64,000 nucleotides of DNA, from positions 205,745 through 269,744 of the forward strand of contig NZ_MUGS01000002.1 of the NCBI RefSeq assembly GCF_002222055.1, read 5' to 3'. This document shows, in pieces, positions 1 to 64,000 of this stretch. Position 1 is the stretch's first letter. The number at the start of each line of letters is the position of its first letter. The notes under the pieces are model-generated. The model did no database searches and was not told the DNA's origin. It worked only from the letters and a program-made list of their open reading frames with translations. The position numbers and the translations under genes are program-made. The stretch comes from Flavobacterium araucananum. GTDB taxonomy: Bacteria; Bacteroidota; Bacteroidia; Flavobacteriales; Flavobacteriaceae.

Positions 1-83
1 TCTGTAAAATCTGCGAGAGAACTATATTAGGCAAAGAAATCATTTCTAATCCTTTAATCAGTGGCAAGAAAAAAAATAAAATA

Positions 84-1409
84 ATGAAAAACTGGAAATT
101 CTACAATGCTGTGTTTATAAGGCTTCTGTTTGTAATGTTGCCTTTTTTCTTTGCCGTATTTTTAGTCTACAAAAACTTTCGCTTCAATGCTGTTTTAGTT
201 GGATTCTTTGCTTTTTTGATGCTTTTCGAAATGTATTTTTTTGTCAAAAATCAATTGTTATTTTACGATAAAACATTGCTTTCGATATTGCAAAGTGATT
301 TTTCGACCAATTTTCCTGAAGAATATAAAAAGGCAAATTTCAAAAATTTACATCTTTTGTATAATAAACTAAAGGTTCAGCAACAAGAACAAACTTCGAA
401 AGAACTCATTTATCAATCTATTTTAAATAATATTGATACGGCTACTCTAATTCTTGAAAAGGAAAATAAGGATTGGAATATTTTTTTAATGAACGATTGT
501 TTCTCGACATTGTTTAAAGTGCCCAAAGTAAGTCATTGGAAGTATCTTAAAAATTACTTACCATCATTATGCAATGAAATCGAGGATAGAGGTTTTACGG
601 AATTAAAATCGGCAATTTCGATCAAAATCGAAGAACAGGATTTACAAACTTTCGTGTTGCAAACCTCACACACCAAAACATATAACAAGGAATATTTTAT
701 TATTTTATTGGATAGTATTCAGCGCGTAATTGAGAAAAAAGAAAAAGAAGCCTGGATTAACCTCATGAAAATTATTTCGCATGAATTAATGAATTCCTTA
801 ACGCCAATTCGAGCACTTTCGCAAAATTTACTTCATATTGTCGATCAGGAACAACTCGAAGAAGATGATTTTGAAGACATCAAAAGTAGTATTTCGACCA
901 TAATAAACCGAAGTGACCACTTGCAGGTTTTTGTCGAAAATTATCGAAAACTAGCCATGCTTCCAACTCCAAACAAGCAAATGACACCCATAAACCTACT
1001 TTTGCAAGATTGCATGCGAATTATGAGTCCTGTTTTGAAAGCTGAAAATATAGAATTGATAAACGAAATAGATAGTTCAAGATCTATTTTGATTGATAAA
1101 AACCAGATGGAGCAAGTAATTATTAATCTGATTACAAATAGTATTTATGCCTTGAAAGAAAAGCCGGAAAAGAAAATATTTTTGTCCGGTTATACTGAAA
1201 ACAATCGCTTTTTTATCACAATTTCAGATAATGGGAGAGGGATTGATGCTGAGATTAGGGACAAAGTATTTCTACCATTTTTTACCACCAGAAAAGATGG
1301 TGCAGGAATTGGTTTAACACTTTCTAAAAATATTATCGAAGCACATGGTGGTTATTTAAGTTACCAAACCTATGAAGATAAAACCAGCTTTGTGATTTGT
1401 TTGATTTAG
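84..1409 (+). CDS. Sensor histidine kinase, NtrY/PAS type
   Basis: The 441-residue protein starts with two membrane segments (about residues 10-30 and 33-53). A middle region of about 150 residues probably holds a degenerate PAS sensor. The kinase core follows: H-box ISHELMNSLTP with the phosphoacceptor His near residue 233, N-box NLITNSIYAL, G1 box SDNGRGI near 382, F box FLPFFTTR and G2 box GAGIGLTLSKN. This is the complete set for an autophosphorylating kinase. The form resembles NtrY-like kinases that in Bacteroidetes usually partner a sigma-54 activator; that partner would lie upstream of the window. The frame stays open to base 3, but the first 80 bases resemble an intergenic ATCTGCGAGA repeat, so the ATG at 84 is preferred. 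The signal sensed is unknown. Confidence 0.85.
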   Translation: MKNWKFYNAVFIRLLFVMLPFFFAVFLVYKNFRFNAVLVGFFAFLMLFEMYFFVKNQLLFYDKTLLSILQSDFSTNFPEEYKKANFKNLHLLYNKLKVQQQEQTSKELIYQSILNNIDTATLILEKENKDWNIFLMNDCFSTLFKVPKVSHWKYLKNYLPSLCNEIEDRGFTELKSAISIKIEEQDLQTFVLQTSHTKTYNKEYFIILLDSIQRVIEKKEKEAWINLMKIISHELMNSLTPIRALSQNLLHIVDQEQLEEDDFEDIKSSISTIINRSDHLQVFVENYRKLAMLPTPNKQMTPINLLLQDCMRIMSPVLKAENIELINEIDSSRSILIDKNQMEQVIINLITNSIYALKEKPEKKIFLSGYTENNRFFITISDNGRGIDAEIRDKVFLPFFTTRKDGAGIGLTLSKNIIEAHGGYLSYQTYEDKTSFVICLI

Positions 1410-1590
1410 AATTTAAACCATATAAGTGATGTAAGTTCATATTAAGCTCTAGGAAATATCTCAAAGCTGTTTGTATTAATCGCTCAAAGTCGCAGAGTCG
1501 CAAAGAAAAACTTAAAAAATAAAACTTAGCGGCTTTGCGACTTTACGAGATTAAATGGCAAAGTAAATAAAGACTGTACTTTAAATGAAC
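1410..1590. repeat. Intergenic repeats: TAAGTTCA motif and CAAAGTCGC inverted repeat
   Basis: This gap holds two copies of the motif seen as ATATAAGTGATGTAAGTTCA and its reverse, near 1420 and 1585. Between them lies an imperfect inverted repeat of CGCAAAG-type sequence (about 1481-1550). The motif recurs near 6290, 34130 and 63800-63870. It is probably a dispersed repeat; function unknown. Confidence 0.5.
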
Positions 1591-1920
1591 TTATATGGTA
1601 GAAATTTCAGGTGTCCAAAAGTGCTTTTCGAAATCTATGATTTGATTATCGATAACTTCAATACCTTCGCTTTCGAGAAGTTGCTGCATTAAATTTGTTC
1701 CGTCAAAATGATGTTTTCCGGTTAGTAATCCTTTTCTGTTTACGACTCTGTGTGCAGGAATATCTTCCATGTTATGACACGCGTTCATTGCCCAGCCAAC
1801 CATTCTTGCAGAACGAGCCGTTCCTAAAGCCTTTGCAATAGCGCCATAAGAAGTTACTTTTCCGTACGGAATTTGTCTGGCAATCGTATAAACTCTTTCA
1901 AAAAAATTATCTTCACCCAT
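1591..1920 (-). CDS. Alkyltransferase-like (ATL) DNA-binding protein, Cys-less MGMT homolog
   Basis: This 109-residue protein matches the DNA-binding domain of O6-alkylguanine alkyltransferases, with the winged-helix segment IPYGKVTSYGAIAKALG and the Arg-finger region SARMVGWAMNA. The active-site PCHRV motif reads PAHRV (Ala near residue 56). It therefore cannot transfer the alkyl group to itself and should belong to the ATL family. ATL proteins bind O6-alkylguanine and hand the lesion to nucleotide excision repair. The frame is open to a GTG at 1965, but those 15 extra codons are translated from the repeat GCCACTCCCGATAGCTATC, which also occurs near 3565 and 9490. The ATG at 1920 (MGEDNFFERVY) is therefore the likely start. 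Confidence 0.85.
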   Translation of the reverse strand: MGEDNFFERVYTIARQIPYGKVTSYGAIAKALGTARSARMVGWAMNACHNMEDIPAHRVVNRKGLLTGKHHFDGTNLMQQLLESEGIEVIDNQIIDFEKHFWTPEISTI

Positions 1921-2066
1921 AGAGTTATATTTTTTTTGCCACTCCCGATAGCTATCGGGATTCACAGATTAAAATGATTTTACTTTGGTTTGTAAAGTTT
2001 AAGTTTTACGCAGAATCTGCGTGAAACCAATTTTAAAGAATTATTTTAATTTGTGGCGTATGTTTT

Positions 2067-2702
2067 TTACCCGAAATAGTAACTCAAAATATTAAAAAGT
2101 GTTGCAATGGCAATTAGTCCCGTAATACTACCAATAATAGTATTCATGTTTCGCATGATATAATCGGTTTTCTTTTCTATTCTTCCAAAAAAACCAATAT
2201 AGCTGTATAAAGCAGCAAAGGAGCCTAATACAGATCCGAATACAAAAGTAAAAATAATGTTGTTTTCGAATGCAAAAAGGTGGTAAGAAGCCAGCGTAAC
2301 ACTTACGACAACGTAATACGGAATAGGAAAAAAATTCAGGGCAGAAAGTAACATTCCTAAAAAGAAACGGCTTTTTTTGCTGCTCTTTTTAATCTTCGAT
2401 TTCTTGGCTTTTGGCTCTTTGGCGATAAACAAAAAGTAAATCGTTAAGATAGAGAAAATCGCAAAACCAACTTCACGCAACAAGGTTACAACATCCGGGC
2501 GATTATCGATGACCTGAGCAAATAAAACGGCTAAGGAAACCTGAAAAAAGATCACCAAAACGGCACCGGCAACAAACCACAAAGCATTCTTTTTTCCTTC
2601 TTTTAGATTTACTTTGGCTGCCGTCATGTTGATTAAACCTGGCGGAATAATCCCAATGAAAGCGGCAAGAAAACCTGAAAGTAATGGGGTAAGTAATGCC
2701 AT
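2067..2702 (-). CDS. LysE family transporter
   Basis: This is a 211-residue membrane protein with five or six hydrophobic helices. The N-terminal GIIPPGLINMTAAK matches the conserved first-helix motif of the LysE/RhtB exporters. These are proton-driven inner-membrane exporters of amino acids or related small molecules. A lysine-rich cytoplasmic loop (KEPKAKKSKIKKSSKK) lies in the middle, as is usual in the family. It sits 44 bases downstream of trmB on the same strand and may share its transcript. The substrate cannot be read from the sequence. Confidence 0.8.
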   Translation of the reverse strand: MALLTPLLSGFLAAFIGIIPPGLINMTAAKVNLKEGKKNALWFVAGAVLVIFFQVSLAVLFAQVIDNRPDVVTLLREVGFAIFSILTIYFLFIAKEPKAKKSKIKKSSKKSRFFLGMLLSALNFFPIPYYVVVSVTLASYHLFAFENNIIFTFVFGSVLGSFAALYSYIGFFGRIEKKTDYIMRNMNTIIGSITGLIAIATLFNILSYYFG

Positions 2703-2746
2703 TCAGTTATTTTGATGGGTTTGAAAAGTTTGTTTTTAAAATTAAA

Positions 2747-3424
2747 TTAGTCTTTAATTTTAAAGCGAATATACGTAATTGCCTTATTAATTTCTAAATA
2801 TTGTTTCTCATAAAAAGTCTGAAAAGCGGTAACTTCCTCAGGACTTCCTTCGTTTGTATATACGTTATGATTGGCATACAAAACCTCATGTCCTTCACCG
2901 TGAAGCAGTCCAAGAGTGTAACCGTGCATAAATTCGCTATCGGTTTTAAGATTTACAACACCGTCTTTTTTAAGGATTTTTTTATACAATTTCAAAAACT
3001 CAGAATTTGTCATTCTGTGTTTTGTTCTTTTGTATTTAATTTGCGGATCCGGAAAAGTAATCCAGATTTCATCCACTTCATTCTCATTAAAAATATGGTT
3101 GATCAATTCGATTTGAGTACGAATAAAAGCAACATTATGAAGTCCGTTTTCTACAGCAGTTTTTGCACCTCTCCAGAAACGAGCGCCTTTAATATCTATT
3201 CCTATAAAATTTTTGTCAGGGTATCTTTCTGCTAATCCAACAGAGTATTCTCCTTTTCCACATCCTAATTCTAAAACTAATGGATTATCATTTTTAAAGA
3301 AATCAGAGTTCCATTTTCCTTTCAAAGGCATTAAATCGCCTACAACTTCTTCTCTGGTTGGTTGAAAAACGTTTTGAAATGTTTCGTTTTCTCTGAATCT
3401 TTTTAGTTTATTTTTACTTCCCAC
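2747..3424 (-). CDS. trmB: tRNA (guanine-N7-)-methyltransferase TrmB
   Basis: This protein of about 225 residues makes m7G46 in tRNA variable loops using SAM. The SAM-binding motif LELGCGKGEYSVGLA, the IGIDIKGARFWRGAK segment and the hallmark WITFPDPQIKYKRTKHRM are all present. The longest frame begins with a TTG at 3445. Starting at the GTG at 3424 gives VGSKNKLKRF, which fits the MGSKNKLKRF beginning that I recall for Flavobacteriaceae TrmB. GTG is therefore my choice, though the start is not certain. LysE follows closely downstream. Confidence 0.9.
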   Translation of the reverse strand: MGSKNKLKRFRENETFQNVFQPTREEVVGDLMPLKGKWNSDFFKNDNPLVLELGCGKGEYSVGLAERYPDKNFIGIDIKGARFWRGAKTAVENGLHNVAFIRTQIELINHIFNENEVDEIWITFPDPQIKYKRTKHRMTNSEFLKLYKKILKKDGVVNLKTDSEFMHGYTLGLLHGEGHEVLYANHNVYTNEGSPEEVTAFQTFYEKQYLEINKAITYIRFKIKD

Positions 3425-3445
3425 TTTTACAAAAATTTTCAGCAA

Positions 3446-3896
3446 AATTAAGGAATATAAACGAATGAAAATAGCGCAATTAGGTTTAAAGTTTTTTTGC
3501 CACGAATTTTAGCGGATATTTTGCTTTTGCCACAAATTCCACGAATTGGCACTAATTTTTTTGCCACTCCCGATAGCTATGGGGATTCACAGATTAAAAA
3601 GATTTTTTAAATACTCCGTTAGGAGTTAAATATAGGTAGAAAATTACAATGATACACACCAGAAAAATGTCCGGTAGGGACTACACCGGTTAAGTTTTTC
3701 GCCACGACTCGAACGATAGCGAACAGGCGAAGCAATTCCACTAATTCTCACGAATTAAATAAGCGTTATAATCGAAAAAAAATTAGTGCAAATTAGTGCA
3801 ATACGTGGCTACTTTTTTTGTCTTTTGCCACAGATTTTAATGATTACAATGATTTTTTTTTAATCTGGAGAATCCGTGTAATCTGTGGCAAAAAAA
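3446..3896. repeat. Intergenic repeat cluster between trmB and amt
   Basis: No gene is visible here. The stretch is a mosaic of repeat families: GCCACGAATTTTAG and CACGAATT units (3500-3560, 3740-3830), a copy of GCCACTCCCGATAGCTAT (about 3561-3585), CCGTTAGGAGTTAAAT (about 3615-3635), and a GCCACAGATTTTAATGATT / AATCTGTGGCAAAAA inverted pair (3829-3893). The last pair could fold after amt transcription. Confidence 0.6.
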
Positions 3897-5279
3897 TTAC
3901 CCGTAATGCGCCTCAGTAATAGGTTTTAATTTAGGATCAAGCGTTTCATCATGTTGAGACAAATCCAGACCAATATGTTCGTTTTCTTCAGAAACACGAA
4001 GCGGTATTATAAAGTTGGTTACTTTAAACAAGAAATAAGCCCCAAAGAAAGTAAAGATCGAAACCAAAACCAGCGCCATCATGTGGTGCCCAAATACGTT
4101 CCAGCCTCCGTGCAGTAAACTTGCATCTTCGCCATGAGCAAAAATCGCTGTTAGAATCATTCCCATGATTCCGCCAACACCGTGACAGGCAAAAACGTCA
4201 AGAGTATCATCGAACCTTTTAGAGAAACGACAGTTTACTACTGAGTTTGATACTAAAGCGGTAATAAATCCAAAAAACATACTTTCAGGAACTGATACAA
4301 ATCCTGCGGCAGGAGTTATCGCCACTAAGCCTACTACAGCGCCGATACAGGCACCAAGTGCCGAAACTTTTCTTCCGTTCATTCGATCAAAGAAAACCCA
4401 GGTAAGCATTGCTGCCGCTGATGATGTTGTGGTTGTTGCAAATGCCATTGCGGCTGTACCATTGGCAGCAAGAGCAGAACCAGCGTTAAAACCAAACCAT
4501 CCAAACCATAACATTCCGGTTCCTAATAATACAAACGGAATATTGGTTGGGATATGAGCACTATTTTTTCTTTTTCCTAAAACTATAACTCCCGCAAGAG
4601 CAGCAAATCCGGAACTCATGTGAACGACAGTTCCTCCGGCGAAATCTTTTACGCCAAAATAGCTTCCTAAAATTCCTGTAGGATACCAAACCGAATGGCA
4701 CAAGGGCGCATAAATAAAAATGGTAAACAAACTAATGAATAGTAAATACGATATAAAACGAACGCGCTCTGCAAATGAACCTGTAATAATTGCCGGAGCA
4801 ATAATCGCAAATTTCATCTGAAACAACGCAAACAACATAAACGGAATCGTACTTGCTAATTTTTTATGCGGCAAAACACCCACATAATCCATAAAAGCAA
4901 AAGTGGTAGGATTACCAAAAAAGCTATAAAAGTGTTTTCCGGAACCAAAACCTACAGGATCACCAAATGCTAAACTAAAACCTACTACAACCCATAAAAG
5001 CGTTACAACACCCAAACAAATAAAACTTTGTAGCATGGTCGAAATCACATTTTTTCTACCCACCATTCCGCCATAGAAAAATGATAATCCCGGTGTCATG
5101 ATCAAAACCAGACAACAAGAGGTTAACATCCAGGCAACATCCGCAGGGACAATATGATCCGTAGTACCAAATTCAGATAATACGTAACTATTTTGAGTAA
5201 CAGTTGGCCAAAATGCACCGGTAACACAAACAATACTTATAATAATAAAGGAAATGATCCAGCGTCTTTCTATTTTCAT
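3897..5279 (-). CDS. amt: Ammonium transporter, Amt family
   Basis: This 460-residue protein has 11-12 hydrophobic helices and the Amt signatures: LVLIMTPGLSFFYGGMVGRKN near the N-terminus, GFGSGKHFYSFFG, GGTVVHMSSGFAAL and DVFACHGVGGIMGM. The last two carry the twin pore histidines. The protein conducts ammonium/ammonia across the inner membrane. An extra N-terminal hydrophobic segment (residues 9-27) may be a signal sequence, as in many bacterial Amt proteins. The C-terminal cytoplasmic tail is short and acidic. I see no adjacent glnK/PII gene, which is usual next to amt. The gene appears monocistronic. Confidence 0.93.
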   Translation of the reverse strand: MKIERRWIISFIIISIVCVTGAFWPTVTQNSYVLSEFGTTDHIVPADVAWMLTSCCLVLIMTPGLSFFYGGMVGRKNVISTMLQSFICLGVVTLLWVVVGFSLAFGDPVGFGSGKHFYSFFGNPTTFAFMDYVGVLPHKKLASTIPFMLFALFQMKFAIIAPAIITGSFAERVRFISYLLFISLFTIFIYAPLCHSVWYPTGILGSYFGVKDFAGGTVVHMSSGFAALAGVIVLGKRKNSAHIPTNIPFVLLGTGMLWFGWFGFNAGSALAANGTAAMAFATTTTSSAAAMLTWVFFDRMNGRKVSALGACIGAVVGLVAITPAAGFVSVPESMFFGFITALVSNSVVNCRFSKRFDDTLDVFACHGVGGIMGMILTAIFAHGEDASLLHGGWNVFGHHMMALVLVSIFTFFGAYFLFKVTNFIIPLRVSEENEHIGLDLSQHDETLDPKLKPITEAHYG

Positions 5280-5541
5280 TTTTCAAATACTTTATTTAAC
5301 CCTATTTTTTTTGGGGTCAAAGTTAAAAAAAAATAAAGATTTTGATTTTTAGGGCTAATAAAATAGAGGTGTGGCTTTTATTTTAGTTAATTTTATAATA
5401 TTTGATCCTTTTTTTTGAGAGTATCTTAGTTTGAACTTCTAAAGTATGGGTAATATTGTCAATTGTATTATAATTAATTTGGTATTAAGTTCTGTAAAGC
5501 GCTAGAAAAGTTAGGATTATAATAAGAAAGTTCAAAAATGT

Positions 5542-6033
5542 TTATTTTTTTTGAAGCTTCGAAATCAAAACGTCTTCAAGCGGAGCTTTTATTTTGGTAG
5601 CAGCATCAACCTCTTCGTTAGGAACTGTCATTGATAAAACATAATGCTGAATTTTCCATTCTTTCCCCACTTTAACTAAAACACCGGAACCGCGACAAAT
5701 TTTCATTTGAGTATTTAGTAATTCATCAAACCACGCAATTTTTCCTGTTTTGTCAAAAAAGATATGACGTTCAAGAGCCGTAAAATTCCAGGTTTTCCCT
5801 TTGTCAAAAAAAGGTTTTGCCCAAACTTTAAAGTCTTTTTTATTCCAGTTTTCGGTAGCATCAGTACCAATAAAAATGGCATCGCTGGCCATTAAATCAA
5901 AGTAAGTATCAAATTTTACATCAGCCGCCGCTTTATGCCAGGCATCGATGGTTTGATTGACTTTCTCTTTTTCTGAGGTTTGTGCATTTGCAAAAGTGAC
6001 AACGAATAATAAAAGTAAAATTGATTTTTTCAT
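5542..6033 (-). CDS. Secreted NTF2-like/SnoaL-fold protein
   Basis: This 163-residue protein has a clear signal peptide (MKKSILLLLFVVTFANAQ). The mature part resembles NTF2-like DUF4440/SnoaL-fold proteins: an N-terminal helix of the type VNQTIDAWHKAAADVKFDTYF, then FDLMASDAIFIGTDATE, and strands ending in WKIQHYVLSMTVPNEE. Such proteins are small cone-shaped pockets that bind ligands or act as isomerase-like enzymes. No catalytic residue can be assigned, so the role in the periplasm is unknown. It stands alone, with no close partner on the same strand. Confidence 0.75.
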   Translation of the reverse strand: MKKSILLLLFVVTFANAQTSEKEKVNQTIDAWHKAAADVKFDTYFDLMASDAIFIGTDATENWNKKDFKVWAKPFFDKGKTWNFTALERHIFFDKTGKIAWFDELLNTQMKICRGSGVLVKVGKEWKIQHYVLSMTVPNEEVDAATKIKAPLEDVLISKLQKK

Positions 6034-6462
6034 GAGAGGTTTTGTTTTGGATTTAAAGTTAGCAAAAATTAATTCACAGGGACAAAGGTTTTTATTTTAA
6101 GACCACAGATTAAAAAGATTCAAATGATTGATAAATTAGACGTATTAAAACCAATCTTCGCGATATCCCTACACTATAAATCAAGCCGAAGGCTCATTTC
6201 AAGAGTTCCGGAGGAACGGATCATTTTGTAGCAACGGATTTTAATTCGTTGAAAATAAACAAAAATTAATCTCGCAAAGTTCTTTTACCATATAAGCGAT
6301 ATAAGTTCATTTTAGAAAATGTGTTTAAAAACAATCAGCAATAATCCGTTGGATCCTTAAAATCCGTGGGCAATATTTTTTCGCACAAATCTTAAATTAT
6401 CTTACATCACTATATGGTCCAATATGATTTAGTATATTTGAGTGCTCTAAAAATCACACATT
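6034..6462. repeat. Intergenic region with mixed dispersed repeats
   Basis: No gene is seen. The region carries a CACAGATTAAAAAGATTC unit (about 6101), a copy of the GTTCCGGAGGAACG...GTAGCAACGGATTTTAAT element (6203-6252) that is tandemly amplified at 32.7-33.4 kb, and a CCATATAAGCGATATAAGTTCA motif (6289-6315). The promoter of the downstream lipoprotein gene lies at the right edge. Confidence 0.55.
6433..6440 (+). promoter_or_regulatory. Candidate -7 box TATATTTG for the three-repeat lipoprotein gene
   Basis: TATATTTG fits the Bacteroidetes -7 consensus TAnnTTTG and lies 22 bases upstream of the lipoprotein ATG, leaving a short leader. No good TTG is present at the usual distance upstream, so the assignment is moderate. 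Confidence 0.45.
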
Positions 6463-7113
6463 ATGAATTCAAAAATACTTATCACCGCTATATTTGTAAC
6501 TTCTTTATTTTTAACGTCTTGTAAGAAAGAATTAGAACCGCAGGCAAGTACACCAACATCTGAGTTGGTAAAATTAGGCTTGGCAAAAGACACAGCAAAA
6601 ACAAAGTCAGTTGTACAAATGCCGGCAGGAAATGCAAATACTGTAATGGGAGAAGCTACAGGAATCAATCCTGCGCATGGACAACCTGGACATCGTTGTG
6701 ATATTGCCGTTGGTGCACCATTAAACTCAGCTCCCACACAAGGTCAAGCCGCAACAGTACAACCTACACAAACAGTACAAGTAAACCCAGGACAGCAAAA
6801 TGTAGTAACTACAACAACTGCTGCACCGGTTAAAGTAGGTAAAGGAATGAATCCGTCGCACGGACAACCGGGGCACAGATGCGATATTCCGGTTGGAGCA
6901 CCACTAAATTCTCCAACAACGAGCCAACCTGTTGCAAATACATCACAAAGCGGGACAACATCGCAAAGTTTTACGGTAACACCACCAGCAAACAATGCAG
7001 TTCCGGCTTTATTAAGTACCGAAGAAGCAGTAGCAGACGGAATAAATCCAGCGCACGGAAAACCCGGACATCGTTGCGATATCGCCGTTGGAGCTCCGTT
7101 GCCAAAATCATAA
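6463..7113 (+). CDS. Lipoprotein with three GxNPxHGxPGHRCDIxVGAPL repeats
   Basis: This 216-residue protein begins with a lipoprotein signal, with Cys20 in LFLTSC as the lipidated residue. The rest is Thr/Gln/Pro-rich low-complexity linker. Three near-identical motifs of about 21 residues interrupt it at about 67-87, 127-147 and 193-213. Each reads G(I/M)NP(A/S)HG(Q/K)PGHRCDI(A/P)VGAPL. Every motif has one Cys and two His in fixed positions, which suggests metal, heme or redox binding. I recall single copies of this motif at the ends of Bacteroidetes envelope proteins but know no assigned function. A strong terminator follows. Confidence 0.75.
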   Translation: MNSKILITAIFVTSLFLTSCKKELEPQASTPTSELVKLGLAKDTAKTKSVVQMPAGNANTVMGEATGINPAHGQPGHRCDIAVGAPLNSAPTQGQAATVQPTQTVQVNPGQQNVVTTTTAAPVKVGKGMNPSHGQPGHRCDIPVGAPLNSPTTSQPVANTSQSGTTSQSFTVTPPANNAVPALLSTEEAVADGINPAHGKPGHRCDIAVGAPLPKS

Positions 7114-7150
7114 TATTTACGTCAATAATAATCTGGGCGTGCCACCAATA

Positions 7151-7195
7151 AAAAAAGGGGCCAACTATGCAATCGCTTAGTCGGCCCCTTTTTTT
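7151..7195 (+). terminator. Rho-independent terminator after the three-repeat lipoprotein
   Basis: The stem AAAAAGGGGCC / GGCCCCTTTTT with a run of T is a strong intrinsic terminator 38 bases past the stop codon. Confidence 0.85.
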
Positions 7196-7197
7196 AT

Positions 7198-7631
7198 TGC
7201 TGTCGGGCTATCCGCTCCGCTGCGGCGGACAGCTTCTATCCCTCACGCAAAAAAAAGCTACACTGTGTTATAATAAATATTAGTATAGCCCCTACGGGGC
7301 ACTTTTTTTGTGGCTTTCACTCCTTTTTCTACCAATATTTAATTCCTAACGGAATTGCCTTTTAGAGATTATTATTTTCGATTATAGTCCCCAGGTTTCA
7401 ACCATGAGAGACGAATTCTGATAATGCATGTATGCCAACGGTCGAAACCGTTAGCAATATTTGTATAGTAATATTTATACAGCAATATTTGTATCTGTAA
7501 TCTGTGTCAAACCATTAGTTATTAACTAAATAACATCTCGTAGAGATTACATCTTGGTAGAAAAAATAATTCGCGAACCACAATTTTGTTCCTTAGGGAC
7601 AACATATTAAATAAGCGTTCCTGAATTCCTT
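7198..7631. repeat. Truncated REP-like element plus CCTACGGGG-type repeats
   Basis: The first 50 bases (7198-7248, GTCGGGCTATCCGCT ... CTTCTATCCCTCACGC) match both ends of the structured element at 35.93-36.02 kb with the middle missing. The rest holds short remnants of other families (TAGCCCCTACGGGGCAC near 7286, CTAACGGAATTGCC near 7338, TCTCGTAGAGATTAC near 7534). No gene is visible. Confidence 0.5.
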
Positions 7632-8795
7632 TTATTCAATTTCAAAAATCGCCTGAATCTCTACAGCCGAATTTAATGGTAACGAAGCCGCACCAATTGT
7701 TGCTCTCGCGTGTTTTCCTTTTTCACCAAAAACCAAAGCGGTTAGGTTCGAAGCCGAATTCATAAGAGCGGCATGTTGCGTATATTCTGGAGTAGTATTA
7801 AAATATCCGGTCAATTGCACACATTGTTTTACCTTGTTCAAATCTCCTCCGCAAGCTTCTTTCAAAACAGCAATAACATTTAGCATCGTTTGATAGGTTG
7901 CTTCTTTTGCCTGATCGTCTGTAACTGTTGCACCAACTTTACCCGGATTTAGAATTTTTCCGTCTTTTAAGGCTACTTGATTAATGTATACTTTATGATC
8001 TGAAATCGTAAACGGAACGTAATTTCCAACTGGTTTAGGCGCTTCGGGAAGTACAATGTTATTGTCTTTTAGGGTTTTATAGATATCGCTTTTAGTTTCT
8101 GCCGACGCTGTTTTTACAGCTTTTATATTCTCTGTATTTCTCAATCCTGAAGCCACTTTTGCCAAAGCTTTTCCTTGTTCTTTAGCCAGATTCAACTCGC
8201 TTTGCGACGGGCGAGTTCCAACAGGTGATCCAGCCAACGAAGTTGCGCCAAATGGCGTATTTCCTTGCGGAACTGTTTTGTCTAAAGTTGCCGTTCCCAT
8301 AATTCCCGTAGGAACAATCACCATTCCGTGCGAAGCAAGAATATTCCAAAAAGATAATATTGCGGCCTCTTTTCCTGCACCGGATCCGGCAGACATAAAT
8401 ACAGTCGCGGGTTTTCCTTCTAAAGCTCTCGAAGTCCAAAGCGGAATACTCTGGCTAAAAAAGTAATTCATATCGGCACTAATATTAGCAAAATGAACCG
8501 GGCTACCAAAAGCGATTCCGTCATAACTAGCCAATTCTTCGATCGTTGCTATGGGCAATTTCTCGACCTCAGCATTAAGTTTTTCTTTTGCATTTATCGA
8601 AGGAACACGTTTTATTGTTGCTTTAGTATTTGGATATTCCTGAGCTCCTTCGGCAATAGCTTTTGCCATTTTATAAGTTCCGCCGTTTTGAGAATAAATC
8701 AAAACCAGCACATTTGTTTCAGATGATTTTACTTGTGCATTGACGCCAAAGCCTATAAGAACTGCGATTAATAATACGAGTAGTTGCTTTTTCAT
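7632..8795 (-). CDS. Secreted WrbA-like flavodoxin fused to a RidA/YjgF domain
   Basis: This 387-residue protein carries a signal peptide (MKKQLLVLLIAVLIGFGVNAQ). Residues about 27-215 are a flavodoxin/NAD(P)H:quinone-oxidoreductase fold of the WrbA type: VLVLIYSQNGGTYKMAKAIA for the FMN phosphate loop, then YDGIAFGSPVHFANISADM and KPATVFMSAGSGAGKEAA. Residues about 250-387 are a RidA/YjgF domain with the trimer core and the conserved Arg in KHARATIGAASLPL followed by VEIQAIFEI. RidA proteins deaminate reactive imines. The order and export are unusual, since both families are normally separate and cytoplasmic. The frame is continuous with no sign of a sequencing artefact. Detoxification in the periplasm is an inference. 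Confidence 0.82.
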   Translation of the reverse strand: MKKQLLVLLIAVLIGFGVNAQVKSSETNVLVLIYSQNGGTYKMAKAIAEGAQEYPNTKATIKRVPSINAKEKLNAEVEKLPIATIEELASYDGIAFGSPVHFANISADMNYFFSQSIPLWTSRALEGKPATVFMSAGSGAGKEAAILSFWNILASHGMVIVPTGIMGTATLDKTVPQGNTPFGATSLAGSPVGTRPSQSELNLAKEQGKALAKVASGLRNTENIKAVKTASAETKSDIYKTLKDNNIVLPEAPKPVGNYVPFTISDHKVYINQVALKDGKILNPGKVGATVTDDQAKEATYQTMLNVIAVLKEACGGDLNKVKQCVQLTGYFNTTPEYTQHAALMNSASNLTALVFGEKGKHARATIGAASLPLNSAVEIQAIFEIE

Positions 8796-8995
8796 GAGGG
8801 TAATTTTTTAATAATTTGTAATGTATAATCCCAATCAATATCCTTGTATTCTCTCTATAACAAGATTCTATTTTTGGGATTGCAAAATTACTTCTTACAA
8901 TATCAAAAAGCGTTATTATTATGTTAATCGTATTTTGTTTTGCTGTGCGTTGTTTGCTATGCACTGTTTGTTATCACTGTTTTAACAAATCGTAA

Positions 8996-9290
8996 GGGTG
9001 AAAAACTTTTAAAAACAGGCTGAAAGCCCTAAAAAGCAATAACGTAGTGCAACGCACTATGAATTAAATCAAAAGTTAAAATCGCCCTGAAAGGGCAACA
9101 GCAACTAGACAATAAAGATTAAGGAAAACCGCGGTTTCTCATAAAAAATAATGTAAAATAGAATAAATGTTCTCTTTGAAATTAGGCTTTCGCCCTTTCA
9201 GGGCTTAAAATAAAAATAATCTTCATTCATAGTGCTTCGCACCATACTATTGCTAGGGCTCTTTCAGAGCAACAGATTCTGAACGTTTAT
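8996..9290. repeat. Large imperfect inverted repeat, about 78-bp arms
   Basis: The left arm (9019-9096) begins GCTGAAAGCCCTAAAAAGCA and ends GCCCTGAAAGGGC. The right arm (9192-9270) is its reverse complement with scattered mismatches, and both arms contain the GTG(C)AACGCACTATGAAT / ATTCATAGTGCTTCGCAC segment. The spacer is about 95 bases. No open frame spans it. It could fold into a long hairpin or be a miniature element or decayed palindrome. Confidence 0.65.
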
Positions 9291-9610
9291 AGCCACAGAT
9301 TAAAAAGATTAGAAAAAATCTGCTTTATCTGCAAAATCTGCGAGAAAACATTTAGCACATAGAAACATAGAGTTTTGTTGTCACTCCTGATAGTTGTCGG
9401 GATTCCCGGATTAAAAAGATTAGAAAAAATCTGCTTTATCTGCAAAATCTGCGAGAAAATATTTAACACATAGAAACATAGAGTTTTGTTGCCACTCCTG
9501 ATAGTTGTCGGGATTCACAGATTAAAAAGATTAGAGAATAAAAATCTGCTTAATCTGCGTGAAACAAAAAATATTAATCATTCTAATTCGTGGAATCTGT
9601 GGCAAAAATT
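9291..9610. repeat. 111-bp tandem repeat of the CAGATTAAAAAGATT family
   Basis: Two full units and part of a third are spaced exactly 111 bases apart: TAAAAAGATTAG begins at 9301, 9412 and 9523. Each unit holds AATCTGCTTTATCTGC, GCGAGAAAA, ACATAGAAACATAGAGTTTT and CACTCCTGATAGTTGTCGGG. The array runs up to the next gene and adds a false N-terminal extension to its frame. Confidence 0.8.
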
Positions 9611-9641
9611 TCTAACTTCGAGGAAACAAATCGCCTTACTT

Positions 9642-10298
9642 ATGAAAAAAGCAATTGTATACGGAGCAAGCGGATTAGTAGGATCTTATATTCTGGAAAC
9701 TTTACTAAATAACGCCAATTATGAACAAGTCGTAATTGTAGTTAGGAAAGACCTAAACATCCAGCATCCAAAACTAAAAACTTTGATTGGCGATCTTAAT
9801 TCCTTGCCCGAAGTCGTAAAAGGTATTCAAATCGATGAGGTTTTTATTGCGCTTGGAACAACAAAAAAGAAAACACCCGATAAAAAACTCTATTATCAAA
9901 TCGATCATGATTACCCCGTTCTGGCAGCAAAACTGGCAAAAGAAAACGGAGCAAAAGCCGTATTTTTAGTTTCGGCAATTGGAGCAAATGCAAAGTCTTC
10001 GATATTTTACACCAAGATGAAAGGCGAAACCGAACAAGATATTATCAGTCTAAAGCTTGATCACACGTACATTTTTCGACCATCGATGATTTTGGGAGAC
10101 CGTAAAGAAAGCCGACCTCTGGAAAAAGTATTCATAGGGATCTTTAAATTTATCAATCCGTTGTTTGCAGGAGGATTAAGTAAATATAAAGGAATCGAGG
10201 CGAGTGATATTGCTAAGTCAATGGTAAATAGTGCGAACGCACTAAAGGAGAAAGTCAAAACATTGCATTGGGACGAAATGACCGCTTTGCTAAAATAA
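9642..10298 (+). CDS. NAD(P)-binding Rossmann oxidoreductase (HTATIP2-like)
   Basis: This protein of 218 residues starts MKKAIVYGASGLVGSYILE, a Rossmann GxxGxxG motif. EVFIALGTTKKKTPDK, VFLVSAIGANAKS and the YTKMKGETEQDI segment with a Tyr-x-x-x-Lys-like pair follow. It belongs to the atypical short-chain dehydrogenase group near HTATIP2/TIP30 and YbjT-like proteins. The substrate is unknown. The frame is open back to 9486, but those 52 codons come from the 111-bp tandem repeat. The ATG at 9642 is 47 bases after the last repeat motif and gives the expected N-terminus. Confidence 0.83.
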   Translation: MKKAIVYGASGLVGSYILETLLNNANYEQVVIVVRKDLNIQHPKLKTLIGDLNSLPEVVKGIQIDEVFIALGTTKKKTPDKKLYYQIDHDYPVLAAKLAKENGAKAVFLVSAIGANAKSSIFYTKMKGETEQDIISLKLDHTYIFRPSMILGDRKESRPLEKVFIGIFKFINPLFAGGLSKYKGIEASDIAKSMVNSANALKEKVKTLHWDEMTALLK

Positions 10299-10300
10299 AA

Positions 10301-10335
10301 AATGGCATTATCCTGATTAGAGATAATGCCATTTT
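10301..10335. terminator. Bidirectional terminator between convergent genes
   Basis: AATGGCATTATC / GATAATGCCATT forms a perfect 12-bp stem with T/A runs on both sides. It sits between the oxidoreductase and the convergent HPF-like gene. Confidence 0.85.
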
Positions 10336-10355
10336 GCATTTTGATACTATATAAA

Positions 10356-10670
10356 TTAGTGCGCTTTCATTTTTTCGAAAGTCGTAGTAAGAGATTTTTT
10401 TGCTTTGGCAAGAGCACCACTAAAAGCTTTTTCGAGCGTATCAGAGTGGTCTGTAACAGTTAAGGGTTGTAAGTTGGCAATGCGAACTTCGATCACACAT
10501 TTTTTATCGTTTAAGCTGAATTTTTCTCCGTTTTCATCTCCAAAATGTACTTCGATGCGGGTTATTTTTTCCTCAAAACGAGCTAAACCTTTTTCTAATT
10601 CTTCAGAAAAATAAGCTGCTAATCTTTCGTGTCCTTCGATGTTCTTGTCGGTATTGATTTGAATTTTCAT
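10356..10670 (-). CDS. HPF/RaiA-like ribosome-associated protein
   Basis: This 104-residue protein has the S30EA fold pattern: an N-terminal strand MKIQINTDKNIEG, a helix with LARFEEKITRIEVHFGDENG, a strand KKCVIEVRIANLQPLTV and a C-terminal helix of AKAKKSLTTTFEKMK. The family binds the 30S A/P site, giving ribosome hibernation or translation slow-down in stationary phase. The short length means it lacks the long dimerizing tail of long HPF. It is monocistronic with a shared terminator. Sub-family assignment (HPF versus YfiA) is uncertain. Confidence 0.78.
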   Translation of the reverse strand: MKIQINTDKNIEGHERLAAYFSEELEKGLARFEEKITRIEVHFGDENGEKFSLNDKKCVIEVRIANLQPLTVTDHSDTLEKAFSGALAKAKKSLTTTFEKMKAH

Positions 10671-11012
10671 ATCGGTTTATATTTAATGATTGTTTCTCAA
10701 AGCTATCTTTTTTAGAATGAAAAGCCAAGTGAGTTAATAAAACATTAAGAAAAAAGGTTCAAAAAATTTAAGGCCTTTTTTATCAGGCTTGGCGATCCCG
10801 AAATGTTATTATGGAACACAGATTTCACGGATTCACTTCGTGAAAACGCAGATAAAAACAGATTTTTTTTATTTGTATTTTTCCCCAGGCTGAGCATCCC
10901 GAAACTTCGGGAGAAACCCTCGCAACAATAAACGAGCTAAAAATAAAAAAGCTTTTAAAACGATAGATAAATCCTACTATTTGCAATTGTTTATTTGGTA
11001 TCTTCGCAGTCC
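10671..11012. other. Intergenic stretch with repeat remnants
   Basis: No gene is seen. It holds a CACGGATTCACTTCGTGAAAACGCAG repeat unit (about 10828-10855), a small hairpin of the form ATCCCGAAACTTCGGGAG (about 10896-10913), and a likely -7 element TATCTTCG at 10999-11006 with TTTG at 10980-10983. Those two would drive the leader that follows. Confidence 0.4.
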
Positions 11013-11047
11013 TAAACATCGAGAATATGAACACAACAAAACTTTTT

Positions 11048-11128
11048 GCCCGTATGGTACGCTGGCGGTATTGGAAACAACCACAACGCGTTCTCGAAGG
11101 CGTAGGACAGCTAACCCATACGGGTTTT
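11048..11128 (+). ncRNA. Candidate structured leader RNA upstream of the 77-residue orphan
   Basis: A 9-bp stem, CCCGTATGG pairing with CCATACGGG, encloses about 60 bases of unusually GC-rich sequence. Inside can be drawn GCTG/CAGC, a TTG-GAAA-CAA GNRA-type hairpin and an ACGC/GCGT hairpin, giving a closed multibranch fold. It lies between the likely promoter (TATCTTCG near 11000) and the ATG at 11151. It matches no riboswitch class that I recognise. An ORF of 63 codons (11027-11218) also crosses it, so a translated leader is an alternative. Confidence 0.4.
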
Positions 11129-11150
11129 ATATTTCCTAAATTTCGAGATT

Positions 11151-11384
11151 ATGAGTACAAACACCCTTTCAAAAGAAACCCAATTGCGGTTAACAGATTT
11201 TTTCAGCAAATCGATTGATCCTGAAACGATGGCAAAAAACATCCGAAGAGTAAATTATGTCATCGCCCTAAGCATGATTCGGGATTGCGAAACTCTCGAC
11301 CTCGAGAAAGCAAACCTCGAAAAAGGCTTTTATTGGTTAAACGAATTAGCCGAAATTCTAAACCCTTATTTCGATGCCGAATAA
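11151..11384 (+). CDS. Conserved small protein, 77 aa, paralog of the one at 32.4 kb
   Basis: This 77-residue soluble, helical, acidic protein has no domain that I recognise. It aligns end to end with the 77-residue protein at 32439-32672 at roughly half identity. The shared blocks are LSKET near the start, the central IRR(V/L)NY(V/I)(I/V)AL and the C-terminal GFYWLNE(L/F)AEIL(N/D)PYF. The equal length and conservation of both ends argue that both are real genes and not chance frames. It has its own terminator. The preceding 140 bases may form a structured leader. Function unknown. Confidence 0.72.
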   Translation: MSTNTLSKETQLRLTDFFSKSIDPETMAKNIRRVNYVIALSMIRDCETLDLEKANLEKGFYWLNELAEILNPYFDAE

Positions 11385-11389
11385 ACCTA

Positions 11390-11417
11390 AAAAGCCACTG
11401 CGAAGTGGCTTTTTTTA
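11390..11417 (+). terminator. Rho-independent terminator after the 77-aa orphan
   Basis: AAAGCCACT GCGA AGTGGCTTTTTTT is a compact tetraloop hairpin with a T run, six bases after the stop codon. Confidence 0.88.
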
Positions 11418-11533
11418 TTTTGGTCCTCTTGTTCCGCTTAGTTTGTCATTTCGAAGAATGAGAAATCTTCGCAAGTAACTCTGTTGCAATTGTTATATTA
11501 AGGTTTTTGTTTTTTATTTAATAATAGAGGAAT

Positions 11534-11724
11534 TCAAATTCTTTTAATTTTTAACTTAATTATGTAATCACATCCGTCACATTTGAGAAAACTATTATCA
11601 GCCAGCCGACTAATATATCTATTTCAATTTCGTAATCACAAACAGGGCAATTGTAAATAATATCTATAAGTTTTATAGGCAGATTAAGTACAGTTGGAAT
11701 GTAGAGTGTTGAATATTCTACCAT
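11534..11724 (-). pseudogene. Frameshifted small zinc-ribbon-like gene
   Basis: From the ATG at 11724 the frame reads a coding-like peptide with NCPVCDYEIEID, then degenerates. Shifting by one base near GATATATTAGTCGG continues into SFLKCDGCDYIIKLKIKRI and a stop at 11534. The two CxxC pairs in similar contexts look like one zinc ribbon split by a one-base indel. A 54-codon unshifted ORF (11560-11724) exists, but it loses the second CxxC. The family is not recognised. Confidence 0.45.
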
Positions 11725-11782
11725 GTTTTTTTAATTAACCAAATTGTATATAATAATATATAAAATCGTTGATTTCTTCTCC

Positions 11783-12003
11783 TTAAGAATCAAACTTTAA
11801 AACAATTCTAGAGCATAATTTATCAACCCAATTTTCAATTTCTTCAAAAGAATCTATGCTATTTAGAAAAAGCAAAAGTTCATTTTGATTTGTAAAATTA
11901 TCTATGAACATACCAATATCTTTTTAAAATTATCTGCATAATTTTCATTTGTTTGTGACAAATAATTTTATAAATGTTCAATCTTTTCATTAAAACTTAA
12001 CAT
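11783..12003 (-). pseudogene. Decayed small acidic gene
   Basis: From the ATG at 12003 the peptide MLSFNEKIEHL meets a stop, continues in the same frame as NYLSQTNENYADNFKK, and then needs a +1 shift at the A-rich TTTTAAAAAGAT. It goes on as DIGMFIDNFTNQNELLLFLN and runs to a stop at 11783. One nonsense codon and one frameshift in an otherwise coding-like stretch indicate decay. The length and acidity recall small immunity-type proteins, but I recognise no family. Confidence 0.45.
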
Positions 12004-12083
12004 AGGAATTTTATTTCAAAGGCAAACAAAAACCCGACTATACTCCGTTGTTTTAGAGTCTACATTTTGCAACTTTTGTTAAC

Positions 12084-12290
12084 ATGGATATTAAGCAAAA
12101 ATTCGGACTCAAAATCAAGGAGCTTAGAAAACTTAAAGGATTATCTCAAGAAAAGCTAGCCAATCTAGCAGAGATTGATCGTACTTATTTACCGACGATT
12201 GAAAAAGGAGAGAGAAATGTTTCTATTGAAGTTGTTGAGCGATTAGCAAATGCTTTAGAAGTTAAAGTAAAAGATCTTTTCGATGAATAG
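12084..12290 (+). CDS. XRE-family helix-turn-helix regulator, 68 aa
   Basis: This 68-residue protein is a single Cro/C1-type HTH domain: FGLKIKELRKLKGLSQEKLA, DRTYLPTIEKGERNVSIEVV and a last helix with ERLANALEVKVKDLF. It most likely represses its own operon. Its stop codon lies inside the start of the nuclease-helicase gene (8-base overlap at 12283-12290), so the two are translationally coupled. Pairing a small XRE protein with a large DNA-processing enzyme is typical of restriction and defense modules, where the regulator restrains a harmful enzyme. A near-consensus TACATTTTG lies 15-23 bases upstream of the ATG. Confidence 0.85.
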   Translation: MDIKQKFGLKIKELRKLKGLSQEKLANLAEIDRTYLPTIEKGERNVSIEVVERLANALEVKVKDLFDE

Positions 12291-14256
12291 GGCTTATTAT
12301 TCAGGTTTCATTGCGAGTTTTGTTAATGAAGATCTTACAAGCGTATTAGGTGTTATTTCTTTTAATTCAGGGAAAGATGATATACTACAAAAGAATGCTT
12401 GGAAAAGACAAATAGAAATTCTGCAAAAAGAATTAAAAGGGGTTACGGGTAAAATATTTTTTGAGTTTACAATTCCACGAATGGGAAAGAGAGTCGATAA
12501 TATTTTAATTATTAATAATTGCATTTTTGTTATAGAATTTAAAATAAATTCAAAAAAATATGAGAAACATGCTATAGACCAAGCTTTCGATTATGGATTA
12601 GATTTGAATAATTTTCATGAAGGAAGCCACGCAAAAAATATTATTCCAATTTTAGTTGCTGATAAAGCTGAAGATGAAAAAAATATTTATAGAAAATCTA
12701 TAGATAATTTACAGAATACGATTGTTGCAAATGAAAATAATTTATCAGAAGTAATATCAGAAACGTTATTAAAATTTAAAAATTTAGAGAATATAAATGT
12801 TGAGAGTTGGGAAAAATCGATATATAAACCAACACCAACAATTATAGAAGCGGCTACAGCTTTATATAAAAAACATAGTGTTTCTGAAATATCAAGAAGT
12901 GATTCAGGAGCAGAAAATTTATCTGTGACCTCAGAATGTATTTCTAAAATCATAGATCATTCAAAAGAAACAAATAGAAAATCAATTTGCTTTATAACTG
13001 GAGTTCCTGGCGCAGGAAAAACACTAGCAGGATTAAACATTGCTAATTTACGTTCAAATTATGAAGAAGAAGAACATGCTGTTTTTCTATCTGGCAACGG
13101 TCCTTTAGTTGATGTGTTAAGAGAAGCATTGGCTAGAGATAAATATACAAGTGCGAAAGAAGATAATGAAAAGTTGACAATGGATGCGGCTAGATCTCAA
13201 ATAAAGTCTTTTATTCAAAATATTCATCATTTTAGAGATGATGCAATAAAAAATCCTGAAAATGCACCAATAGAAAAAGTAACCATTTTTGACGAAGCGC
13301 AAAGAGCATGGACGACAGAAAAGGCTTCAAGTTTTATGAGGATTAAAAAAGGAATTCCAGATTTTAATAAATCGGAACCCGAATTCCTTATTGAAGTAAT
13401 GAATAGACACAAAAATTGGTGTACAATAGTTTGCTTAATAGGAGGAGGACAAGAAATTAATACTGGAGAAGCTGGTTTAGAAGAATGGATTAGACCATTT
13501 TCTAATAAGTTCCAAGATTGGGATATTTATTATTCTTCTAAAATTGTTGATGATCTGAACTATATTAAAGATAAAGAAGTTTTGATGATTTTAAAGGATA
13601 AAAAAGCAATAAAGCAAAGAGAATTACATTTGTCGGTTTCCCTGAGATCATTTAGAAGTGCTCAATTATCTGATTTTATTCAAGAAATAATAAATAATAA
13701 TATTGAAAATGCTAAGGAAATTTACAAGTTATCTATTAAAGAATATTATCCCATTAAGATAACTCGTGATTTAGATAAAGCTAGAAATTGGTTAAAAATA
13801 TCAGCAAAAGGATCTGAAAGAATTGGAGTTATTGCTTCATCTGGAGGAATTCGTTTAAGACCTTTTGGATTAAACGTAAAGGTAAAGATAGATGCTCCAA
13901 TTTGGTTTTTAAACGATAAAGACGATATACGTTCTTCAAGTTTTTTGGAAGAAGTTGCTACCGAATTTGACATACAAGGGTTAGAGTTAGATTGGACTTG
14001 TGTTGCTTGGGATGGAGATTTGTTTTACGATGATAATAAATGGAATTATAAAAAGTTTACAGGAACTACATGGAAAAATATTAATCCTATAATCACAAGT
14101 TATTTAATTAATTCTTATAGGGTTTTATTGACTAGAGCGAGGCAAGGTATGGTGATTTATATTCCATTTGGAAATAGTGAGGATATAACGAGGCCAGAAT
14201 TTATGTATGATGGTACTTTTGAGTTTTTCAAATCATTAGGAATTGAGGAGATTTAA
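12283..14256 (+). CDS. PD-(D/E)XK nuclease plus DUF2075 SF1 helicase, candidate defense enzyme
   Basis: This 657-residue protein has two parts. Residues about 55-130 hold a PD-(D/E)XK nuclease core: RVDNILIINN with D72, then FVIEFKI with E85 and K87, and QAFDY (Q100, Y104) matching the RecB-type QxxxY motif. From about 235 it is a DUF2075 P-loop helicase/ATPase, with Walker A GVPGAGKT (240-247), Walker B TIFDEAQ (D337, E338), an Arg-rich LSVSLRSFRS and a C-terminal SYRVLLTRARQGMV that looks like SF1 motif VI. All catalytic residues are intact. The layout resembles single-chain nuclease-helicase immunity enzymes. The gene overlaps an XRE regulator by 8 bases, is AT-rich even for this genome, and sits beside decayed small genes. 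Defense is inferred. Confidence 0.82.
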   Translation: MNRAYYSGFIASFVNEDLTSVLGVISFNSGKDDILQKNAWKRQIEILQKELKGVTGKIFFEFTIPRMGKRVDNILIINNCIFVIEFKINSKKYEKHAIDQAFDYGLDLNNFHEGSHAKNIIPILVADKAEDEKNIYRKSIDNLQNTIVANENNLSEVISETLLKFKNLENINVESWEKSIYKPTPTIIEAATALYKKHSVSEISRSDSGAENLSVTSECISKIIDHSKETNRKSICFITGVPGAGKTLAGLNIANLRSNYEEEEHAVFLSGNGPLVDVLREALARDKYTSAKEDNEKLTMDAARSQIKSFIQNIHHFRDDAIKNPENAPIEKVTIFDEAQRAWTTEKASSFMRIKKGIPDFNKSEPEFLIEVMNRHKNWCTIVCLIGGGQEINTGEAGLEEWIRPFSNKFQDWDIYYSSKIVDDLNYIKDKEVLMILKDKKAIKQRELHLSVSLRSFRSAQLSDFIQEIINNNIENAKEIYKLSIKEYYPIKITRDLDKARNWLKISAKGSERIGVIASSGGIRLRPFGLNVKVKIDAPIWFLNDKDDIRSSSFLEEVATEFDIQGLELDWTCVAWDGDLFYDDNKWNYKKFTGTTWKNINPIITSYLINSYRVLLTRARQGMVIYIPFGNSEDITRPEFMYDGTFEFFKSLGIEEI

Positions 14257-14278
14257 ATTATATAATTATAATTGATTT

Positions 14279-14315
14279 AAAATGCCTCAAATAGTGTTTA
14301 ACTTTTGAGGCATTT
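14279..14315. terminator. Bidirectional terminator after the nuclease-helicase gene
   Basis: AAATGCCTCAAA / TTTGAGGCATTT is a perfect 12-bp stem between the convergent nuclease-helicase and orphan genes. Confidence 0.85.
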
Positions 14316-14350
14316 CACGAAGGTAATTTTTCATTTAAGAAGTAAAATTT

Positions 14351-14809
14351 TTAAGGATAAGCAATATTAAAATAATTTTCAAATGCCTTACAAAGTAAAT
14401 CCTTATCTACTTCAAACAATTCATTCCTAACATCCCAATCTTTGATATATTCTTCATCGCTTTCGCTAATTTCTTCCCCATAAAGTTTTCGAGTTAAAAT
14501 GTCGCTTAACAAAACGCTGTTACAATGATAATACTTTGGATAATATTTCTCAATGAATGCCCAATAATCAAATTTATCATCATCTTCTTTTTCTTCTTTG
14601 TTGTCTTTCTCTTCAAATTCTTTGATTACTTCGAATTCTAACCAACTCATTGCTTCACCAATTCCTTTGTAAAATGCATTTCTCTCTACCCAAGTTTCGA
14701 AAGTATACTTTTTTAAGTTGATTATTTTTTCACAATCATTTAAAGTTTCATTATTATGATATTTCCTTACTTGATCTTTTCCGAAAATTATTTCTGCTAA
14801 ATATTTCAT
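14351..14809 (-). CDS. Hypothetical acidic protein, 152 aa
   Basis: I do not recognise this 152-residue cytoplasmic protein. It has no signal peptide or membrane segment. A strongly charged stretch (residues about 65-80, KEFEEKDNKEEKEDDDKF) divides an N-terminal helical half, with RNAFYKGIGEAMSWLEFEVI, from a Tyr-rich half with IEKYYPKYYHCNSVLLSDIL. Composition resembles small acidic cargo or immunity proteins. It is convergent with the nuclease-helicase gene and separated from it by a bidirectional terminator, so the two are not an operon. It may belong to the same accessory patch. Confidence 0.6.
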   Translation of the reverse strand: MKYLAEIIFGKDQVRKYHNNETLNDCEKIINLKKYTFETWVERNAFYKGIGEAMSWLEFEVIKEFEEKDNKEEKEDDDKFDYWAFIEKYYPKYYHCNSVLLSDILTRKLYGEEISESDEEYIKDWDVRNELFEVDKDLLCKAFENYFNIAYP

Positions 14810-14929
14810 TTTTTGATAACGGATTTTTTATTAGTTTTCTAAAACATGATTTCAAATGTACTTTTTAGATAATAATTGACCCGCCTACAATTGGCCTTAT
14901 TAGATGATAGTTTTAAATTTTATCCATAA

Positions 14930-14961
14930 AAAAAAACGCCAATCATTTCTGACGGGCGTTA
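14930..14961 (-). terminator. Hairpin terminator on the minus strand
   Basis: Read on the minus strand, AACGCC(C) / GGCGTT with a following T run forms an intrinsic terminator. It is the first one downstream of the AsmA-like gene, about 235 bases past its stop. Confidence 0.55.
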
Positions 14962-14994
14962 ATTAATATTTCTTAACTTCTCTTGAAAACCAAA

Positions 14995-15180
14995 ATCCCT
15001 AGCCCTGATGGAAACGGCATCCTTTTGTTGCTTTCTTTAAGCAATAAAAGATAGAGTGTACAGCAGGAAATAGCTCCTAGACATTCAGATCCTAAGTTGC
15101 AAAAGCTCTTCGACTTCGCTCATGGGGACAAATTTTAGGCGAGTTACTTGTGTGATTGCTTTCGCCACGGCGAACAGGTC
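14995..15180 (+). repeat. REP-like structured repeat element, plus-strand copy
   Basis: The block from CCCTAGCCCTGATGGAAACG to CAGGAAATAGCTCC (14997-15078) carries a central hairpin TTGCTT / AAGCAA flanked by TTTT/AAAA. Reverse-complement relatives occur at about 35.93-36.02 kb and 59.30-59.37 kb, with a cut-down one at 7.20 kb. The following 100 bases hold a degenerate tail with GCTTTCGCCACGGCGAACAGG, echoed near 3702-3736 and 54365. No gene is present. Confidence 0.6.
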
Positions 15181-15194
15181 TTTTCTTGCAATGA

Positions 15195-17660
15195 CTACTT
15201 CTCCTTCTTCCCCCATTTAATTTTCATTTTTCCATCATCACCATCTACTGCGATCAAATGCAGGACGATTCCGCGGTCACGAACGGCGTCGCGTTCGGCT
15301 TTGGTGGCGAGTTTGATGTCGTTTTTGGAGTTTCGGAGGGGGATGGTGAGGGCGAGATTGGTACCACGACCAAAGGAATAAACGCCCTGGGCATCGAGGT
15401 TTAAGACGCTGGAACTAATGGTGAAATTATTCACGTCGATTTGTTCTCCGCGTAGTTTAAGAGTGCCGGATAAATCACTAAAGGTGATATTCTCGACATC
15501 ACGAAACGGGAAGGCAAACTTGCCAATTTTTACGATAGGAGCAAAGTTGAGCAAAGCACCCTGATTGACGTTGAAAGTCAGATTACCGTGCATCGAATTG
15601 GTGATCAATCCGCCATTGCTGTTAATGAATCCGGTCACATTGGCCTGACTACTCAATTTTCCTTTAATGTTTTTGGGGCTAAAAGACGTAACCCCAAAGT
15701 TGTTGAACGAGTGCAAAAAACCAGCAATGTCAACGTGGTTTACTTGGGCGTTAGAACTAAAAGCAAAGTTTTTCCCGCTTGGTTTTACTTCGCTGTTAAA
15801 CGTGATGTTCCCGCCAGAAGTTTGTAGCGAACCGTTTTTAATGACCAATTTCGAATCGATCATCTGTACCGTTGCGGTAGTATTTGTGGCGGTTAGTTTG
15901 TTATAGTTTATTTTTTCGGCTTTGATGTCGATAACTACAGAACATTTGTCGATTGCGGTTCTTATTTGATTCGACATTGTTGGCTTTTTGTTGGTTTTGC
16001 CAACGGCTTTACTTTTTTGCGATGAGGCCAAAACGCCTAGAAATTGTTTGAGGTCAAGATTGGGAAAGTAAATATTCCAGTTTACCACCATTTTTTCGGG
16101 AGCATCATAATATAAGTTCAGGAAATTATTGATTTTTCCGTCGATGATAATAGTGTTTTTGTTGTGTTTATAAGTGATTTTTTTGATCAGTAAAGCTTGT
16201 TCTGTAAAGTCAAGCTGAATGTTTACTTTTTCGGCATGTACTTTTTTGGGAATAAAATCAAAAGAGGCATTCTCAACGTTTATATTACCAATAAATTTGG
16301 GTTTGTTAATATACAAATCGACAATGTCAAACTGAAATTTCAGATTTGCTTTGGCATGACCTTCGGTAAACTGAATCCATTTGTCGTTGCTTATCTGGTT
16401 GAGTTTGGTAACATCAAAATCAGAATTTACGTTTCCGGTTGCCAATGGCTTATCGAGATTATTAATAGACAATTGCGAAATAGTAAGCGGAATATTTTCG
16501 TACTCGCCTGCAAACTTCGTTAAGATAATCGCCGAATTTGCGTCGTTATAACCGTCTTTTGGTTTGAAATTATTGGTAAAAATTCCTTTAAAATGGCAGT
16601 TTTTAAGCAATCCGTCCGGAATACTCAATTCATTATCTTTTACAATTGCCTGAACAACAATTCTGGGATCGCCTTCGGCATTAAAATCACCTTTTATATC
16701 GCAGTTTACATCGATTTCTTTTTTCAAATTAAAACGGTTAAGCTTAGAGCTGATGTTTCCGGATAATAAATTCGATGCATTTTGCCATAAAATAGTAGTC
16801 CCAATATTGATTCCAAAAAGTGCATTTCCTTTGGCTAGATTAAAAAAGGCGATGATATCAAAACCGTCTGTGCCTATTTTTAGATTTTTGGTTACGACAT
16901 CAATTCGTTCTTTTTGTGAGGTATACGAAACATTAAAAGTTCCGGTAAGTTGTTTTTCTTTGGCAAAACTTCCGTGTACAGTATTAAAGGCCAGACTCTT
17001 GATGTTGGTGTCCAGAAAAACATCGGTTTGCCAATTGTCGCCGTCATAATCTACTTCCGTTTTTAGGCTGGCAACATCAAAATCAAATAATTTATGCCCC
17101 AAACGATTGTCTAAAATAAAATGAACATCGTTGAGGTCGACCTGATCAATTGTAGTTTCTCTATTGGATTTGCTATCCGGGGTTTTCTTCTTTTTTGGTT
17201 TAAAAATATCGGCGTTCGAATACCCATTTTCGGCTTTATAAACATAAATATCCGCTCCGTTAATCAGGATTTTATGAATGTTGATTTCGTTTTGCAATAA
17301 ACTCCAAACGTTCAAACGTGCTTCGATTTCTTTGGCTTTTAATAAAGTATGTTTGTGCGTTGCCCATTGATTGTCTTTGAGTTCGACATCTTTTAAGGCT
17401 AAGGTAAAATTTGGGAAACCGGTTAAAAACTTATAATGAAAATCGCCAATATGAAATTTTCCATTAATATTCTCATTGATCTTCGTGTTGATTTTGGCTA
17501 TGATTTCGGTTTTATTTTGATTAAAATAAATTGATAATCCACCGCAGGCAATTAGCAGTAAAACAATGAGCCCCAAAATAAAAAAGCCAAAACGTTTGGC
17601 ATATTTTTTAAAATGAACTGATCGAAAGTAGGTTTTTATGGTAGGTAGAATTGCTGTCAT
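15195..17660 (-). CDS. AsmA-like inner-membrane-anchored envelope protein
   Basis: This 821-residue protein has one N-terminal membrane helix (about residues 24-46, FGFFILGLIVLLLIACGGLS). The rest lies in the periplasm and is beta-rich, as in AsmA/TamB-type lipid-transport bridges. Family features are the KINTKINENINGKFHIGDF segment just after the anchor, the FPNFTLALKDVEL repeat, and a C-terminal AsmA-like region with LKLRGEQIDVNNFTISSSVLN. Such proteins are thought to move phospholipids between the membranes or to limit outer-membrane changes. The gene is monocistronic and the adjacent trxA gene is divergent. Confidence 0.82.
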   Translation of the reverse strand: MTAILPTIKTYFRSVHFKKYAKRFGFFILGLIVLLLIACGGLSIYFNQNKTEIIAKINTKINENINGKFHIGDFHYKFLTGFPNFTLALKDVELKDNQWATHKHTLLKAKEIEARLNVWSLLQNEINIHKILINGADIYVYKAENGYSNADIFKPKKKKTPDSKSNRETTIDQVDLNDVHFILDNRLGHKLFDFDVASLKTEVDYDGDNWQTDVFLDTNIKSLAFNTVHGSFAKEKQLTGTFNVSYTSQKERIDVVTKNLKIGTDGFDIIAFFNLAKGNALFGINIGTTILWQNASNLLSGNISSKLNRFNLKKEIDVNCDIKGDFNAEGDPRIVVQAIVKDNELSIPDGLLKNCHFKGIFTNNFKPKDGYNDANSAIILTKFAGEYENIPLTISQLSINNLDKPLATGNVNSDFDVTKLNQISNDKWIQFTEGHAKANLKFQFDIVDLYINKPKFIGNINVENASFDFIPKKVHAEKVNIQLDFTEQALLIKKITYKHNKNTIIIDGKINNFLNLYYDAPEKMVVNWNIYFPNLDLKQFLGVLASSQKSKAVGKTNKKPTMSNQIRTAIDKCSVVIDIKAEKINYNKLTATNTTATVQMIDSKLVIKNGSLQTSGGNITFNSEVKPSGKNFAFSSNAQVNHVDIAGFLHSFNNFGVTSFSPKNIKGKLSSQANVTGFINSNGGLITNSMHGNLTFNVNQGALLNFAPIVKIGKFAFPFRDVENITFSDLSGTLKLRGEQIDVNNFTISSSVLNLDAQGVYSFGRGTNLALTIPLRNSKNDIKLATKAERDAVRDRGIVLHLIAVDGDDGKMKIKWGKKEK

Positions 17661-17842
17661 CTCGAAGAATTTTCTGGATCATTAAAGATAAGGTAAAAAA
17701 CTGACGTTCTTTTAAAAAGATGATTTTCAATTATCTGTAAGGCAAAACTTATAATTAAAATTTTTCTGGTTAATATAATTATTGACAATACATTTATAAT
17801 GAAAACTAATTTGGTTATGGTGTTTCATTAGTATTTAATTTT

Positions 17843-17850
17843 TAAATTTG
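17843..17850 (+). promoter_or_regulatory. Candidate -7 box TAAATTTG of trxA
   Basis: TAAATTTG fits the Bacteroidetes -7 consensus and lies about 55 bases upstream of the thioredoxin ATG. The best upstream TTTG (17810-17813) is 29 bases away, longer than usual. Confidence 0.4.
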
Positions 17851-17904
17851 TAGTCTAGTTTGAAACGAAACAATTCAGACAATAATTTTAAAAGACAAGA
17901 AATT

Positions 17905-18222
17905 ATGGCATTAGCAATAACAGATGCTACTTTTGATGAAGTAGTTTTGAAATCAGATAAACCAGTAATGGTAGATTTTTGGGCAGCATGGTGCGGTCCT
18001 TGTAGAATGGTTGGTCCAATCATTGATCAAATCAGCGAAGAATACGCAGGTAAAGTAGTTGTTGGTAAGGTTGATGTAGATGCAAACCAGGAATTTGCTG
18101 CAAAATATGGTGTGCGTAACATACCTACCGTTTTGGTTTTTCATAACGGTGAAGTAGTAGGAAAACAAGTAGGAGTTGCTCCTAAACAAACCTACGCAGA
18201 TAGTTTAGACGCTTTGTTGTAA
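17905..18222 (+). CDS. trxA: Thioredoxin
   Basis: This 105-residue classic thioredoxin carries the redox centre WCGPC at residues 29-33 within VMVDFWAAWCGPCRMVGP. The cis-proline loop is in GVRNIPTVLVF, and VGKVDVDANQEFAAKYGV also fits. It reduces disulfides in cytoplasmic proteins. The frame runs back to a TTG at 17860, but the ATG at 17905 (MALAITDATFDE) gives the standard family length. A strong terminator follows, so the gene is transcribed alone. Confidence 0.95.
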   Translation: MALAITDATFDEVVLKSDKPVMVDFWAAWCGPCRMVGPIIDQISEEYAGKVVVGKVDVDANQEFAAKYGVRNIPTVLVFHNGEVVGKQVGVAPKQTYADSLDALL

Positions 18223-18248
18223 TCGTAAGATTATGATTTATATAAAAG

Positions 18249-18276
18249 AGGTTTGGCGAAAGTCAAACCTTTTTTA
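18249..18276 (+). terminator. Rho-independent terminator of trxA
   Basis: AGGTTTG / CAAACCT with an eight-base loop and a T6 run lies 26 bases past the trxA stop. Confidence 0.88.
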
Positions 18277-18289
18277 TGTTTAAAAGTTT

Positions 18290-18515
18290 TTTGCCACAGA
18301 TTATACAGATTAGAAAGGATTTCTTTTTGCCACGAATTACACGAATTAGCACAAATTATTTTAAGCTTAAAATTCAATTTCACGAATTAAAATGTGGTTT
18401 AATTTTTTTTACGACAGATTAAATGATTCTCACAGATTGAAAATCATTTTAATCCTTTTAATCTGTGGCAAAAAAATGAGTTTAATTTGTGCTAATTCGT
18501 GAAATTAGTGGCGAA
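18290..18515. repeat. Intergenic repeats of the GCCACAGATTA / CACGAATTA family
   Basis: Units include TTGCCACAGATTATACAGATT, GCCACGAATTACACGAATTAGC, and an inverted pair of ACAGATTAAATGATT with AATCCTTTTAATCTGTGGC (about 18413-18472). The same arrangement is found near 22320-22390 and 50365-50410. No gene is visible. Confidence 0.6.
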
Positions 18516-20597
18516 CTATTTTAAGAAAGTAATCGTAAAAGTAGTTCCTGAATCGGGCTCAGACTTCACTTCGATTTTGCAATTTATGGCTGTTGCCAAA
18601 TCCCTGATTAAGTGTAATCCTAAACCGGATTTGATCCCGATAACTTCTGAGTCGTTATACAAAGCCTTAAATTGTTCCTGAGTTCCACCGGGACCATTAT
18701 CTGTAATCGAAAGATATTTGGCGCCGTTTTGTTGCCAGGCTTTCCAGATTATTTTGCCGTTTACAGTTTTATCAAGTGCTTTTATACTGTTTCCGGTCAG
18801 GTTTCTAATGATGGTTTTCAGGTAATTCTCATCGGTATATAAGAGGATGTTTTCAGGGTTTTCGAATAAGATTTGGATGTTTTCTATGCTCGAAAAATGT
18901 TTTTGCATTTCTTGAAATACAACAGCAACAGCAGTTTCTTTAAAATAAGGTTTAAAATTCTCCATTTGCCCTTTGCTCCACAATAAAATATCTTCCATAG
19001 ACGATAATAAATTCTCGGCTCCGGTAATGACTTTGGTTTGCATTCTTAAGGCTGTGGCTTCGTCAATAAGTTCAGGACTTTCTTTTTGAAGATGCAAAAA
19101 GTGAATTAAATTCGAAACAGGACTTCGCAAATCATGATTTAAAATGCTAAAGAATCTCGCTTTTATTTTATTGGCTTCATCGAGTTCCTGATTTAAAAGC
19201 TGTAATTTTTGATTGGTTTTTTTACGATTCTGATTTTGTTTAAATAACAATAACCCGATGATTGCCACGAGAATTAATCCTGAAATCAAGTAGAAACGTT
19301 GTTTTTTGGCTTCGGCAATCTGAATGTTTTTGATCGTGTTTTGAGTCGAAAGACTTTTTATTTCCTGTCCTTTAGTTTTATTTTGGTAGCGAGCTTCGGC
19401 ATTGGCAATATTTTGTTTAGCCGATTCCTGCATCATTTCGTCATTCGATTTAGTGTAGATTTCATTATATCGAAAAGCTTCTTTCCAAAGTCCTAAGGCG
19501 GCATAACTTTGAGAGAGTTTTTTATTGATGTTTACAAACGATTCCTTGTCGTATGTCAAAGCATTTTGCGAAGCTTTTTTTAAGGTTTCGATTGCCTTTT
19601 TGTATTCGCCTTTTTCATACAAAACTCTTCCCATTATGGCGTTTGCTTCCATAATGATATCTTCGTCATTGGATTTTTGTGCAAGAGCAACAGCTTTTTT
19701 AGCATAGCTAAATGCGGTGTTTATTTTGCCTGCATTTGCATAATATTCGGATACGCTTCTATTGGCAAAACTTAGATTGAGAAACAAAGAATCTTTTCTG
19801 GAAGGATACGTATATATTAGGGTGTAATATTTTTGAATGCTATCCGGATTTTTTAAAGGAACAAAACACTGCAAATAATAGTTGCATGAAAAAGCACTAA
19901 TATAAGGAGAAGTCTTTATGTAGGGCTGTGCATAATTTAAGTATTCAATAGCCTTATTGTATTGTTTCATTTTAGTATACGCAGCTGCAATCTGACTGTA
20001 GGATACGCCAATAGTTTCATCGTTGGCAATCGTTTTTTTAAGCAGTTTTTTATAATTAATCGCTTTTAGCTGATAGCCAATAAAGGTTTCATATTGAGCA
20101 TTATCTAGGTAATATTCGCCAAGACTGCCAAAAAGTACAGATTTTGTATACGTACTTTTTGTAGTATCAAGAACCTGTTTTATGTATACGATTAACTTTG
20201 TTCTTTTAGAAGTTTCGTTAAGTGCATAATAGGCATAACTAAGGCGCATCAAGGCAGAAGTTTCGTTTTTAAGATGTCTTGCCTTTTGGGCATATTGTAA
20301 TGCAAACTCATAATTGATCGCAGCATCTTTGTTTTGATTGTTGTCGAATTCGTATGCATTTCCTTTTAAGAAATAAAATCTTGATTTGTAAGCAAGATGA
20401 TCTCTAGAAAGTTCGATTCCTTTTTGTGCAGCGATTAAAAGTTTGGGATAATCTTCGGATTCTAAAATTTCGTTGGTATATTTTAGCCAGACTTTTAGCT
20501 TTTCGGCTGTAGTTTTATACCGTGCTAAATTTGGTTCTTGCTGAGCAAAGACAAAAATAGTGCTGAAGAACAAAAGCAAAAACCAGACTTTTTTCAT
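18516..20597 (-). CDS. TPR-containing membrane sensor histidine kinase
   Basis: This 693-residue protein has a signal peptide (MKKVWFLLLFFSTIFVFAQ). A periplasmic region with several TPR-like helical repeats (about 30-400, including KSRFYFLKGNAYEFDNNQNK and KYTNEILES) follows. One membrane helix near 425-445 (FYLISGLILVAIIGLLLF) leads to a cytoplasmic kinase. The kinase has H-box FFSILNHDLRSPVSNL (His near residue 488), N-box NLTGNSIKAL, G1 ITDNGPGG and G2 SGLGLHLIRDLA. It lies immediately downstream of the LytTR regulator gene on the same strand (its ATG touches that stop codon), so it is almost certainly the cognate kinase. The TPR ligand is unknown. Confidence 0.87.
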   Translation of the reverse strand: MKKVWFLLLFFSTIFVFAQQEPNLARYKTTAEKLKVWLKYTNEILESEDYPKLLIAAQKGIELSRDHLAYKSRFYFLKGNAYEFDNNQNKDAAINYEFALQYAQKARHLKNETSALMRLSYAYYALNETSKRTKLIVYIKQVLDTTKSTYTKSVLFGSLGEYYLDNAQYETFIGYQLKAINYKKLLKKTIANDETIGVSYSQIAAAYTKMKQYNKAIEYLNYAQPYIKTSPYISAFSCNYYLQCFVPLKNPDSIQKYYTLIYTYPSRKDSLFLNLSFANRSVSEYYANAGKINTAFSYAKKAVALAQKSNDEDIIMEANAIMGRVLYEKGEYKKAIETLKKASQNALTYDKESFVNINKKLSQSYAALGLWKEAFRYNEIYTKSNDEMMQESAKQNIANAEARYQNKTKGQEIKSLSTQNTIKNIQIAEAKKQRFYLISGLILVAIIGLLLFKQNQNRKKTNQKLQLLNQELDEANKIKARFFSILNHDLRSPVSNLIHFLHLQKESPELIDEATALRMQTKVITGAENLLSSMEDILLWSKGQMENFKPYFKETAVAVVFQEMQKHFSSIENIQILFENPENILLYTDENYLKTIIRNLTGNSIKALDKTVNGKIIWKAWQQNGAKYLSITDNGPGGTQEQFKALYNDSEVIGIKSGLGLHLIRDLATAINCKIEVKSEPDSGTTFTITFLK

Positions 20598-21302
20598 TTA
20601 GAACAGGTTTAGGTTTTCTTTATAACTTCGTCCCACAGGAATTGTAATGTCGTTATTGAGAATAATTTCGGTAGAATTTATTTTTTGGATAAACTGTTTC
20701 TGGACTGCAAAACTTCTATGAATTCGAACAAAGGACTGAAAATGATCTTCTTTCAGCAAATTGCCAATGCTCGACAAAACGCAGTGTCTTTTTTTATCGG
20801 TTATAATAAAGGTGTAATCTTTGAGCGCTTCGAGATATAGAATCTCGTGCAGCTTCACTTTTGTTTGCTCATGACCTTCTTTTATATAAATGGTATCGCC
20901 ACCAATACTGGCTTCAAAAAGAGAAGCTTTGAGTTTGATTTCCATAAATTCCTCAATCCGGCTTACCGTTTGTGCAAAACGATCGAGTTTTAACGGTTTT
21001 ACGATAAAGTCGAGTGTTTCTATTTCAAAACTTTCTACAGCATGTTCCGGATGTGCAGTTATAAAAATACAAACAGGGATTTCTAATGCTTGTTTTCTAA
21101 AGTCAATTCCGTTTAAACCCGGCATATCAATATCCAGAAACAAGATGTCGACTTTTTCTTTTTGGATAAACGGAAGTGCGTCTTCTGCTGATTCAAAAAC
21201 ACCCAGAATATCCAGAATAGTAAATTTCTTGGCAAACGATAACACCGTAAGCCTGTCTATTTCGTCATCGTCGATAATGATACACGTGTATTTTTTAGTC
21301 AT
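20598..21302 (-). CDS. LytTR-family response regulator
   Basis: This 234-residue regulator has a receiver domain: acidic pocket DDDE near residue 11, the phosphoacceptor Asp57 in ILFLDIDMPGLNG, and FIVKPLKL with the conserved Lys. A LytTR DNA-binding domain follows (about 130-234, IYIKEGHEQTKVKLHEILYL and FVRIHRSFAVQ). Phosphorylation by the TPR kinase downstream should drive LytTR binding to direct repeats. Two identical 16-base repeats lie directly upstream of its own start at 21317-21352, suggesting self-regulation. The gene ends at the ATG of the kinase, so they form one operon. Confidence 0.9.
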   Translation of the reverse strand: MTKKYTCIIIDDDEIDRLTVLSFAKKFTILDILGVFESAEDALPFIQKEKVDILFLDIDMPGLNGIDFRKQALEIPVCIFITAHPEHAVESFEIETLDFIVKPLKLDRFAQTVSRIEEFMEIKLKASLFEASIGGDTIYIKEGHEQTKVKLHEILYLEALKDYTFIITDKKRHCVLSSIGNLLKEDHFQSFVRIHRSFAVQKQFIQKINSTEIILNNDITIPVGRSYKENLNLF

Positions 21303-21316
21303 TCTTTTTGGGTTTT

Positions 21317-21352
21317 ATGTCGTCTGTCTATTTAAAATGTCGTCTGTCTATT
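21317..21352 (-). promoter_or_regulatory. Direct repeats upstream of the LytTR gene, candidate operator
   Basis: The 16-base sequence AATAGACAGACGACAT (minus strand) occurs twice, 20 bases apart, so both copies lie on the same face of the helix. They end 14 bases upstream of the LytTR start. LytTR regulators typically bind paired direct repeats of this kind. This is a candidate self-regulation site. Confidence 0.55.
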
Positions 21353-21507
21353 AGTGGTTTTTCGGCACAATTTAATCCTGCAAATTTGTCTTGTAATTAA
21401 GTCGTCAGATAAAAAGAAACGTTCTTGTACTATCATTTGATCATTACAAAAATAATGTTATTGAATTAAAAAAGAATCATTTAGCCCAATTTAAAACCAA
21501 AATTATT

Positions 21508-22107
21508 ATGAAAACTTTAAAAACCATTTTTACAATTTTATTAGTTGCAATTTCTACAATTTCATGCAGCAGCGATGATGGCAAAGACGGCATCGACGGT
21601 ATTAACGGCGTTAACGGAACTGCCGGACTAGCCGGAGCAACGGGAGCAGCAGGGGCAACAGGAGCAACGGGAGCGACAGGAGCAACCGGAACAGCAAATG
21701 TTATTTATAGTGCCTGGATTACGGCTCCTACAGCAGTTGCAGAAACCATAGACGGTACGTCAGGAATGTCTACCAGCATTAATGCACCCGAATTATCAGA
21801 TGATATTCTTGCAAAAGGAACCATATTGGTTTATGTATCTTATGGAGCAGGTACCTTTACATTGCCTTATACTTCATTGGCAGGCGGAACAGCCAATACT
21901 ATTACTGCAATTTCTACACTAAAGAAAATTAAATTGTTCCGATTTACACATTCAGGAGCAGGAACAGTAGGTTTGCCAACAACCCTTAGCTGGCGCTATA
22001 TTTTGATTCTGGGTGGTGTTGCCGCTGCAACATCAAAGGCCGATAAACTGGATTATTCTAAAATGAGTTATGAAGAAGTTTGTACGCGTCTTAACATTCA
22101 GCCGTAA
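21508..22107 (+). CDS. Collagen-like Gly-X-Y lipoprotein
   Basis: This 199-residue predicted lipoprotein has a lipobox ISTISC with Cys20. About 13 Gly-X-Y triplets follow (residues about 25-65), including GATGATGATGATG. These could form a short triple helix and so trimerize the protein. The C-terminal domain (about 68-199) is beta-like with WITAPTAVAET and FTHSGAGTVGLP, and is not recognised. The gene diverges from the LytTR operon. Its position next to the candidate LytTR operator makes co-regulation possible but not shown. Repeated GGAGCNACN codons may make the collagen region variable in length. Confidence 0.72.
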   Translation: MKTLKTIFTILLVAISTISCSSDDGKDGIDGINGVNGTAGLAGATGAAGATGATGATGATGTANVIYSAWITAPTAVAETIDGTSGMSTSINAPELSDDILAKGTILVYVSYGAGTFTLPYTSLAGGTANTITAISTLKKIKLFRFTHSGAGTVGLPTTLSWRYILILGGVAAATSKADKLDYSKMSYEEVCTRLNIQP

Positions 22108-22217
22108 TATTTTTCTAACTGTTGTACGCAATAATTATTATTCAGGAGATATTAGTTTCAAATTTATGCAAACGCAATGATTTTATTTTTGGATAGCTAG
22201 AATTAGTATGTTTGTAG

Positions 22218-22246
22218 AAGGCCTGGCAATAGTCAGGCCTTTTTTA
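22218..22246 (+). terminator. Rho-independent terminator after the collagen-like gene
   Basis: AAGGCCTG / CAGGCCTT with an eight-base loop and a T6 run, about 110 bases after the stop codon. Confidence 0.82.
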
Positions 22247-22254
22247 TTGTTTTT

Positions 22255-22410
22255 TTGTCCCGAATTGCACGAATTAGCACGAATTAGTACGAATTATTTA
22301 TTTTAGTATTGCTTAAAAAATTTGCCACAGATTAAATGATTCTCACAGATTAAAAAAAATCATTTTAATCTTTTTAATCTGTGGCAAAAAAGAATAATTC
22401 GTGGCAAACT
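22255..22410. repeat. GCACGAATTA and GCCACAGATTA inverted repeat cluster
   Basis: Three adjacent CACGAATTAG units (about 22260-22290) precede a long inverted pair, TTTGCCACAGATTAAATGATT with AATCTTTTTAATCTGTGGCAAA (22321-22388). The pair could form a stem. No gene is visible. Confidence 0.6.
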
Positions 22411-22447
22411 TTTTTTTATTTTTACGAATCTTATATTCCTTGTAAAA

Positions 22448-25024
22448 ATGAAAATTCTCCACAGCTTTCTTTGTTTTATTGCCCTTACTACAATTGGTTT
22501 TTCTCAATCGAAGCCAAAAGAGAACCTTGTTATAGATAATGGCGTTTCGGAGCAATTGGCAATTTTTCGAAAACATCAAATTTCAGATGTAACTTATGGG
22601 CTTTCGTTCGAAATTCCGCAGCAAAAACAACAGGAAATCAATTCGAATCTAATTTTAAACCTATCAATAGCAGATTTAAGCGAACCTTTGTATCTGGATT
22701 TTAAAGTCAAAACTCAAAATATAAAATCGATTCAGGTTAACAGTAAAAGCACTGGTATTGTTCATGAAAAAGGACATATTGTTATTGCTGCCAAAGATTT
22801 GATTTTAGGCAAAAATACTGTTGTTATTTCGTTTATTGCCGGCGATTTGTCTTTGAACCGTAATGACGACTTTTTGTATACCTTATTGGTTCCGGATCGG
22901 GCGAGTACTTTGTTCCCGTGTCTGGATCAGCCCAATATTAAGGCGACTTATAAATTGAGTATGACAGTCCCAAAAGACTGGACCGTTTTGGCTGGAGCAA
23001 AAGTGAAAGAGAAAATAGAAAAAGGAGATTTTGCAAGCTATACTTTTGGAGAATCTGATAAAATGAGTACCTATTTGTTTTCGTTTGTGGCGGGTAAGTT
23101 CAAAACAATAACGCAGAAACCGGAAAATAGAGAAATGACAATGTTGTATCGCGAAAACAATGCAGAAAAGATAAAAACAAGTACCGATACTATTTTTAAT
23201 TTACACCAACAGGCATTAGACTTTTTAGAAAAATATACCAATTATCCGTTTCCTTTTCAGAAGTTGGATTTTGCTTCGATTCCGGTTTTTCAATACGGCG
23301 GGATGGAGCATGTAGGTGCGATTCAGTATCGCGAATCGACATTGTTTTTAGACAATAGTGCGACCGACAGCGAGAAATTAGACCGTGCAAAACTTATTGC
23401 TCACGAAACTTCGCACATGTGGTTTGGCGATTTGGTTACCATGAAATGGTTTGATGATGTCTGGATGAAGGAAGTATTTGCCAATTTTATGGCAGACAAA
23501 ATCATGAATCCAATTTTTCCGAAAGTCAATCATAATTTACAGTTTTTAACAGCTCATTATCCTAATGCTTACGCCGAAGATCGCTCATTAGGAACACATC
23601 CTATAAAACAAAATCTGGCCAACCTTAAAGATGCAGGTTCGCTTTACGGCGCTATTATTTATAACAAAGCCCCAATAATGATGCGCCAGCTCGAAGCTTC
23701 GATGGGTGCAGCAGCTTTTCAGAAAGGAATCGAAAAATACATAAAAAAATACGCCAATGACAATGCCGATTGGAATAATCTGGTCGAAATCCTGGATGCC
23801 GAAACGCCGCTTGATATGCAAAAATGGAGCGCCGTTTGGGTCAATAAATCCGGAAGAGCCATTTTTACAGACAAAATAGAATATGATACTAAAAAACAAA
23901 TAAAGAATTTTGAAATAAGCCAGCAAGCCGAAGATAAATCTGCAAATGTCTGGCCACAGATTTTTGATATTGGTTTGGTTTATCCGGATCATGTAAAAGT
24001 GATTAATGTTACGATAAAAGACAAAAACTTATTGGTTAAACAAGCAATCGGGCTTGCAAAACCTGTTGCTGTTATTTATAATTATAATGGTTTTGGTTAC
24101 GGTGTTTTTCCGCTTGACGGGAATACTACAAAAACTGTTTTGACTTTGAAAGATGAGGTTGCAAGAGCTTCTACATACATTAATATTTACGAAAACACAT
24201 TAACCGGAACTATCGCGCCAGACAAAGCTTTTGATTGTTTTGTAAAAGGAATTCAGCAAGAAGAAAACGAATTGGTTCTTAAAATAATTACCAATCAAAC
24301 CAACGCAGTATTCTGGAAATTCCTGACAGAAAAGCAACAAACCAAAGCACAAAAACAGCTTGAAGATGTTTTGTACGAACGTTTGCAAGCCAATTTGCCA
24401 AGCAATATCAAGAAAACACTATTCAATTTATTTAGTTCGATTGCATATTCAGATTCCGGCAAAGCCAAATTGTATGCGATCTGGAATAAAGAAAAAGTGA
24501 TCACAGGTTTAAAATTAAACGAAGACGATTATACCAATATGGCAATGAATTTGGCTATATTTAAACATGAAAAGGCAGATGAGATTTTGAATAAAACCAG
24601 AACAACCATTGCAAATCCGGATAAACAAAAGCGATTTGAGTTTTTGCTTCCGTCTTTGTCTAAAGATGAATTGGTACGTGACGCCTTTGTAAAATCGTTG
24701 AAAGAGGATGAAAACAGAGAAAAAGAATCGTGGGTTTCTGTAGGGTTGGCGAATATTCATCATCCGTTACGTCAGGAAAGTGCTCAAAAATATATCAGGC
24801 TTTCGTTAGATTTAGTAACCGAAATTCAGCAAACGGGAGATATTTTCTTCCCAAAGGATTGGCTCAATAATACCGTTGGGAAATATTCGTCGAAATATGC
24901 TTTTGATGAAGTACAGCGATTCTTAAAAGAAAACCCTAATTTTAGTCCGATTTTAAAACGAAAATTGCTGCAGGCGACAGACGGTTTATACCGCGCGCAA
25001 AACATTAAAAAAGAAACTGAATGA
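22448..25024 (+). CDS. Secreted M1 family zinc aminopeptidase
   Basis: This 858-residue protein has a signal peptide (MKILHSFLCFIALTTIGFSQ). The catalytic zinc motif is HETSHMWFGD (HExxH) and the third ligand is in WMKEVFAN, 18 residues after the second His, as in the M1 family. The exopeptidase motif, normally GAMEN, reads YGGMEHVGAI. The C-terminal half is the usual helical domain. It should remove N-terminal residues from peptides in the periplasm. It overlaps the following DUF58 gene by four bases (ATGA), so the pair is an operon. The substitution in the GxMEN motif may alter the P1 specificity. Confidence 0.9.
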   Translation: MKILHSFLCFIALTTIGFSQSKPKENLVIDNGVSEQLAIFRKHQISDVTYGLSFEIPQQKQQEINSNLILNLSIADLSEPLYLDFKVKTQNIKSIQVNSKSTGIVHEKGHIVIAAKDLILGKNTVVISFIAGDLSLNRNDDFLYTLLVPDRASTLFPCLDQPNIKATYKLSMTVPKDWTVLAGAKVKEKIEKGDFASYTFGESDKMSTYLFSFVAGKFKTITQKPENREMTMLYRENNAEKIKTSTDTIFNLHQQALDFLEKYTNYPFPFQKLDFASIPVFQYGGMEHVGAIQYRESTLFLDNSATDSEKLDRAKLIAHETSHMWFGDLVTMKWFDDVWMKEVFANFMADKIMNPIFPKVNHNLQFLTAHYPNAYAEDRSLGTHPIKQNLANLKDAGSLYGAIIYNKAPIMMRQLEASMGAAAFQKGIEKYIKKYANDNADWNNLVEILDAETPLDMQKWSAVWVNKSGRAIFTDKIEYDTKKQIKNFEISQQAEDKSANVWPQIFDIGLVYPDHVKVINVTIKDKNLLVKQAIGLAKPVAVIYNYNGFGYGVFPLDGNTTKTVLTLKDEVARASTYINIYENTLTGTIAPDKAFDCFVKGIQQEENELVLKIITNQTNAVFWKFLTEKQQTKAQKQLEDVLYERLQANLPSNIKKTLFNLFSSIAYSDSGKAKLYAIWNKEKVITGLKLNEDDYTNMAMNLAIFKHEKADEILNKTRTTIANPDKQKRFEFLLPSLSKDELVRDAFVKSLKEDENREKESWVSVGLANIHHPLRQESAQKYIRLSLDLVTEIQQTGDIFFPKDWLNNTVGKYSSKYAFDEVQRFLKENPNFSPILKRKLLQATDGLYRAQNIKKETE

Positions 25025-25947
25025 AAATTGAATCGGAAATAGAGAAAGTCTCCAGTTTTCAGCACCTCGAAATGCTGGCAAATCAGGTTGTAGAAGGTTT
25101 TATATCCGGAATGCATAAGAGTCCGTTTCATGGGTTTTCGGCTGAATTTGCTGAGCATAAAGTCTATAATGCAGGAGAAAGCACCAAACATATCGATTGG
25201 AAATTGTTTGCCAAAACAGATCGTTTGTATACCAAACGTTACGAGGAAGAAACCAATTTGCGTTGTCATCTTATAGTCGATAATTCGTCGTCGATGCATT
25301 ATCCGGAACTAAAATCCGGTCAGCCTTTTTATGAAAAAAAGATTGGTTTTGCCGTTTTGGCATCGGCAGTTTTAATGAATATCTTAAAAAAACAGCGTGA
25401 TGCCGTTGGTTTAAGTGTTTTCTCGGACAGTTACGAATATTATGCGCCCGAAAAAGGAAGCGATCGCCATCATAGAATGTTGCTCAATAAATTAGAGCAA
25501 TTACTAGAACAGCCAAAAGTCAAAAAAACAACGGATACGATTACGTATCTGCACCAGATAGCAGAGAAAATGCATCGTCGTTCGATGATTATCCTGTTTA
25601 CAGATATGTTTCAGTCAGAAGATGATGAAAAGCTTTTTAATGCCTTACAACATCTTAAACACAACAAACACAAAGTTGTTTTGTTTCATGTGGTAGACAA
25701 TGAAACAGAGCTAAATTTTGACTTTGATAACACGCCAAGAAAGTTTATTGACTTAGAATCAGGTGAAGAAGTATCGATTTTTGCCGATAATGTAAAAGTA
25801 GAATACGAAAAAAGGGCAGAAGCTTACTTTAAAAAATTGGCTTTGACCTGTGCAAAGAACCAAATTAAGTACGTTCCGGTGAATGTTGGTGATAATTTTG
25901 AAAAAATATTGACTACATATTTAGTTGAAAAACAAAACTTTGGCTAA
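25021..25947 (+). CDS. DUF58/vWA-like domain protein
   Basis: This 308-residue cytoplasmic protein is of the DUF58 family: GFSAEFAEHKVYNAGESTKH in the N-terminal part, then YTKRYEEETNLRCHLIVDNS leading to a DxSxS-like metal site (NSSSM) of a von Willebrand A domain. Such proteins are usually partners of MoxR AAA+ ATPases. No moxR gene is adjacent here. It starts inside the stop codon of the M1 peptidase gene (ATGA), which is an unusual partnership. Possible role: chaperoning or activation of a secreted or membrane factor; this is inference. Confidence 0.85.
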   Translation: MKIESEIEKVSSFQHLEMLANQVVEGFISGMHKSPFHGFSAEFAEHKVYNAGESTKHIDWKLFAKTDRLYTKRYEEETNLRCHLIVDNSSSMHYPELKSGQPFYEKKIGFAVLASAVLMNILKKQRDAVGLSVFSDSYEYYAPEKGSDRHHRMLLNKLEQLLEQPKVKKTTDTITYLHQIAEKMHRRSMIILFTDMFQSEDDEKLFNALQHLKHNKHKVVLFHVVDNETELNFDFDNTPRKFIDLESGEEVSIFADNVKVEYEKRAEAYFKKLALTCAKNQIKYVPVNVGDNFEKILTTYLVEKQNFG

Positions 25948-25985
25948 GGATTTAAAAATATATTTAATTTTTTTTAGCAAAACAC

Positions 25986-26015
25986 TTGCAGAAATGAAAT
26001 TCTGTACTATCTTTG
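25986..26015 (+). promoter_or_regulatory. Promoter of the first tRNA-Asp gene
   Basis: TTG at 25986-25988, a 19-base spacer and TATCTTTG at 26008-26015 match the Bacteroidetes promoter consensus well. The gap to the tRNA is 18 bases. Confidence 0.75.
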
Positions 26016-26033
26016 CAACCGCAATAACGCAGA

Positions 26034-26107
26034 GGTTTGGTAGTTCAGTTGGTTAGAATACATGCCTGTCACGCATGGGGTCGCGGGTTCGAGTCCCGTC
26101 CAGACCG
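26034..26107 (+). tRNA. tRNA-Asp (anticodon GTC), copy 1
   Basis: A 74-base cloverleaf: acceptor GGTTTGG / CCAGACC with discriminator G, D-arm with TTCAGTTGGTTAGAA, anticodon stem-loop CATGCCTGTCACGCATG (anticodon GTC), and T-arm with GGGTTCGAGTCCC. CCA is not encoded. An identical copy lies 554 bases downstream. A terminator hairpin follows. Confidence 0.96.
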
Positions 26108-26117
26108 CAATATTGGG

Positions 26118-26147
26118 AAAAGCCTTTCGTAACAGAAAGGCTTTTTT
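26118..26147 (+). terminator. Terminator of tRNA-Asp copy 1
   Basis: AAAGCCTTTC / GAAAGGCTTT and a T run, about 10 bases after the tRNA. Confidence 0.85.
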
Positions 26148-26538
26148 GCCCAAATACGGTATCTAAGATTAGTTGTGTTGTTTTGCTACGACTTTGTAAC
26201 TCGTAGCTGGTTTAGTAGTTAGACCAATGAAAAGCTTTCCACTTTTGTGGATGGCTTTTTTGATTTAAGCCATTTCTGTTTTGGATTCTATAAGTAATTA
26301 GGAGTTCATTTAAAGTAAAAATTTGAATATAAAGAACCCGAAGATTTTCGCAAAGTCCGCAAAGCTTGATTATTCAGCTTTGCGGACTTTGCGCTTTTAA
26401 CCTTGCATTCTTTGGGGTTAAGTTTCGTCTTTTTTGGGTGGCGATACTAAAATTTGGGATTTTACTTACAACTATTGGTTTGGAATTTATTTAAAATCAG
26501 GAGATTAAAAATTTCTCAATTTTTATTGCTAAAAACCC
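26148..26538. repeat. Intergenic spacer with a perfect 18-bp inverted repeat
   Basis: At 26349-26393 CGCAAAGTCCGCAAAGCT pairs perfectly with its complement across a nine-base loop. Similar CAAAGTCGC sequences occur near 1481-1550. No gene is visible between the two tRNA genes. Confidence 0.6.
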
Positions 26539-26568
26539 TTGCAGAATCCAACTTCTATTGTATTTTTG
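26539..26568 (+). promoter_or_regulatory. Promoter of the second tRNA-Asp gene
   Basis: TTG at 26539-26541, a 19-base spacer and TATTTTTG at 26561-26568. It is diverged from the copy 1 promoter but of the same layout. Confidence 0.72.
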
Positions 26569-26587
26569 CACTCACAATAACGCAGTT

Positions 26588-26661
26588 GGTTTGGTAGTTC
26601 AGTTGGTTAGAATACATGCCTGTCACGCATGGGGTCGCGGGTTCGAGTCCCGTCCAGACCG
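26588..26661 (+). tRNA. tRNA-Asp (anticodon GTC), copy 2
   Basis: Identical over all 74 bases to the copy at 26034-26107, with the same flanking CAATATTGG and terminator sequence downstream. It is a tandem duplicate with its own promoter, not a single polycistronic unit. Confidence 0.96.
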
Positions 26662-26673
26662 CAATATTGGAAG

Positions 26674-26702
26674 AAGCCTTTCTTAACAGAAAGGCTTTTT
26701 TA
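26674..26702 (+). terminator. Terminator of tRNA-Asp copy 2
   Basis: AAGCCTTTC / GAAAGGCTT with a T-rich tail, paralogous to the terminator of copy 1. Confidence 0.8.
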
Positions 26703-27015
26703 TTTTATAGCCTTTCGGTAAATTCCAATTTTTTAGCTTTTTAAATTTTTGTTTTTGTACTCATTGTATTTAAACCATAGCCCAAGGTTTCATCCTTGGG
26801 AAACGTATTGTGATGATCTATATGGAAGCATATATTGCGTCCCAAGGTTGAAACCTTGGACTATGGTTTTGAAAAATTTTGCGAACCTTGCATTTTTACC
26901 TTATGAACTTTGTTGTTAAATCTACACAATCCAGTTTTGGAATTTGGAATTTTTAAAATATTGAAATTTAAATTTCCCTACATTTATATCACAATAAAGA
27001 TATTCGATTACTTCA
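26703..27015. repeat. Intergenic region with a CCAAGGTTTCA inverted repeat
   Basis: At 26774-26867 ACCATAGCCCAAGGTTTCAT and the reverse complement of GTTGAAACCTTGGACTATGG form imperfect 31-bp arms. A remnant of the same family lies near 7388 (CCCCAGGTTTCAACC). A weak TACATTTA (about 26979) may serve the AraC-type gene. Confidence 0.55.
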
Positions 27016-27837
27016 ATGGAACATTCCGGCCAGAAACTAGATAAGTATTATATCAAAAAAGTAGATGCTGATAAAAAAAGCATTTATTGTCACCACGATT
27101 TGATGGGAGAATTGTTTGTGCCCACACACAAACACGAAAAAGCACAAATGCTGTATGCCGAGGGGGATGTGGTTTTTGTAACTACAGAAACTAAAACCTA
27201 TTTTTTGCCTGCAAGACATTTTATCTGGATCCCCAGTGGAGTAGAACACAGTATTCAGCCCAAATCTGAAAATGTGATGATGCGAAACTTATATTTTCCG
27301 ATAGAAAAAAACGAAGATGCTTTTTATAAAAACGAAGGTATTTATCCGGTCAATAATTTACTGCTTCAAATGATGCTTTTTACCAATCAATGGAACGGTG
27401 ATCTTAAAAAAGGTTCTCCAAATTTTGTGATTGCAAAAGCTATAAAAGCCATATTGCCTCAAATATGTCTGACCAATTTGCCGCTTGAATTACCGTTGCC
27501 CAAAGACGCTCGTCTGGGTAAAATTTTGCGTTATGTCGAGAATAATTTGGGCGAAACAATTTTGTTTGCAAATGTTGCGCATGAATTTGGGTACAGCGAA
27601 CGCTCTTTGTATCGCTTGTTTCAAAAAGATCTCAAAATGTCTTTTATTCAATATTACACGATTCGCCGAATCCTTAAAGCAATTGAACTTTTGCTTGACA
27701 GAAAACTTTCTGTAAAAGAGGTAGCCCAGGAAGTTGGTTATAATAGTGTACCTACTTTTAGTAATACTTTCTTTAAAATCCTCGGGCAAAGACCTTCTGA
27801 CTACTTAAACGGAGAAGATGTTTTAAAGAGTAGATAG
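27016..27837 (+). CDS. AraC-family regulator with cupin sensor domain
   Basis: This 273-residue protein has an N-terminal cupin-type domain (about 20-110), with VPTHKHEKAQMLYAEG, ARHFIWIPSGVEHSI and MMRNLYFP, and a C-terminal double HTH (about 170-268). The HTH part reads LFANVAHEFGYSERSLYRLF and LSVKEVAQEVGYNSVPTFSN. The two conserved His in the cupin could bind metal or ligand. It is followed on the same strand by the TolC/HlyD/MFS efflux operon 270 bases on. That makes it a likely regulator of the pump, but the ligand is unknown. Confidence 0.87.
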   Translation: MEHSGQKLDKYYIKKVDADKKSIYCHHDLMGELFVPTHKHEKAQMLYAEGDVVFVTTETKTYFLPARHFIWIPSGVEHSIQPKSENVMMRNLYFPIEKNEDAFYKNEGIYPVNNLLLQMMLFTNQWNGDLKKGSPNFVIAKAIKAILPQICLTNLPLELPLPKDARLGKILRYVENNLGETILFANVAHEFGYSERSLYRLFQKDLKMSFIQYYTIRRILKAIELLLDRKLSVKEVAQEVGYNSVPTFSNTFFKILGQRPSDYLNGEDVLKSR

Positions 27838-28106
27838 ATTTTCTTCTCTCGCAGATCTTGCAGATCTTGCAGATTGAGCGGATTATTTGTAGAAAAAAGA
27901 AATCTGCTCAATCTGCAAGATCTGCGGGAAAATTTCATACTTAATGCCATTTGTTTGTAATTATTTGTTATTCAATGTTTTAATATAACGTTTTCGGGAA
28001 ATTAAATTTTAACATTTGTCCGAAATGAATATGTTATTGACTTTTTAGAATTATCAGTCATCAGAAAAATGCAGGAACTTTGCATCATAAAATTATTTAA
28101 ATATTC
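27838..28106. repeat. Intergenic inverted repeat of CAGATCTTGCAGATTGAGC type
   Basis: At about 27845-27930 TCGCAGATCTTGCAGATTGA and AATCTGCTCAATCTGCAAGA are imperfect inverted arms flanking AAAAAAG. The efflux operon promoter probably lies at the right end. Confidence 0.5.
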
Positions 28107-29465
28107 ATGTTCCTTAAAACAACAAATACTACAGAAGATTGTTTTCTTAAAACGGTGTTGATATTTTTAATCCTATTAACATTTAATGGTTTACAGGCTC
28201 AGGAAATTCACTCGGTTTCGTTAACCGAAGCGGTGAAACTGGCGAAAGAAAACAATAAAAAAATCCTTAGATCTCAATTAGAGACTACGCTCTCTGAGCA
28301 AAACATCAAAGAACGAAAAGAAATGCGTTTGCCGGATATCGAACTAAACGGCGAATATTCGAGAATTACCAACATTACAGAATTTAAAGGCAGTGGTTTC
28401 CTGAATGGAAAAGAAGTAACGAAAGCAATTCCTGAAATCTATCAGGTCAATTCGACTTTCAAGATGCCAATTTATGCGGGTAATAAGATCAATAACGCCA
28501 TCAAAATTGCCAATCAGGAAAACGAAATTGCCAAAATAAAAACCGAAAAGACTCAAAATGACATCGAGCTTGAAGTTGTGGCAAATTATCTGGCGGTTTA
28601 TAAAATGATGGAACTTCAGAAGATATTCGAAGAAAATATTAAAGAAGAAAAAAGCCGATTGAAAGAAGTTCAGTCACTGCAAAAACACGGAACGGTAACC
28701 AAAAATGAAGTCATTAGAGCCGAATTGCAGCTTTCTGACCGTGAATTGAACTCGCTGACCAATTCTAAAAATATAAAAATTGCATTGCATGATTTAAAAA
28801 CGTTGATTCAGATTCCGGAAAACGAAGAAGTCGCAATTGATACTACAGCAAATATGGATAAAATGAACGGTTTGGATCCGTATAATTTTTATCTGGAAAA
28901 AGCTTTTGAAAACGAAGAAATGCGAATGGCGAGTCAGGAATTGAACATCAAAAAAACAGAACTCAAGTTGGTAAAAGCAAATTATCTGCCAACGGTAAAC
29001 TTTTTTGGGAACTATGGTTTCTATTATCCTAACTACAAATTTTTTCCGCCAAATCCGTATTTGTACACTTTAGGGCAAATTGGTATCGAAGCACATTTTG
29101 ATATTTCGGCTTTGTATAAAAATAAAGTCAAAGTGCAGCAAGCCAATACCAATATCGAATGGCAAAAAATGCAGTCGGAAATTATAAAGGATGAAATTCA
29201 GGATAAGCTGTTTAAAGAACATACCCAATATCAGGAAATCCTCGAGAAGTTTGTGGTAGTAGATAAAGCCCTGGATCTCGCCAATGAAAATTACCGAATT
29301 GTAAAGCTAAAATACCTGAACCAATTGGTTTTGATAACCGAAATGGTCGATGCAGATAATGCGTTACTACAGGCAAAATACAACAAGATTTCGACCCGAC
29401 TGGACGCGATCCTAAAACATTACGAATTGCTGCATACTGCGGGGATAATGCCAGAGGAGATTTAG
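28107..29465 (+). CDS. TolC-family outer-membrane efflux channel
   Basis: This 452-residue protein has a signal sequence (hydrophobic ILTFNGLQAQ, cleavage near 33) and two repeated blocks of long helices. The first holds SLTEAVKLAKENNKKILRSQ and the second YKNKVKVQQANTNIEWQKMQ, with IVKLKYLNQLVLITEMVDAD at the end, as in TolC/OprM proteins. It forms a trimeric outer-membrane tunnel. It is the first gene of a three-gene tripartite pump with the HlyD and MFS genes downstream. The start may be a few codons downstream of 28107. Confidence 0.85.
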   Translation: MFLKTTNTTEDCFLKTVLIFLILLTFNGLQAQEIHSVSLTEAVKLAKENNKKILRSQLETTLSEQNIKERKEMRLPDIELNGEYSRITNITEFKGSGFLNGKEVTKAIPEIYQVNSTFKMPIYAGNKINNAIKIANQENEIAKIKTEKTQNDIELEVVANYLAVYKMMELQKIFEENIKEEKSRLKEVQSLQKHGTVTKNEVIRAELQLSDRELNSLTNSKNIKIALHDLKTLIQIPENEEVAIDTTANMDKMNGLDPYNFYLEKAFENEEMRMASQELNIKKTELKLVKANYLPTVNFFGNYGFYYPNYKFFPPNPYLYTLGQIGIEAHFDISALYKNKVKVQQANTNIEWQKMQSEIIKDEIQDKLFKEHTQYQEILEKFVVVDKALDLANENYRIVKLKYLNQLVLITEMVDADNALLQAKYNKISTRLDAILKHYELLHTAGIMPEEI

Positions 29466-29631
29466 GAGTTAGAGGATAGAGGCAAGATCTTAGAAGCAAG
29501 AGGATAGAGTATAGAAAATAGAGTGTAGAATATAGATTTTCAGTTCCGAAGGAACGATTCATATTGTAGCGCCGGATTTTAATCCGGTGGAGAATTAGAG
29601 AGAATAGAAAACAGAAAAAGATATAGAGTTT
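29466..29631 (+). repeat. Repeat insertion between tolC-like and hlyD-like genes
   Basis: The 166-base gap holds GAATATAG-type microsatellite (about 29497-29536) and a copy of the GTTCCGAAGGAACGATTCAT...GCGCCGGATTTTAATCCGG element (29540-29592). The same element is amplified at 32.7-33.4 kb. It does not interrupt a gene, but it separates members of one operon. Confidence 0.6.
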
Positions 29632-30684
29632 ATGGTCAAGATTAAAAATGAAACTAGAGCAAACAGATCGTTTCATATTATAATAACAATAATTGCTTGT
29701 GTTTTGGTGGCAAGCGGAATCATTTTGGGGATTTGGTTTTATGTGTTCAACAAAAACCACGAAGAAACCAATGATGCTCAGGTTGAGCAATACGTAACGC
29801 CCATTATGTCCAGAATTACAGGTTATGTGCAGGAAGTTCGTTTTGATGAAAATCAGTTCGTGCATAAAGGCGATACACTGGTTGTAATCGACAATCGAGA
29901 ATACAAATCGAAGCTAAATGTAGCTCTTGCCGATGTGCAAAGTGCGAAACAAAGCAGTGTTGTGGCCGAGAAAAATGTAGCTACAACGGCAAGTTCTGCC
30001 GTAATTGGCGAATCGCAATTGGCGGCGGCGAAAACCAATCTCTGGAAAACAAAATTAGAATACGACAGATACCAGGCTTTAGTAAAAGACGAAGCAGCAA
30101 CCTCGCAACAATTAGAAAAAGTAAAGGCAGATTACGAATCAGCGCAAGCACATTTTCAGGAAATGAGAGACAGGATTCAGTCTTCGAACCTGAGTACTTC
30201 TCAGGCGCAGGCAAATGTGCCTACAACCCAAACCAATATTGCGTCCAAACAAGCTGTGGCAGACAATGCTGCATTGTTTCTTTCGTACACCATAATTACC
30301 GCGCCTTATGATGGTTGGGTGGGTAAAAGAACCATTCAGCCCGGACAAATGGTTAAGGAAGGTCAATCATTGCTTTCGATAGTAAGTAAAGAAAAATGGA
30401 TTACCGCCAATTTTAAAGAAACACAATTGCAATATTTAACCATAGGTCAGGAAGTTCGTATTCAGGCAGATGCCTTAAATGACAAAGAATTTACAGGAAT
30501 CGTAACCTCATTATCTCCGGCAAGTGGCGCGAGATTTTCGTTATTGCCTCCGGATAATGCAACAGGAAACTTTGTAAAAATTGAACAAAGAATTCCGGTT
30601 CGTATTCAGTTGAAAGATACTGACAAGCAAGCCGACTTTTTGAGAGCCGGAATGAATATCACGGTTATTGCCGAACACCAATAA
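29632..30684 (+). CDS. HlyD/EmrA-family periplasmic adaptor
   Basis: This 350-residue membrane-fusion protein has one N-terminal membrane helix (about 14-38, IIITIIACVLVASGIILGIW). Family features follow: VTPIMSRITGYVQEV and NQFVHKGDTLVVIDNREY (barrel-sandwich/lipoyl half), two coiled-coil helices around 75-205, TAPYDGWVGKRTIQPGQMVK, and a C-terminal beta-barrel. It links the MFS pump to the TolC channel. The gene ends one base before the MFS start, so the two are translationally coupled. Confidence 0.9.
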   Translation: MVKIKNETRANRSFHIIITIIACVLVASGIILGIWFYVFNKNHEETNDAQVEQYVTPIMSRITGYVQEVRFDENQFVHKGDTLVVIDNREYKSKLNVALADVQSAKQSSVVAEKNVATTASSAVIGESQLAAAKTNLWKTKLEYDRYQALVKDEAATSQQLEKVKADYESAQAHFQEMRDRIQSSNLSTSQAQANVPTTQTNIASKQAVADNAALFLSYTIITAPYDGWVGKRTIQPGQMVKEGQSLLSIVSKEKWITANFKETQLQYLTIGQEVRIQADALNDKEFTGIVTSLSPASGARFSLLPPDNATGNFVKIEQRIPVRIQLKDTDKQADFLRAGMNITVIAEHQ

Positions 30685-30685
30685 A

Positions 30686-32269
30686 ATGGAAGATAAAAGT
30701 ATTTTTAAATCCTGGGTTCCAAACTGGGCGATCATCATCATATTATTCGTGTGTTTGTTGCATTCGATGATTTTGTTGGGCGTTTACAGTTCGAACGTGG
30801 CGTATGCCGCAAGTTTTCTGGATATAGAACCCGAAGATTTGCAATATGCCATGTGTGTAACCTACGGAACTTTGCTGGCAACGATCATGATCGAAAGTCG
30901 ATTCTCGAATTACTTTCCTGCAAAAAGCTACTTAATTGCCCTTTATGTATTGATCGCCGTAACGATAATTTCGTCAGGATATGTAACCAATTTTGCTGTT
31001 TTTATAATGTTGCGAGTTGCCGAAGGAATCTTGATGGCTTTGCCGGTTATGATTTTGAGGCAATTGTTGGTAGAACGTTTTCATTCTAAAAACGCCATTA
31101 TTATAGGATTCTCCTTTTATTACGGATCGCTTTTGTTGGCAACGCCCTTTATTATGAACATTGCTGTTTGGTTTCTGGATCATTACGACTGGAAATACAT
31201 GTTGTATGTTTCAGGAATGCTGCAACTTATTAATGTTTTCCTGATCCTGGTTACCTTTAGAAGTCATAGAATAACAAAGAAAATCCCGTTGTATCAGGTC
31301 GATTTATTGAGTTATGTTTTGGTTTTGGTTTCGATTTTAACAGGCGCTTACTTTTTTGTGTATGCCGAAAAAAAGTACTGGTTCGAATCTTCGCAATTGA
31401 TTCTCGCTTTGATAATGTGTTTGGTTACAGGCGGATTATTCATTTTTAGACAATTATTGGTCAAACGACCAAGTTTTGATTTTGAAGTTTTCAAGTACGC
31501 AAATCTTAGAATTGGGTTTCTCTTGTTTTTTCTCTTTTACATCGCCAGAGCAACCTTAAGTCTTTGTCATAGTGCGATGTTTAGCATCTGGAACTGGGAT
31601 CCCTCGAGAGTTGCCGGAGTACAATACATAAACGGATTAGGAAATGTAATAGGCCTGTTTCTAGCCGCCATTTTCCTGATGCGATCTCTCGCAACCAAAT
31701 ACATATTTATGATAGGCTTTGCGCTTTTGGCCGTTTTTCATTTTTGGTTTACGTTTCTCTTTGTACCAGATGTTTCTTTGAGCGATATTATTATACCTTA
31801 TATAATACAAGGAATCGCGGTTGGTATTTTGTTTGTGCCCTTGGTTTTGTTTACCGTTACTGCTGTTCCGGGCAAGATGATGACTTCGTCTGGAATTATT
31901 GGAGTTTCGGGACGTTTTTGGGGTAGTACAATTGGTTTTTGCATCATGCAGAATGCACAGGTATTCCTGAACAAAAAACACTTCCTGAAACTAAGTCAAT
32001 TCGTAACAGGCGAAAATCCCGAAGCACAGCAAACAATTGCCACAACAGCGCAGGGTTTTATGGCCAAAGGATATTCGGCAGATAATGCCAATACACTTGC
32101 CCTGAAAAAAGTTTTTACGACCCTTGCCAAACAAGCAACCTTATTGTCGAATATGGAAATTTATACCGCTGTAGGATATGGTTTGTTGATTTTGGTCGTT
32201 TTAATAGGCTTTAATCAACATCTAAGACATACGGCAAACTTGTTTAAAAAGAAGATTTGGATTAGTTAG
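30686..32269 (+). CDS. MFS efflux transporter, DHA2-like
   Basis: This protein of 527 residues has about 12-14 membrane helices, consistent with the drug:H+ antiporter-2 (EmrB-like) group. Helix-loop features include LLATIMIESRFSNYFPAKSY, PVMILRQLLVERFHSKNA and GVSGRFWGSTIGFCIMQNAQ. The start at 30686 (MEDKSIFKSW) follows directly after the HlyD stop. A TTG at 30668 would add six codons inside the HlyD gene and is less likely. It is the inner-membrane component of the efflux pump. Substrate unknown. Confidence 0.9.
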   Translation: MEDKSIFKSWVPNWAIIIILFVCLLHSMILLGVYSSNVAYAASFLDIEPEDLQYAMCVTYGTLLATIMIESRFSNYFPAKSYLIALYVLIAVTIISSGYVTNFAVFIMLRVAEGILMALPVMILRQLLVERFHSKNAIIIGFSFYYGSLLLATPFIMNIAVWFLDHYDWKYMLYVSGMLQLINVFLILVTFRSHRITKKIPLYQVDLLSYVLVLVSILTGAYFFVYAEKKYWFESSQLILALIMCLVTGGLFIFRQLLVKRPSFDFEVFKYANLRIGFLLFFLFYIARATLSLCHSAMFSIWNWDPSRVAGVQYINGLGNVIGLFLAAIFLMRSLATKYIFMIGFALLAVFHFWFTFLFVPDVSLSDIIIPYIIQGIAVGILFVPLVLFTVTAVPGKMMTSSGIIGVSGRFWGSTIGFCIMQNAQVFLNKKHFLKLSQFVTGENPEAQQTIATTAQGFMAKGYSADNANTLALKKVFTTLAKQATLLSNMEIYTAVGYGLLILVVLIGFNQHLRHTANLFKKKIWIS

Positions 32270-32319
32270 AAAATTAAAATTCCAATTTTGAAAATTGTCG
32301 ATTCTACGAAAATAAATTG

Positions 32320-32347
32320 CCTCCTGCTTTAGCTGGAGGTTTTTTTT
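32320..32347 (+). terminator. Terminator after the efflux operon
   Basis: CCTCC tgctttagct GGAGG followed by T9 lies about 50 bases after the MFS stop. The loop sequence CTTTAGCTGGAG resembles the GGCTTTAGCC repeat family at 36.1 and 38.7 kb. Confidence 0.75.
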
Positions 32348-32438
32348 ATGAAAAAATAAAATAGAATTGAACTCATATATGCGCTCAAATGAAAATATGT
32401 TCTAAGGATTTTTGTGGTATTCTTAAAACTTAACGATA

Positions 32439-32672
32439 ATGACTACAGAAAAACTTTCAAAAGAAACAGAACAAATGCTGATAGATTTTTTTAATACTAT
32501 TATCTCTGCCAAAGATCTGGCAAAAACAATACGACGATTAAACTATATAGTCGCTTTGGGGATATTAAGAAAAGATGAAACTCTAAAGCTTGAACTCGAA
32601 AAAATAAGCGATGGCTTTTATTGGCTCAATGAATTTGCAGAGATTCTAGATCCTTATTTTGAGGTTGAATAA
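32439..32672 (+). CDS. Conserved small protein, 77 aa, paralog of the one at 11.2 kb
   Basis: This 77-residue protein has the same length as that at 11151-11384 and aligns without gaps. Shared blocks are LSKET, IRRLNY(I)(V)AL, DETL and the terminal GFYWLNEFAEIL(D)PYF. No signal peptide or membrane helix is present. Unlike its paralog, it has no visible structured leader. I recognise no family. It is followed by a five-unit tandem repeat array. Confidence 0.7.
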   Translation: MTTEKLSKETEQMLIDFFNTIISAKDLAKTIRRLNYIVALGILRKDETLKLELEKISDGFYWLNEFAEILDPYFEVE

Positions 32673-32689
32673 GGTGAGGTTTTTGCGTC

Positions 32690-33425
32690 TGTTTTTTTAT
32701 TTTTTTGTTTACGTTGTGTTCAACGGATTAAAATCCGTTGCTACAAAATAGATCATTCCTTCGGAATTTTATAGAGAGTTCCGTAGGAACGAAACCTTAT
32801 TGTAGGGATGGATTTTAATCCGTCCTTCGTGGTTATAATCGACAAATATTTTGTTTACGTTGCGTTCAACGGATTAAAATCCGTTGCTACAAAATAGATC
32901 ATTCCTTCGGAATTTTATAGAGAGTTCCGTAGGAACGAAACCTATTGTAGGGATGGATTTTAATCCATTCTACGTGGTTATAATCGACAAATATTGTGTT
33001 TACGTTACGTTCAACGCATTAAAATCCGTTGCTACAAATAGATCATTCCTTCGGAATTTTATAGAGAGTTACCTAGGAACGAAACCTATTGTAAGGATAG
33101 ATTTTAATCCGTCCTTCGTGGTTATAATCGACAAATATTGTGTTTACGTTACGTTCAACGCATTAAAATCCGTTGCTACAAAATAAATCATTCCTCGGGA
33201 ATTTTATGGAGAGTTCCGTAGGGACAAAACCTATTGTAGGGATGGATTTTAATCCGTCCTTCGTGGTTATAATCGACAAATATTGCGTTTACGTTGCGTT
33301 CAACGGATTAAAATCCGTTGCTATAAAATAGATCATTCCTCCGGAATTTTATAGCAAGTTCCGTAGGGACAAAACCTATTGTAAGGGTGGATTTTAATCC
33401 GTCCTTCGTGGTTATAATCGACAAT
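32690..33425. repeat. Five-unit tandem array of a 145-bp palindromic element
   Basis: TTCAACG(G/C)ATTAAAATCCGTT dyads begin at about 32719, 32865, 33010, 33154 and 33299, giving periods of 144-146 bases. Each unit also has ATTCCTTCGGAATTTTATAG, GTTCC(G)TAGGAACGAAACC and GGATTTTAATCC(G/A)TCC. Units are separated by few point changes, so the array is recent. A single copy sits at 29540-29592 and a relative at 6203-6252. It holds a repeat-derived ORF (32884-33186) that I do not call a gene. Confidence 0.88.
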
Positions 33426-33572
33426 GTTATAATTGCATTTTAATTTCGGCGAAAGCCAAAAGCTAAAAATGTTTTAAACAATCGATAAATATATTACTCT
33501 TTTACGGAAAATCGTAAAATCAATGATTTGCGCAGGACTACATTTGTCTATTATTAATTTAAGAAAAAAAAC

Positions 33573-34034
33573 ATGAAAAAATTATTATTAGTTGTTGTCT
33601 TGATTTTAGGGTTTAATCTTAATGCACAAATTGTAAGGCATTCCGAAGATAGCAAGCCAGATGAAGTAATTTCTGTAAATATGGGTACCACGAAAATAAA
33701 CAGGTTTGGAGAATTATATAGTTTAAATATGCCGGATGTAACTACTAAAAACGATGTAAGATGGAGTTATGTGCTTAAAAAATCAGAAATGATAGAGATT
33801 TATAATGAAGTATTTAGAGTGATGAACAGTGCTGAATATAAAAAGGGAGAAAGTTTTGATTATAAAAATTGGAAAGGCGATATAGTGACAATTCGTTATG
33901 ATAAAATGCTGGGGGTTAAAAGTGTTTATTTTGTAAAAAAACAAAACGAATCGGTGACTCATATTGGTGGCCCACTTACTTTAAAAAATTTACAAAAGTT
34001 ATTTAGTATAGAAGATACGCAAAAAGATGGCTAG
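33573..34034 (+). CDS. Secreted hypothetical protein, 153 aa
   Basis: This 153-residue protein has a signal peptide (MKKLLLVVVLILGFNLNAQ). The mature part is charged and beta-like, with SEMIEIYNEVFRVMNSAEYK and GDIVTIRYDKMLGVKSVYFV. I recognise no family. A TACATTTG motif (33538-33545) lies 27 bases upstream of the ATG and may be the -7 box. The gene is flanked by the tandem array on the left and a tRNA on the right, so no operon context helps. Confidence 0.6.
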   Translation: MKKLLLVVVLILGFNLNAQIVRHSEDSKPDEVISVNMGTTKINRFGELYSLNMPDVTTKNDVRWSYVLKKSEMIEIYNEVFRVMNSAEYKKGESFDYKNWKGDIVTIRYDKMLGVKSVYFVKKQNESVTHIGGPLTLKNLQKLFSIEDTQKDG

Positions 34035-34190
34035 TAATTTAGACCCGATTCAGAAATGCGATCGGGTTTTTTATTACTTTCTTTTTAAGCTGTTTTATCT
34101 TTTGAAAAGATTTAATTATGCAAAACTAAAATGAACTTATATTACTTACAAGGTTCAAATAGTAGTAATATTTGTCAAAAGACCAAAAAC

Positions 34191-34221
34191 AAAAAAGCTT
34201 CTGATTTCTCAGAAGCTTTTT
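34191..34221 (-). terminator. Terminator of tRNA-Leu
   Basis: AAAAAGCTTCTG / CAGAAGCTTTTT on the minus strand, directly after the tRNA 3' end, with T-run. Confidence 0.85.
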
Positions 34222-34224
34222 CAG

Positions 34225-34306
34225 TGCGGATAATAGGACTCGAACCTACACGCCTTGCGGCACCAGATCCTAAGTCTGGCATGTCTACCAATTTCACCAT
34301 ATCCGC
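34225..34306 (-). tRNA. tRNA-Leu (anticodon TAG)
   Basis: An 82-base class II tRNA read on the minus strand: acceptor GCGGATA / TATCCGC with discriminator A, D-arm GGTGAAATTGGTAGACATG, anticodon arm CCAGACTTAGGATCTGG (anticodon TAG with G37), an extended variable arm TGCCGCAAGGCGT and T-arm GTAGGTTCGAGTCCTAT. CCA is not encoded. Confidence 0.95.
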
Positions 34307-34414
34307 TCAATTGTGGGTGCAAAGATAAACATAACTTCTATATTTCAAAGCATTTTTGAAAAAAAATATTAATTCTATTTTTTGTATTTTTGAATTTCTA
34401 TAAAAATAATTGAA

Positions 34415-35803
34415 ATGGAAAATATTAAGTCTTACGTTCAACAACATAAAGATCGGTTTATCAACGAATTGATCGAATTATTAAAAATTCCGTCGGTAAG
34501 TGCTGACACTGCATATTCGCAAGATGTGATCGATACTGCCGAGGCTGTTAAGGAAAGTTTAACAAAAGCAGGCTGCGATTTTGTCGAAATTTGCGATACT
34601 CCAGGTTATCCAATCATTTATGGAGAGAAAATAATCGACCCAAATTTACCTACAGTTCTTGTTTACGGACATTATGATGTTCAACCACCAGATCCTATCG
34701 AATTATGGACATCGCCACCATTCGAACCCGTAATTAAAAAAACCGAAATTCACCCGGAAGGCGCAATTTTTGCCCGTGGAGCCTGCGATGACAAAGGACA
34801 AATGTACATGCACGTAAAAGCCCTTGAGCTTATGGTGCAAACCAATACTTTGCCTTGCAACGTAAAATTCATGATCGAAGGCGAAGAAGAAGTAGGTTCT
34901 GCAAGTTTGGCCTGGTTTGTAGAACGCAATCAGGAGAAACTAAAAAATGATGTAATCTTAATTTCAGATACCGGAATGATCTCGAACCAACAACCGTCGA
35001 TCACGACAGGTTTACGTGGGTTGAGTTATGTAGAGGTAGAAGTTACAGGACCAAATCGTGATTTGCACTCCGGATTATACGGTGGAGCAGTAGCGAACCC
35101 AATAAATGTTTTGGCAAAAATGATCGCTTCTTTGCATGACCAAGACAATCATATTACCATTCCTGGTTTCTATGATCGAGTACAGGAGTTATCTACAGAG
35201 GAAAGAGCCGAAATGGCAAAAGCACCTTTTAGCTTAGAAAAATATAAAAAAGCCTTAGACCTAAACGATGTTTATGGCGAGAAAGGATATGTTACCAACG
35301 AGCGCAACTCGATTCGTCCTACATTGGACGTAAACGGAATCTGGGGCGGATATCAAGGCGAAGGAGCCAAAACAGTTATTGCGAGCAAAGCTTTTGCTAA
35401 AATCTCCATGCGTTTGGTCCCTAATCAGGATTGGCATGAAATCACAGAGCTTTTTACCAAACATTTTACCAATATTGCGCCGTCTGGAGTTACCGTAAAA
35501 GTAACGCCACATCACGGTGGGCAAGGGTATGTTACGCCAATTGACAGTATTGGATATCAGGCAGCAAACAAAGCCTATACAGAAACGTTTGGAGTTCCTG
35601 CAATTCCGGTTCGTTCCGGCGGTAGTATCCCAATTGTAGCGTTGTTTGAGAAAGAACTAAAAAGCAAAACAATCCTTATGGGTTTTGGTCTGGACAGTGA
35701 CGCGATTCACTCACCAAACGAGCACTTTGGGATTTTCAATTTCTTGAAAGGAATCGAAACTATTCCGTTGTTTTACAAATATTTTGTAGAGCTTTCTAAG
35801 TAA
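34415..35803 (+). CDS. M20 family dipeptidase/peptidase
   Basis: This 462-residue M20/CNDP-like metallopeptidase shows family features: LVYGHYDVQPPDPIELWTSP for the first metal ligands, GACDDKGQMYMHVKAL, FMIEGEEEVGSASL with the catalytic Glu pair, ISDTGMISNQQPSI and the C-terminal HSPNEHFGI. It is predicted to cleave dipeptides or related substrates in the cytoplasm. No signal peptide is present. A strong TATTTTTG (34385-34392) is 22 bases upstream of the ATG. A terminator follows at 35888. Confidence 0.9.
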   Translation: MENIKSYVQQHKDRFINELIELLKIPSVSADTAYSQDVIDTAEAVKESLTKAGCDFVEICDTPGYPIIYGEKIIDPNLPTVLVYGHYDVQPPDPIELWTSPPFEPVIKKTEIHPEGAIFARGACDDKGQMYMHVKALELMVQTNTLPCNVKFMIEGEEEVGSASLAWFVERNQEKLKNDVILISDTGMISNQQPSITTGLRGLSYVEVEVTGPNRDLHSGLYGGAVANPINVLAKMIASLHDQDNHITIPGFYDRVQELSTEERAEMAKAPFSLEKYKKALDLNDVYGEKGYVTNERNSIRPTLDVNGIWGGYQGEGAKTVIASKAFAKISMRLVPNQDWHEITELFTKHFTNIAPSGVTVKVTPHHGGQGYVTPIDSIGYQAANKAYTETFGVPAIPVRSGGSIPIVALFEKELKSKTILMGFGLDSDAIHSPNEHFGIFNFLKGIETIPLFYKYFVELSK

Positions 35804-35850
35804 TTTGCCACGAAGGCTCTAAGACACAAAGTTTTTTTTTACAAAGTTTC

Positions 35851-35875
35851 CTAACAGGTTTTCAAAACCTGTTAG
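35851..35875. repeat. Perfect short palindrome CTAACAGGTTTTCAAAACCTGTTAG
   Basis: A 25-base perfect inverted repeat (12-bp arms around a single C) lies 48 bases after the M20 gene. It may act as an extra terminator-like hairpin. No other copy is obvious in the window. Confidence 0.6.
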
Positions 35876-35887
35876 GTATCAAAATAC

Positions 35888-35925
35888 AATCCGTTTATTC
35901 TTTTTAGAGTAAGCGGATTTTTTTT
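35888..35925 (+). terminator. Terminator after the M20 peptidase gene
   Basis: AATCCGTTTATTC / GTAAGCGGATT with a T8 run is an intrinsic terminator. Confidence 0.75.
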
Positions 35926-35926
35926 A

Positions 35927-36020
35927 TGGGCGTTTCCGCTGCCGCGGTCGGGCTTTCGGCTATATCTTTTATTCCATTTCATTTCATAAAAGGATACCGC
36001 CTCTATCCCTAACGCAAAAG
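35927..36020 (-). repeat. REP-like structured element, minus-strand copy
   Basis: GGGCGTTTCCGCTGCCGCG, TCGGCTATATCTTTTATTCC, ATAAAAGGATACCGCCTCTA and ATCCCTAACGC align with the reverse complement of the element at 14995-15080. The middle is an AT hairpin loop. It lies directly after the terminator of the M20 gene. Confidence 0.6.
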
Positions 36021-36120
36021 AGAGGTTCAAAGGCATAAAGTGACAAAGGTTTTCCGTAGAGACGCACAGCAATGTGTTTAAAGGTGCAAAGCGACAAAGG
36101 GTTTTTATATCAGAAATTGA

Positions 36121-36260
36121 ATAGGCTCCAGCTTTAGCTAGAGTTTTTTGTAAAGAAAAGAAATGGCTTTAGCCAAAATATTTAAGCGTCTGAGAATTTA
36201 TTTGGCTAAAGCCATTTCTTTCTCATTGTATTGTGAGCCCTGGCTAAAGCTGGGGACTAT
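36121..36260 (+). repeat. Direct repeat flanking the BlaI module, left copy
   Basis: From ATAGGCTCCAGCTTTAGCT to the TAAAGCTGGGGACTA segment, about 140 bases align with 38701-38840. Both contain TTGTAAAGAAAA, TGGCTTTAG, CTAAAGCCATTTC and CTCATTGTATTGTGAGCC. The copies bracket the lipoprotein, blaI and M56 genes in the same direction. Confidence 0.75.
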
Positions 36261-36358
36261 TCAAAAAAACTTTGTCCCTTTCAATGTTCTACAAACCTCT
36301 GTGCCTTTGTGGCTTTGTTTCTTTGAACCTTAAAAAAAGAAACTTTTTTTAAATTCTT

Positions 36359-36411
36359 TTTGTTATTAAAAAAATAACTCTACATTTGTAGAGCAACATC
36401 TATAAATGTAG
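36359..36411 (+). promoter_or_regulatory. BlaI/MecI-type operators overlapping the promoter
   Basis: CTCTACATTTGTAGAG (36378-36393) is a perfect 7-bp-arm dyad with a two-base centre. TCTATAAATGTAGA (36399-36412) is a second, imperfect one exactly 20 bases away. They carry the TACA/TGTA core known for BlaI/MecI operators. The -33 TTG (36360-36362) and -7 TACATTTG (36381-36388), spaced by 18 bases, fit the Bacteroidetes promoter, and the -7 box sits inside operator 1. Binding would block transcription of the lipoprotein gene and, by read-through, blaI. Confidence 0.75.
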
Positions 36412-36426
36412 AGTTAAATTCGAAAT

Positions 36427-36849
36427 ATGAAAAACCTTCTTTTACTATTTTTTTGCGGAATGATACTTTTGGGCTGTAAAAGCAAACCTATTAATCAGAA
36501 GATTGATAAAAAGAAAGAAGGTCTTTGGGTCGAAAACTATAAACAAGACAGCACAACTTATAAATCATTTGAATATTATAAACACGATATAGCGGTAAAA
36601 AAATGGAAATCCTATATTAACGGGAAAATCTACAAAACCGAGAAATACAAAAACGGAATCTGTATTGTAAAATATTATTATGAAAATGGAAAACTACAAT
36701 CAAAAGGAAAAACAAAAATCGAAGTCAACGCTGTAGAAACACATTGGTTTTATTTTGGAGACTGGAAATTTTACTCAGACAAAGGCAAACTAACCGAAAT
36801 CAAGAACTATAACAATGGTAATTTGATTTCAGAGCGAGAAATAAAGTAG
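36427..36849 (+). CDS. MORN-like repeat lipoprotein under the BlaI-type operator
   Basis: This 140-residue lipoprotein has a lipobox ILLGC (Cys17). The body has repeated Tyr/Lys/Gly strands of the form YINGKIYKTEKYKNG and YYENGKLQSKGKTK. These resemble the toxin-antitoxin or MORN_2 repeats common in Bacteroidetes surface proteins. It is the first gene after the BlaI-like promoter-operator, so it is probably induced when the M56 sensor cleaves BlaI. The module role (envelope stress or cell-wall damage response) is inferred. It stands 177 bases before blaI with a microsatellite between them. Confidence 0.72.
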   Translation: MKNLLLLFFCGMILLGCKSKPINQKIDKKKEGLWVENYKQDSTTYKSFEYYKHDIAVKKWKSYINGKIYKTEKYKNGICIVKYYYENGKLQSKGKTKIEVNAVETHWFYFGDWKFYSDKGKLTEIKNYNNGNLISEREIK

Positions 36850-36859
36850 CTTACTGTTT

Positions 36860-36940
36860 TTTTTAGAGAATAGAATATAGAATATAGAATATAGAATATA
36901 GAATATATAATATAGAATATAGAATATAGAATATAGATTA
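36860..36940 (+). repeat. Microsatellite: 7-bp AGAATAT tandem repeat
   Basis: The unit AGAATAT is repeated about ten times with a TATAATAT interruption from about 36865 to 36937. It lies between the lipoprotein and blaI genes. A shorter relative lies at 29500-29536. Slippage could change its length. Confidence 0.85.
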
Positions 36941-37026
36941 ATCGTAATCATCAAAAAAATTAGAGAAAATTCGAGCAATTCATGGCAAAAAAACTTAGTA
37001 TCTCAGAACCTTAGCACCTTAAAAGT

Positions 37027-37398
37027 ATGCAACTATCAAACTCAGAAGAACAATTAATGGAGCATCTCTGGAAGCTTGAAAAAGCTTTTATGAAAGATTT
37101 ACTCGAAGCGTATCCGGAGCCAAAACCGGCAACAACAACCGTTGCAACACTTTTGAAACGTATGATCGACAAGAAATTCGTCGCCTATAACGAATTTGGG
37201 AATTCGAGAGAATATTATCCTTTGGTCGAAAAGACCGTTTATTTCTCGAAACATGTAAACGGATTAATCAGTAGTTTTTTTAATAATTCGGCATCACAAT
37301 TTGCTTCTTTTTTTACGAAAGAAACCAATTTGTCGACTTTAGAATTAGAGGAACTTAGAAAAATAATCGATTCAGAAATCCAAAAAAAGAAAAAATGA
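37027..37398 (+). CDS. blaI: BlaI/MecI-family repressor
   Basis: This 123-residue winged-helix regulator shows the BlaI signature: SNSEEQLMEHLWKLEKAFMK, YPEPKPATTTVATLLKRMID (recognition region with a K-rich wing) and FVAYNEFGNSREYYPLV. The second half has the dimerization and cleavage region seen in BlaI/MecI. It should repress the operator at 36378-36411 and be inactivated by the M56 peptidase encoded next, whose ATG overlaps its TGA (ATGA at 37395-37398). Confidence 0.9.
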   Translation: MQLSNSEEQLMEHLWKLEKAFMKDLLEAYPEPKPATTTVATLLKRMIDKKFVAYNEFGNSREYYPLVEKTVYFSKHVNGLISSFFNNSASQFASFFTKETNLSTLELEELRKIIDSEIQKKKK

Positions 37399-38618
37399 CA
37401 ACCTATCTTCTAAAATCAGGAATACTGCTTTTCGTTTTTTATGCAGTATATAAATTGTGGCTTGAAAACGAGAAAATGTTTCGTTTTAATCGTGCTTATT
37501 TATTGGTGAGTTTGGTTTTTAGTTTCGTGATTCCGTTGCAAATTATTTCGTTTCAATCGACTGTTTCAAGTACAATAGGATTGATTGAGCTCAATGAATT
37601 GGTGATTCAAAAAAGCAGTCAAAGTTTTGAGATAATTTCGTTTAGCGATTTTGTAATGGTTTTAATTTTAGCCATTTATTCCGTGGGCGTTTTATTGCTT
37701 ACAACGCGGTTTTTATTTGGCTTATATTCATTTTATAAGAGGTTAAAAAGGAGTGAAGTACACTTTATAAAAGACGATAAAATAGTTTTGATCGAGGAAT
37801 CTATTTTACCGCATTCTTTCTGGAAATCTATTTTTATCAATAAAAATGAATTCGAAAATGGTAAGATTCCATTAGAATTAATAGCGCATGAAAAAGCACA
37901 TTTAAAGCAAAAACATACTTTGGATATTCTTTTTGTTGAGATTTTACAAATTATTTTTTGGTTCAATCCGTTGCTTTTGCTTTACAAAAAATCCATAAAA
38001 CTCAATCATGAATTTCTGGCTGACGAAGCTGTAAACAAACAGTTTGAATCTGTTAAAAGTTATCAGAATCTATTGTTGGATTTTGCTTCTAATAAAAAAA
38101 CGATTGCTCTTGCGAGTAATATTAATTATTTAATAACTAAAAAACGTTTACTGATGATGACCAAAAAAGAATCTCCGATTAAAGTTGTATTAAAAGTATT
38201 TAGCGTAGGTATAATTTATGCTTTATTGTTGTTTGTTTTTAGTACCAAAACAATGGCTCAAAAGGTTTCTAACAAAGCCGATGTTAAAGAAAAAGACCTT
38301 TATGTAATTGAGGAAGTTGAAAAATTGCCTGAATTTCCGGGTGGCATGAATGCGTTTTATAAGTTTATTGGTGAAAATTTTAAAATGCCGGTAGCAGTTG
38401 GAAAAAATAAGATTGACGGGAAAGCCTACATACGCTTTGTGATCGAAAAAGACGGCAGTCTAACAGATATCACAACACTAAAAGATCCGGGTTACGGGAT
38501 AGGCAATGAGGCAATTCGCGTTCTTAAACTTTCCCCAAAGTGGACTGCCGCCACCCAAAAAGGAAAAGTCGTTCGGGTAATGTATACTTTGCCAATTACG
38601 TTTCAGGCTGAGAAATAG
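37395..38618 (+). CDS. BlaR1-like M56 metallopeptidase with TonB C-terminal domain
   Basis: This 407-residue membrane sensor/peptidase has N-terminal helices around 5-22, 36-52 and 85-105. The M56 zinc site is ELIAHEKAHLKQKHTLD, with H165, E166 and H169, and HEFLADEAV may give the third ligand. A further helix sits near 265-285. The C-terminus (about 305-405) is a TonB/energy-transducer-like domain: FPGGMNAFYKFIGENFKMP, KAYIRFVIEKDGSL and PKWTAATQKGKVVRV. This layout is common in Bacteroidetes BlaR homologs and replaces the penicillin-binding domain of classic BlaR1. The ligand sensed is therefore not necessarily a beta-lactam. Confidence 0.88.
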   Translation: MTTYLLKSGILLFVFYAVYKLWLENEKMFRFNRAYLLVSLVFSFVIPLQIISFQSTVSSTIGLIELNELVIQKSSQSFEIISFSDFVMVLILAIYSVGVLLLTTRFLFGLYSFYKRLKRSEVHFIKDDKIVLIEESILPHSFWKSIFINKNEFENGKIPLELIAHEKAHLKQKHTLDILFVEILQIIFWFNPLLLLYKKSIKLNHEFLADEAVNKQFESVKSYQNLLLDFASNKKTIALASNINYLITKKRLLMMTKKESPIKVVLKVFSVGIIYALLLFVFSTKTMAQKVSNKADVKEKDLYVIEEVEKLPEFPGGMNAFYKFIGENFKMPVAVGKNKIDGKAYIRFVIEKDGSLTDITTLKDPGYGIGNEAIRVLKLSPKWTAATQKGKVVRVMYTLPITFQAEK

Positions 38619-38700
38619 GTTTTTTTTTAAGGTTTTGAAAAAGGTTCAAAGTTGCAAAGGTTCAAAGCCACAAAGTTTCAAAGGTTTCTTTTGGGTATGA

Positions 38701-38840
38701 ATAGGCTCCAGCTTTAGCTGGAGTTTTTGTAAAGAAAATAATTGGCTTTAGGTGAAATTTTAATCATCAAAATGTGTTTATTGGGCTAAAGCCATTTCCT
38801 TCTCATTGTATTGTGAGCCCTAGCTAAAGCTAGGGACTAC
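38701..38840 (+). repeat. Direct repeat flanking the BlaI module, right copy
   Basis: This copy aligns with 36121-36260 in the same direction. The spacing between the two copies is 2,580 bases and exactly encloses the lipoprotein, blaI and M56 genes. Confidence 0.75.
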
Positions 38841-38929
38841 CCAAAAACCTTTGTTACTTTTGCGTAATCTAAAGAAACCTTTGAAACTTTGCAGCTTTGT
38901 CCCTCTGTACCTGTTAACACCTTTCTTTC

Positions 38930-38965
38930 AAAAAAAAATCCGCTTCTGAAAAATAGAAGCGGATA
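38930..38965 (-). terminator. Terminator of the saccharopine dehydrogenase-like gene
   Basis: On the minus strand TCCGCTTCT / AGAAGCGGA with a T8 run is a strong hairpin, about 50 bases past the stop codon of the gene at 39014. Confidence 0.75.
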
Positions 38966-39013
38966 AATAAAAAACTAAAAAAAAATTCTAAAAAAAACTA
39001 ACAAAACCAGATC

Positions 39014-40378
39014 TTAAAACAAATCTGGGTTGTATCCAAAATAGGGCATATTTTGCTCGTTAAAAATGACCCCATATTCTTCTAACTCTTTCAAAATGGG
39101 TAAATACACTTCTTTTTTTATCGGAAGTTGTACTCCGGGAGTTGTTATTTGTTTATTCAAAATCAATAATGTGGCCATTGCAACCGGTAATCCTACCGTT
39201 TTTGCCATTGCAGTATAAGTTTGATCGTCGCCAATACAAACCATTTTTGAATCTATTTGCTGTTTTTTGCCATTTAGTTCGTATCCAAATTTGTGATACA
39301 TAACAATCATATCCTTGTCGTTGGGTTCCAGGGTCCAACTGTCTGATAATATTTTTTCTAATATTTGTGCAGGAGTAGCATTGGGTAAATTCACTTTTTT
39401 GTCCGGATTAAACAAATCCAATTCCAGAAGTTTATCCCACATTATATCATCCTGATCTATTTTTAAAATCAATCGCGTTTTAATCTCTACAGAATCTGTT
39501 GGGTGATACGGCAAAAAGGAGTTCACAAACTCACGGTAACTCATGTTTTCTGAGCCTTCCATAATATAACTATCATCTGTCATGCCTAGTTGCACAAACA
39601 TATTCCATGCTTTCGAATACCCCACTCTTCTAATTGTTCCTCGATATAAAGTCAGGATGTCATCCAAGCCGTAAATCGACCTGTATTTAAGCGAATCCCG
39701 GTTCGAATAGGCTTCGAATTTCCCGTAACCTTCGACTTCCAGAAATTCGGTCCTGCGAAACACAGTTCCGTAGGGGATATATTTATAAGTACCTTCCTGA
39801 ATAAATTTTGCAGCCCCGCCTTGTCCCGCCAGAACTACATTTCTGGGCGCCCAGGTAAATTTATAATTCCATAAATTGTTATCACATTCGGGAGCCACTA
39901 ATCCGCCACAAAAAGATTCAAAAAGCAACATATTGCCGCCTTTTGCTCTAATCTCGTCAATAACTTTCATGGCACTCATGTGATCGATTCCGGGATCAAG
40001 ACCAATTTCGTTCATAAAAATCAGATTGTTTTTCCTGGCCTCTTCGTCCAGCGCCTGCATGGCATCGCTTATATAAGAAGCGGTTACAAGGTGTTTTTTG
40101 AACTCCAGACAATCCTTGGCGATCTCTATATGCAAATGAGCAGGCAGCATCGAGATTACGATAGATGCTTTTTCGATTGCAGCTTTTCGCTGTTCGGTAT
40201 CAAAAATATTTAAAGCAATTGGAGTAGCATTGTGGTGATTCTGTGTCTTTTTTTCGGCTAGAGCCAATGACAGGTCAGCTACAATAAGATGTAGATTTTC
40301 ACTTTCTGATTTTGATAGTAAATAACGTATCAAGGACGATGCAGATCTACCGGCTCCAATAATTAAAATGCTTCTCAT
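39014..40378 (-). CDS. Saccharopine dehydrogenase-like oxidoreductase
   Basis: This 454-residue protein has a Rossmann GxGxxG-like GAGRSASSLIRYLL at the N-terminus and SIVISMLPAHLHIEIAKDCL, NEIGLDPGIDHMSAMKV, FCGGLVAPECDNNLWNYK and MYHKFGYELNG. These match saccharopine dehydrogenase/reductase (LYS9-type) proteins, which split or form saccharopine in lysine metabolism. It may act in lysine degradation or in a related pathway; no other pathway gene is adjacent. Its promoter carries a palindrome (40407-40428), so the gene is probably tightly regulated. A terminator follows. Confidence 0.85.
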   Translation of the reverse strand: MRSILIIGAGRSASSLIRYLLSKSESENLHLIVADLSLALAEKKTQNHHNATPIALNIFDTEQRKAAIEKASIVISMLPAHLHIEIAKDCLEFKKHLVTASYISDAMQALDEEARKNNLIFMNEIGLDPGIDHMSAMKVIDEIRAKGGNMLLFESFCGGLVAPECDNNLWNYKFTWAPRNVVLAGQGGAAKFIQEGTYKYIPYGTVFRRTEFLEVEGYGKFEAYSNRDSLKYRSIYGLDDILTLYRGTIRRVGYSKAWNMFVQLGMTDDSYIMEGSENMSYREFVNSFLPYHPTDSVEIKTRLILKIDQDDIMWDKLLELDLFNPDKKVNLPNATPAQILEKILSDSWTLEPNDKDMIVMYHKFGYELNGKKQQIDSKMVCIGDDQTYTAMAKTVGLPVAMATLLILNKQITTPGVQLPIKKEVYLPILKELEEYGVIFNEQNMPYFGYNPDLF

Positions 40379-40395
40379 GTTTTAAATATATAACA

Positions 40396-40428
40396 CAAAT
40401 ATATTAAATTGTTAAATATGTAACAATT
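40396..40428 (-). promoter_or_regulatory. Promoter with palindromic operator upstream of the saccharopine dehydrogenase-like gene
   Basis: On the minus strand TTG (40426-40424), 20 bases and TATATTTG (40403-40396) form a consensus promoter. A perfect inverted repeat AATTGTTA..TAACAATT (40407-40428, 8-bp arms, six-base centre) covers the -33 region. A repressor bound there would exclude RNA polymerase. Confidence 0.65.
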
Positions 40429-40570
40429 TTAATTTTCTAAAAATGCATTATTTTTTATTTTGAAGCCAAAAAGCAATGAAATTCTTTTTCCGGAAAAGAT
40501 TTTCGAAAACTAAAATGCTTTTTAAAATGTATTGAAGTATTTTTGTTGTAGAAATAAAAAGATAGAAAAC

Positions 40571-40957
40571 ATGAAAAGAAAAATTGTTTTAGCAGGAGCT
40601 TTTATGGGAATGATAGCCATTATTTTGGGGGCTTTTGGTGCGCATTTACTAAAAAAATATTTATCTGTCGAAGAGCTAAATACTTTTGAAGTTGGAGTTC
40701 GTTACCAAATGTATCATGCCTTGTTTTTGCTTTTTCTTTCGACCAGAAAAGATATTGCCGAAAAAACCTTAAAAGCAATCTATAATTTAGTTGTGGCAGG
40801 TGTACTTCTATTTAGCGGTTCTATCTATTTATTAGCGACAAAAAGTCTTACAGTTTTCGATTTTAAAATTATCGTATTCGCAACTCCTTTGGGTGGTTTT
40901 TTATTAATTATTGCTTGGGCGGCATTATTTGTTACAATTTTGAGAAGAAAATCATAA
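40571..40957 (+). CDS. DUF423/YgdD-like membrane protein
   Basis: This protein of 128 residues has four membrane helices. It starts MKRKIVLAGAFMGMIAIILG and contains LGAFGAHLLKKYL, RYQMYHALFLLF, FSGSIYLLA and ATPLGGFLLIIAWA, the markers of the DUF423/YgdD family. Its function is unknown. The frame is open upstream to a TTG at 40532, but the ATG at 40571 gives the family length. It diverges from the saccharopine dehydrogenase-like gene. Confidence 0.85.
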   Translation: MKRKIVLAGAFMGMIAIILGAFGAHLLKKYLSVEELNTFEVGVRYQMYHALFLLFLSTRKDIAEKTLKAIYNLVVAGVLLFSGSIYLLATKSLTVFDFKIIVFATPLGGFLLIIAWAALFVTILRRKS

Positions 40958-41215
40958 AATCCCGAATAAAAAATTCTATCTAAAAATTAATCTTTAATTT
41001 TGTCTCATAAATAACATATAATCTTATTTATGTGAATTTCTGTTGTTTTTTGCTTTAATACGTAAATTATATAACAAATTCATTTAGTGGATTATAAGAA
41101 AACAAATTGGGGGCGGTTATTTTTTTGTTTTATTGATTTTTGAGATCAAATTTTACTTTATCGATATAAATAAAAGTGAAATTTAATTTTTTTTAAAGGT
41201 TTGATAATAAATACA

Positions 41216-41223
41216 TAATTTTG
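41216..41223 (+). promoter_or_regulatory. Candidate -7 box of pckA
   Basis: TAATTTTG at 41216-41223, 34 bases upstream of the pckA ATG, fits TAnnTTTG. The 258-base region before it is AT-rich and otherwise featureless. No clear -33 element is seen. Confidence 0.4.
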
Positions 41224-41257
41224 CTTCTTATTAAATATCACACACAACTTAAAATTT

Positions 41258-42862
41258 ATGGACAGTCACACAGTTTTCACGCAATCGATTTCGCTAAAGG
41301 AGTTAGGAATTGAAAATGCAAAAGTTCGCTACCAATTATCTGCTGATGAATTGCATGCGATTACTTTGCAATCAGGCCAAGGTGTTGAGAACTCTACAGG
41401 CGCATTGGCAATTAATACAGGTGAATTTACAGGGCGTTCTCCTCAGGATCGTTACATTGTAAGAGATAGTATTACTGAAGATCAGGTTTGGTGGGGAAAA
41501 GTAAATATTCCTTTTGAACCAGCTGCTTTTGAAAAACTATATAATAAGGTAACTCAGTTTTTATCAAACAAAGAGGTTTTTGTTCGTGATTCGTATGTTT
41601 GTTCTGATGCCAATTATAGATTAAATGTTCGCGTTGTTACAGAAACTGCCTGGTCTAATTTGTTTTGTTACAATATGTTTCTAAGACCGGAAGATTCAGA
41701 ATTAGCAAATTTCACCCCGGAATGGACGGTAATTTGTGCACCAAGTTTCATGGCAGATCCTGCTGTAGATGGTACACGCCAGTCTAATTTTGCTATTTTA
41801 GATTTTACAAAAAAAATAGCACTTATTGGTGGAACAGGTTATACAGGAGAAATGAAAAAAGGGATTTTCTCTGCTTTAAATTTCATTTTACCGGTTTTCA
41901 AAAATACTTTACCAATGCACTGTAGTGCCAATGTTGGTGAAGATGGAGATACTGCAATTTTCTTTGGATTATCAGGAACAGGAAAAACAACTTTATCAGC
42001 AGATCCTGCACGTAAATTAATTGGAGATGATGAACACGGTTGGACTGCAGAAAATACAGTTTTTAACTTTGAAGGTGGTTGTTACGCAAAAGTAATCAAC
42101 TTAACCGAAGAGAATGAACCGGACATTTTTAGAGCTATCAAAAAAGGAGCACTTTTAGAAAATGTGGTTTTTAAAGCAGGAACAAACGAAGTTGATTATG
42201 ATGATGTTTCCATCACACAAAATACTCGTGTAAGTTACCCAATAACACATATCGATAATATTCAGCCGGGATCTATAGGTCATAATCCTAAAAATATATT
42301 TTTCTTAACGGCAGATTCTTTTGGAATTTTGCCTCCAATCTCAAAATTAACTCCAGGTCAGGCAGCGTACCATTTTATCTCAGGATATACTGCAAAAGTT
42401 GCAGGAACAGAAGCTGGAGTAACAGAACCACAACCTAATTTCTCAGCTTGTTTTGGTGCACCATTTATGCCATTGCACCCAACACGTTATGCCGAAATGC
42501 TAACGAAAAAAATGAAAGACGCAGACGTAAAAGTTTGGTTGATCAACACCGGTTGGACAGGTGGAGCATACGGAACAGGAACTCGTATGAAACTAAAATA
42601 TACACGTGCCATGATTACCGCTGCATTAAACGGTGAATTGGACAATGTAGAATATAAAAATCATAAAGTGTTTGGAATCGCAAAACCACAATCATGTCCG
42701 AATGTGCCAAGTGAAATTTTAAATCCTAGAAATACTTGGGAAGATCCTGAGTTGTACGATAAAAAAGCAGTTGAATTGGCTCAGAAATTTAAAGCTAATT
42801 TCGCCAAATTTGAAGAGTTTGCAAACGCTGAAATTTTAGCCGGAGCACCGATTACAGAATAA
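41258..42862 (+). CDS. pckA: Phosphoenolpyruvate carboxykinase (ATP)
   Basis: This 534-residue enzyme converts oxaloacetate and ATP to phosphoenolpyruvate, CO2 and ADP for gluconeogenesis. Hallmarks are the early TGEFTGRSPQDRYIV, the P-loop GLSGTGKTTLSADPARKLIG (residues about 237-256) with GDDEHGW after it, GTGTRMKLKYTRAMI near the C-terminus and a Lys-rich active site in MKKGIFSALNF. The full family length is present. A terminator follows, so it is transcribed alone. Confidence 0.97.
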   Translation: MDSHTVFTQSISLKELGIENAKVRYQLSADELHAITLQSGQGVENSTGALAINTGEFTGRSPQDRYIVRDSITEDQVWWGKVNIPFEPAAFEKLYNKVTQFLSNKEVFVRDSYVCSDANYRLNVRVVTETAWSNLFCYNMFLRPEDSELANFTPEWTVICAPSFMADPAVDGTRQSNFAILDFTKKIALIGGTGYTGEMKKGIFSALNFILPVFKNTLPMHCSANVGEDGDTAIFFGLSGTGKTTLSADPARKLIGDDEHGWTAENTVFNFEGGCYAKVINLTEENEPDIFRAIKKGALLENVVFKAGTNEVDYDDVSITQNTRVSYPITHIDNIQPGSIGHNPKNIFFLTADSFGILPPISKLTPGQAAYHFISGYTAKVAGTEAGVTEPQPNFSACFGAPFMPLHPTRYAEMLTKKMKDADVKVWLINTGWTGGAYGTGTRMKLKYTRAMITAALNGELDNVEYKNHKVFGIAKPQSCPNVPSEILNPRNTWEDPELYDKKAVELAQKFKANFAKFEEFANAEILAGAPITE

Positions 42863-42882
42863 GGAAGATTACTAATTCAAAC

Positions 42883-42916
42883 TAAAAAAAGCTGTTCGTT
42901 ATGAACAGCTTTTTTG
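42883..42916 (+). terminator. Terminator of pckA
   Basis: AAAGCTGTTC / GAACAGCTTT with a T-run, about 20 bases past the stop. Confidence 0.85.
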
Positions 42917-42987
42917 TTATGTCTCAGTCTCAGTTTACAGTCCAAGTATTCAATCGCAGTTAAGAAACTGAATACTGAGACTGCAAA

Positions 42988-44058
42988 CTATTTCTTAGCT
43001 TCGTCGATACGTTTCTGGATCAAATCCCAGGTATAATAATGAAAAGTCATTCCGTTGCTCATCGCTACAAAAAGTCCGTTTTTAAAATTTCCTCCTAAAT
43101 TTATACTAGTCGCATCAGCGCCGTCGCATTCGATTGTTGATGTTGGGATTTCGGCTAACAAAGGATAATTGGCAGGATTGCCTTTTGCACCTTCTCTGGG
43201 ATATACCATAAAAGTATTTGCTTGCTGATTAGAGACTAAAATATATCCTGTAGAATCTGTTTTTTTATAAATAGCAATTCCTTCATTGTCGGCTTTAAAG
43301 CCTTTTTTTCCAAAAATAGTGATCTCTTTGTTATCGTTTAAAGCAGGATCGGCTTTGTATTTTCTAATCCCAAATTGTTCATCACAGTACAAAACAGTTC
43401 CCAATTCGTTATCAACCGCAATGGCTTCAATTTCTTTCTTTCCGCTATAAGCGCCAAATTTCCGAACGACTTTTGCAGTTGCAAATTTTCCGTTTCCAGA
43501 AAGTTCATATTGCCATAAGTAACTTCCCGATGGTCCTGATTTTCTGCCTACGATGGCAAAAATTTTACCATCGCTTTTTCTGGTATACAAAGCAATTCCC
43601 ATTGGATCACGCAGATCTTCACCGTCAAAAACAGCTATTCCGCCATTATCAATTGCTTTTAAATCAGGCAAACTAAAAATTCTTATTTTATTAGATTCAC
43701 GTTCTGTAGTTACAGCAACGTCTGTTTTTTTTCCGTCAATTACCAAACCGTAAGCGATATCTACATTGTTCGGGCGTTTTAAAACCTCTGATTTGGCAAC
43801 AATTTTTCCTTTTAAATCAAAAGCATACAAAGCACCGTCTGTATCCTTATCAGTCCCTACAATAATACTTTTTGATGCATCTGTTGGATGAATCCAGATC
43901 GATGGATCATCAGTATCGTGCGGTAAAGCCTGAGTAACAACGGTTGGTTTTACTGCATTTACAGCAACCGGCGCCAGTTTATTGTCTTTGCAAGCGATGA
44001 ATAGAGTGCTTAAAAGTAAAAAAACTATGATAGATTTATTTTTCATTACAGATTTCAT
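42988..44058 (-). CDS. Beta-propeller phytase, lipoprotein
   Basis: This 356-residue secreted phytase-like lipoprotein has a lipobox STLFIAC (Cys23) and BPP-type motifs: HDTDDPSIWIHPTDASKS, GTDKDTDGALYAFDL, GVRESNKIRIFSL-like TTERESNKIRIF, NELGTVLYCDEQFGI and FKADNEGIAIYKK. The family hydrolyses phytate in the presence of Ca2+ to release phosphate. A second start is possible at residue 5 (44046). It lies 62 bases downstream of a TonB-dependent receptor gene on the same strand. The pair looks like a phosphate acquisition operon. Confidence 0.88.
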   Translation of the reverse strand: MKSVMKNKSIIVFLLLSTLFIACKDNKLAPVAVNAVKPTVVTQALPHDTDDPSIWIHPTDASKSIIVGTDKDTDGALYAFDLKGKIVAKSEVLKRPNNVDIAYGLVIDGKKTDVAVTTERESNKIRIFSLPDLKAIDNGGIAVFDGEDLRDPMGIALYTRKSDGKIFAIVGRKSGPSGSYLWQYELSGNGKFATAKVVRKFGAYSGKKEIEAIAVDNELGTVLYCDEQFGIRKYKADPALNDNKEITIFGKKGFKADNEGIAIYKKTDSTGYILVSNQQANTFMVYPREGAKGNPANYPLLAEIPTSTIECDGADATSINLGGNFKNGLFVAMSNGMTFHYYTWDLIQKRIDEAKK

Positions 44059-44120
44059 TTTAATAAAATTAGACAGAACGGTTATGTTCTGTCTAATTTA
44101 AGAATTTTATAAATTGATTA

Positions 44121-46931
44121 TTACAAGTCAAGTTTTAACCCAAAATTGTATCGGGCCTGATAATACTCTGCTTGTTTGGTATGCGCCTCAACTCCTTGGT
44201 AGTAGCGTAAAGGCTGGTTTGTTAAGTTGTTAGCTTCGGCAAAAAGACGAAGTTTAGGTGTAATCTTGAACGAAGCATTTGCATCTAAAAAGAATTGTTT
44301 GTCGTAATAGCTGTCTTTGTAAGATTCTGAACCCAATTCGTCTAAATAATCTGAAGTGAAATTGGTCGAAACTCTGGCAGAAAAACGTTTGTTCTCCCAA
44401 GACAACGATCCGTTGAACATGTGTGGAGTTGTTCCCGGAAGACTGATATTATTTCTTTCGTTTCCGTCTTCGTCAGCAATTCCTTTTGCTTTAGATTTCG
44501 TGTACGTGTAGTTTAAATAAATACCAAATCCCTTAAGGAATTTACCCGGAAGGAAATCTAACTGACGTTGAAACGCCATTTCAAAGCCATAAACATCAAC
44601 TGTATCTCCGTTTCTTGATTGTAAAAATGACCAGTTTTCTCCCGCTGGAATTGGATTAGTCTGATTGGGGAAATCAGCCGCAAATTTTGCATCAGTATAT
44701 TGATTGTCACTATAGTTGTAAATAAAATTGTCTAGCCTCTTATAAAAAACACCACCTGAAATTAATCCAACAGATTTGAAATAATTCTCGGCCATAAAAT
44801 CATAATTATAGGAATAGGTAGCGTCAAGATCCGGATTTCCGGCTGTAATTTCTTTATCGGCAGCAATATTATTTACATAAGGAGCCAATGCATAATAGTC
44901 CGGTCTTGCCAAAGCCGTTGTAACAGCCGCTCTCAAAACGAGATCTTTTGTAGCATTATACTGCAACGAAATACTCGGTAGCAAGTTTGTATAGGCATTC
45001 GTCGTATTTATTTGACTCTCTAGTTTCTCTTCATCTAAAACGCGATTTCCTGTATAATCAATATGAGTATTTTCGACTCTGAAACCTAAAACCATAGAAA
45101 GTTTGTCGTTAAAATCCTGATCCCATCTTACGTAAGCGGCATAAATACTTTCTTTGGCATTATAATTTACCGCTAAAAACTCTGATGGATCTTCGGATTT
45201 TTTAAATAATGCAGCATTGTTTAAGTCCAGACTTCCCAGAAAATTTGCCGAAGCAAAACTTCCAGGAACATATTTGCTTCCCGGATTAAAGTTCTGACCA
45301 TCGTAATAACTGTTTTGAACTTGTGATAACAAAGCCATATCAGTATTGATTGGTGCATAAGCGTAGAAATTATTATCTCTTTCTTTTTCTTTTAATCGAA
45401 GTCTAAGCCCGGTTCTCAATCTTCCTTTTTCAGAAGGAATAATCGTAAAAGGAAAACGGATATTCACTTTTGCCCCAAATTCACTTTCGCTCGTTTCATT
45501 TGTATTTTCTGTAGCGGTTTGAAATTTGAACTTATCAAGAGATTCTCCGGTTGTTGTCATTAGCGGAAACCTGATATCAGACAAATCCTGAACCATATCC
45601 AGGCCTTTCTGACGGTATTCGATATAGCGTTCTCCAGGGCGATATTCTCTTGCTTTTGCATAATTGGCAGACCAGTCTAAATCTAGTTCGGAGTTGATTA
45701 AATGTTCTCCTCGAATCGAATAATTCTGAACACGTTGATCTTCTAATCTTCGGTTTTTATCACGATTATTATCAACCCCTCCTTTTGTCTGACGTTTTAC
45801 ACGACCTTTAAAACCTGTAATTTGTTCGCCATTATAAATAGGTGCAATGTCATCATAAGTAGTTCTAAAACGGTTTTCTCTGTCGTCTCTCCAGTTATAA
45901 ATTGCGTTGGCAAAAATCGTATTGTTCTCATCAAATTTATAGTCTAATGCCACAGATCCGCTACGACGAATACGTTGTACATCATATTTTCTAATTTCTG
46001 ATGCCTGTAGATATTCATTCCCGAATTTATCTTTTACCCATTCGTTTTCGATATTATCAGATCCGTAATTTACATTATTATAAGAACCGCTAAAAACAGC
46101 TCCTAATTTATTGTCAAAAAAACGGTTTCCGTAAACTAAACCAGCAGTATAGGTTGCATGCTCACGTATTGGCATAAAACCACCGGCAAGTGTGGCTGAG
46201 ATTCTTTGGCCGTTAGGTGTTGCTCTGGTTACCAAATTTACAGACCCTCCAATTGCATCAGCATCCATGTCAGAAGTCAGGGTTTTGTTGACTTCGATTG
46301 TCGAAATCATATCAGATGGAATTAAATCCATTTGCACGTTTCTGTTGTCTCCTTCGGCAGACGGGATTCGATCACCATTTAAAGTTACCGAGTTCAATGA
46401 CGGAGCCAAACCTCTAATGATAATGTTACGTGCTTCGCCCTGATCATTTTGCATTGTAATTCCCGGGACACGTTTTAAGGCATCTCCAACGTTTGCATCA
46501 GGAAACCGCCCCATTTGATCAGATGAAATGATGTTTCCGATATTTTTGCTGTTTTTTTGTTGGTTTAAAGCTTTTGCCTGGCCTTTTAGAATATCTCCAA
46601 CAATAACCTCATTTAGTTCTGTTCCTGAAGTTTTAAGGGCAAAATCGATGACGTTATTTTTACTTTGTTCTACAGTGATCTCTTGAGTTATCGCAGTATA
46701 TCCTATATATTTTACTTCTACTTTGTAAGTTCCAACATTGATGTTAAGCAATTCAAAACGACCGTTATAATCTGAAACCGTGTATTTGTTTTCACCTACA
46801 ATTTGAATCATCGCTCCCGGTAAAGGAAGTTTATCATCAATATCTAATACTTTTCCGGAGATTATTGCTTTTTGAGCATAACCTGAAAAGGCTAATAGCA
46901 TGAATGTTACTACTAAATAAATTTTTTTCAT
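44121..46931 (-). CDS. TonB-dependent receptor with CarboxypepD_reg-like domain
   Basis: This 936-residue outer-membrane receptor has a signal peptide (MKKIYLVVTFMLLAFSGYAQ). A carboxypeptidase-regulatory-like domain (about 22-100, KAIISGKVLDIDDKLPLPGA) precedes a plug with QMGRFPDANVGDALKRVPGI and RNIIIRGLAPSLNSVTLNGD. A 22-strand barrel ends in an aromatic strand (YYQARYNFGLKLDL). Together with the phytase downstream it probably takes up a phosphorylated inositol or phosphate product. An inverted repeat with several TAACA motifs lies in the 240-base upstream region. Confidence 0.9.
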   Translation of the reverse strand: MKKIYLVVTFMLLAFSGYAQKAIISGKVLDIDDKLPLPGAMIQIVGENKYTVSDYNGRFELLNINVGTYKVEVKYIGYTAITQEITVEQSKNNVIDFALKTSGTELNEVIVGDILKGQAKALNQQKNSKNIGNIISSDQMGRFPDANVGDALKRVPGITMQNDQGEARNIIIRGLAPSLNSVTLNGDRIPSAEGDNRNVQMDLIPSDMISTIEVNKTLTSDMDADAIGGSVNLVTRATPNGQRISATLAGGFMPIREHATYTAGLVYGNRFFDNKLGAVFSGSYNNVNYGSDNIENEWVKDKFGNEYLQASEIRKYDVQRIRRSGSVALDYKFDENNTIFANAIYNWRDDRENRFRTTYDDIAPIYNGEQITGFKGRVKRQTKGGVDNNRDKNRRLEDQRVQNYSIRGEHLINSELDLDWSANYAKAREYRPGERYIEYRQKGLDMVQDLSDIRFPLMTTTGESLDKFKFQTATENTNETSESEFGAKVNIRFPFTIIPSEKGRLRTGLRLRLKEKERDNNFYAYAPINTDMALLSQVQNSYYDGQNFNPGSKYVPGSFASANFLGSLDLNNAALFKKSEDPSEFLAVNYNAKESIYAAYVRWDQDFNDKLSMVLGFRVENTHIDYTGNRVLDEEKLESQINTTNAYTNLLPSISLQYNATKDLVLRAAVTTALARPDYYALAPYVNNIAADKEITAGNPDLDATYSYNYDFMAENYFKSVGLISGGVFYKRLDNFIYNYSDNQYTDAKFAADFPNQTNPIPAGENWSFLQSRNGDTVDVYGFEMAFQRQLDFLPGKFLKGFGIYLNYTYTKSKAKGIADEDGNERNNISLPGTTPHMFNGSLSWENKRFSARVSTNFTSDYLDELGSESYKDSYYDKQFFLDANASFKITPKLRLFAEANNLTNQPLRYYQGVEAHTKQAEYYQARYNFGLKLDL

Positions 46932-47037
46932 TGTGTTTTAGTTTGATTTCTTGCGAAACTAGAACCTTAATGTTATTAAAGGCGATAGAAAAAATTAACA
47001 TAGTGTTATGATTCCTTTCCAACATTAGAAATAGATT

Positions 47038-47054
47038 AATGTTAAAATAACATT
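47038..47054 (-). promoter_or_regulatory. Inverted repeat upstream of the receptor gene, candidate operator
   Basis: AATGTTA AAA TAACATT is a perfect 7-bp-arm palindrome, 107 bases upstream of the receptor ATG. TAACA-like motifs recur near 46971, 46997 and 47021. A phosphate-responsive regulator is a plausible binder, but nothing in the window names it. Confidence 0.4.
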
Positions 47055-47128
47055 TAACAAAAAAGGATTTTTTATTGATGCAAGTAAAAACAAATCAACT
47101 ATTTACATCAGAATTAAATTTTTGGCGT

Positions 47129-47136
47129 TAAATTTG
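47129..47136 (+). promoter_or_regulatory. Candidate -7 box of the DUF4407 gene
   Basis: TAAATTTG at 47129-47136, 32 bases before the DUF4407 ATG, fits the Bacteroidetes -7 consensus. The -33 element is not obvious. Confidence 0.45.
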
Positions 47137-47167
47137 CCCTATCAATCACAATCAAAAATCATCAATC

Positions 47168-48268
47168 ATGTTAAAACAATTTTTTATCCTCTGCTCTGGG
47201 GCTGATCGGGACTTACTCGATAATTGCTCAGAAGGCGAACAAACCAAATATGTTGGTATTGGAGCCACCGTTTTTTTTACCGCTGTTATGGCTTTTCTTG
47301 CAAGTGCCTATGCGCTTTTTACTGTTTTTGACTCAATTTATCCAGCTTTAATTTTTGGATTTGTATGGAGTTTACTCATTTTTAATTTAGATCGTTTTAT
47401 TGTTTCAACAATTAAAAAAAGAGACCGTTTTCTTGATGAATTTCTTCAGGCAACACCTCGAATTTTGTTGGCGGTTATTATTGCCATTGTAATTTCTAAA
47501 CCTTTGGAGATTAAAATTTTTGAAAAAGAAATCAATACCGTTTTATTAAAAGAAAAAAATGAAATGGAATTGGCAAATAAAAAGCAAGTTGGTAATTACT
47601 TCAAATCAGATGTAGATAAAAATAAAGCTGAGATTGCGGCTTTAAAAAATGATATCCTTGCAAAAGAAAAAGAAGTAAACGCTTTGTATTCAACATATAT
47701 TACAGAAGCCGAAGGAACGACGGGAACTAAAAAGCTGGGCAAAGGACCCGTTTATAAAGAGAAGCGAGACAAACACGATGCTTCCTTAAAAGAATTAGCA
47801 GTTTTAAAAACAACTAATGAGGCCAAAATTGCCGAAAAAGAAAAAACAGGTAAACAACTACAAGCCGATTTAGATAAAAAAGTCTTGCAAACTCAACCTA
47901 TTATTGAAGGTTTTGATGGTTTAATGGCTCGTATAAACGCTTTAGATAAATTGCCCTGGTTGCCATCATTCTTTATTATGTTGTTGTTTCTCGCGATCGA
48001 AACTTCTCCAATTATAGCTAAATTACTGGCCCCTAAAGGCGAATTCGATTTTAAACAGGAAGAAGCCGAAACAGCAATGAAAGCTACTTTGGTACAAAAT
48101 AAATACCAGCGTGAATTATTGGTAAAAACAAGTGCTTCAATGCACGATAGGGTTTATGCTGATATTGCCGGGGATAAAAATTTATACGATTTGCAACGAA
48201 AGAAAGCAACAGAATTGTTGGAACTGCAAGCGCATAGTTTTGTAGAAAAACAAAAAGCGACTTTGTAA
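47168..48268 (+). CDS. DUF4407 membrane protein
   Basis: This 366-residue protein has three N-terminal membrane helices (about 30-55, 58-78, 93-113), a coiled-coil-like region (about 140-245, rich in Lys/Glu/Ala with EIAALKNDILAKEKEVNAL and KEKTGKQLQADLDKK) and one further helix near 265-285 (LPSFFIMLLFLAIETSP). The pattern matches DUF4407 proteins, which are common in Bacteroidetes and have no proven function. It is monocistronic with a terminator at 48325. Confidence 0.8.
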   Translation: MLKQFFILCSGADRDLLDNCSEGEQTKYVGIGATVFFTAVMAFLASAYALFTVFDSIYPALIFGFVWSLLIFNLDRFIVSTIKKRDRFLDEFLQATPRILLAVIIAIVISKPLEIKIFEKEINTVLLKEKNEMELANKKQVGNYFKSDVDKNKAEIAALKNDILAKEKEVNALYSTYITEAEGTTGTKKLGKGPVYKEKRDKHDASLKELAVLKTTNEAKIAEKEKTGKQLQADLDKKVLQTQPIIEGFDGLMARINALDKLPWLPSFFIMLLFLAIETSPIIAKLLAPKGEFDFKQEEAETAMKATLVQNKYQRELLVKTSASMHDRVYADIAGDKNLYDLQRKKATELLELQAHSFVEKQKATL

Positions 48269-48324
48269 GTTGAAAGTTATAAAGTCAAAAGTCAAAAGTT
48301 AAAAGTCAGAGTATAGACTTGAAA

Positions 48325-48363
48325 ATAAAAGCCAGAAATATTTCTATTTCTGGCTTTTTTATT
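48325..48363 (+). terminator. Terminator after the DUF4407 gene
   Basis: AAAAGCCAGAAATA / TATTTCTGGCTTTT with a T6 run. Confidence 0.82.
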
Positions 48364-48393
48364 TTAGACAAAGGTTAAAACTTTCAGACTAAA

Positions 48394-49107
48394 CTACATA
48401 TAGCTTAAAATCTCTTTTTTGTAAGTATCATATTCACCTTGCATGATTAAACCATTATCAAGCAATTTTTTATAATTCTGTAATTTATCAAAAAGTTCTT
48501 CTTTAGATAATTCGCTTAATTTACGATCTGCTGTCGAAGGTTGCGCTTGCTGAATAGGCTCAAAAGTTTCGTAAGGTGTTGTTGTTGCAGGCAAAATTTC
48601 GGCATAATTTGTTACCTCTTCTGTTTCAACTTCTTCAACATCGTCTTCAGAATCATCTTCTGTCTCAATAGTTTGAGTTGTTTCTGTAATAGGTGCTTGT
48701 GCAACAACCGGATTTTTAAGTAAATCTAATTGTTCTTTAGCGTATGTATAAATTTTTCTAGCCTGAGTTTTTGGGATATAATCGATCGAAATAGTCAAGT
48801 CTGTCTGAGTGCCAAATGAAAACTCAGAACCCAAAATGTTTTCTTTTACAAAAGTACTTGTAATATCATCCCAGGTATAATCCGTAAAATCCATTGAAAG
48901 CCCTAAATTTTTAGGTTTACAAATGATGATACGTTTGTTGGTTAAGATTATGCTATCTGGAAAAACAGTAATTGCTGGTTTTTTTTGAACCGCGATATAG
49001 CCAATTTCTTCGTTTTTCATCAATAAATCATTGAGTTTCGAAGTGATTTTTTCAATCGCTTTTGGATCTTGTTCTTCGTTCAGAAATTTTTTAAATTGTT
49101 CTTTCAT
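48394..49107 (-). CDS. PH-like domain protein with SHOCT tail
   Basis: This 237-residue soluble protein has an N-terminal bacterial PH-like domain (about 1-130), including NEEIGYIAVQKKPAITVFPD, IILTNKRIIICKPKNL and FTDYTWDDITSTFVKENI. An acidic linker (about 140-185, rich in Glu, Asp and Thr) follows. The C-terminus is a SHOCT-like motif of about 40 residues (SELSKEELFDKLQNYKKLLD). SHOCT motifs often mediate oligomerization. Function unknown. It faces DUF4407 across the terminator. Confidence 0.75.
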   Translation of the reverse strand: MKEQFKKFLNEEQDPKAIEKITSKLNDLLMKNEEIGYIAVQKKPAITVFPDSIILTNKRIIICKPKNLGLSMDFTDYTWDDITSTFVKENILGSEFSFGTQTDLTISIDYIPKTQARKIYTYAKEQLDLLKNPVVAQAPITETTQTIETEDDSEDDVEEVETEEVTNYAEILPATTTPYETFEPIQQAQPSTADRKLSELSKEELFDKLQNYKKLLDNGLIMQGEYDTYKKEILSYM

Positions 49108-49177
49108 GTCTATAAGTTGCTAATTTGCAAATTAATTGAGTTGTTAAGTTTTTTATCTTACGATGCAAATGTAATGC

Positions 49178-49549
49178 CTAATTTTCTAATTCAATAATTT
49201 CATTCTGAATTTTCTTTGTCAAACTTTTGAAAACCAACTCATACGAATGATCGATTAATTCTTTTACAAAAGAAGTCGATAAATTCCCCTTTAAGCCAAT
49301 AGTGTTCCAATGTACTTTGCTCATGTGAAAGCCCGGTTTTATCTCGTCATATTCAGCTCGTAATTCCTGAGCACGTTCCGGATCGCATTTTAAATTGACC
49401 GAAGGTTCATTTTTCTCCCACTGCAATAAGGAAGATAAAGCAAACATTTTGCCGCCAACTTTAAATACCAGAGTGTCTTCATCAAAAGGAAAATGCTCGC
49501 TGGCTCCCTTTTTTGAAAGACAATATTCGTAATACGTTTCTAAATTCAT
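49178..49549 (-). CDS. MmcQ/YjbR-family DNA-binding protein
   Basis: This 123-residue protein starts MNLETYYEYCLSKKGASEHF, followed by PFDEDTLVFKVGGKMFALSS and VNLKCDPERAQELRAEYDEI, then PGFHMSKVHWNTIGLKG. That is the MmcQ/YjbR (CyaY-like fold) pattern. These bind DNA or act as small transcription-associated proteins; biological role uncertain. It may share an operon with the two genes upstream (DUF4260, GNAT). Confidence 0.85.
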   Translation of the reverse strand: MNLETYYEYCLSKKGASEHFPFDEDTLVFKVGGKMFALSSLLQWEKNEPSVNLKCDPERAQELRAEYDEIKPGFHMSKVHWNTIGLKGNLSTSFVKELIDHSYELVFKSLTKKIQNEIIELEN

Positions 49550-49557
49550 ATTATTTT

Positions 49558-49911
49558 TTATTTACCAATTTCACCTAAATGAGTGTATTTAAAACCTTTT
49601 TCATATTTTAATCCATAACCAAAAATTCGATCCATAGCAGAATGAGAAAATAGAATGATTCCCGCCAATTGTATACTTTCGATTTTTAAATAACTACCTG
49701 CGATATATAATAAAACTGCAATTGCTTTATGATGAAATACATTATAAAAAAATGCGCCGCTTTTGTTTCCAAATAGATATCCAAACATTGACAAATCCGG
49801 AGCTAAAAGTAAAACTAAAAACCACCACCAATGATACGTTAAAAGACTAAATAAATAGATTCCGAGGATAAATAAGCCTAACTCTTCAAGTTTAGTTATT
49901 GTTTTCATCAT
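49558..49911 (-). CDS. DUF4260 membrane protein
   Basis: This 117-residue protein is almost entirely hydrophobic with four membrane helices. It matches DUF4260 (YHWWWFLVLLLAPDLSMFGY, KIESIQLAGIILFSHSAMDR, FGYGLKYEKGFKYTHLG). Function unknown. It overlaps the upstream GNAT gene by four bases (ATGA at 49908-49911), so the two are translationally coupled, and the MmcQ-like gene follows nine bases later. Confidence 0.82.
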   Translation of the reverse strand: MMKTITKLEELGLFILGIYLFSLLTYHWWWFLVLLLAPDLSMFGYLFGNKSGAFFYNVFHHKAIAVLLYIAGSYLKIESIQLAGIILFSHSAMDRIFGYGLKYEKGFKYTHLGEIGK

Positions 49912-50306
49912 AGTTTTTTCTCCATTAATTTTTCAGGATGTTCCAATTGAGTAAAGCCAAATTTACGATATAAAAAATGAGCATCAGTTGTAGCCAATCG
50001 CCAGATTTTAATGTCTTTTAGAATTGGTTCGTTCATCATATTTTCGATTAAAATGGATGAATATCCTTTTCCACGATGTTCTTCGGTAATAAAAACATCC
50101 ATAACATATCCAAAAACGACATAATCTGTAATTACGCGTGCAAAGCCAATTTGTTTGTCATTCAGGTAAATTCCAAAACAAACCGAAGCATCAATTGTAG
50201 TTTGAACTTCATCGATTGTTCTTCCCGCAGCCCAATAAATATCCTTTAGGAAATTTTGAATAAACGGAACGTCAAGTTTAGTTTTATCTGTAGAAACGTT
50301 AATCAT
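49908..50306 (-). CDS. GNAT-family N-acetyltransferase
   Basis: This 132-residue single-domain GNAT enzyme has motif A with VMDVFITEEHRGKGYSSILI, which is the acetyl-CoA pyrophosphate loop (RGKGYSS). The C-terminal YRKFGFTQLEHPEKLM is motif B. It transfers an acetyl group to an unknown amine. It is the first gene of a three-gene run with DUF4260 and MmcQ. Confidence 0.87.
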   Translation of the reverse strand: MINVSTDKTKLDVPFIQNFLKDIYWAAGRTIDEVQTTIDASVCFGIYLNDKQIGFARVITDYVVFGYVMDVFITEEHRGKGYSSILIENMMNEPILKDIKIWRLATTDAHFLYRKFGFTQLEHPEKLMEKKL

Positions 50307-50455
50307 ATTGGTTTAGTTTTTTCTGTCACGAATTACATGAATTTACACTAATTTCTTTATTCTTATTTTGATACAGATTAAATCATTTTAATCCCTTAAT
50401 CTGTGGCAAAAAAACAGGATTAGCTTGTGTAAATTTGTGTAATTCGTGGCAAACT
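50307..50455. repeat. Repeats of the CACGAATTAC / CAGATTAAATC family
   Basis: TGTCACGAATTACATG, ATACAGATTAAATCATTTTAATCCCTTAATCTGTGG and GTGTAATTCGTGGCAAAC form an inverted cluster (50323-50453). It may serve as a terminator for the cyclase-family gene, whose stop codon is at 50456. Confidence 0.6.
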
Positions 50456-51208
50456 TTAAATTTTATATAAAATAGGTTTGCTTGGACTTGCGTCATTTTC
50501 AAACGAAGCGATTTGTAAATTTAGTATATAATCACCATCTTGAATTTCATCAGCAACAAAAATCATTTCTGTAATTGTTGCATTTAAGCGTGCGTCAGCG
50601 TTTAGGTATAAAGTGTCTTTTACATTCCAGAATGCTTTGTGGGCCAATAATTTCCCTTCGTCATGTTCTTTGTCCACACTTGGCAAATCAATAAGTAAAT
50701 GCTCAATTTTGCTTTCGCGGATAAAAACAGCAGCTTCTTCAGAGAAATAGGGTGGATTTGTATTCGAGTATTTTCGAGATTTTTTGTCTTTTTGATTTGG
50801 AACCGTTCGGATAATTAAAGCCTCAATTGTCCCATTGAGCGAAGTCGAAATACTTTCTTTCGTAATCACCAAATCATCACCGATTTTTTCAGGTTCGATT
50901 GTAATTAGTTTTGCAAAAAAGAAAAACCGTTTTAAAGACTGATTGATGCTATAAAAATCATTTGTAATATGTCCTAAACATTCCGTATGTGTACCATGTC
51001 CATGCGGATTGAAGAAGATATTATTAAAGTTTGTTGATGATTTTCCTTCCGAAACTTTTCCAATCCAATCGCCAAAAACCACGGGTTCAATAACTGGTTT
51101 TTCAATATACCATGCAATTGGGTTTTCGTCTGTATTGGTTAACGGAATCGAAATATCAATGGGTTTTGATAAGTCTATTTGGTATTTGTCGTCAATAAGT
51201 GCTAGCAT
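50456..51208 (-). CDS. Cyclase family/metal-dependent hydrolase (kynurenine formamidase-like)
   Basis: This 250-residue enzyme has the conserved metal motif HGHGTHTECLGH, a variant of HxGTHxDxPxH, and TVPNQKDKKSRKYSNTNPPY. LLIDLPSVDKEHDEGKLLAH also fits the cyclase/KynB family. The usual Asp and Pro are Glu and Leu in the motif, which may alter the activity. The substrate cannot be stated. It is followed by hemW on the same strand after a gap of 88 bases. Confidence 0.78.
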   Translation of the reverse strand: MLALIDDKYQIDLSKPIDISIPLTNTDENPIAWYIEKPVIEPVVFGDWIGKVSEGKSSTNFNNIFFNPHGHGTHTECLGHITNDFYSINQSLKRFFFFAKLITIEPEKIGDDLVITKESISTSLNGTIEALIIRTVPNQKDKKSRKYSNTNPPYFSEEAAVFIRESKIEHLLIDLPSVDKEHDEGKLLAHKAFWNVKDTLYLNADARLNATITEMIFVADEIQDGDYILNLQIASFENDASPSKPILYKI

Positions 51209-51296
51209 AACGGAACGCGGATTTACAGATATTTTAACGCGGATTTTACGGATTTTTATCAGCGTTGCCTGCCTCCGTTTTATCAGTGTCCAATTT

Positions 51297-52454
51297 TTAT
51301 TCTTCCAAATTTAAGTAAAAGAGATCACTTGCAATTCCATCCGTTAAAAATTTTCCTTTTGCAGTAGGTTTTAAAATATTATTTTCGATAAAAACCAAAT
51401 CGTCGTCTAAGAATTTCTGACTTTGTTTTTTGAGATAAGTCAGATAATTTAATCCAAATTCATTTTCAATTCGTTCTAGCGAAACACCCCAAATGGTTCT
51501 TAAACCGGTCATAATATATTCGTTATAACGATCAGAGAGTGTTAGGGTTTCTGTTTCTATGGGCAAGATATCTTCCTGAATAGATTTTAAGTAAAGAGAA
51601 TTATTAGCAATATTCCAACCTCTTTTTTTACCATCATAACTATGTGCCGAAGGGCCAATTCCGATATATTTTTTACCTAACCAATACGCCGAATTATTTT
51701 TTGAAAAATAATTTTCTTTCCCAAAATTTGATAATTCGTAATGAATAAAACCATTTTTTTGAAGCATGTCGACCAAAATCATAAAATGGTTTGAAGCGAC
51801 CTCGTCTTGTGGTTCAGCGATTTTACCGGTATCAATTAGTTTTTTTAAAGCTGTTTTAGGTTCAACCGTCAAAGCATAACTTGAAATATGCGGAATACCA
51901 AACGACAAAGCTGTTTCGATATTTTTCTTCCACATTTCATCTGTCAATCCCGGGATTCCGTAAATTAAATCAAGCGAAATGTTGTCAAAATATTTGGTTG
52001 CTTCTGTCAAGCAATTTATAGCTTCTACCGAATTATGAGCTCGATTCATCATCTTTAGATCGTCTTCATAAAAAGATTGAATGCCAATGCTTAAACGGTT
52101 TATTGGGCTTTTGGATAACTCTAAAATTCGTTCTGTAGATAAATCATCCGGATTTGCCTCGAGCGTAATTTCCGGATTTTCTACAACTTTATAATTGTCG
52201 TAAACAGTACGAATCAGAAGATTAATTTCTTCGGTTGTTAATACAGAAGGTGTTCCACCGCCAAAATAAATGGTTTCAATTTGGTTGTTATTTCCGGCAG
52301 AGTCAAGAAGCTCAAATTCATTTTTGCGCATGGCAATTTCTTTGGCTAAAGCCAAAATCATTTCGTCTTTCTTTTTCATGGAAGTCGAAAAATGAAAGTC
52401 GCAATAATGGCAAGCCTGCTTGCAAAATGGTATATGAATGTATATTCCTGACAT
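51297..52454 (-). CDS. hemW: Radical SAM heme chaperone HemW
   Basis: This 385-residue protein has the radical SAM cluster CKQACHYC (C11, C15, C18) followed by Asp and Phe. The CxxxCxxCxF form points to HemW and not coproporphyrinogen dehydrogenase HemN, which has CxxxCxxCxC. EANPDDLSTERILELSKS and NRLSIGIQSFYEDDLKMMNR are further markers. HemW binds heme and inserts it into target proteins. Upstream is a short TTTTCAGTCTCAG triple repeat. Confidence 0.9.
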   Translation of the reverse strand: MSGIYIHIPFCKQACHYCDFHFSTSMKKKDEMILALAKEIAMRKNEFELLDSAGNNNQIETIYFGGGTPSVLTTEEINLLIRTVYDNYKVVENPEITLEANPDDLSTERILELSKSPINRLSIGIQSFYEDDLKMMNRAHNSVEAINCLTEATKYFDNISLDLIYGIPGLTDEMWKKNIETALSFGIPHISSYALTVEPKTALKKLIDTGKIAEPQDEVASNHFMILVDMLQKNGFIHYELSNFGKENYFSKNNSAYWLGKKYIGIGPSAHSYDGKKRGWNIANNSLYLKSIQEDILPIETETLTLSDRYNEYIMTGLRTIWGVSLERIENEFGLNYLTYLKKQSQKFLDDDLVFIENNILKPTAKGKFLTDGIASDLFYLNLEE

Positions 52455-52525
52455 TTTTTAGTTTTCAGTCTCAGTTTTCAGTCTCAGTTTCCAGTCTTAG
52501 TATAACTGTAAACGGCCACTGAAGA

Positions 52526-53080
52526 CTATTTTCTAACTTTATCTTCGTTTTGTTTTACAAATGCATCCCAGCCGGTATAACTTTTTCCGGCAACGATTTT
52601 TCCGGAGTTAAAAAAATGGCAAACTGCGGCTGCTAATCCATCGGTAGAATCCAGATTTTTTGGCAATTCTTTTAGTCCTAAAAGCTGTTGTAGCATTTTT
52701 GCCACTTGTTCTTTACTGGCGTTTCCGTTTCCGGTAATCGCCATTTTTATCTTTTTAGGCTCATACTCAGTAATCGGAATGTCTCTCGAAAGTCCTGCTG
52801 CCATTGCAACTCCTTGCGCACGACCTAATTTAAGCATCGATTGTACATTTTTACCAAAGAAAGGAGCTTCGATCGCAATTTCGTCAGGATGATGTGTTTC
52901 GATTAACTCGATTGTGCGTTCAAAAATGATTTTTAGTTTTTGGTAATGATTGTCGTATTTAGAAAGTTGCAATTCGTTTAGTTGCAAGAATTCCATTTTT
53001 TTATTGATGACCTTAATCAATCCAAAACCCATAATCGTTGTTCCGGGGTCAATACCTAATATGATACGTTCTTTTGTCAT
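52526..53080 (-). CDS. ruvC: Holliday junction resolvase RuvC
   Basis: This 184-residue resolvase has the catalytic acidic residues in [16 protein letters not shown] (D11), [20 protein letters not shown] and [14 protein letters not shown]. It cleaves four-way junctions during recombination and repair. The length matches the family. A 71-base gap with the TTTTCAGTCTCAG repeat separates it from the downstream hemW gene. Confidence 0.95.
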
Positions 53081-53210
53081 TTTTTGTAATTACACAGAGA
53101 TTCACGAAGAAACTTGAAGATTCGCAAAGTTTAAATTTCTATAAAATCTTTGCGAAACTCTGTGGGGCTTTGCGTGACTTTGTATAATAGTTTTTCCTTT
53201 ACTTTGCAAG

Positions 53211-54164
53211 ATGATTTCAATTCCTCACAAAGCTAAACAATTCCTAGTTCTTCTGGTCAAACTTTTGATTGTAGGCGGTGCATTTTATTTTATTTATAAT
53301 CAATTGGCACACAATGATAAACTCGATTGGCAGAAGTTTATCACCTTGTTTCATAAGAATCAATCGGTATCAGGAATTGGATTTATCCTGCTTTTAAGTG
53401 TTTTGAATCGTTATTTTGAGATTTTGAAATGGCAAAATTTAGCCAGGGTAATTCATGAAATTTCTTTAGGGGAAGCTACAAAACAAGTTCTGGCAGCACT
53501 TACGGCTGGAATTTTTACGCCAAATGGTGTAGGAGAGTATGCCGGAAAAGCATTATTCTATCCTAAAACAGAAGCTAAAAAAGTAGTTTTCCTGAATTTG
53601 ATCTGTAATGGAATCCAGATGATTTTAACAGTGATTTTTGGGATTTTTGGGATGTTGTATTTCAATGCTAAATATGAGATTATTACAGCACAAACAGTAG
53701 CTGTTTTATTTGGTATTTTTGTCTTGCTTTTTGTTGTTTTGTTTTCGTTGAAAAAAATAAAAATCAAAGGATATTCGATCGAGAAATTGCTGCATAAGAT
53801 CAATGAAATTCCAAAACCAATTCATCGCAAAAATATTCTTTTAGGAGTTTTACGCTATTTAGTTTTCTCTCATCAATATTACTTTTTGTTTTTGGCTTTC
53901 GATGTTCATTTACCTTATTTCACGCTGATTGCTACAATTGCAGTGGTTTACTTTTTGGCTTCGTCATTGCCTACTTTTCAGTTTTTAGACTTTGCGGTAA
54001 AAGGAAGTGTTGCCGTCTATTTCTTTGGGATTTTGGGTGTAAACGAATGGATTGTGGTTTTTATAAGCACTTTGATGTGGTTTCTTAATGTGGTTTTGCC
54101 GGTAGTTATTGGTGCTTATTATGTGTTGAATTTTAAAAGCTCTTCAGTAAGCCTTAAACAATAA
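53211..54164 (+). CDS. Lysylphosphatidylglycerol synthase-like integral membrane protein
   Basis: This 317-residue protein has about eight membrane helices and matches the UPF0104/LPG_synthase_TM group (NRYFEILKWQNLARVIHEIS, TAGIFTPNGVGEYAGKALFY, VYFLASSLPTFQFLDFAVKG). It lacks the cytosolic lysyl-transferase domain of MprF, so it is probably a flippase-like or transport component, not a full synthase. The upstream flank carries repeats. The gene is monocistronic or read together with an unseen partner. Confidence 0.82.
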   Translation: MISIPHKAKQFLVLLVKLLIVGGAFYFIYNQLAHNDKLDWQKFITLFHKNQSVSGIGFILLLSVLNRYFEILKWQNLARVIHEISLGEATKQVLAALTAGIFTPNGVGEYAGKALFYPKTEAKKVVFLNLICNGIQMILTVIFGIFGMLYFNAKYEIITAQTVAVLFGIFVLLFVVLFSLKKIKIKGYSIEKLLHKINEIPKPIHRKNILLGVLRYLVFSHQYYFLFLAFDVHLPYFTLIATIAVVYFLASSLPTFQFLDFAVKGSVAVYFFGILGVNEWIVVFISTLMWFLNVVLPVVIGAYYVLNFKSSSVSLKQ

Positions 54165-54725
54165 TTGGCAAAAAAAGGGACTAGTTTCTTTATCTGATTA
54201 AAGATTTATATAGTCCCTACGAGACAAAATTAGTCAGGCATATTGATTCTGGTTACCAATATATAATCTCTACGAGATATACTTTTGGTAATGTTAAATG
54301 TATTTTAAGGAGTAACCCGTTGGGTGTAATTAATTTTAAGACATAGTAACATATTTTTTGACGCAAGCGAAGCGAACAGACGAAGTAATTACACCCAATG
54401 GGTTAAGGAGTAATAAAAGTACAATGATATATTTGCCATCTATAATTTCTGTATGATATACTCCGTTAGGAGTTAAATGTTTGTGGTAAATCATACAAGT
54501 ACAATAATATATCTTCCAATTTGTAATTTATGCCGGATATACTCCGTTAGGCGTTAAATGTTTGTGGTAACTCATACAAGTACAATGATGTATTTGCCAA
54601 TCTATAATTTTTGCAAAACATACTCCGTTAGGCGTTAAATATTGGTAGAAAACAATAAAATGAGTGAGTAAGAATGTCCCGTAGGGACTACATTTGCGAA
54701 TGAAAAATGATTTTAAAACAAAGTT
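54165..54725. repeat. Repeat region: 81-bp tandem of CCGTTAGG(A/C)GTTAAAT units
   Basis: Three units spaced 81 bases apart (CTCCGTTAGG at 54461, 54542, 54623) lie within a wider region of relatives from 54200 to 54700. Each unit has TACTCCGTTAGGAGTTAAAT and CATACAAGTACAATGATAT-like sequence. CCGTTGGGTGTAATT/CACCCAATGGGTTAAG (54317-54420) forms a pair. No gene is visible. Confidence 0.75.
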
Positions 54726-55832
54726 ATGATTACCATTATTCTAAGTATAATTTCTGTTGTTTATTTATCTGGTATTGGATTGCTTATTTATGGTTTTAAA
54801 CGAGTAAAAAAGCATCAAAAAACAGTTTTAGAGCCTCAAACTAGTTTTACAATTATAGTTCCGTTTCGAAATGAAGGCGAGAATTTACCGAATCTTCTAA
54901 AAAGTTTTTCGGCGTTGATTTATCCAACAAATTTGTTTGAAGTGATTTTGGTTGATGATAGTTCGAAGGAGAAGTTTGAGGTTTCAGGTTTGAAGTTTCA
55001 GGTTTCTGTTATTGATAATATTCGGGTTTCGAATTCGCCAAAAAAAGATGCTATAGCTACAGCGATGCAAGTCGTAAAAACAGACTGGGTTATAACTACT
55101 GATGCAGATTGTCTGGTGCCGGAAAACTGGTTACTCATATTTGACAATTACATTCAGCAAAACAATGTTTCGATGCTTGCCGGTGCTGTAACTTATGAAT
55201 GCGACAATTCATTTTTGCATCATTTTCAGCAATTAGATTTAACGAGTTTACAAGGAGCAACAATAGGAAGTTTTGGGCTAGGTAAAGCTTTTATGTGTAA
55301 CGGAGCTAATTTTGCGTACACAAAATCGCTGTTCAAAAAGCTAAACGGATTTGATGGAAATGATAAAATTGCAAGTGGTGATGATGTTTTTTTATTGCAA
55401 AAAGCGACCAATTTATTCCCTGATAAAGTTCATTATTTAAAATCGGAAGAATCGATTGTAAGTACAAAACCAACCGAAAGCTGGAAATCTCTATTTTACC
55501 AAAGAGTGCGTTGGGCAGCAAAAACAAGTTCATATCAAAGCAGTTTTGGAAAGGTTTTAGGATTGCTTGTTTTCTTTGGAAACCTAAATTTTGTAATAGG
55601 ATTTTTCGCCTTAGCTTTTGGGATTTTGCCTTATCCGTTTTTTGTTTTGTTTGCTTTCTCAAAGTTTACAATTGACTTTGTATTGCTTTATATCACAAAT
55701 CAATTTTTGAGAAAGACAAGAATAAAAAGTTTGCTTTTAAGTAGTTTCTTATATCCTTTTTTTAGCTCAACTGTAGCGTTATATAGTCTGTTTGGTTCTT
55801 ATGAATGGAAGGGGAGACGATTTAAATTGTAA
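54726..55832 (+). CDS. GT2 family glycosyltransferase, membrane-anchored
   Basis: This 368-residue enzyme has an N-terminal helix (about 2-24), a GT-A fold with FTIIVPFRNEGENLPNLLKS, VDDSS, the DxD-like TTDADCLVPENW, QQLDLTSLQGA and QRVRWAAK (QxxRW). Three C-terminal helices follow (about 275-345). It transfers an activated sugar to a lipid or polysaccharide. Residues near 82-95 (KEKFEVSGLKFQVSV) are encoded by a GTTTCAGGTTTGAAGTTTCA repeat that resembles intergenic low-complexity DNA. The frame stays open, so this is an in-frame insertion. Confidence 0.83.
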   Translation: MITIILSIISVVYLSGIGLLIYGFKRVKKHQKTVLEPQTSFTIIVPFRNEGENLPNLLKSFSALIYPTNLFEVILVDDSSKEKFEVSGLKFQVSVIDNIRVSNSPKKDAIATAMQVVKTDWVITTDADCLVPENWLLIFDNYIQQNNVSMLAGAVTYECDNSFLHHFQQLDLTSLQGATIGSFGLGKAFMCNGANFAYTKSLFKKLNGFDGNDKIASGDDVFLLQKATNLFPDKVHYLKSEESIVSTKPTESWKSLFYQRVRWAAKTSSYQSSFGKVLGLLVFFGNLNFVIGFFALAFGILPYPFFVLFAFSKFTIDFVLLYITNQFLRKTRIKSLLLSSFLYPFFSSTVALYSLFGSYEWKGRRFKL

Positions 55833-55847
55833 AAGAAAACAGTAAAA

Positions 55848-56333
55848 TTATTCTTTACCTTTTGCTTTAAGAATTACCGGCAAGATAAATTGAGTTTTTA
55901 CCGGAAGTCCGCGTTTAAGAGCAGGATTTATTTTTGGAAAATCGACTAAACGAGCGTGTAGAATACTATCGATTTTGATGGTGTCATAAGCGACTGAATC
56001 TTTAGGGAATTGTGGCTCAAATTTCATGGTAGCATTTGGAAAAACCGTTACTTTTACGGCTATGGTATCAAGTTCCGGATACAGTATAGACAGTGTATCG
56101 ATGTCTAGTTTTTCCTGAATCAATTGTGCCATAACGTCAAAAAAACATTGTTGGCGTAGCTTTTTATCGGCTATTTTTTCGCAATTGGGTACAGACGGGT
56201 ATTCGTCAACTTCTTTCCAGTTGATTGTTTTTAATTCTTTTTGAAGTAATTCTTTTTCAGACGGAACCTGCTTATCAATATATTGACAAGAATTGAAAAA
56301 TAAAATAACTAAAAAAAGGAAAAACTGCTTCAA
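55848..56333 (-). CDS. Lipoprotein with TonB-like C-terminal region
   Basis: This 161-residue lipoprotein begins with a TTG at 56333 followed by KQFFLFLVILFFNSC (Cys16). No in-frame ATG precedes it. The mature part holds VDEYPSVPNCEKIADKKLRQ, with Cys near 52 and 65, and a C-terminal VTVFPNATMKFEPQFPKDS that recalls TonB/energy-transducer-like C-terminal domains. It is likely involved in envelope function; the exact role is unknown. It follows a secreted orphan gene by 48 bases. Confidence 0.62.
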   Translation of the reverse strand: MKQFFLFLVILFFNSCQYIDKQVPSEKELLQKELKTINWKEVDEYPSVPNCEKIADKKLRQQCFFDVMAQLIQEKLDIDTLSILYPELDTIAVKVTVFPNATMKFEPQFPKDSVAYDTIKIDSILHARLVDFPKINPALKRGLPVKTQFILPVILKAKGKE

Positions 56334-56381
56334 GATTTTGATGTTGAATTGAATGGACTGATTAAAGGTATAAAAATACGA

Positions 56382-56765
56382 CTATTTTTTTTGAGATGCT
56401 TTGTATTGCAAATAATCTTCATAGCTTTCTAAGAGCCATTTTTCTTTGTTTTGTGCTGCAACTTCTTTCTGATCAGGATATAATTTTGCCAATCGGTCAG
56501 AAAAAATGGCAATTTGAACCGTGTAAGCATAAAAATCTTTTCTGCTTAACACCACATTCGAATCGGTTCTATGATTAAAATATTCAAAGAAAAGGGAATC
56601 AAATTCTCTCATAGAAAAATTAAGTACTTTTTTCTTATTACTTTTATAAATGCTGTCCTGAAGTAGTTGATCATCGATCGAAAGCTTTTTAACTTGCGAA
56701 TACGTATTATCGCTGATTAAAATAATCAAAGAAGTAAATAATACGATTTGCAATATTTTACGCAT
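56382..56765 (-). CDS. Small secreted hypothetical protein
   Basis: This 127-residue protein has a signal peptide (MRKILQIVLFTSLIILISDNTYSQ). The mature part is helical, Lys/Asp-rich and has SMREFDSLFFEYFNHRTDSN. No family is recognised. It lies just upstream of the TonB-like lipoprotein gene, on the same strand, and the two may share a transcript. A DUF456 gene diverges from it. Confidence 0.65.
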   Translation of the reverse strand: MRKILQIVLFTSLIILISDNTYSQVKKLSIDDQLLQDSIYKSNKKKVLNFSMREFDSLFFEYFNHRTDSNVVLSRKDFYAYTVQIAIFSDRLAKLYPDQKEVAAQNKEKWLLESYEDYLQYKASQKK

Positions 56766-56814
56766 TTAAGAGTTTTTATTAAGAATTTGTAGGTACAAAA
56801 TTACAAAAAAATAT

Positions 56815-57315
56815 ATGGATTCACTATTGTTATTACTTGGTTTTATATGTATGATTGTGGGCGTTTTGGGTAGTTTTTTACCTGTATTGCCTGGGTTATC
56901 CTCTTGTTGGGTAGGTTTATTGTTGTTGTATATGACAAAAGCGGTAGACAATAATTATTGGGTTTTGGGTATTACTCTTTTGATAACAATAGTAATTACA
57001 GTTCTTGATTATGTAATTCCGGCAAAAGGAACGAAGAGATTTGGCGGAAGTTCTTACGGAATCTGGGGAACCAATATTGGTTTGATTGTTGGGATTCTTG
57101 CACCAATCCCTTTTGGTGTTATAATTGGTCCTTTTGTAGGGGCTTTTATTGGTGAATTAATCTATGATTCTAAAAATCACAAGCGAGCGTTAAAAGCTGC
57201 AACCGGATCATTACTTGGTTTTCTGGCATCTAGTTTTTTGAATTTTTTATTCTGCATCATCTTTTTAGGTATATTTTTGAATGTGACATGGGAATATCGA
57301 ACAATTTTATTTTAA
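56815..57315 (+). CDS. DUF456 membrane protein
   Basis: This 166-residue protein has four or five hydrophobic helices and matches DUF456: GFICMIVGVLGSFLPVLPGL at the start, TKRFGGSSYGIWGTNIGLIV and FGVIIGPFVGAFIGELIYDS. Function unknown. It diverges from the two small envelope-gene frames at 55848-56765. Confidence 0.82.
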   Translation: MDSLLLLLGFICMIVGVLGSFLPVLPGLSSCWVGLLLLYMTKAVDNNYWVLGITLLITIVITVLDYVIPAKGTKRFGGSSYGIWGTNIGLIVGILAPIPFGVIIGPFVGAFIGELIYDSKNHKRALKAATGSLLGFLASSFLNFLFCIIFLGIFLNVTWEYRTILF

Positions 57316-57599
57316 TTGTGTAACATACGCTTAAGCTTTTTCTTATAATTCATTTTTTTTGCAAAAAATATTTATTTCTGTAATTCCACCTTTTGTGTAT
57401 GTTTTGATAACGAAAGGGTTATATTTATTGATACTTCTAAAAATTGCTCTTAACAGACTGTTTATCTCGGGATTAATATTTTAACTTATTTTTTGGATAT
57501 GTTAAAATATTTTATATTTTTATCCTGATAAACGATAAAAAGCCTCACTTTATCGGTTATTTTGAATAGATTTAAATAATTTCTTTAAACAATTTAAAC

Positions 57600-58202
57600 A
57601 TGACTCCAAACCTACAAATTGAACTTAGACGTTTTATTTCTTCTAATGTTGTCTCCAAGCTAAACAAGTTTTATTTTGAAAATGATGCACTTTTAATCAA
57701 GGGAATTGATGTTTCGATAGGTACGGTTTTGATGGGGTTGTATAATAGGGCAGAGGAATCAGATTTTTATAAAGGAATTGTCTCCTTATTACCGGATGAT
57801 TCGACGTTTTATCAGGAAGTTGATTTTACATCCGGCCGAATTTTATCAGTAGATGATTGTTACCGTTTAGAAGGAAACGTTTTACTGAAAGAAATTTTCA
57901 CCAATAAAAAAGGAAGGATTTCTGAAATGATTTCAAACGAAGTCGGAATCAAAAGTGAGACAGCAAGGGAGATTCTTAATTTTTCAGCCTTATTAGTCGC
58001 TTCTTATCTTAGAAATAATCTTCAATTACTGGAAAGCTTAAAATTGCTTCTGGACGATCAAAAAAGAGATATTTTAAACAGTATTCCGCCCGGAATCAAA
58101 ATTATCCTTGGTTTCTCCTCTTACGAAACGGTCGAAGAAAAAAACCAATCTATCGGACGCTCTATCTTTACACTTTTCGGTCACAATTTTTTCAGTTTCT
58201 AA
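57600..58202 (+). CDS. DUF937-like protein, 200 aa
   Basis: This 200-residue protein is mostly helical with repeated segments such as GIVSLLPDDSTFYQEVDF and REILNFSALLVASYLRNNLQ, resembling DUF937-type (YidB-like) proteins. It has no signal peptide. The preceding 284 bases are AT-rich, contain a CCTGATAAACGATAAAAAG hairpin-like stretch and no gene. Function unknown. Confidence 0.62.
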   Translation: MTPNLQIELRRFISSNVVSKLNKFYFENDALLIKGIDVSIGTVLMGLYNRAEESDFYKGIVSLLPDDSTFYQEVDFTSGRILSVDDCYRLEGNVLLKEIFTNKKGRISEMISNEVGIKSETAREILNFSALLVASYLRNNLQLLESLKLLLDDQKRDILNSIPPGIKIILGFSSYETVEEKNQSIGRSIFTLFGHNFFSF

Positions 58203-58269
58203 ATAAAAAAAAATCCCATCTTACAAAAGTAAAACAGGATTTATATTCAAATCAATTTTGAATCGTTTA

Positions 58270-59178
58270 TTAAACGTTTTTCAAATTGATAATTTCTTGC
58301 TCTGTCAAAAAGCGCCAGTTACCTCGAGGTAAATTCTTTTTGGTTAAGCCGGCAAATGACACACGATCAATACGTAAAACATCATATTCAAAGTTTTCAA
58401 AAATTGCACGAACTACTTTTACATTCGATGAACGTAATTTAAGGCCTACTTCGCTTTTTGCTTCTTTCTCAATATAACTGATTTCTTCAACAAATACGCG
58501 GTGTCCATCAAGAACTAAACCTTTACTTATTTTTTCTAAATCTTCAAATTTCAAGTTTTTATCTAAAGAAACCTGATAGATTTTAGATGATTTCTGACTC
58601 GGTAAAGTAAACTTACGAATCATATCTGTATCGTTTGTAAACAACAACAATCCTGTTGTGTTTTTGTCCATTCTTCCTATAGGAGCAATTTTAGCCGTTG
58701 TAGAACCACGAACCAATTCTAAAACATTACGATATTCCTGACCTTCGTCAAGAGCGGTTGTAAAGTTTTTAGGTTTGTTCAACAAGATGTATTCTTTCTT
58801 TTCCGGAGTCAACACAACACCATCAAAGTTTACAACATCATTCAATTTTACTAAATAACCCATTTCAGTTACCGGAACACCATTTACTTTTACGTTCCCG
58901 GACTGAATGTATATATCAGCATCACGACGCGAACAAACACCAGAATTAGAGATGTATTTGTTCAAACGAATTTCGTCTGCAGCTTTTTGTCTTTTTGGAG
59001 CCTGATTCTGTTTTTTAAGTTTTTGCGCCGCTTCTTCTTCCGCAGCCTTAACAGCGGGTTTCACTTTTTTTGGCCCTTGAGCGCGCTTCGCCATAGGAGG
59101 TTTTGGCTTGTTAGAGTTTGGTCTAGAGCTATTTGGCCTAGAACCGCCTCTTTTATTATTGCCTTCCTTATTGTTCAT
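58270..59178 (-). CDS. rluB: Pseudouridine synthase RsuA/RluB family
   Basis: This 302-residue enzyme has a basic low-complexity N-terminus of about 65 residues (Lys/Arg/Pro/Ala-rich), an S4 RNA-binding domain (IRLNKYISNSGVCSRRDADI) and a pseudouridylase core. The catalytic Asp is in PIGRMDKNTTGLLLFTND, about residue 170. It converts uridine to pseudouridine in rRNA, most likely 23S (RluB-like) or 16S (RsuA-like). The family split is not certain. A -7 box TATCTTTG lies 18 bases upstream of its ATG. Confidence 0.9.
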   Translation of the reverse strand: MNNKEGNNKRGGSRPNSSRPNSNKPKPPMAKRAQGPKKVKPAVKAAEEEAAQKLKKQNQAPKRQKAADEIRLNKYISNSGVCSRRDADIYIQSGNVKVNGVPVTEMGYLVKLNDVVNFDGVVLTPEKKEYILLNKPKNFTTALDEGQEYRNVLELVRGSTTAKIAPIGRMDKNTTGLLLFTNDTDMIRKFTLPSQKSSKIYQVSLDKNLKFEDLEKISKGLVLDGHRVFVEEISYIEKEAKSEVGLKLRSSNVKVVRAIFENFEYDVLRIDRVSFAGLTKKNLPRGNWRFLTEQEIINLKNV

Positions 59179-59195
59179 AAATTCTGTAATTTGTG

Positions 59196-59203
59196 CAAAG
59201 ATA
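59196..59203 (-). promoter_or_regulatory. -7 box of rluB
   Basis: TATCTTTG on the minus strand is the Bacteroidetes -7 consensus, 18 bases upstream of the ATG. No -33 TTG at the standard spacing is evident. Confidence 0.5.
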
Positions 59204-59297
59204 GTTTATTCTTGCTAAATAATCCTAAGTTGATTGTTCTTAGATTAATAGCTATTATTTTTTGGAGTTGCAGAAGCATCACAATTGGCTTTTTTTA

Positions 59298-59373
59298 GGC
59301 ATAATTCCCGCTTTCGGCTTTATCTTGTTCCGTAAACTACACAAGGATAGCGCCTCTATCGGGGCTAGATTCA
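59298..59373 (-). repeat. REP-like structured element, copy near 59.3 kb
   Basis: GGCATAATTCCCGCTTTCGG, CTTTATCTTGTT, ACAAGGATAGCGCCTCTATC and GGGGCTAGA align with the elements at 14995-15080 and 35927-36020. It lies between rluB and the UbiA-like gene. Confidence 0.55.
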
Positions 59374-59471
59374 AACAATTGGCTTCTTTTAAACAAATTA
59401 TTAGAAAACCTTGAGGTTAAAATTTTTGTGCATCTTCGTGAAATTCTCCGTGAGTCTTTGTGGTATAACTC

Positions 59472-60428
59472 TTAGGACTTTAAAAGTAAATTCTTTCCAT
59501 GCCACAAAACACTTGGGTTTATCAAAACAATGCAGCAAACCCCTGAAACAATCAAAAATTTGAGCACATTGTGCAAAAGTAAAAACTGCTCTTTAGAATT
59601 TGAGTTCCATAGATAAACCAGAAAAAATAATAAAACAGCAAAACAAACATAAAAGTAAATATCCATATAACCCACATCATAAATATTGATCAGGATATAA
59701 ACAGGAACCACTGTTAGAGCAGTCAAAGCAGTAATGATTTGTTTAGAAACGGTTTCGTTATAAATGATCGGAATCGTTCTGTAATTGTTGGCGATATCGC
59801 CTTTTAGATTTTCTAAATCTTTTATCATTTCCCTAATCAATAACAATAGAAACAAGAAGACAGCATGTGCCGAAATTACCATAAAATGGCTCATGTGATC
59901 CTCAATTTCTTCAAACGAAATCTTATTATAGAAATACAGCAGAATGGCAAAAAAAGGAATAACAGCCATAAAAGCAGCTGTTAGATTGCCAACAATGGGG
60001 TATTTTTTTATTTTGTGGGAGTAAAACCAAATCAGGAAAATATAGGCAGAAAAGAATAAAAATGCACGCCAGGAAACAATCAAAGCCATTAAGGCGGCAA
60101 TAAAATTGAGCGTAAAGTAAACCGAAAGTTTTGTCTTTTGACTTACTAATCTGTCCAGCATCGATTTGTTGGGCCTGTTGATCAGATCTTTCTGGCTGTC
60201 GTAAAAGTTATTGATAATATATCCTGAAGCTATGGTAATTGCAGAGGCAAAAACAATCAGAAATAAGTTGAAATCGAGCAAAATGTCAAGGGCTCTTTTT
60301 TCTGGGGCTAATATAAAAATAGCGGATAAATATTGTGCTAAAACAATAATCGGAATGTTATAGCCTCTCACTACTGAGAACAAACTAACAATTTTCAGGA
60401 CTAAAAGTTTGTGCTGTCTGCTTAACAT
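59472..60428 (-). CDS. UbiA-family prenyltransferase (geranylgeranylglycerol-phosphate-type)
   Basis: This 318-residue protein has about nine membrane helices and the active-site motif NNFYDSQKDLINRPNKSML, a variant of NDxxDxxxDxxNRP. It transfers an isoprenoid chain to an acceptor. In Bacteroidetes, this gene is usually annotated as a geranylgeranylglycerol-phosphate geranylgeranyltransferase-like enzyme. It lies at the 3' end of a minus-strand run that begins with the mevalonate genes, which supply its isoprenoid substrate. Confidence 0.82.
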   Translation of the reverse strand: MLSRQHKLLVLKIVSLFSVVRGYNIPIIVLAQYLSAIFILAPEKRALDILLDFNLFLIVFASAITIASGYIINNFYDSQKDLINRPNKSMLDRLVSQKTKLSVYFTLNFIAALMALIVSWRAFLFFSAYIFLIWFYSHKIKKYPIVGNLTAAFMAVIPFFAILLYFYNKISFEEIEDHMSHFMVISAHAVFLFLLLLIREMIKDLENLKGDIANNYRTIPIIYNETVSKQIITALTALTVVPVYILINIYDVGYMDIYFYVCFAVLLFFLVYLWNSNSKEQFLLLHNVLKFLIVSGVCCIVLINPSVLWHGKNLLLKS

Positions 60429-60492
60429 TTTTTAAATTTCGTTTGGGATTTTAATTTAAGGCTTATTTTTGAGTTGAGTTTTAAAGCAAATG

Positions 60493-61083
60493 TTAAAGTT
60501 TGTCTTTTAACAATGCAGCAGAACCAATACCCAATTTTCTAATGCAAGCTAAGGCTTCTTTTTGAGATATTCCAACTTCTGTGATGTCTTTTTTATTTAC
60601 AAAACAAACGGAGCCAGTCCAGGGACTTGGTGCATCAGGAATAAAGACGGTAAAGTTGTCTTCGTTTATTTGCTCTATCAAAAAGGCAAATTGCAATCCT
60701 GCATCTGTGGGAACTAAGACTACTTTTAGATTTTCATTAGATTCTATTCCCATGACGTTTTCATTCGTTTTCTTCATAAACGAATAACCAGGAACGAAGC
60801 TTAAAATCCCATTTTCTAATCTTTCAATTAGTTTCTTTGCATATGTAGTTCTGGCAACTAAACCAGCACTAATGCAAATAATGAATATAATTAAGATGGC
60901 GACGATTTCTTCAATTGCCAATCCTAAAATTTTCACTTTCGGGAAATGGCTTATAATCGGAAGTGTGATTTTCTGAATAATGTGATATCCTTTCTCCAGA
61001 ATAACCAGTAGTAAAACTAAAGGTGCCAGAAATAGAATTCCGCCTAAAAAAGTTGCTTTGATAATCTTTAAAATACTTTTCAT
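60493..61083 (-). CDS. DUF502 membrane protein
   Basis: This 196-residue protein has two or three membrane helices (about 12-30, 60-80) and the DUF502 pattern GILSFVPGYSFMKKTNENVM plus FTVFIPDAPSPWTGSVCFV. Function unknown. It stands between the UbiA-like and mevalonate kinase genes in the same direction, with 64 and 74 bases to each side. Confidence 0.8.
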   Translation of the reverse strand: MKSILKIIKATFLGGILFLAPLVLLLVILEKGYHIIQKITLPIISHFPKVKILGLAIEEIVAILIIFIICISAGLVARTTYAKKLIERLENGILSFVPGYSFMKKTNENVMGIESNENLKVVLVPTDAGLQFAFLIEQINEDNFTVFIPDAPSPWTGSVCFVNKKDITEVGISQKEALACIRKLGIGSAALLKDKL

Positions 61084-61157
61084 ATTAAATAACTTTTAGG
61101 GTGATGATTTCTAGAAAAGGATATTCAATATGAAAGGTTTTTAAAAAAATTTAAATT

Positions 61158-62096
61158 TTAGAATTGATAAACAACTTCTAATTTATAATCTTTTAAAGAT
61201 GCTTTAGCTCGTTCCAGATCCTCGGTGAATCCAAGAATATAACCTCCTCCTCCAGAACCGCAAAGTTTTAGATAATAATCATTTGTATCGATTCCGTTTT
61301 GCCAGATTCCGTGAAATTGCTCTGGAATCATTGGCTTAAAGTTGTTTAAAACGACTTTTGATAGTTTCTTGGTATTGGTAAACAATGACTTCATATCGCC
61401 ATGTAAAAAGTTTTCTACACAGGCATCCGTATATTTTACAAATTGGTTTTTAAGCATCGCACGGAAACCTTTGTCTTTTAGGTTTTCCATAAAAATGCTT
61501 ACCATTGGTGCAGTTTCGCCTACGATTCCGGAATCTAATAAAAAGACAGCACCTTTCCCGTCAAAACTTTGAGTTGGAATTCCGGTTGCTTCAATATTAT
61601 CTTTAGAATTGATTAAAATGGGGATACTCAAATAACTGTTTAAAGGATCTAAACCGGAACTTTTTCCGTGGAAAAAACTCTCCATTTGAGCAAATATATT
61701 TTTTAGTTGTAACAGTTTTTCACGAGTTAAATTCTCTAAAACGGTTATTTTGTGTGTAGCATATTTGTCATAAATAGCAGCTACAAGTGCGCCACTACTA
61801 CCAACTCCATATCCTTGTGGGATACTTGAATCGAAATACATGCCGGTTTCAACGTCATTTTTTAAACTTGCCAAATCAAAAGCAACCAATTCCGGCTGCT
61901 CTGTTTGTAAAGTTTCAAGGTAAGTTGCAAAACGTTTTAAACTTGCATTTGATGCGATTGCTTCTGCCGAAGGATCTTCGATTCTTTTCAACGCACCATT
62001 ATAAAAATTATAAGGGATAGAAAGTCCTTTAGAGTCGCGAATAATTCCGTATTCTCCAAAGAGTAATATTTTTGAGTAAAATAATGGTCCTTTCAT
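61158..62096 (-). CDS. Mevalonate kinase-like GHMP kinase (GYDIA type)
   Basis: This 312-residue GHMP kinase has SKILLFGEYGIIRDSKGLSI at the N-terminus, the ATP-binding SIPQGYGVGSSGALVAAI, and LCGSGGGGYILGF near the C-terminus. The family phosphorylates mevalonate or a related substrate in the isoprenoid pathway. Its start codon overlaps the stop codon of a RelE/ParE toxin gene by four bases (62093-62096, ATGA), so it is translationally coupled to the toxin-antitoxin pair and mevalonate diphosphate decarboxylase upstream. Confidence 0.85.
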   Translation of the reverse strand: MKGPLFYSKILLFGEYGIIRDSKGLSIPYNFYNGALKRIEDPSAEAIASNASLKRFATYLETLQTEQPELVAFDLASLKNDVETGMYFDSSIPQGYGVGSSGALVAAIYDKYATHKITVLENLTREKLLQLKNIFAQMESFFHGKSSGLDPLNSYLSIPILINSKDNIEATGIPTQSFDGKGAVFLLDSGIVGETAPMVSIFMENLKDKGFRAMLKNQFVKYTDACVENFLHGDMKSLFTNTKKLSKVVLNNFKPMIPEQFHGIWQNGIDTNDYYLKLCGSGGGGYILGFTEDLERAKASLKDYKLEVVYQF

Positions 62097-62392
62097 ATGT
62101 GTTTTATGTCTTTTATTTTATTTGGGTCTTGTCGTGTGTCAAAAAATGTAATTATATCTACTCTTTTTGTATTGAATTTATAATAGATTGTTGTTTGTTT
62201 TGACAAGATACATTTGCGATTTAGTTCCGACTTAGGAAAATTTTCAGGATCACTTTGTATTAGATAAATTACTTTGTCAAGATTTGATATAAATTTATTT
62301 TTTACTGTTTTTGACCATTTAATTTCTAGATACCCAAATAATTCAAATAAATTTTTTTCTGCATTTTTTGAAAAGATTATTGCTCTTTTCAT
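62093..62392 (-). CDS. RelE/ParE-family toxin
   Basis: This 99-residue basic protein has the RelE/ParE fold pattern: ISKNAEKNLFELFGYLE-like FSKNAEKNLFELFGYLEIKW, a central KFISNLDKVIYLIQSDPENF, and the C-terminal strands ILSKQTTIYYKFNTKRVDII with FFDTRQDPNKI. RelE/ParE toxins cleave mRNA at the ribosome or inhibit gyrase. The start overlaps the antitoxin stop by one base (TAATG) and its stop overlaps the mevalonate kinase start by four bases, an unusual position inside a metabolic operon. Confidence 0.8.
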   Translation of the reverse strand: MKRAIIFSKNAEKNLFELFGYLEIKWSKTVKNKFISNLDKVIYLIQSDPENFPKSELNRKCILSKQTTIYYKFNTKRVDIITFFDTRQDPNKIKDIKHI

Positions 62393-62610
62393 TAACGATG
62401 CTTTTTCATCATATCTTCATACAAAATAAATTCACCTCGTTCAATTTGTCTTTCTCCTTCTTTAATTTCTTCTTTCTGTGCCTCAGTTAAATCATCCCAC
62501 CAATCTTTTTTCTTTTTGGTCAACAATTTTATGACGGCTTCAATGATTGATGGATCATTTGTCTCTTCAATCATATTTATTGCTTCGCGTTTTCCTAATT
62601 GAATGTCCAT
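62392..62610 (-). CDS. Antitoxin partner of the RelE/ParE toxin
   Basis: This antitoxin candidate has 72 residues from the ATG at 62610 (MDIQLGKREAINMI). A TTG at 62616 would add two residues. It has an N-terminal helix pattern of the CopG/Phd-like kind, then KLLTKKKKDWWDDLTEAQKE and EEIKEGERQIERGEF, typical of small Bacteroidetes antitoxins. It is upstream of the toxin, with a TAATG overlap. The gene follows mevalonate diphosphate decarboxylase after 30 bases. Confidence 0.75.
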   Translation of the reverse strand: MDIQLGKREAINMIEETNDPSIIEAVIKLLTKKKKDWWDDLTEAQKEEIKEGERQIERGEFILYEDMMKKHR

Positions 62611-62640
62611 AATCAAAATTTTAATTAAAGATACGGAAAA

Positions 62641-63744
62641 TTATAATGCAATTGCACCATCTCCAATCTGGTCGCAAATGTACTGACCATTCTGACAAAA
62701 TACAACTAATTCGTCCTGAATAAATTGTAATACTTTTCCGATAACGTTTTCTGGATATAAAACATGAACATTTGCACCAGCATCAAGTGTAAAACAAATC
62801 GGAATCTTAGTTTCATTTCTAAATTTCCAGATCGCATTGATGATTTGCAAGGTGTTTGGTTTCATTAATATAAAATAGGGCATTGATGTCATCATCATAG
62901 CGTGCAAAGTCAGGGCTTCGCTTTCGACTACTTTAATAAATTCGTCTAGATTTCCGTTTTCGAAAATTGCAATTAACTGATCTAAATTTTCGTGAGCCTG
63001 AGCAAAACGTCTTTCTGCATAAGGATGGTTGTGCATTAAATCATGTCCAACGGTGCTTGAAACTTGTTTTTCGCCTTTGTCAACTAATAAAATAGTGTCT
63101 TGATAATTTTTGAAGTTCTCATGAATAGTATAAGGAAATTCGACTCCAAATAAATCAGAACTGCCTTTGATGTTTTTCTGATCTCCCCAAACAACAACAT
63201 TTCCTTTTATACTTCGGCAAGCACTTCCAGAACCTAAACGTGCTAAAAATGATGCTTTTTGATAAAAATAGTCTTCTGTCATTTCCGGGTTTAAAACCTT
63301 TTCTAAACTCATGAAATTCATGGCTAAAGCAGCCATTCCTGAAGCAGATGAAGCAATTCCGGAACTGTGCGGAAACGTATTTTTTGTGTCAATCGTAAAA
63401 TGATATGCTTTCAAAAAAGGCAAATAAATTTCGATTCGCTCTAAAAATTTCTGGATTTTTGGTTTGAAATCTTCTTTTGGTTTTCCTTCAAATAATAAAT
63501 CGAATGAAAAACCTCCATTTGTCACATCGAGCGGAGTCGAAATGCTTTTTTTTTCAAAACCCAACTTAGTAATCGTTTTACAATTATTAAGGGTAAAACT
63601 AACCGAGGGATTTGCCGGAATTTGATTGTCTTTCTTTCCCCAATATTTCACTAATGCAATATTGCTTGGAGCGCTCCATTCAAAATTTCCGTTTTCGATC
63701 GTCGAGGTATATTTTTCAGGAATAAAATCAGTTGCTGTAAACAT
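62641..63744 (-). CDS. mvaD: Diphosphomevalonate decarboxylase
   Basis: This 367-residue GHMP-superfamily enzyme decarboxylates mevalonate diphosphate to isopentenyl diphosphate. Marks are APSNIALVKYWGKKDNQIPA, NTFPHSSGIASSASGMAALA, SGSACRSIKGNVVVWG and LDAGANVHVLYPENV. It is the first gene of a minus-strand run ending at the UbiA-like gene. The TA pair lies between it and the mevalonate-kinase-like gene. TATCTTTG at 63762-63769 is the likely -7 box. Confidence 0.92.
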   Translation of the reverse strand: MFTATDFIPEKYTSTIENGNFEWSAPSNIALVKYWGKKDNQIPANPSVSFTLNNCKTITKLGFEKKSISTPLDVTNGGFSFDLLFEGKPKEDFKPKIQKFLERIEIYLPFLKAYHFTIDTKNTFPHSSGIASSASGMAALAMNFMSLEKVLNPEMTEDYFYQKASFLARLGSGSACRSIKGNVVVWGDQKNIKGSSDLFGVEFPYTIHENFKNYQDTILLVDKGEKQVSSTVGHDLMHNHPYAERRFAQAHENLDQLIAIFENGNLDEFIKVVESEALTLHAMMMTSMPYFILMKPNTLQIINAIWKFRNETKIPICFTLDAGANVHVLYPENVIGKVLQFIQDELVVFCQNGQYICDQIGDGAIAL

Positions 63745-63761
63745 GAATTATAAAATTTTTG

Positions 63762-63769
63762 CAAAGATA
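63762..63769 (-). promoter_or_regulatory. -7 box of the mevalonate operon
   Basis: TATCTTTG on the minus strand fits TAnnTTTG, 18 bases upstream of the mvaD ATG. No clear TTG at 19-21 bases upstream is visible. Confidence 0.5.
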
Positions 63770-63911
63770 GTTTTTTCACCATAATAGGTATTTTTTTTCA
63801 CCATGTAAGTTATATAAGAAATTATAAGTTTGGCCTCGACTAAAATGAACTTGTATTACTTATATGGTTTAACCTTTCTTTTTAACTATTTTTGGATAAA
63901 AATTGAATAAG
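63770..63911. repeat. Repeat of the TAAGTT motif between mvaD and tspO
   Basis: TATATAAGAAATTATAAG and ATGAACTTGTATTACTTATATGGTT form a loose inverted pair (about 63807-63872). The motif recurs near 1420, 6290 and 34130. No gene is visible. Confidence 0.45.
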
Positions 63912-64000
63912 AATGAACAAGGTAGTCAAAATCGTCATAGCGCTCTTTATTTGTTTAATGGTAGGATATTCTGCAAGTGTAGTAACGAGACCAAGTGTCG
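63912..64000 (+). CDS. Start of TspO/MBR family protein (cut by window end)
   Basis: The first 29 codons, MNKVVKIVIALFICLMVGYS then ASVVTRPSV, give one membrane helix and look like the N-terminus of a tryptophan-rich TspO/MBR protein. These bind porphyrins or other ligands in the membrane. The rest lies beyond the window. The assignment rests on 29 residues only. Confidence 0.5.

What the first reader, a model, noticed from the sequence alone, without database searches (positions are those of the whole stretch)
12084..14256. XRE regulator fused by overlap to a PD-(D/E)XK nuclease-DUF2075 helicase: candidate single-protein defense module
The second gene combines an intact nuclease core (D72, E85, K87 and the QxxxY pair Q100/Y104) with an intact SF1-type P-loop helicase in one chain. 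It is coupled by an 8-base overlap to an XRE repressor. The combination fits an immunity enzyme held in check by its regulator. The layout reminds me of single-chain nuclease-helicase immunity (Nhi-type) enzymes, but I cannot confirm homology. It lies beside two decayed small genes and an orphan acidic gene, consistent with an accessory island.
Basis: partly seen in the sequence, partly recalled or inferred. Interest (0 to 1): 0.68.

Follow-up and report, generated by a model that had tools for sequence, protein, structure and literature searches.

The report
Restriction-style timer driving a nuclease-helicase
A probable anti-phage enzyme that joins a DNA-cutting and a DNA-unwinding part in one protein sits behind a small regulator of the kind known from restriction-modification systems, although no protective methyltransferase was found nearby; in a related genome the same regulator switch sits in front of different genes at the same spot, which suggests that it is a portable timing device for defence genes.

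Summary
The gene pair is real and at the stated coordinates. The 657-aa protein is a full-length match to PADLOC candidate PDC-S41 (931 bits), with a Schlafen-group-3/DUF2075 SF1 helicase and an N-terminal PD-(D/E)XK nuclease whose D72, E85, K87, Q100 and Y104 are invariant in 49 homologues. So the enzyme is a known defence candidate. It is not an Nhi member by the PADLOC model. The XRE protein is better described as a restriction-modification controller (C) protein. A C-box-like operator at 12036-12060 is conserved in all 16 Flavobacterium genomes found with the pair, above an 8-nt C/effector overlap. None of 146 neighbouring ORFs in those loci shows the DNA-methyltransferase motifs tested. 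In one relative (G042) the same C-box and C gene (90% identical), at the same chromosomal site, precede a McrB-like AAA_5 gene and a McrC-like gene. The other four genomes examined at the site carry R-M or HNH restriction genes. Best reading: a mobile, restriction-like effector without linked methyltransferase, under an R-M-style activator/repressor circuit. Phage defence and promoter control are inferred, not shown.

The parts
12036..12060 (+). C-box-like operator GACTATACTCCGTTGTTTTAGAGTC overlapping the predicted promoter of the C gene
   Evidence: One copy in the 5.9-Mb genome at up to 3 mismatches. Pairwise identity 0.91-0.94 around the CCGTTG core against 0.31-0.39 more than 30 bp upstream of it, in 17 genomes. 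Compare C.PvuII-type GACT-tat-AGTC boxes with central GT (PMC4824078 section 16).
12070..12078 (+). Putative -7 element (conserved AA..TTTGT), 5 nt before the C start codon, implying a leaderless or nearly leaderless transcript; TTG at 12048-12050 as a possible -33 element
   Evidence: Conserved in 17 genomes. The Bacteroidota promoter consensus is recalled, not from a call. Leaderless C transcripts are common in two C families (PMC4824078 passage).
12084..12290 (+). C protein (XRE/Cro-CI type HTH, 68 aa), R-M controller family
   Evidence: PADLOC Control_protein 75 bits; C.AhdI 1y7y E 4e-14, C.BclI 2b5a E 1e-13.
12283..14256 (+). PDC-S41 nuclease-helicase, 657 aa; residues 1-164 PD-(D/E)XK nuclease, about 131-175 variable stretch, about 195-657 SF1 helicase (Schlafen group 3)
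   Evidence: PADLOC PDC-S41 931 bits over 1-657; PF09848; AF2 models and fold matches; conservation.
14351..14809 (-). 152-aa acidic-looking protein without a profile hit above cut-off; recurrent neighbour of the cassette or site
   Evidence: Cluster of 6 loci incl. window; also at the swapped locus G042; no significant Pfam/PADLOC/NCBIfam hit.
11738..12003 (-). Frameshifted remnant of an 89-aa small gene that is intact upstream of C in relatives
   Evidence: tblastn 74-77% in two frames; intact at -549 in L002 and L003.
11563..11724 (-). Decayed copy of a 61-aa Cys-rich small protein
   Evidence: tblastn 67%.

Best explanation
The pair is a mobile, single-effector, restriction-like anti-phage module (PDC-S41) controlled by an R-M-type C-protein circuit, without a linked methyltransferase. 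On arrival in a cell, a weak promoter would make a little C protein. C dimers on the C-box would then raise transcription of the C-effector mRNA, and a second dimer would cap it at high C. This gives a delay and a ceiling for a potentially self-toxic nuclease-helicase. The SF1 helicase would load on phage DNA or phage replication intermediates, and the PD-(D/E)XK domain would cut. Self and non-self would be told apart by DNA structure or replication state rather than by host methylation. Shown by sequence: families, intact conserved catalytic residues, C-box-like operator, fixed overlap, no linked methyltransferase motifs, patchy distribution, effector swap at the same site. Inferred: DNA binding by C, activation/repression, nuclease and helicase activity, target and phage defence.
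For: PDC-S41 full-length match. Catalytic residues invariant in 49. Nuclease fold nearest Can2 (Z 8.4, 3.8 A over 130) and McrC (Z 8.0, 3.2 A over 122); helicase nearest UvrD (Z 14.1, 4.5 A over 326) and SLFN11 (Z 12.6, 4.1 A over 272). C-protein kinship. C-box in 16 of 16 Flavobacterium genomes found with the pair and the same 8-nt overlap in all 16; C/R overlaps within about 20 nt are typical of C-controlled R-M (PMC2997769 abstract). In 299 genus genomes the strict C-box occurs in 11: ten at this locus and one, G042, before an AAA_5 (McrB-type) gene plus a 452-aa gene; reversed-pattern control 1 of 299. At the same site: G006 C-like + C5 methyltransferase + MvaI/BcnI endonuclease; G008, G004 and G015 HNH_2 endonucleases. 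Relatives in viral/prophage-like contigs and plasmids.
Against: No phage assay or binding data exist here. C and effector distances are not significantly congruent (Mantel r 0.27, p 0.086, 14 pairs). Outside this clade most homologues lack a C gene: 3 of 33 such loci have one, of a different subtype, so C control is not essential to the effector. Only about three of four C-box half-sites are recognisable. In PvuII the C/R overlap had no detectable regulatory role (PMC2997769 abstract), so the overlap is evidence of layout only. The own genome has methyltransferases elsewhere. Four of 5 more distant C-like genes in the family sit beside a methyltransferase, so the usual context is R-M. Two of 16 copies look broken (G048, G200). 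The first 60 residues of the window's enzyme are unusually divergent, so this copy might be altered.
Confidence: 0.68

Rival explanations
1. The enzyme is the endonuclease of an ordinary R-M system whose methyltransferase lies elsewhere in the genome (split system); C times endonuclease after methylase as usual.
For: C proteins usually serve R-M systems: 4 of 5 other family C-like genes lie beside a methyltransferase. The own genome has an N6/N4 methyltransferase on contig C66 and N6_Mtase matches on C71 (strong), C96 and C70 (weak). One distant homologue (L100) has a C5 methyltransferase upstream, one 96-aa gene away.
Against: No methyltransferase motifs in 146 neighbouring ORFs of 16 loci; no C5 methyltransferase in the own genome; a single C-box in the genome at up to 3 mismatches, so no methyltransferase appears co-regulated through it.
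Confidence: 0.12
2. Toxin-antitoxin-like pair: the XRE protein binds and inhibits the nuclease-helicase.
For: XRE antitoxins exist; the XRE matches the HipB-like model TIGR03070 (40.7 bits), below its cut-off of 71.65; overlapping genes.
Against: The closest solved relatives are C proteins. 30 of 33 homologue loci outside this clade lack such a regulator directly upstream. The same XRE stands before unrelated genes in G042, which does not fit a dedicated antitoxin.
Confidence: 0.07
3. Housekeeping DNA repair or recombination enzyme.
For: Nuclease-helicase fusions also act in repair (recalled); NucS/EndoMS and Hjc are among the fold matches.
Against: Present in 14 of 299 genus genomes, in plasmids and viral contigs, with broken-looking copies and at a site where restriction genes take its place.
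Confidence: 0.06
4. Diverged member of the Nhi nuclease-helicase immunity family.
For: Same general design (single-chain nuclease plus helicase); weak Nhi matches in 7 of 9 relatives scanned, about 21-27 bits, with AbiO matches of similar size.
Against: No match of the window protein to the PADLOC Nhi profile at E<=1; PDC-S41 scores 357-931 bits in the window protein and the 9 relatives scanned.
Confidence: 0.05

Closest known systems
PADLOC PDC-S41 (phage defence candidate; single-gene reading of the name is recalled)
   Same: Full-length profile match, 931 bits over 657 residues
   Different: Here the candidate is coupled to a C gene and C-box. No paper in the held library mentions PDC-S41.
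R-M controller (C) proteins, C.AhdI / C.BclI / C.Esp1396I and C.PvuII type
   Same: Sequence family, GLSQE motif, operator type, gene order C then nuclease, short overlap, probable leaderless mRNA
   Different: Precedes a nuclease-helicase with no linked methyltransferase; operator partly degenerate
Nhi (S. epidermidis SERP2475)
   Same: Single nuclease-helicase polypeptide, reported to protect without abortive infection (PMC11811056 passage)
   Different: No profile match to this protein; only remote P-loop similarity in relatives
Human Schlafen SLFN11/SLFN14 helicase domain
   Same: Helicase fold and Pfam family name
   Different: Human N-terminal core is an RNase domain (recalled); here a PD-(D/E)XK domain
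Can2 / McrC nuclease domains
   Same: PD-(D/E)XK fold nearest in the PDB comparison
   Different: The 657-aa chain shows no CARF hit and no McrB gene was seen beside it in the window; similarity at fold level only (8-13% identity in the five best rows)

Membership tests
PDC-S41 | Match to PADLOC profile PDLC05014 over its length | tested here: met
   E 7e-281, 931 bits, residues 1-657 on profile 1-653 of 657
PDC-S41 | Anti-phage activity | not testable with these tools
   Candidate only; [quoted passage not shown]
SLFN-g3 / DUF2075 helicase (PF09848) | Score above the curated cut-off | tested here: met
   266.9 bits, cut-off 24
PD-(D/E)XK nuclease superfamily | D-x(n)-ExK core with QxxxY on the common fold | tested here: met
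   D72, E85, K87, Q100, Y104 invariant in 49; fold matches Can2 Z 8.4 and McrC Z 8.0; Pfam only weak
R-M controller (C) proteins | Sequence kinship to C proteins | tested here: met
   PADLOC Control_protein 75 bits; C.AhdI E 4e-14
R-M controller (C) proteins | Inverted-repeat C-box in own promoter | tested here: met
   Conserved in 17 genomes incl. G042; one half-site degenerate
R-M controller (C) proteins | Activates at low and represses at high concentration | not testable with these tools
   Needs a reporter assay
Type II restriction-modification system | Linked protective methyltransferase | tested here: not met
   0 of 146 ORFs within about 6 kb in 16 loci (two of them cut short by contig ends) have the tested motifs; none in the window except one NPPY 36 kb away, judged chance
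Nhi | Match to PADLOC Nhi profile PDLC02372 | tested here: not met
   Not among hits at E<=1; 7 of 9 relatives 21-27 bits, P-loop region only

The most novel reading that the evidence does not exclude
C-protein plus C-box is a portable timing cassette that is exchanged independently of its effector and serves methyltransferase-free defence enzymes (PDC-S41 nuclease-helicase, McrBC-like pair) as well as classic R-M and, in this genome, a DndFG(H)-like set. C control would then have evolved to tame self-toxic defence effectors on arrival in general, not only to let a methyltransferase act first.
Probability: 0.45. Interest if true: 0.7.

Novelty: new variant of a known kind. Interest (0 to 1): 0.55.

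Why it matters
C proteins are understood as devices that delay a restriction enzyme until its methyltransferase has protected the host. Finding what looks like the same circuit in front of an enzyme with no linked methyltransferase, and in front of a different effector at the same site in a relative, makes a clear question testable: what does the delay protect against? It also gives a simple DNA signature (the C-box) for finding uncharacterised, potentially self-toxic defence effectors, and it turns an uncharacterised PADLOC candidate into a pair with a concrete mechanism to test.

Tried and rejected
Nhi membership: rejected on profile evidence. Coevolution of C and effector: Mantel r 0.27, p 0.086, not significant. 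A statistical test of defence-gene enrichment around all homologues, with matched control regions, was not done; recurring neighbours (NUDIX, HNH_2, McrBC, R-M genes) outside the clade are told descriptively only. Viral-contig scan with the single sequence gave none; with the alignment, 9 loci. Papers: DUF2075 with defence terms gave 0, PDC-S41 gave 0, DUF2075 alone gave 5, unrelated by title and abstract start. Searches on C proteins listed 6 of 6, 7 of 7 and 10 of 14 papers; no listed title or abstract start describes C control of a methyltransferase-free effector. A review passage tells of one C gene with a Type I locus (PMC12707154). I read passages of several papers, one section of PMC4824078 and the abstract of PMC2997769, no full text; most subscription papers are not held, so absence from print is not shown.

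Dropped or unused rows: duplicate loci of one genome or of broken pieces (L001, L005/L010/L064, L007/L012/L066, L002/L008, L017/L022/L070, L018/L021/L071) were counted once. The 33 loci 'outside the clade' include two distant Flavobacterium homologues (L072, L073) and leave out L024 (second plasmid copy) and L049 (cut by a contig end). Wide neighbourhoods were not fetched for G134, G332, G385, G580, G604 and G655; their short loci gave no C match by tblastn. G134's copy lies at a contig end, so its C gene could not be judged. Of 10 other genomes with the AsmA-like gene, 8 were fetched, not G009 and G033.

Full report
What is there. The window (34.4% GC) carries a 68-aa XRE-type gene (12084-12290) and a 657-aa gene (12283-14256) that overlap by 8 nt. 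The stretch 12030-14256 is 29.8% GC. The genus is inferred to be Flavobacterium from 72-81% identical homologues in six named records, five of them Flavobacterium and one 'Flavobacteriaceae bacterium'.

The enzyme. Pfam calls residues 233-628 SLFN-g3_helicase at 267 bits. PADLOC calls the whole protein PDC-S41 at 931 bits. In 49 homologues down to 30% identity, D72, E85, K87, Q100, Y104, K246, D337 and E338 are invariant. The full AlphaFold2 model is moderate (pLDDT 76, pTM 0.75). Its helicase part aligns best to UvrD (Z 14.1, 4.5 A over 326 residues) and well to SLFN11 (Z 12.6, 4.1 A over 272); Foldseek ranks SLFN11 first (E 1e-7). The nuclease domain alone folds with pLDDT 88 and pTM 0.86 and aligns to Can2 (Z 8.4, 3.8 A over 130) and McrC (Z 8.0, 3.2 A over 122). 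These Z values are close to the level where a common arrangement alone can explain them, and no Foldseek row of that search reached E 0.001; the invariant motif is the stronger evidence. Residues 131-175, between the two parts, are the most variable (46% mean identity among the other Flavobacterium copies).

The regulator. The XRE protein scores 75 bits against PADLOC 'Control_protein', and its closest solved relatives are C.AhdI and C.BclI. Upstream lies GACTATACTCCGTTGTTTTAGAGTC (12036-12060), found once in the 5.9-Mb genome at up to 3 mismatches. Among 17 Flavobacterium genomes (16 with the pair, plus G042) this block keeps 0.91-0.94 pairwise identity around its CCGTTG core, while sequence more than 30 bp upstream of the core is at 0.31-0.39; the core begins 38-40 nt before the C start. 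C.PvuII-type boxes are described as two GACT-tat-AGTC operators with a central GT spacer (PMC4824078, section 16); here the left operator and the right AGTC arm are recognisable and the fourth arm is not. A conserved AA..TTTGT ends a few nt before the C start, which suggests a leaderless transcript, as is common for C genes of two families (PMC4824078 passage). C-controlled R-M genes have the R start within about 20 nt of the C stop, though in PvuII the overlap had no detectable regulatory role (PMC2997769 abstract).

Distribution. The enzyme occurs in 14 of 299 genus genomes (E<=1e-10), 14 of 397 family genomes and 23 of 395 phylum genomes (both E<=1e-40; the samples overlap), in 4 plasmid records, in 1 unverified phage-labelled record and in 9 viral contigs, some with holin- and amidase-like genes nearby, by eye. 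Of the 14 genus genomes, 11 have the C gene, two distant homologues (43% and 37%) do not, and one copy is cut by a contig end. Two copies look broken (G048, G200). Of 33 loci outside the C-carrying clade (two of them in the genus), 3 have a C-like gene directly upstream (L087-L089). The one tested also resembles C.AhdI (E 3e-14), but the operator is different: an inverted repeat ATACTTATTGTATG...CATACAATAAGTAT in L087 and L088, slightly varied in L089.

The swap site. In the window, L002, L003, L004 and G200 the module lies between an HPF-like gene and an AsmA-like gene. G042 has the same C-box and a C gene 90% identical at this site, but the following genes are an AAA_5 protein (McrB-type domain, 77 bits; PADLOC REase_II 51 bits) and a 452-aa protein without profile hits that carries a DAKYK motif in its C-terminal part, McrC-like by my reading. 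Of 10 other genomes with the AsmA-like gene, 8 were fetched and 4 have the HPF-like gene within 5 kb. Between the two genes G006 has a C-like gene (50%), a C5 methyltransferase and a MvaI/BcnI-type endonuclease; G008, G004 and G015 each have an HNH_2 endonuclease gene. So all 5 genomes examined at this site without the nuclease-helicase carry restriction-type genes there. In the other 4 fetched genomes no HPF-like gene was found in the stretch, one of them being cut short by a contig end, so the site could not be compared.

Control on C-boxes. The strict pattern ACWATASTCCGTTGTTT occurs in 11 of 299 genus genomes, once in each; ten lie at the nuclease-helicase and one is G042. The reversed pattern occurs in 1 of 299. 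G109 has the pair with a variant box that the strict pattern misses.

Methyltransferase. None of 146 ORFs of 100 aa or more within about 6 kb of the enzyme in the 16 Flavobacterium loci (G197 and G065 cut short by contig ends) shows the motifs [ND]PP[YFW], F[AS]G[AIC]GG or PPC[QN]; this is a motif test, not a profile scan. The own genome has no C5 methyltransferase, one N6/N4 methyltransferase on another contig and three N6_Mtase matches elsewhere, two of them weak. By contrast, 4 of 5 more distant C-like genes found in 120 family genomes (own genome apart) lie beside a methyltransferase; the fifth is at a contig end. The own genome's second C-like gene (58%) precedes DndF- and DndG-like genes and a long open frame, possibly DndH. 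Dnd restriction depends on a protective modification (recalled), so that case is not modification-free.

Reading. The new part is the regulator: an R-M-type controller with its operator, coupled in the 16 genomes found to an effector without linked methyltransferase, and found once before a different effector at the same site. By analogy with studied C proteins (PMC12707154 passages), C would first activate and then cap expression. That C protects the new host from a self-toxic nuclease-helicase is inference. How phage DNA is recognised is unknown; replication structures are my best guess, in part because phage single-stranded DNA-binding proteins stimulate several defence systems, Nhi among them (PMC13381803 passage).

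Noticed in passing
L143 4402-7892 (own genome contig C85): A second C-like gene (58% identical) directly precedes DndF- and DndG-like genes and a 1386-aa open frame running off the fetched stretch.
   Followed up: partly
L135 5345-8381 (G042): Same C-box and C gene as the window's, followed by a McrB-like AAA_5 gene and a 452-aa gene with no profile hit.
   Followed up: yes
L067, L069, L082, L092, L093, L097, L098, L099: A family of about 100-145-aa proteins with a ...Y(L/R)(Y/H)RDxxNYK start recurs beside the nuclease-helicase in 8 loci; no Pfam hit for the one scanned; possible accessory or inhibitor.
   Followed up: partly
L002, L003, L068, L074, L101: An 89-113-aa acidic-looking gene recurs just upstream of the module; in L004 it is shortened and in the window frameshifted.
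   Followed up: partly
L025, L073, L084, L087, L088, L094: NUDIX-type genes lie within about 0.7 kb of the nuclease-helicase in 6 loci outside the C-carrying clade of Flavobacterium; Pfam confirms the three scanned, L088, L025 and L073.
   Followed up: partly
window 12283-12462: Residues 1-60 of the window's enzyme are 40-53% identical to its syntenic relatives L002-L004, against 65-68% mean among the other Flavobacterium copies; possible recombination.
   Followed up: partly
L002 11995-12213 (-): A 72-aa C-like gene, similar to the one in the G006 R-M system, lies just downstream of the module, perhaps a relic of an earlier occupant of the site.
   Followed up: no
L100: A C5 cytosine methyltransferase (PF00145) and a 96-aa gene directly precede a distant nuclease-helicase homologue, and a Z1-domain gene follows.
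   Followed up: partly
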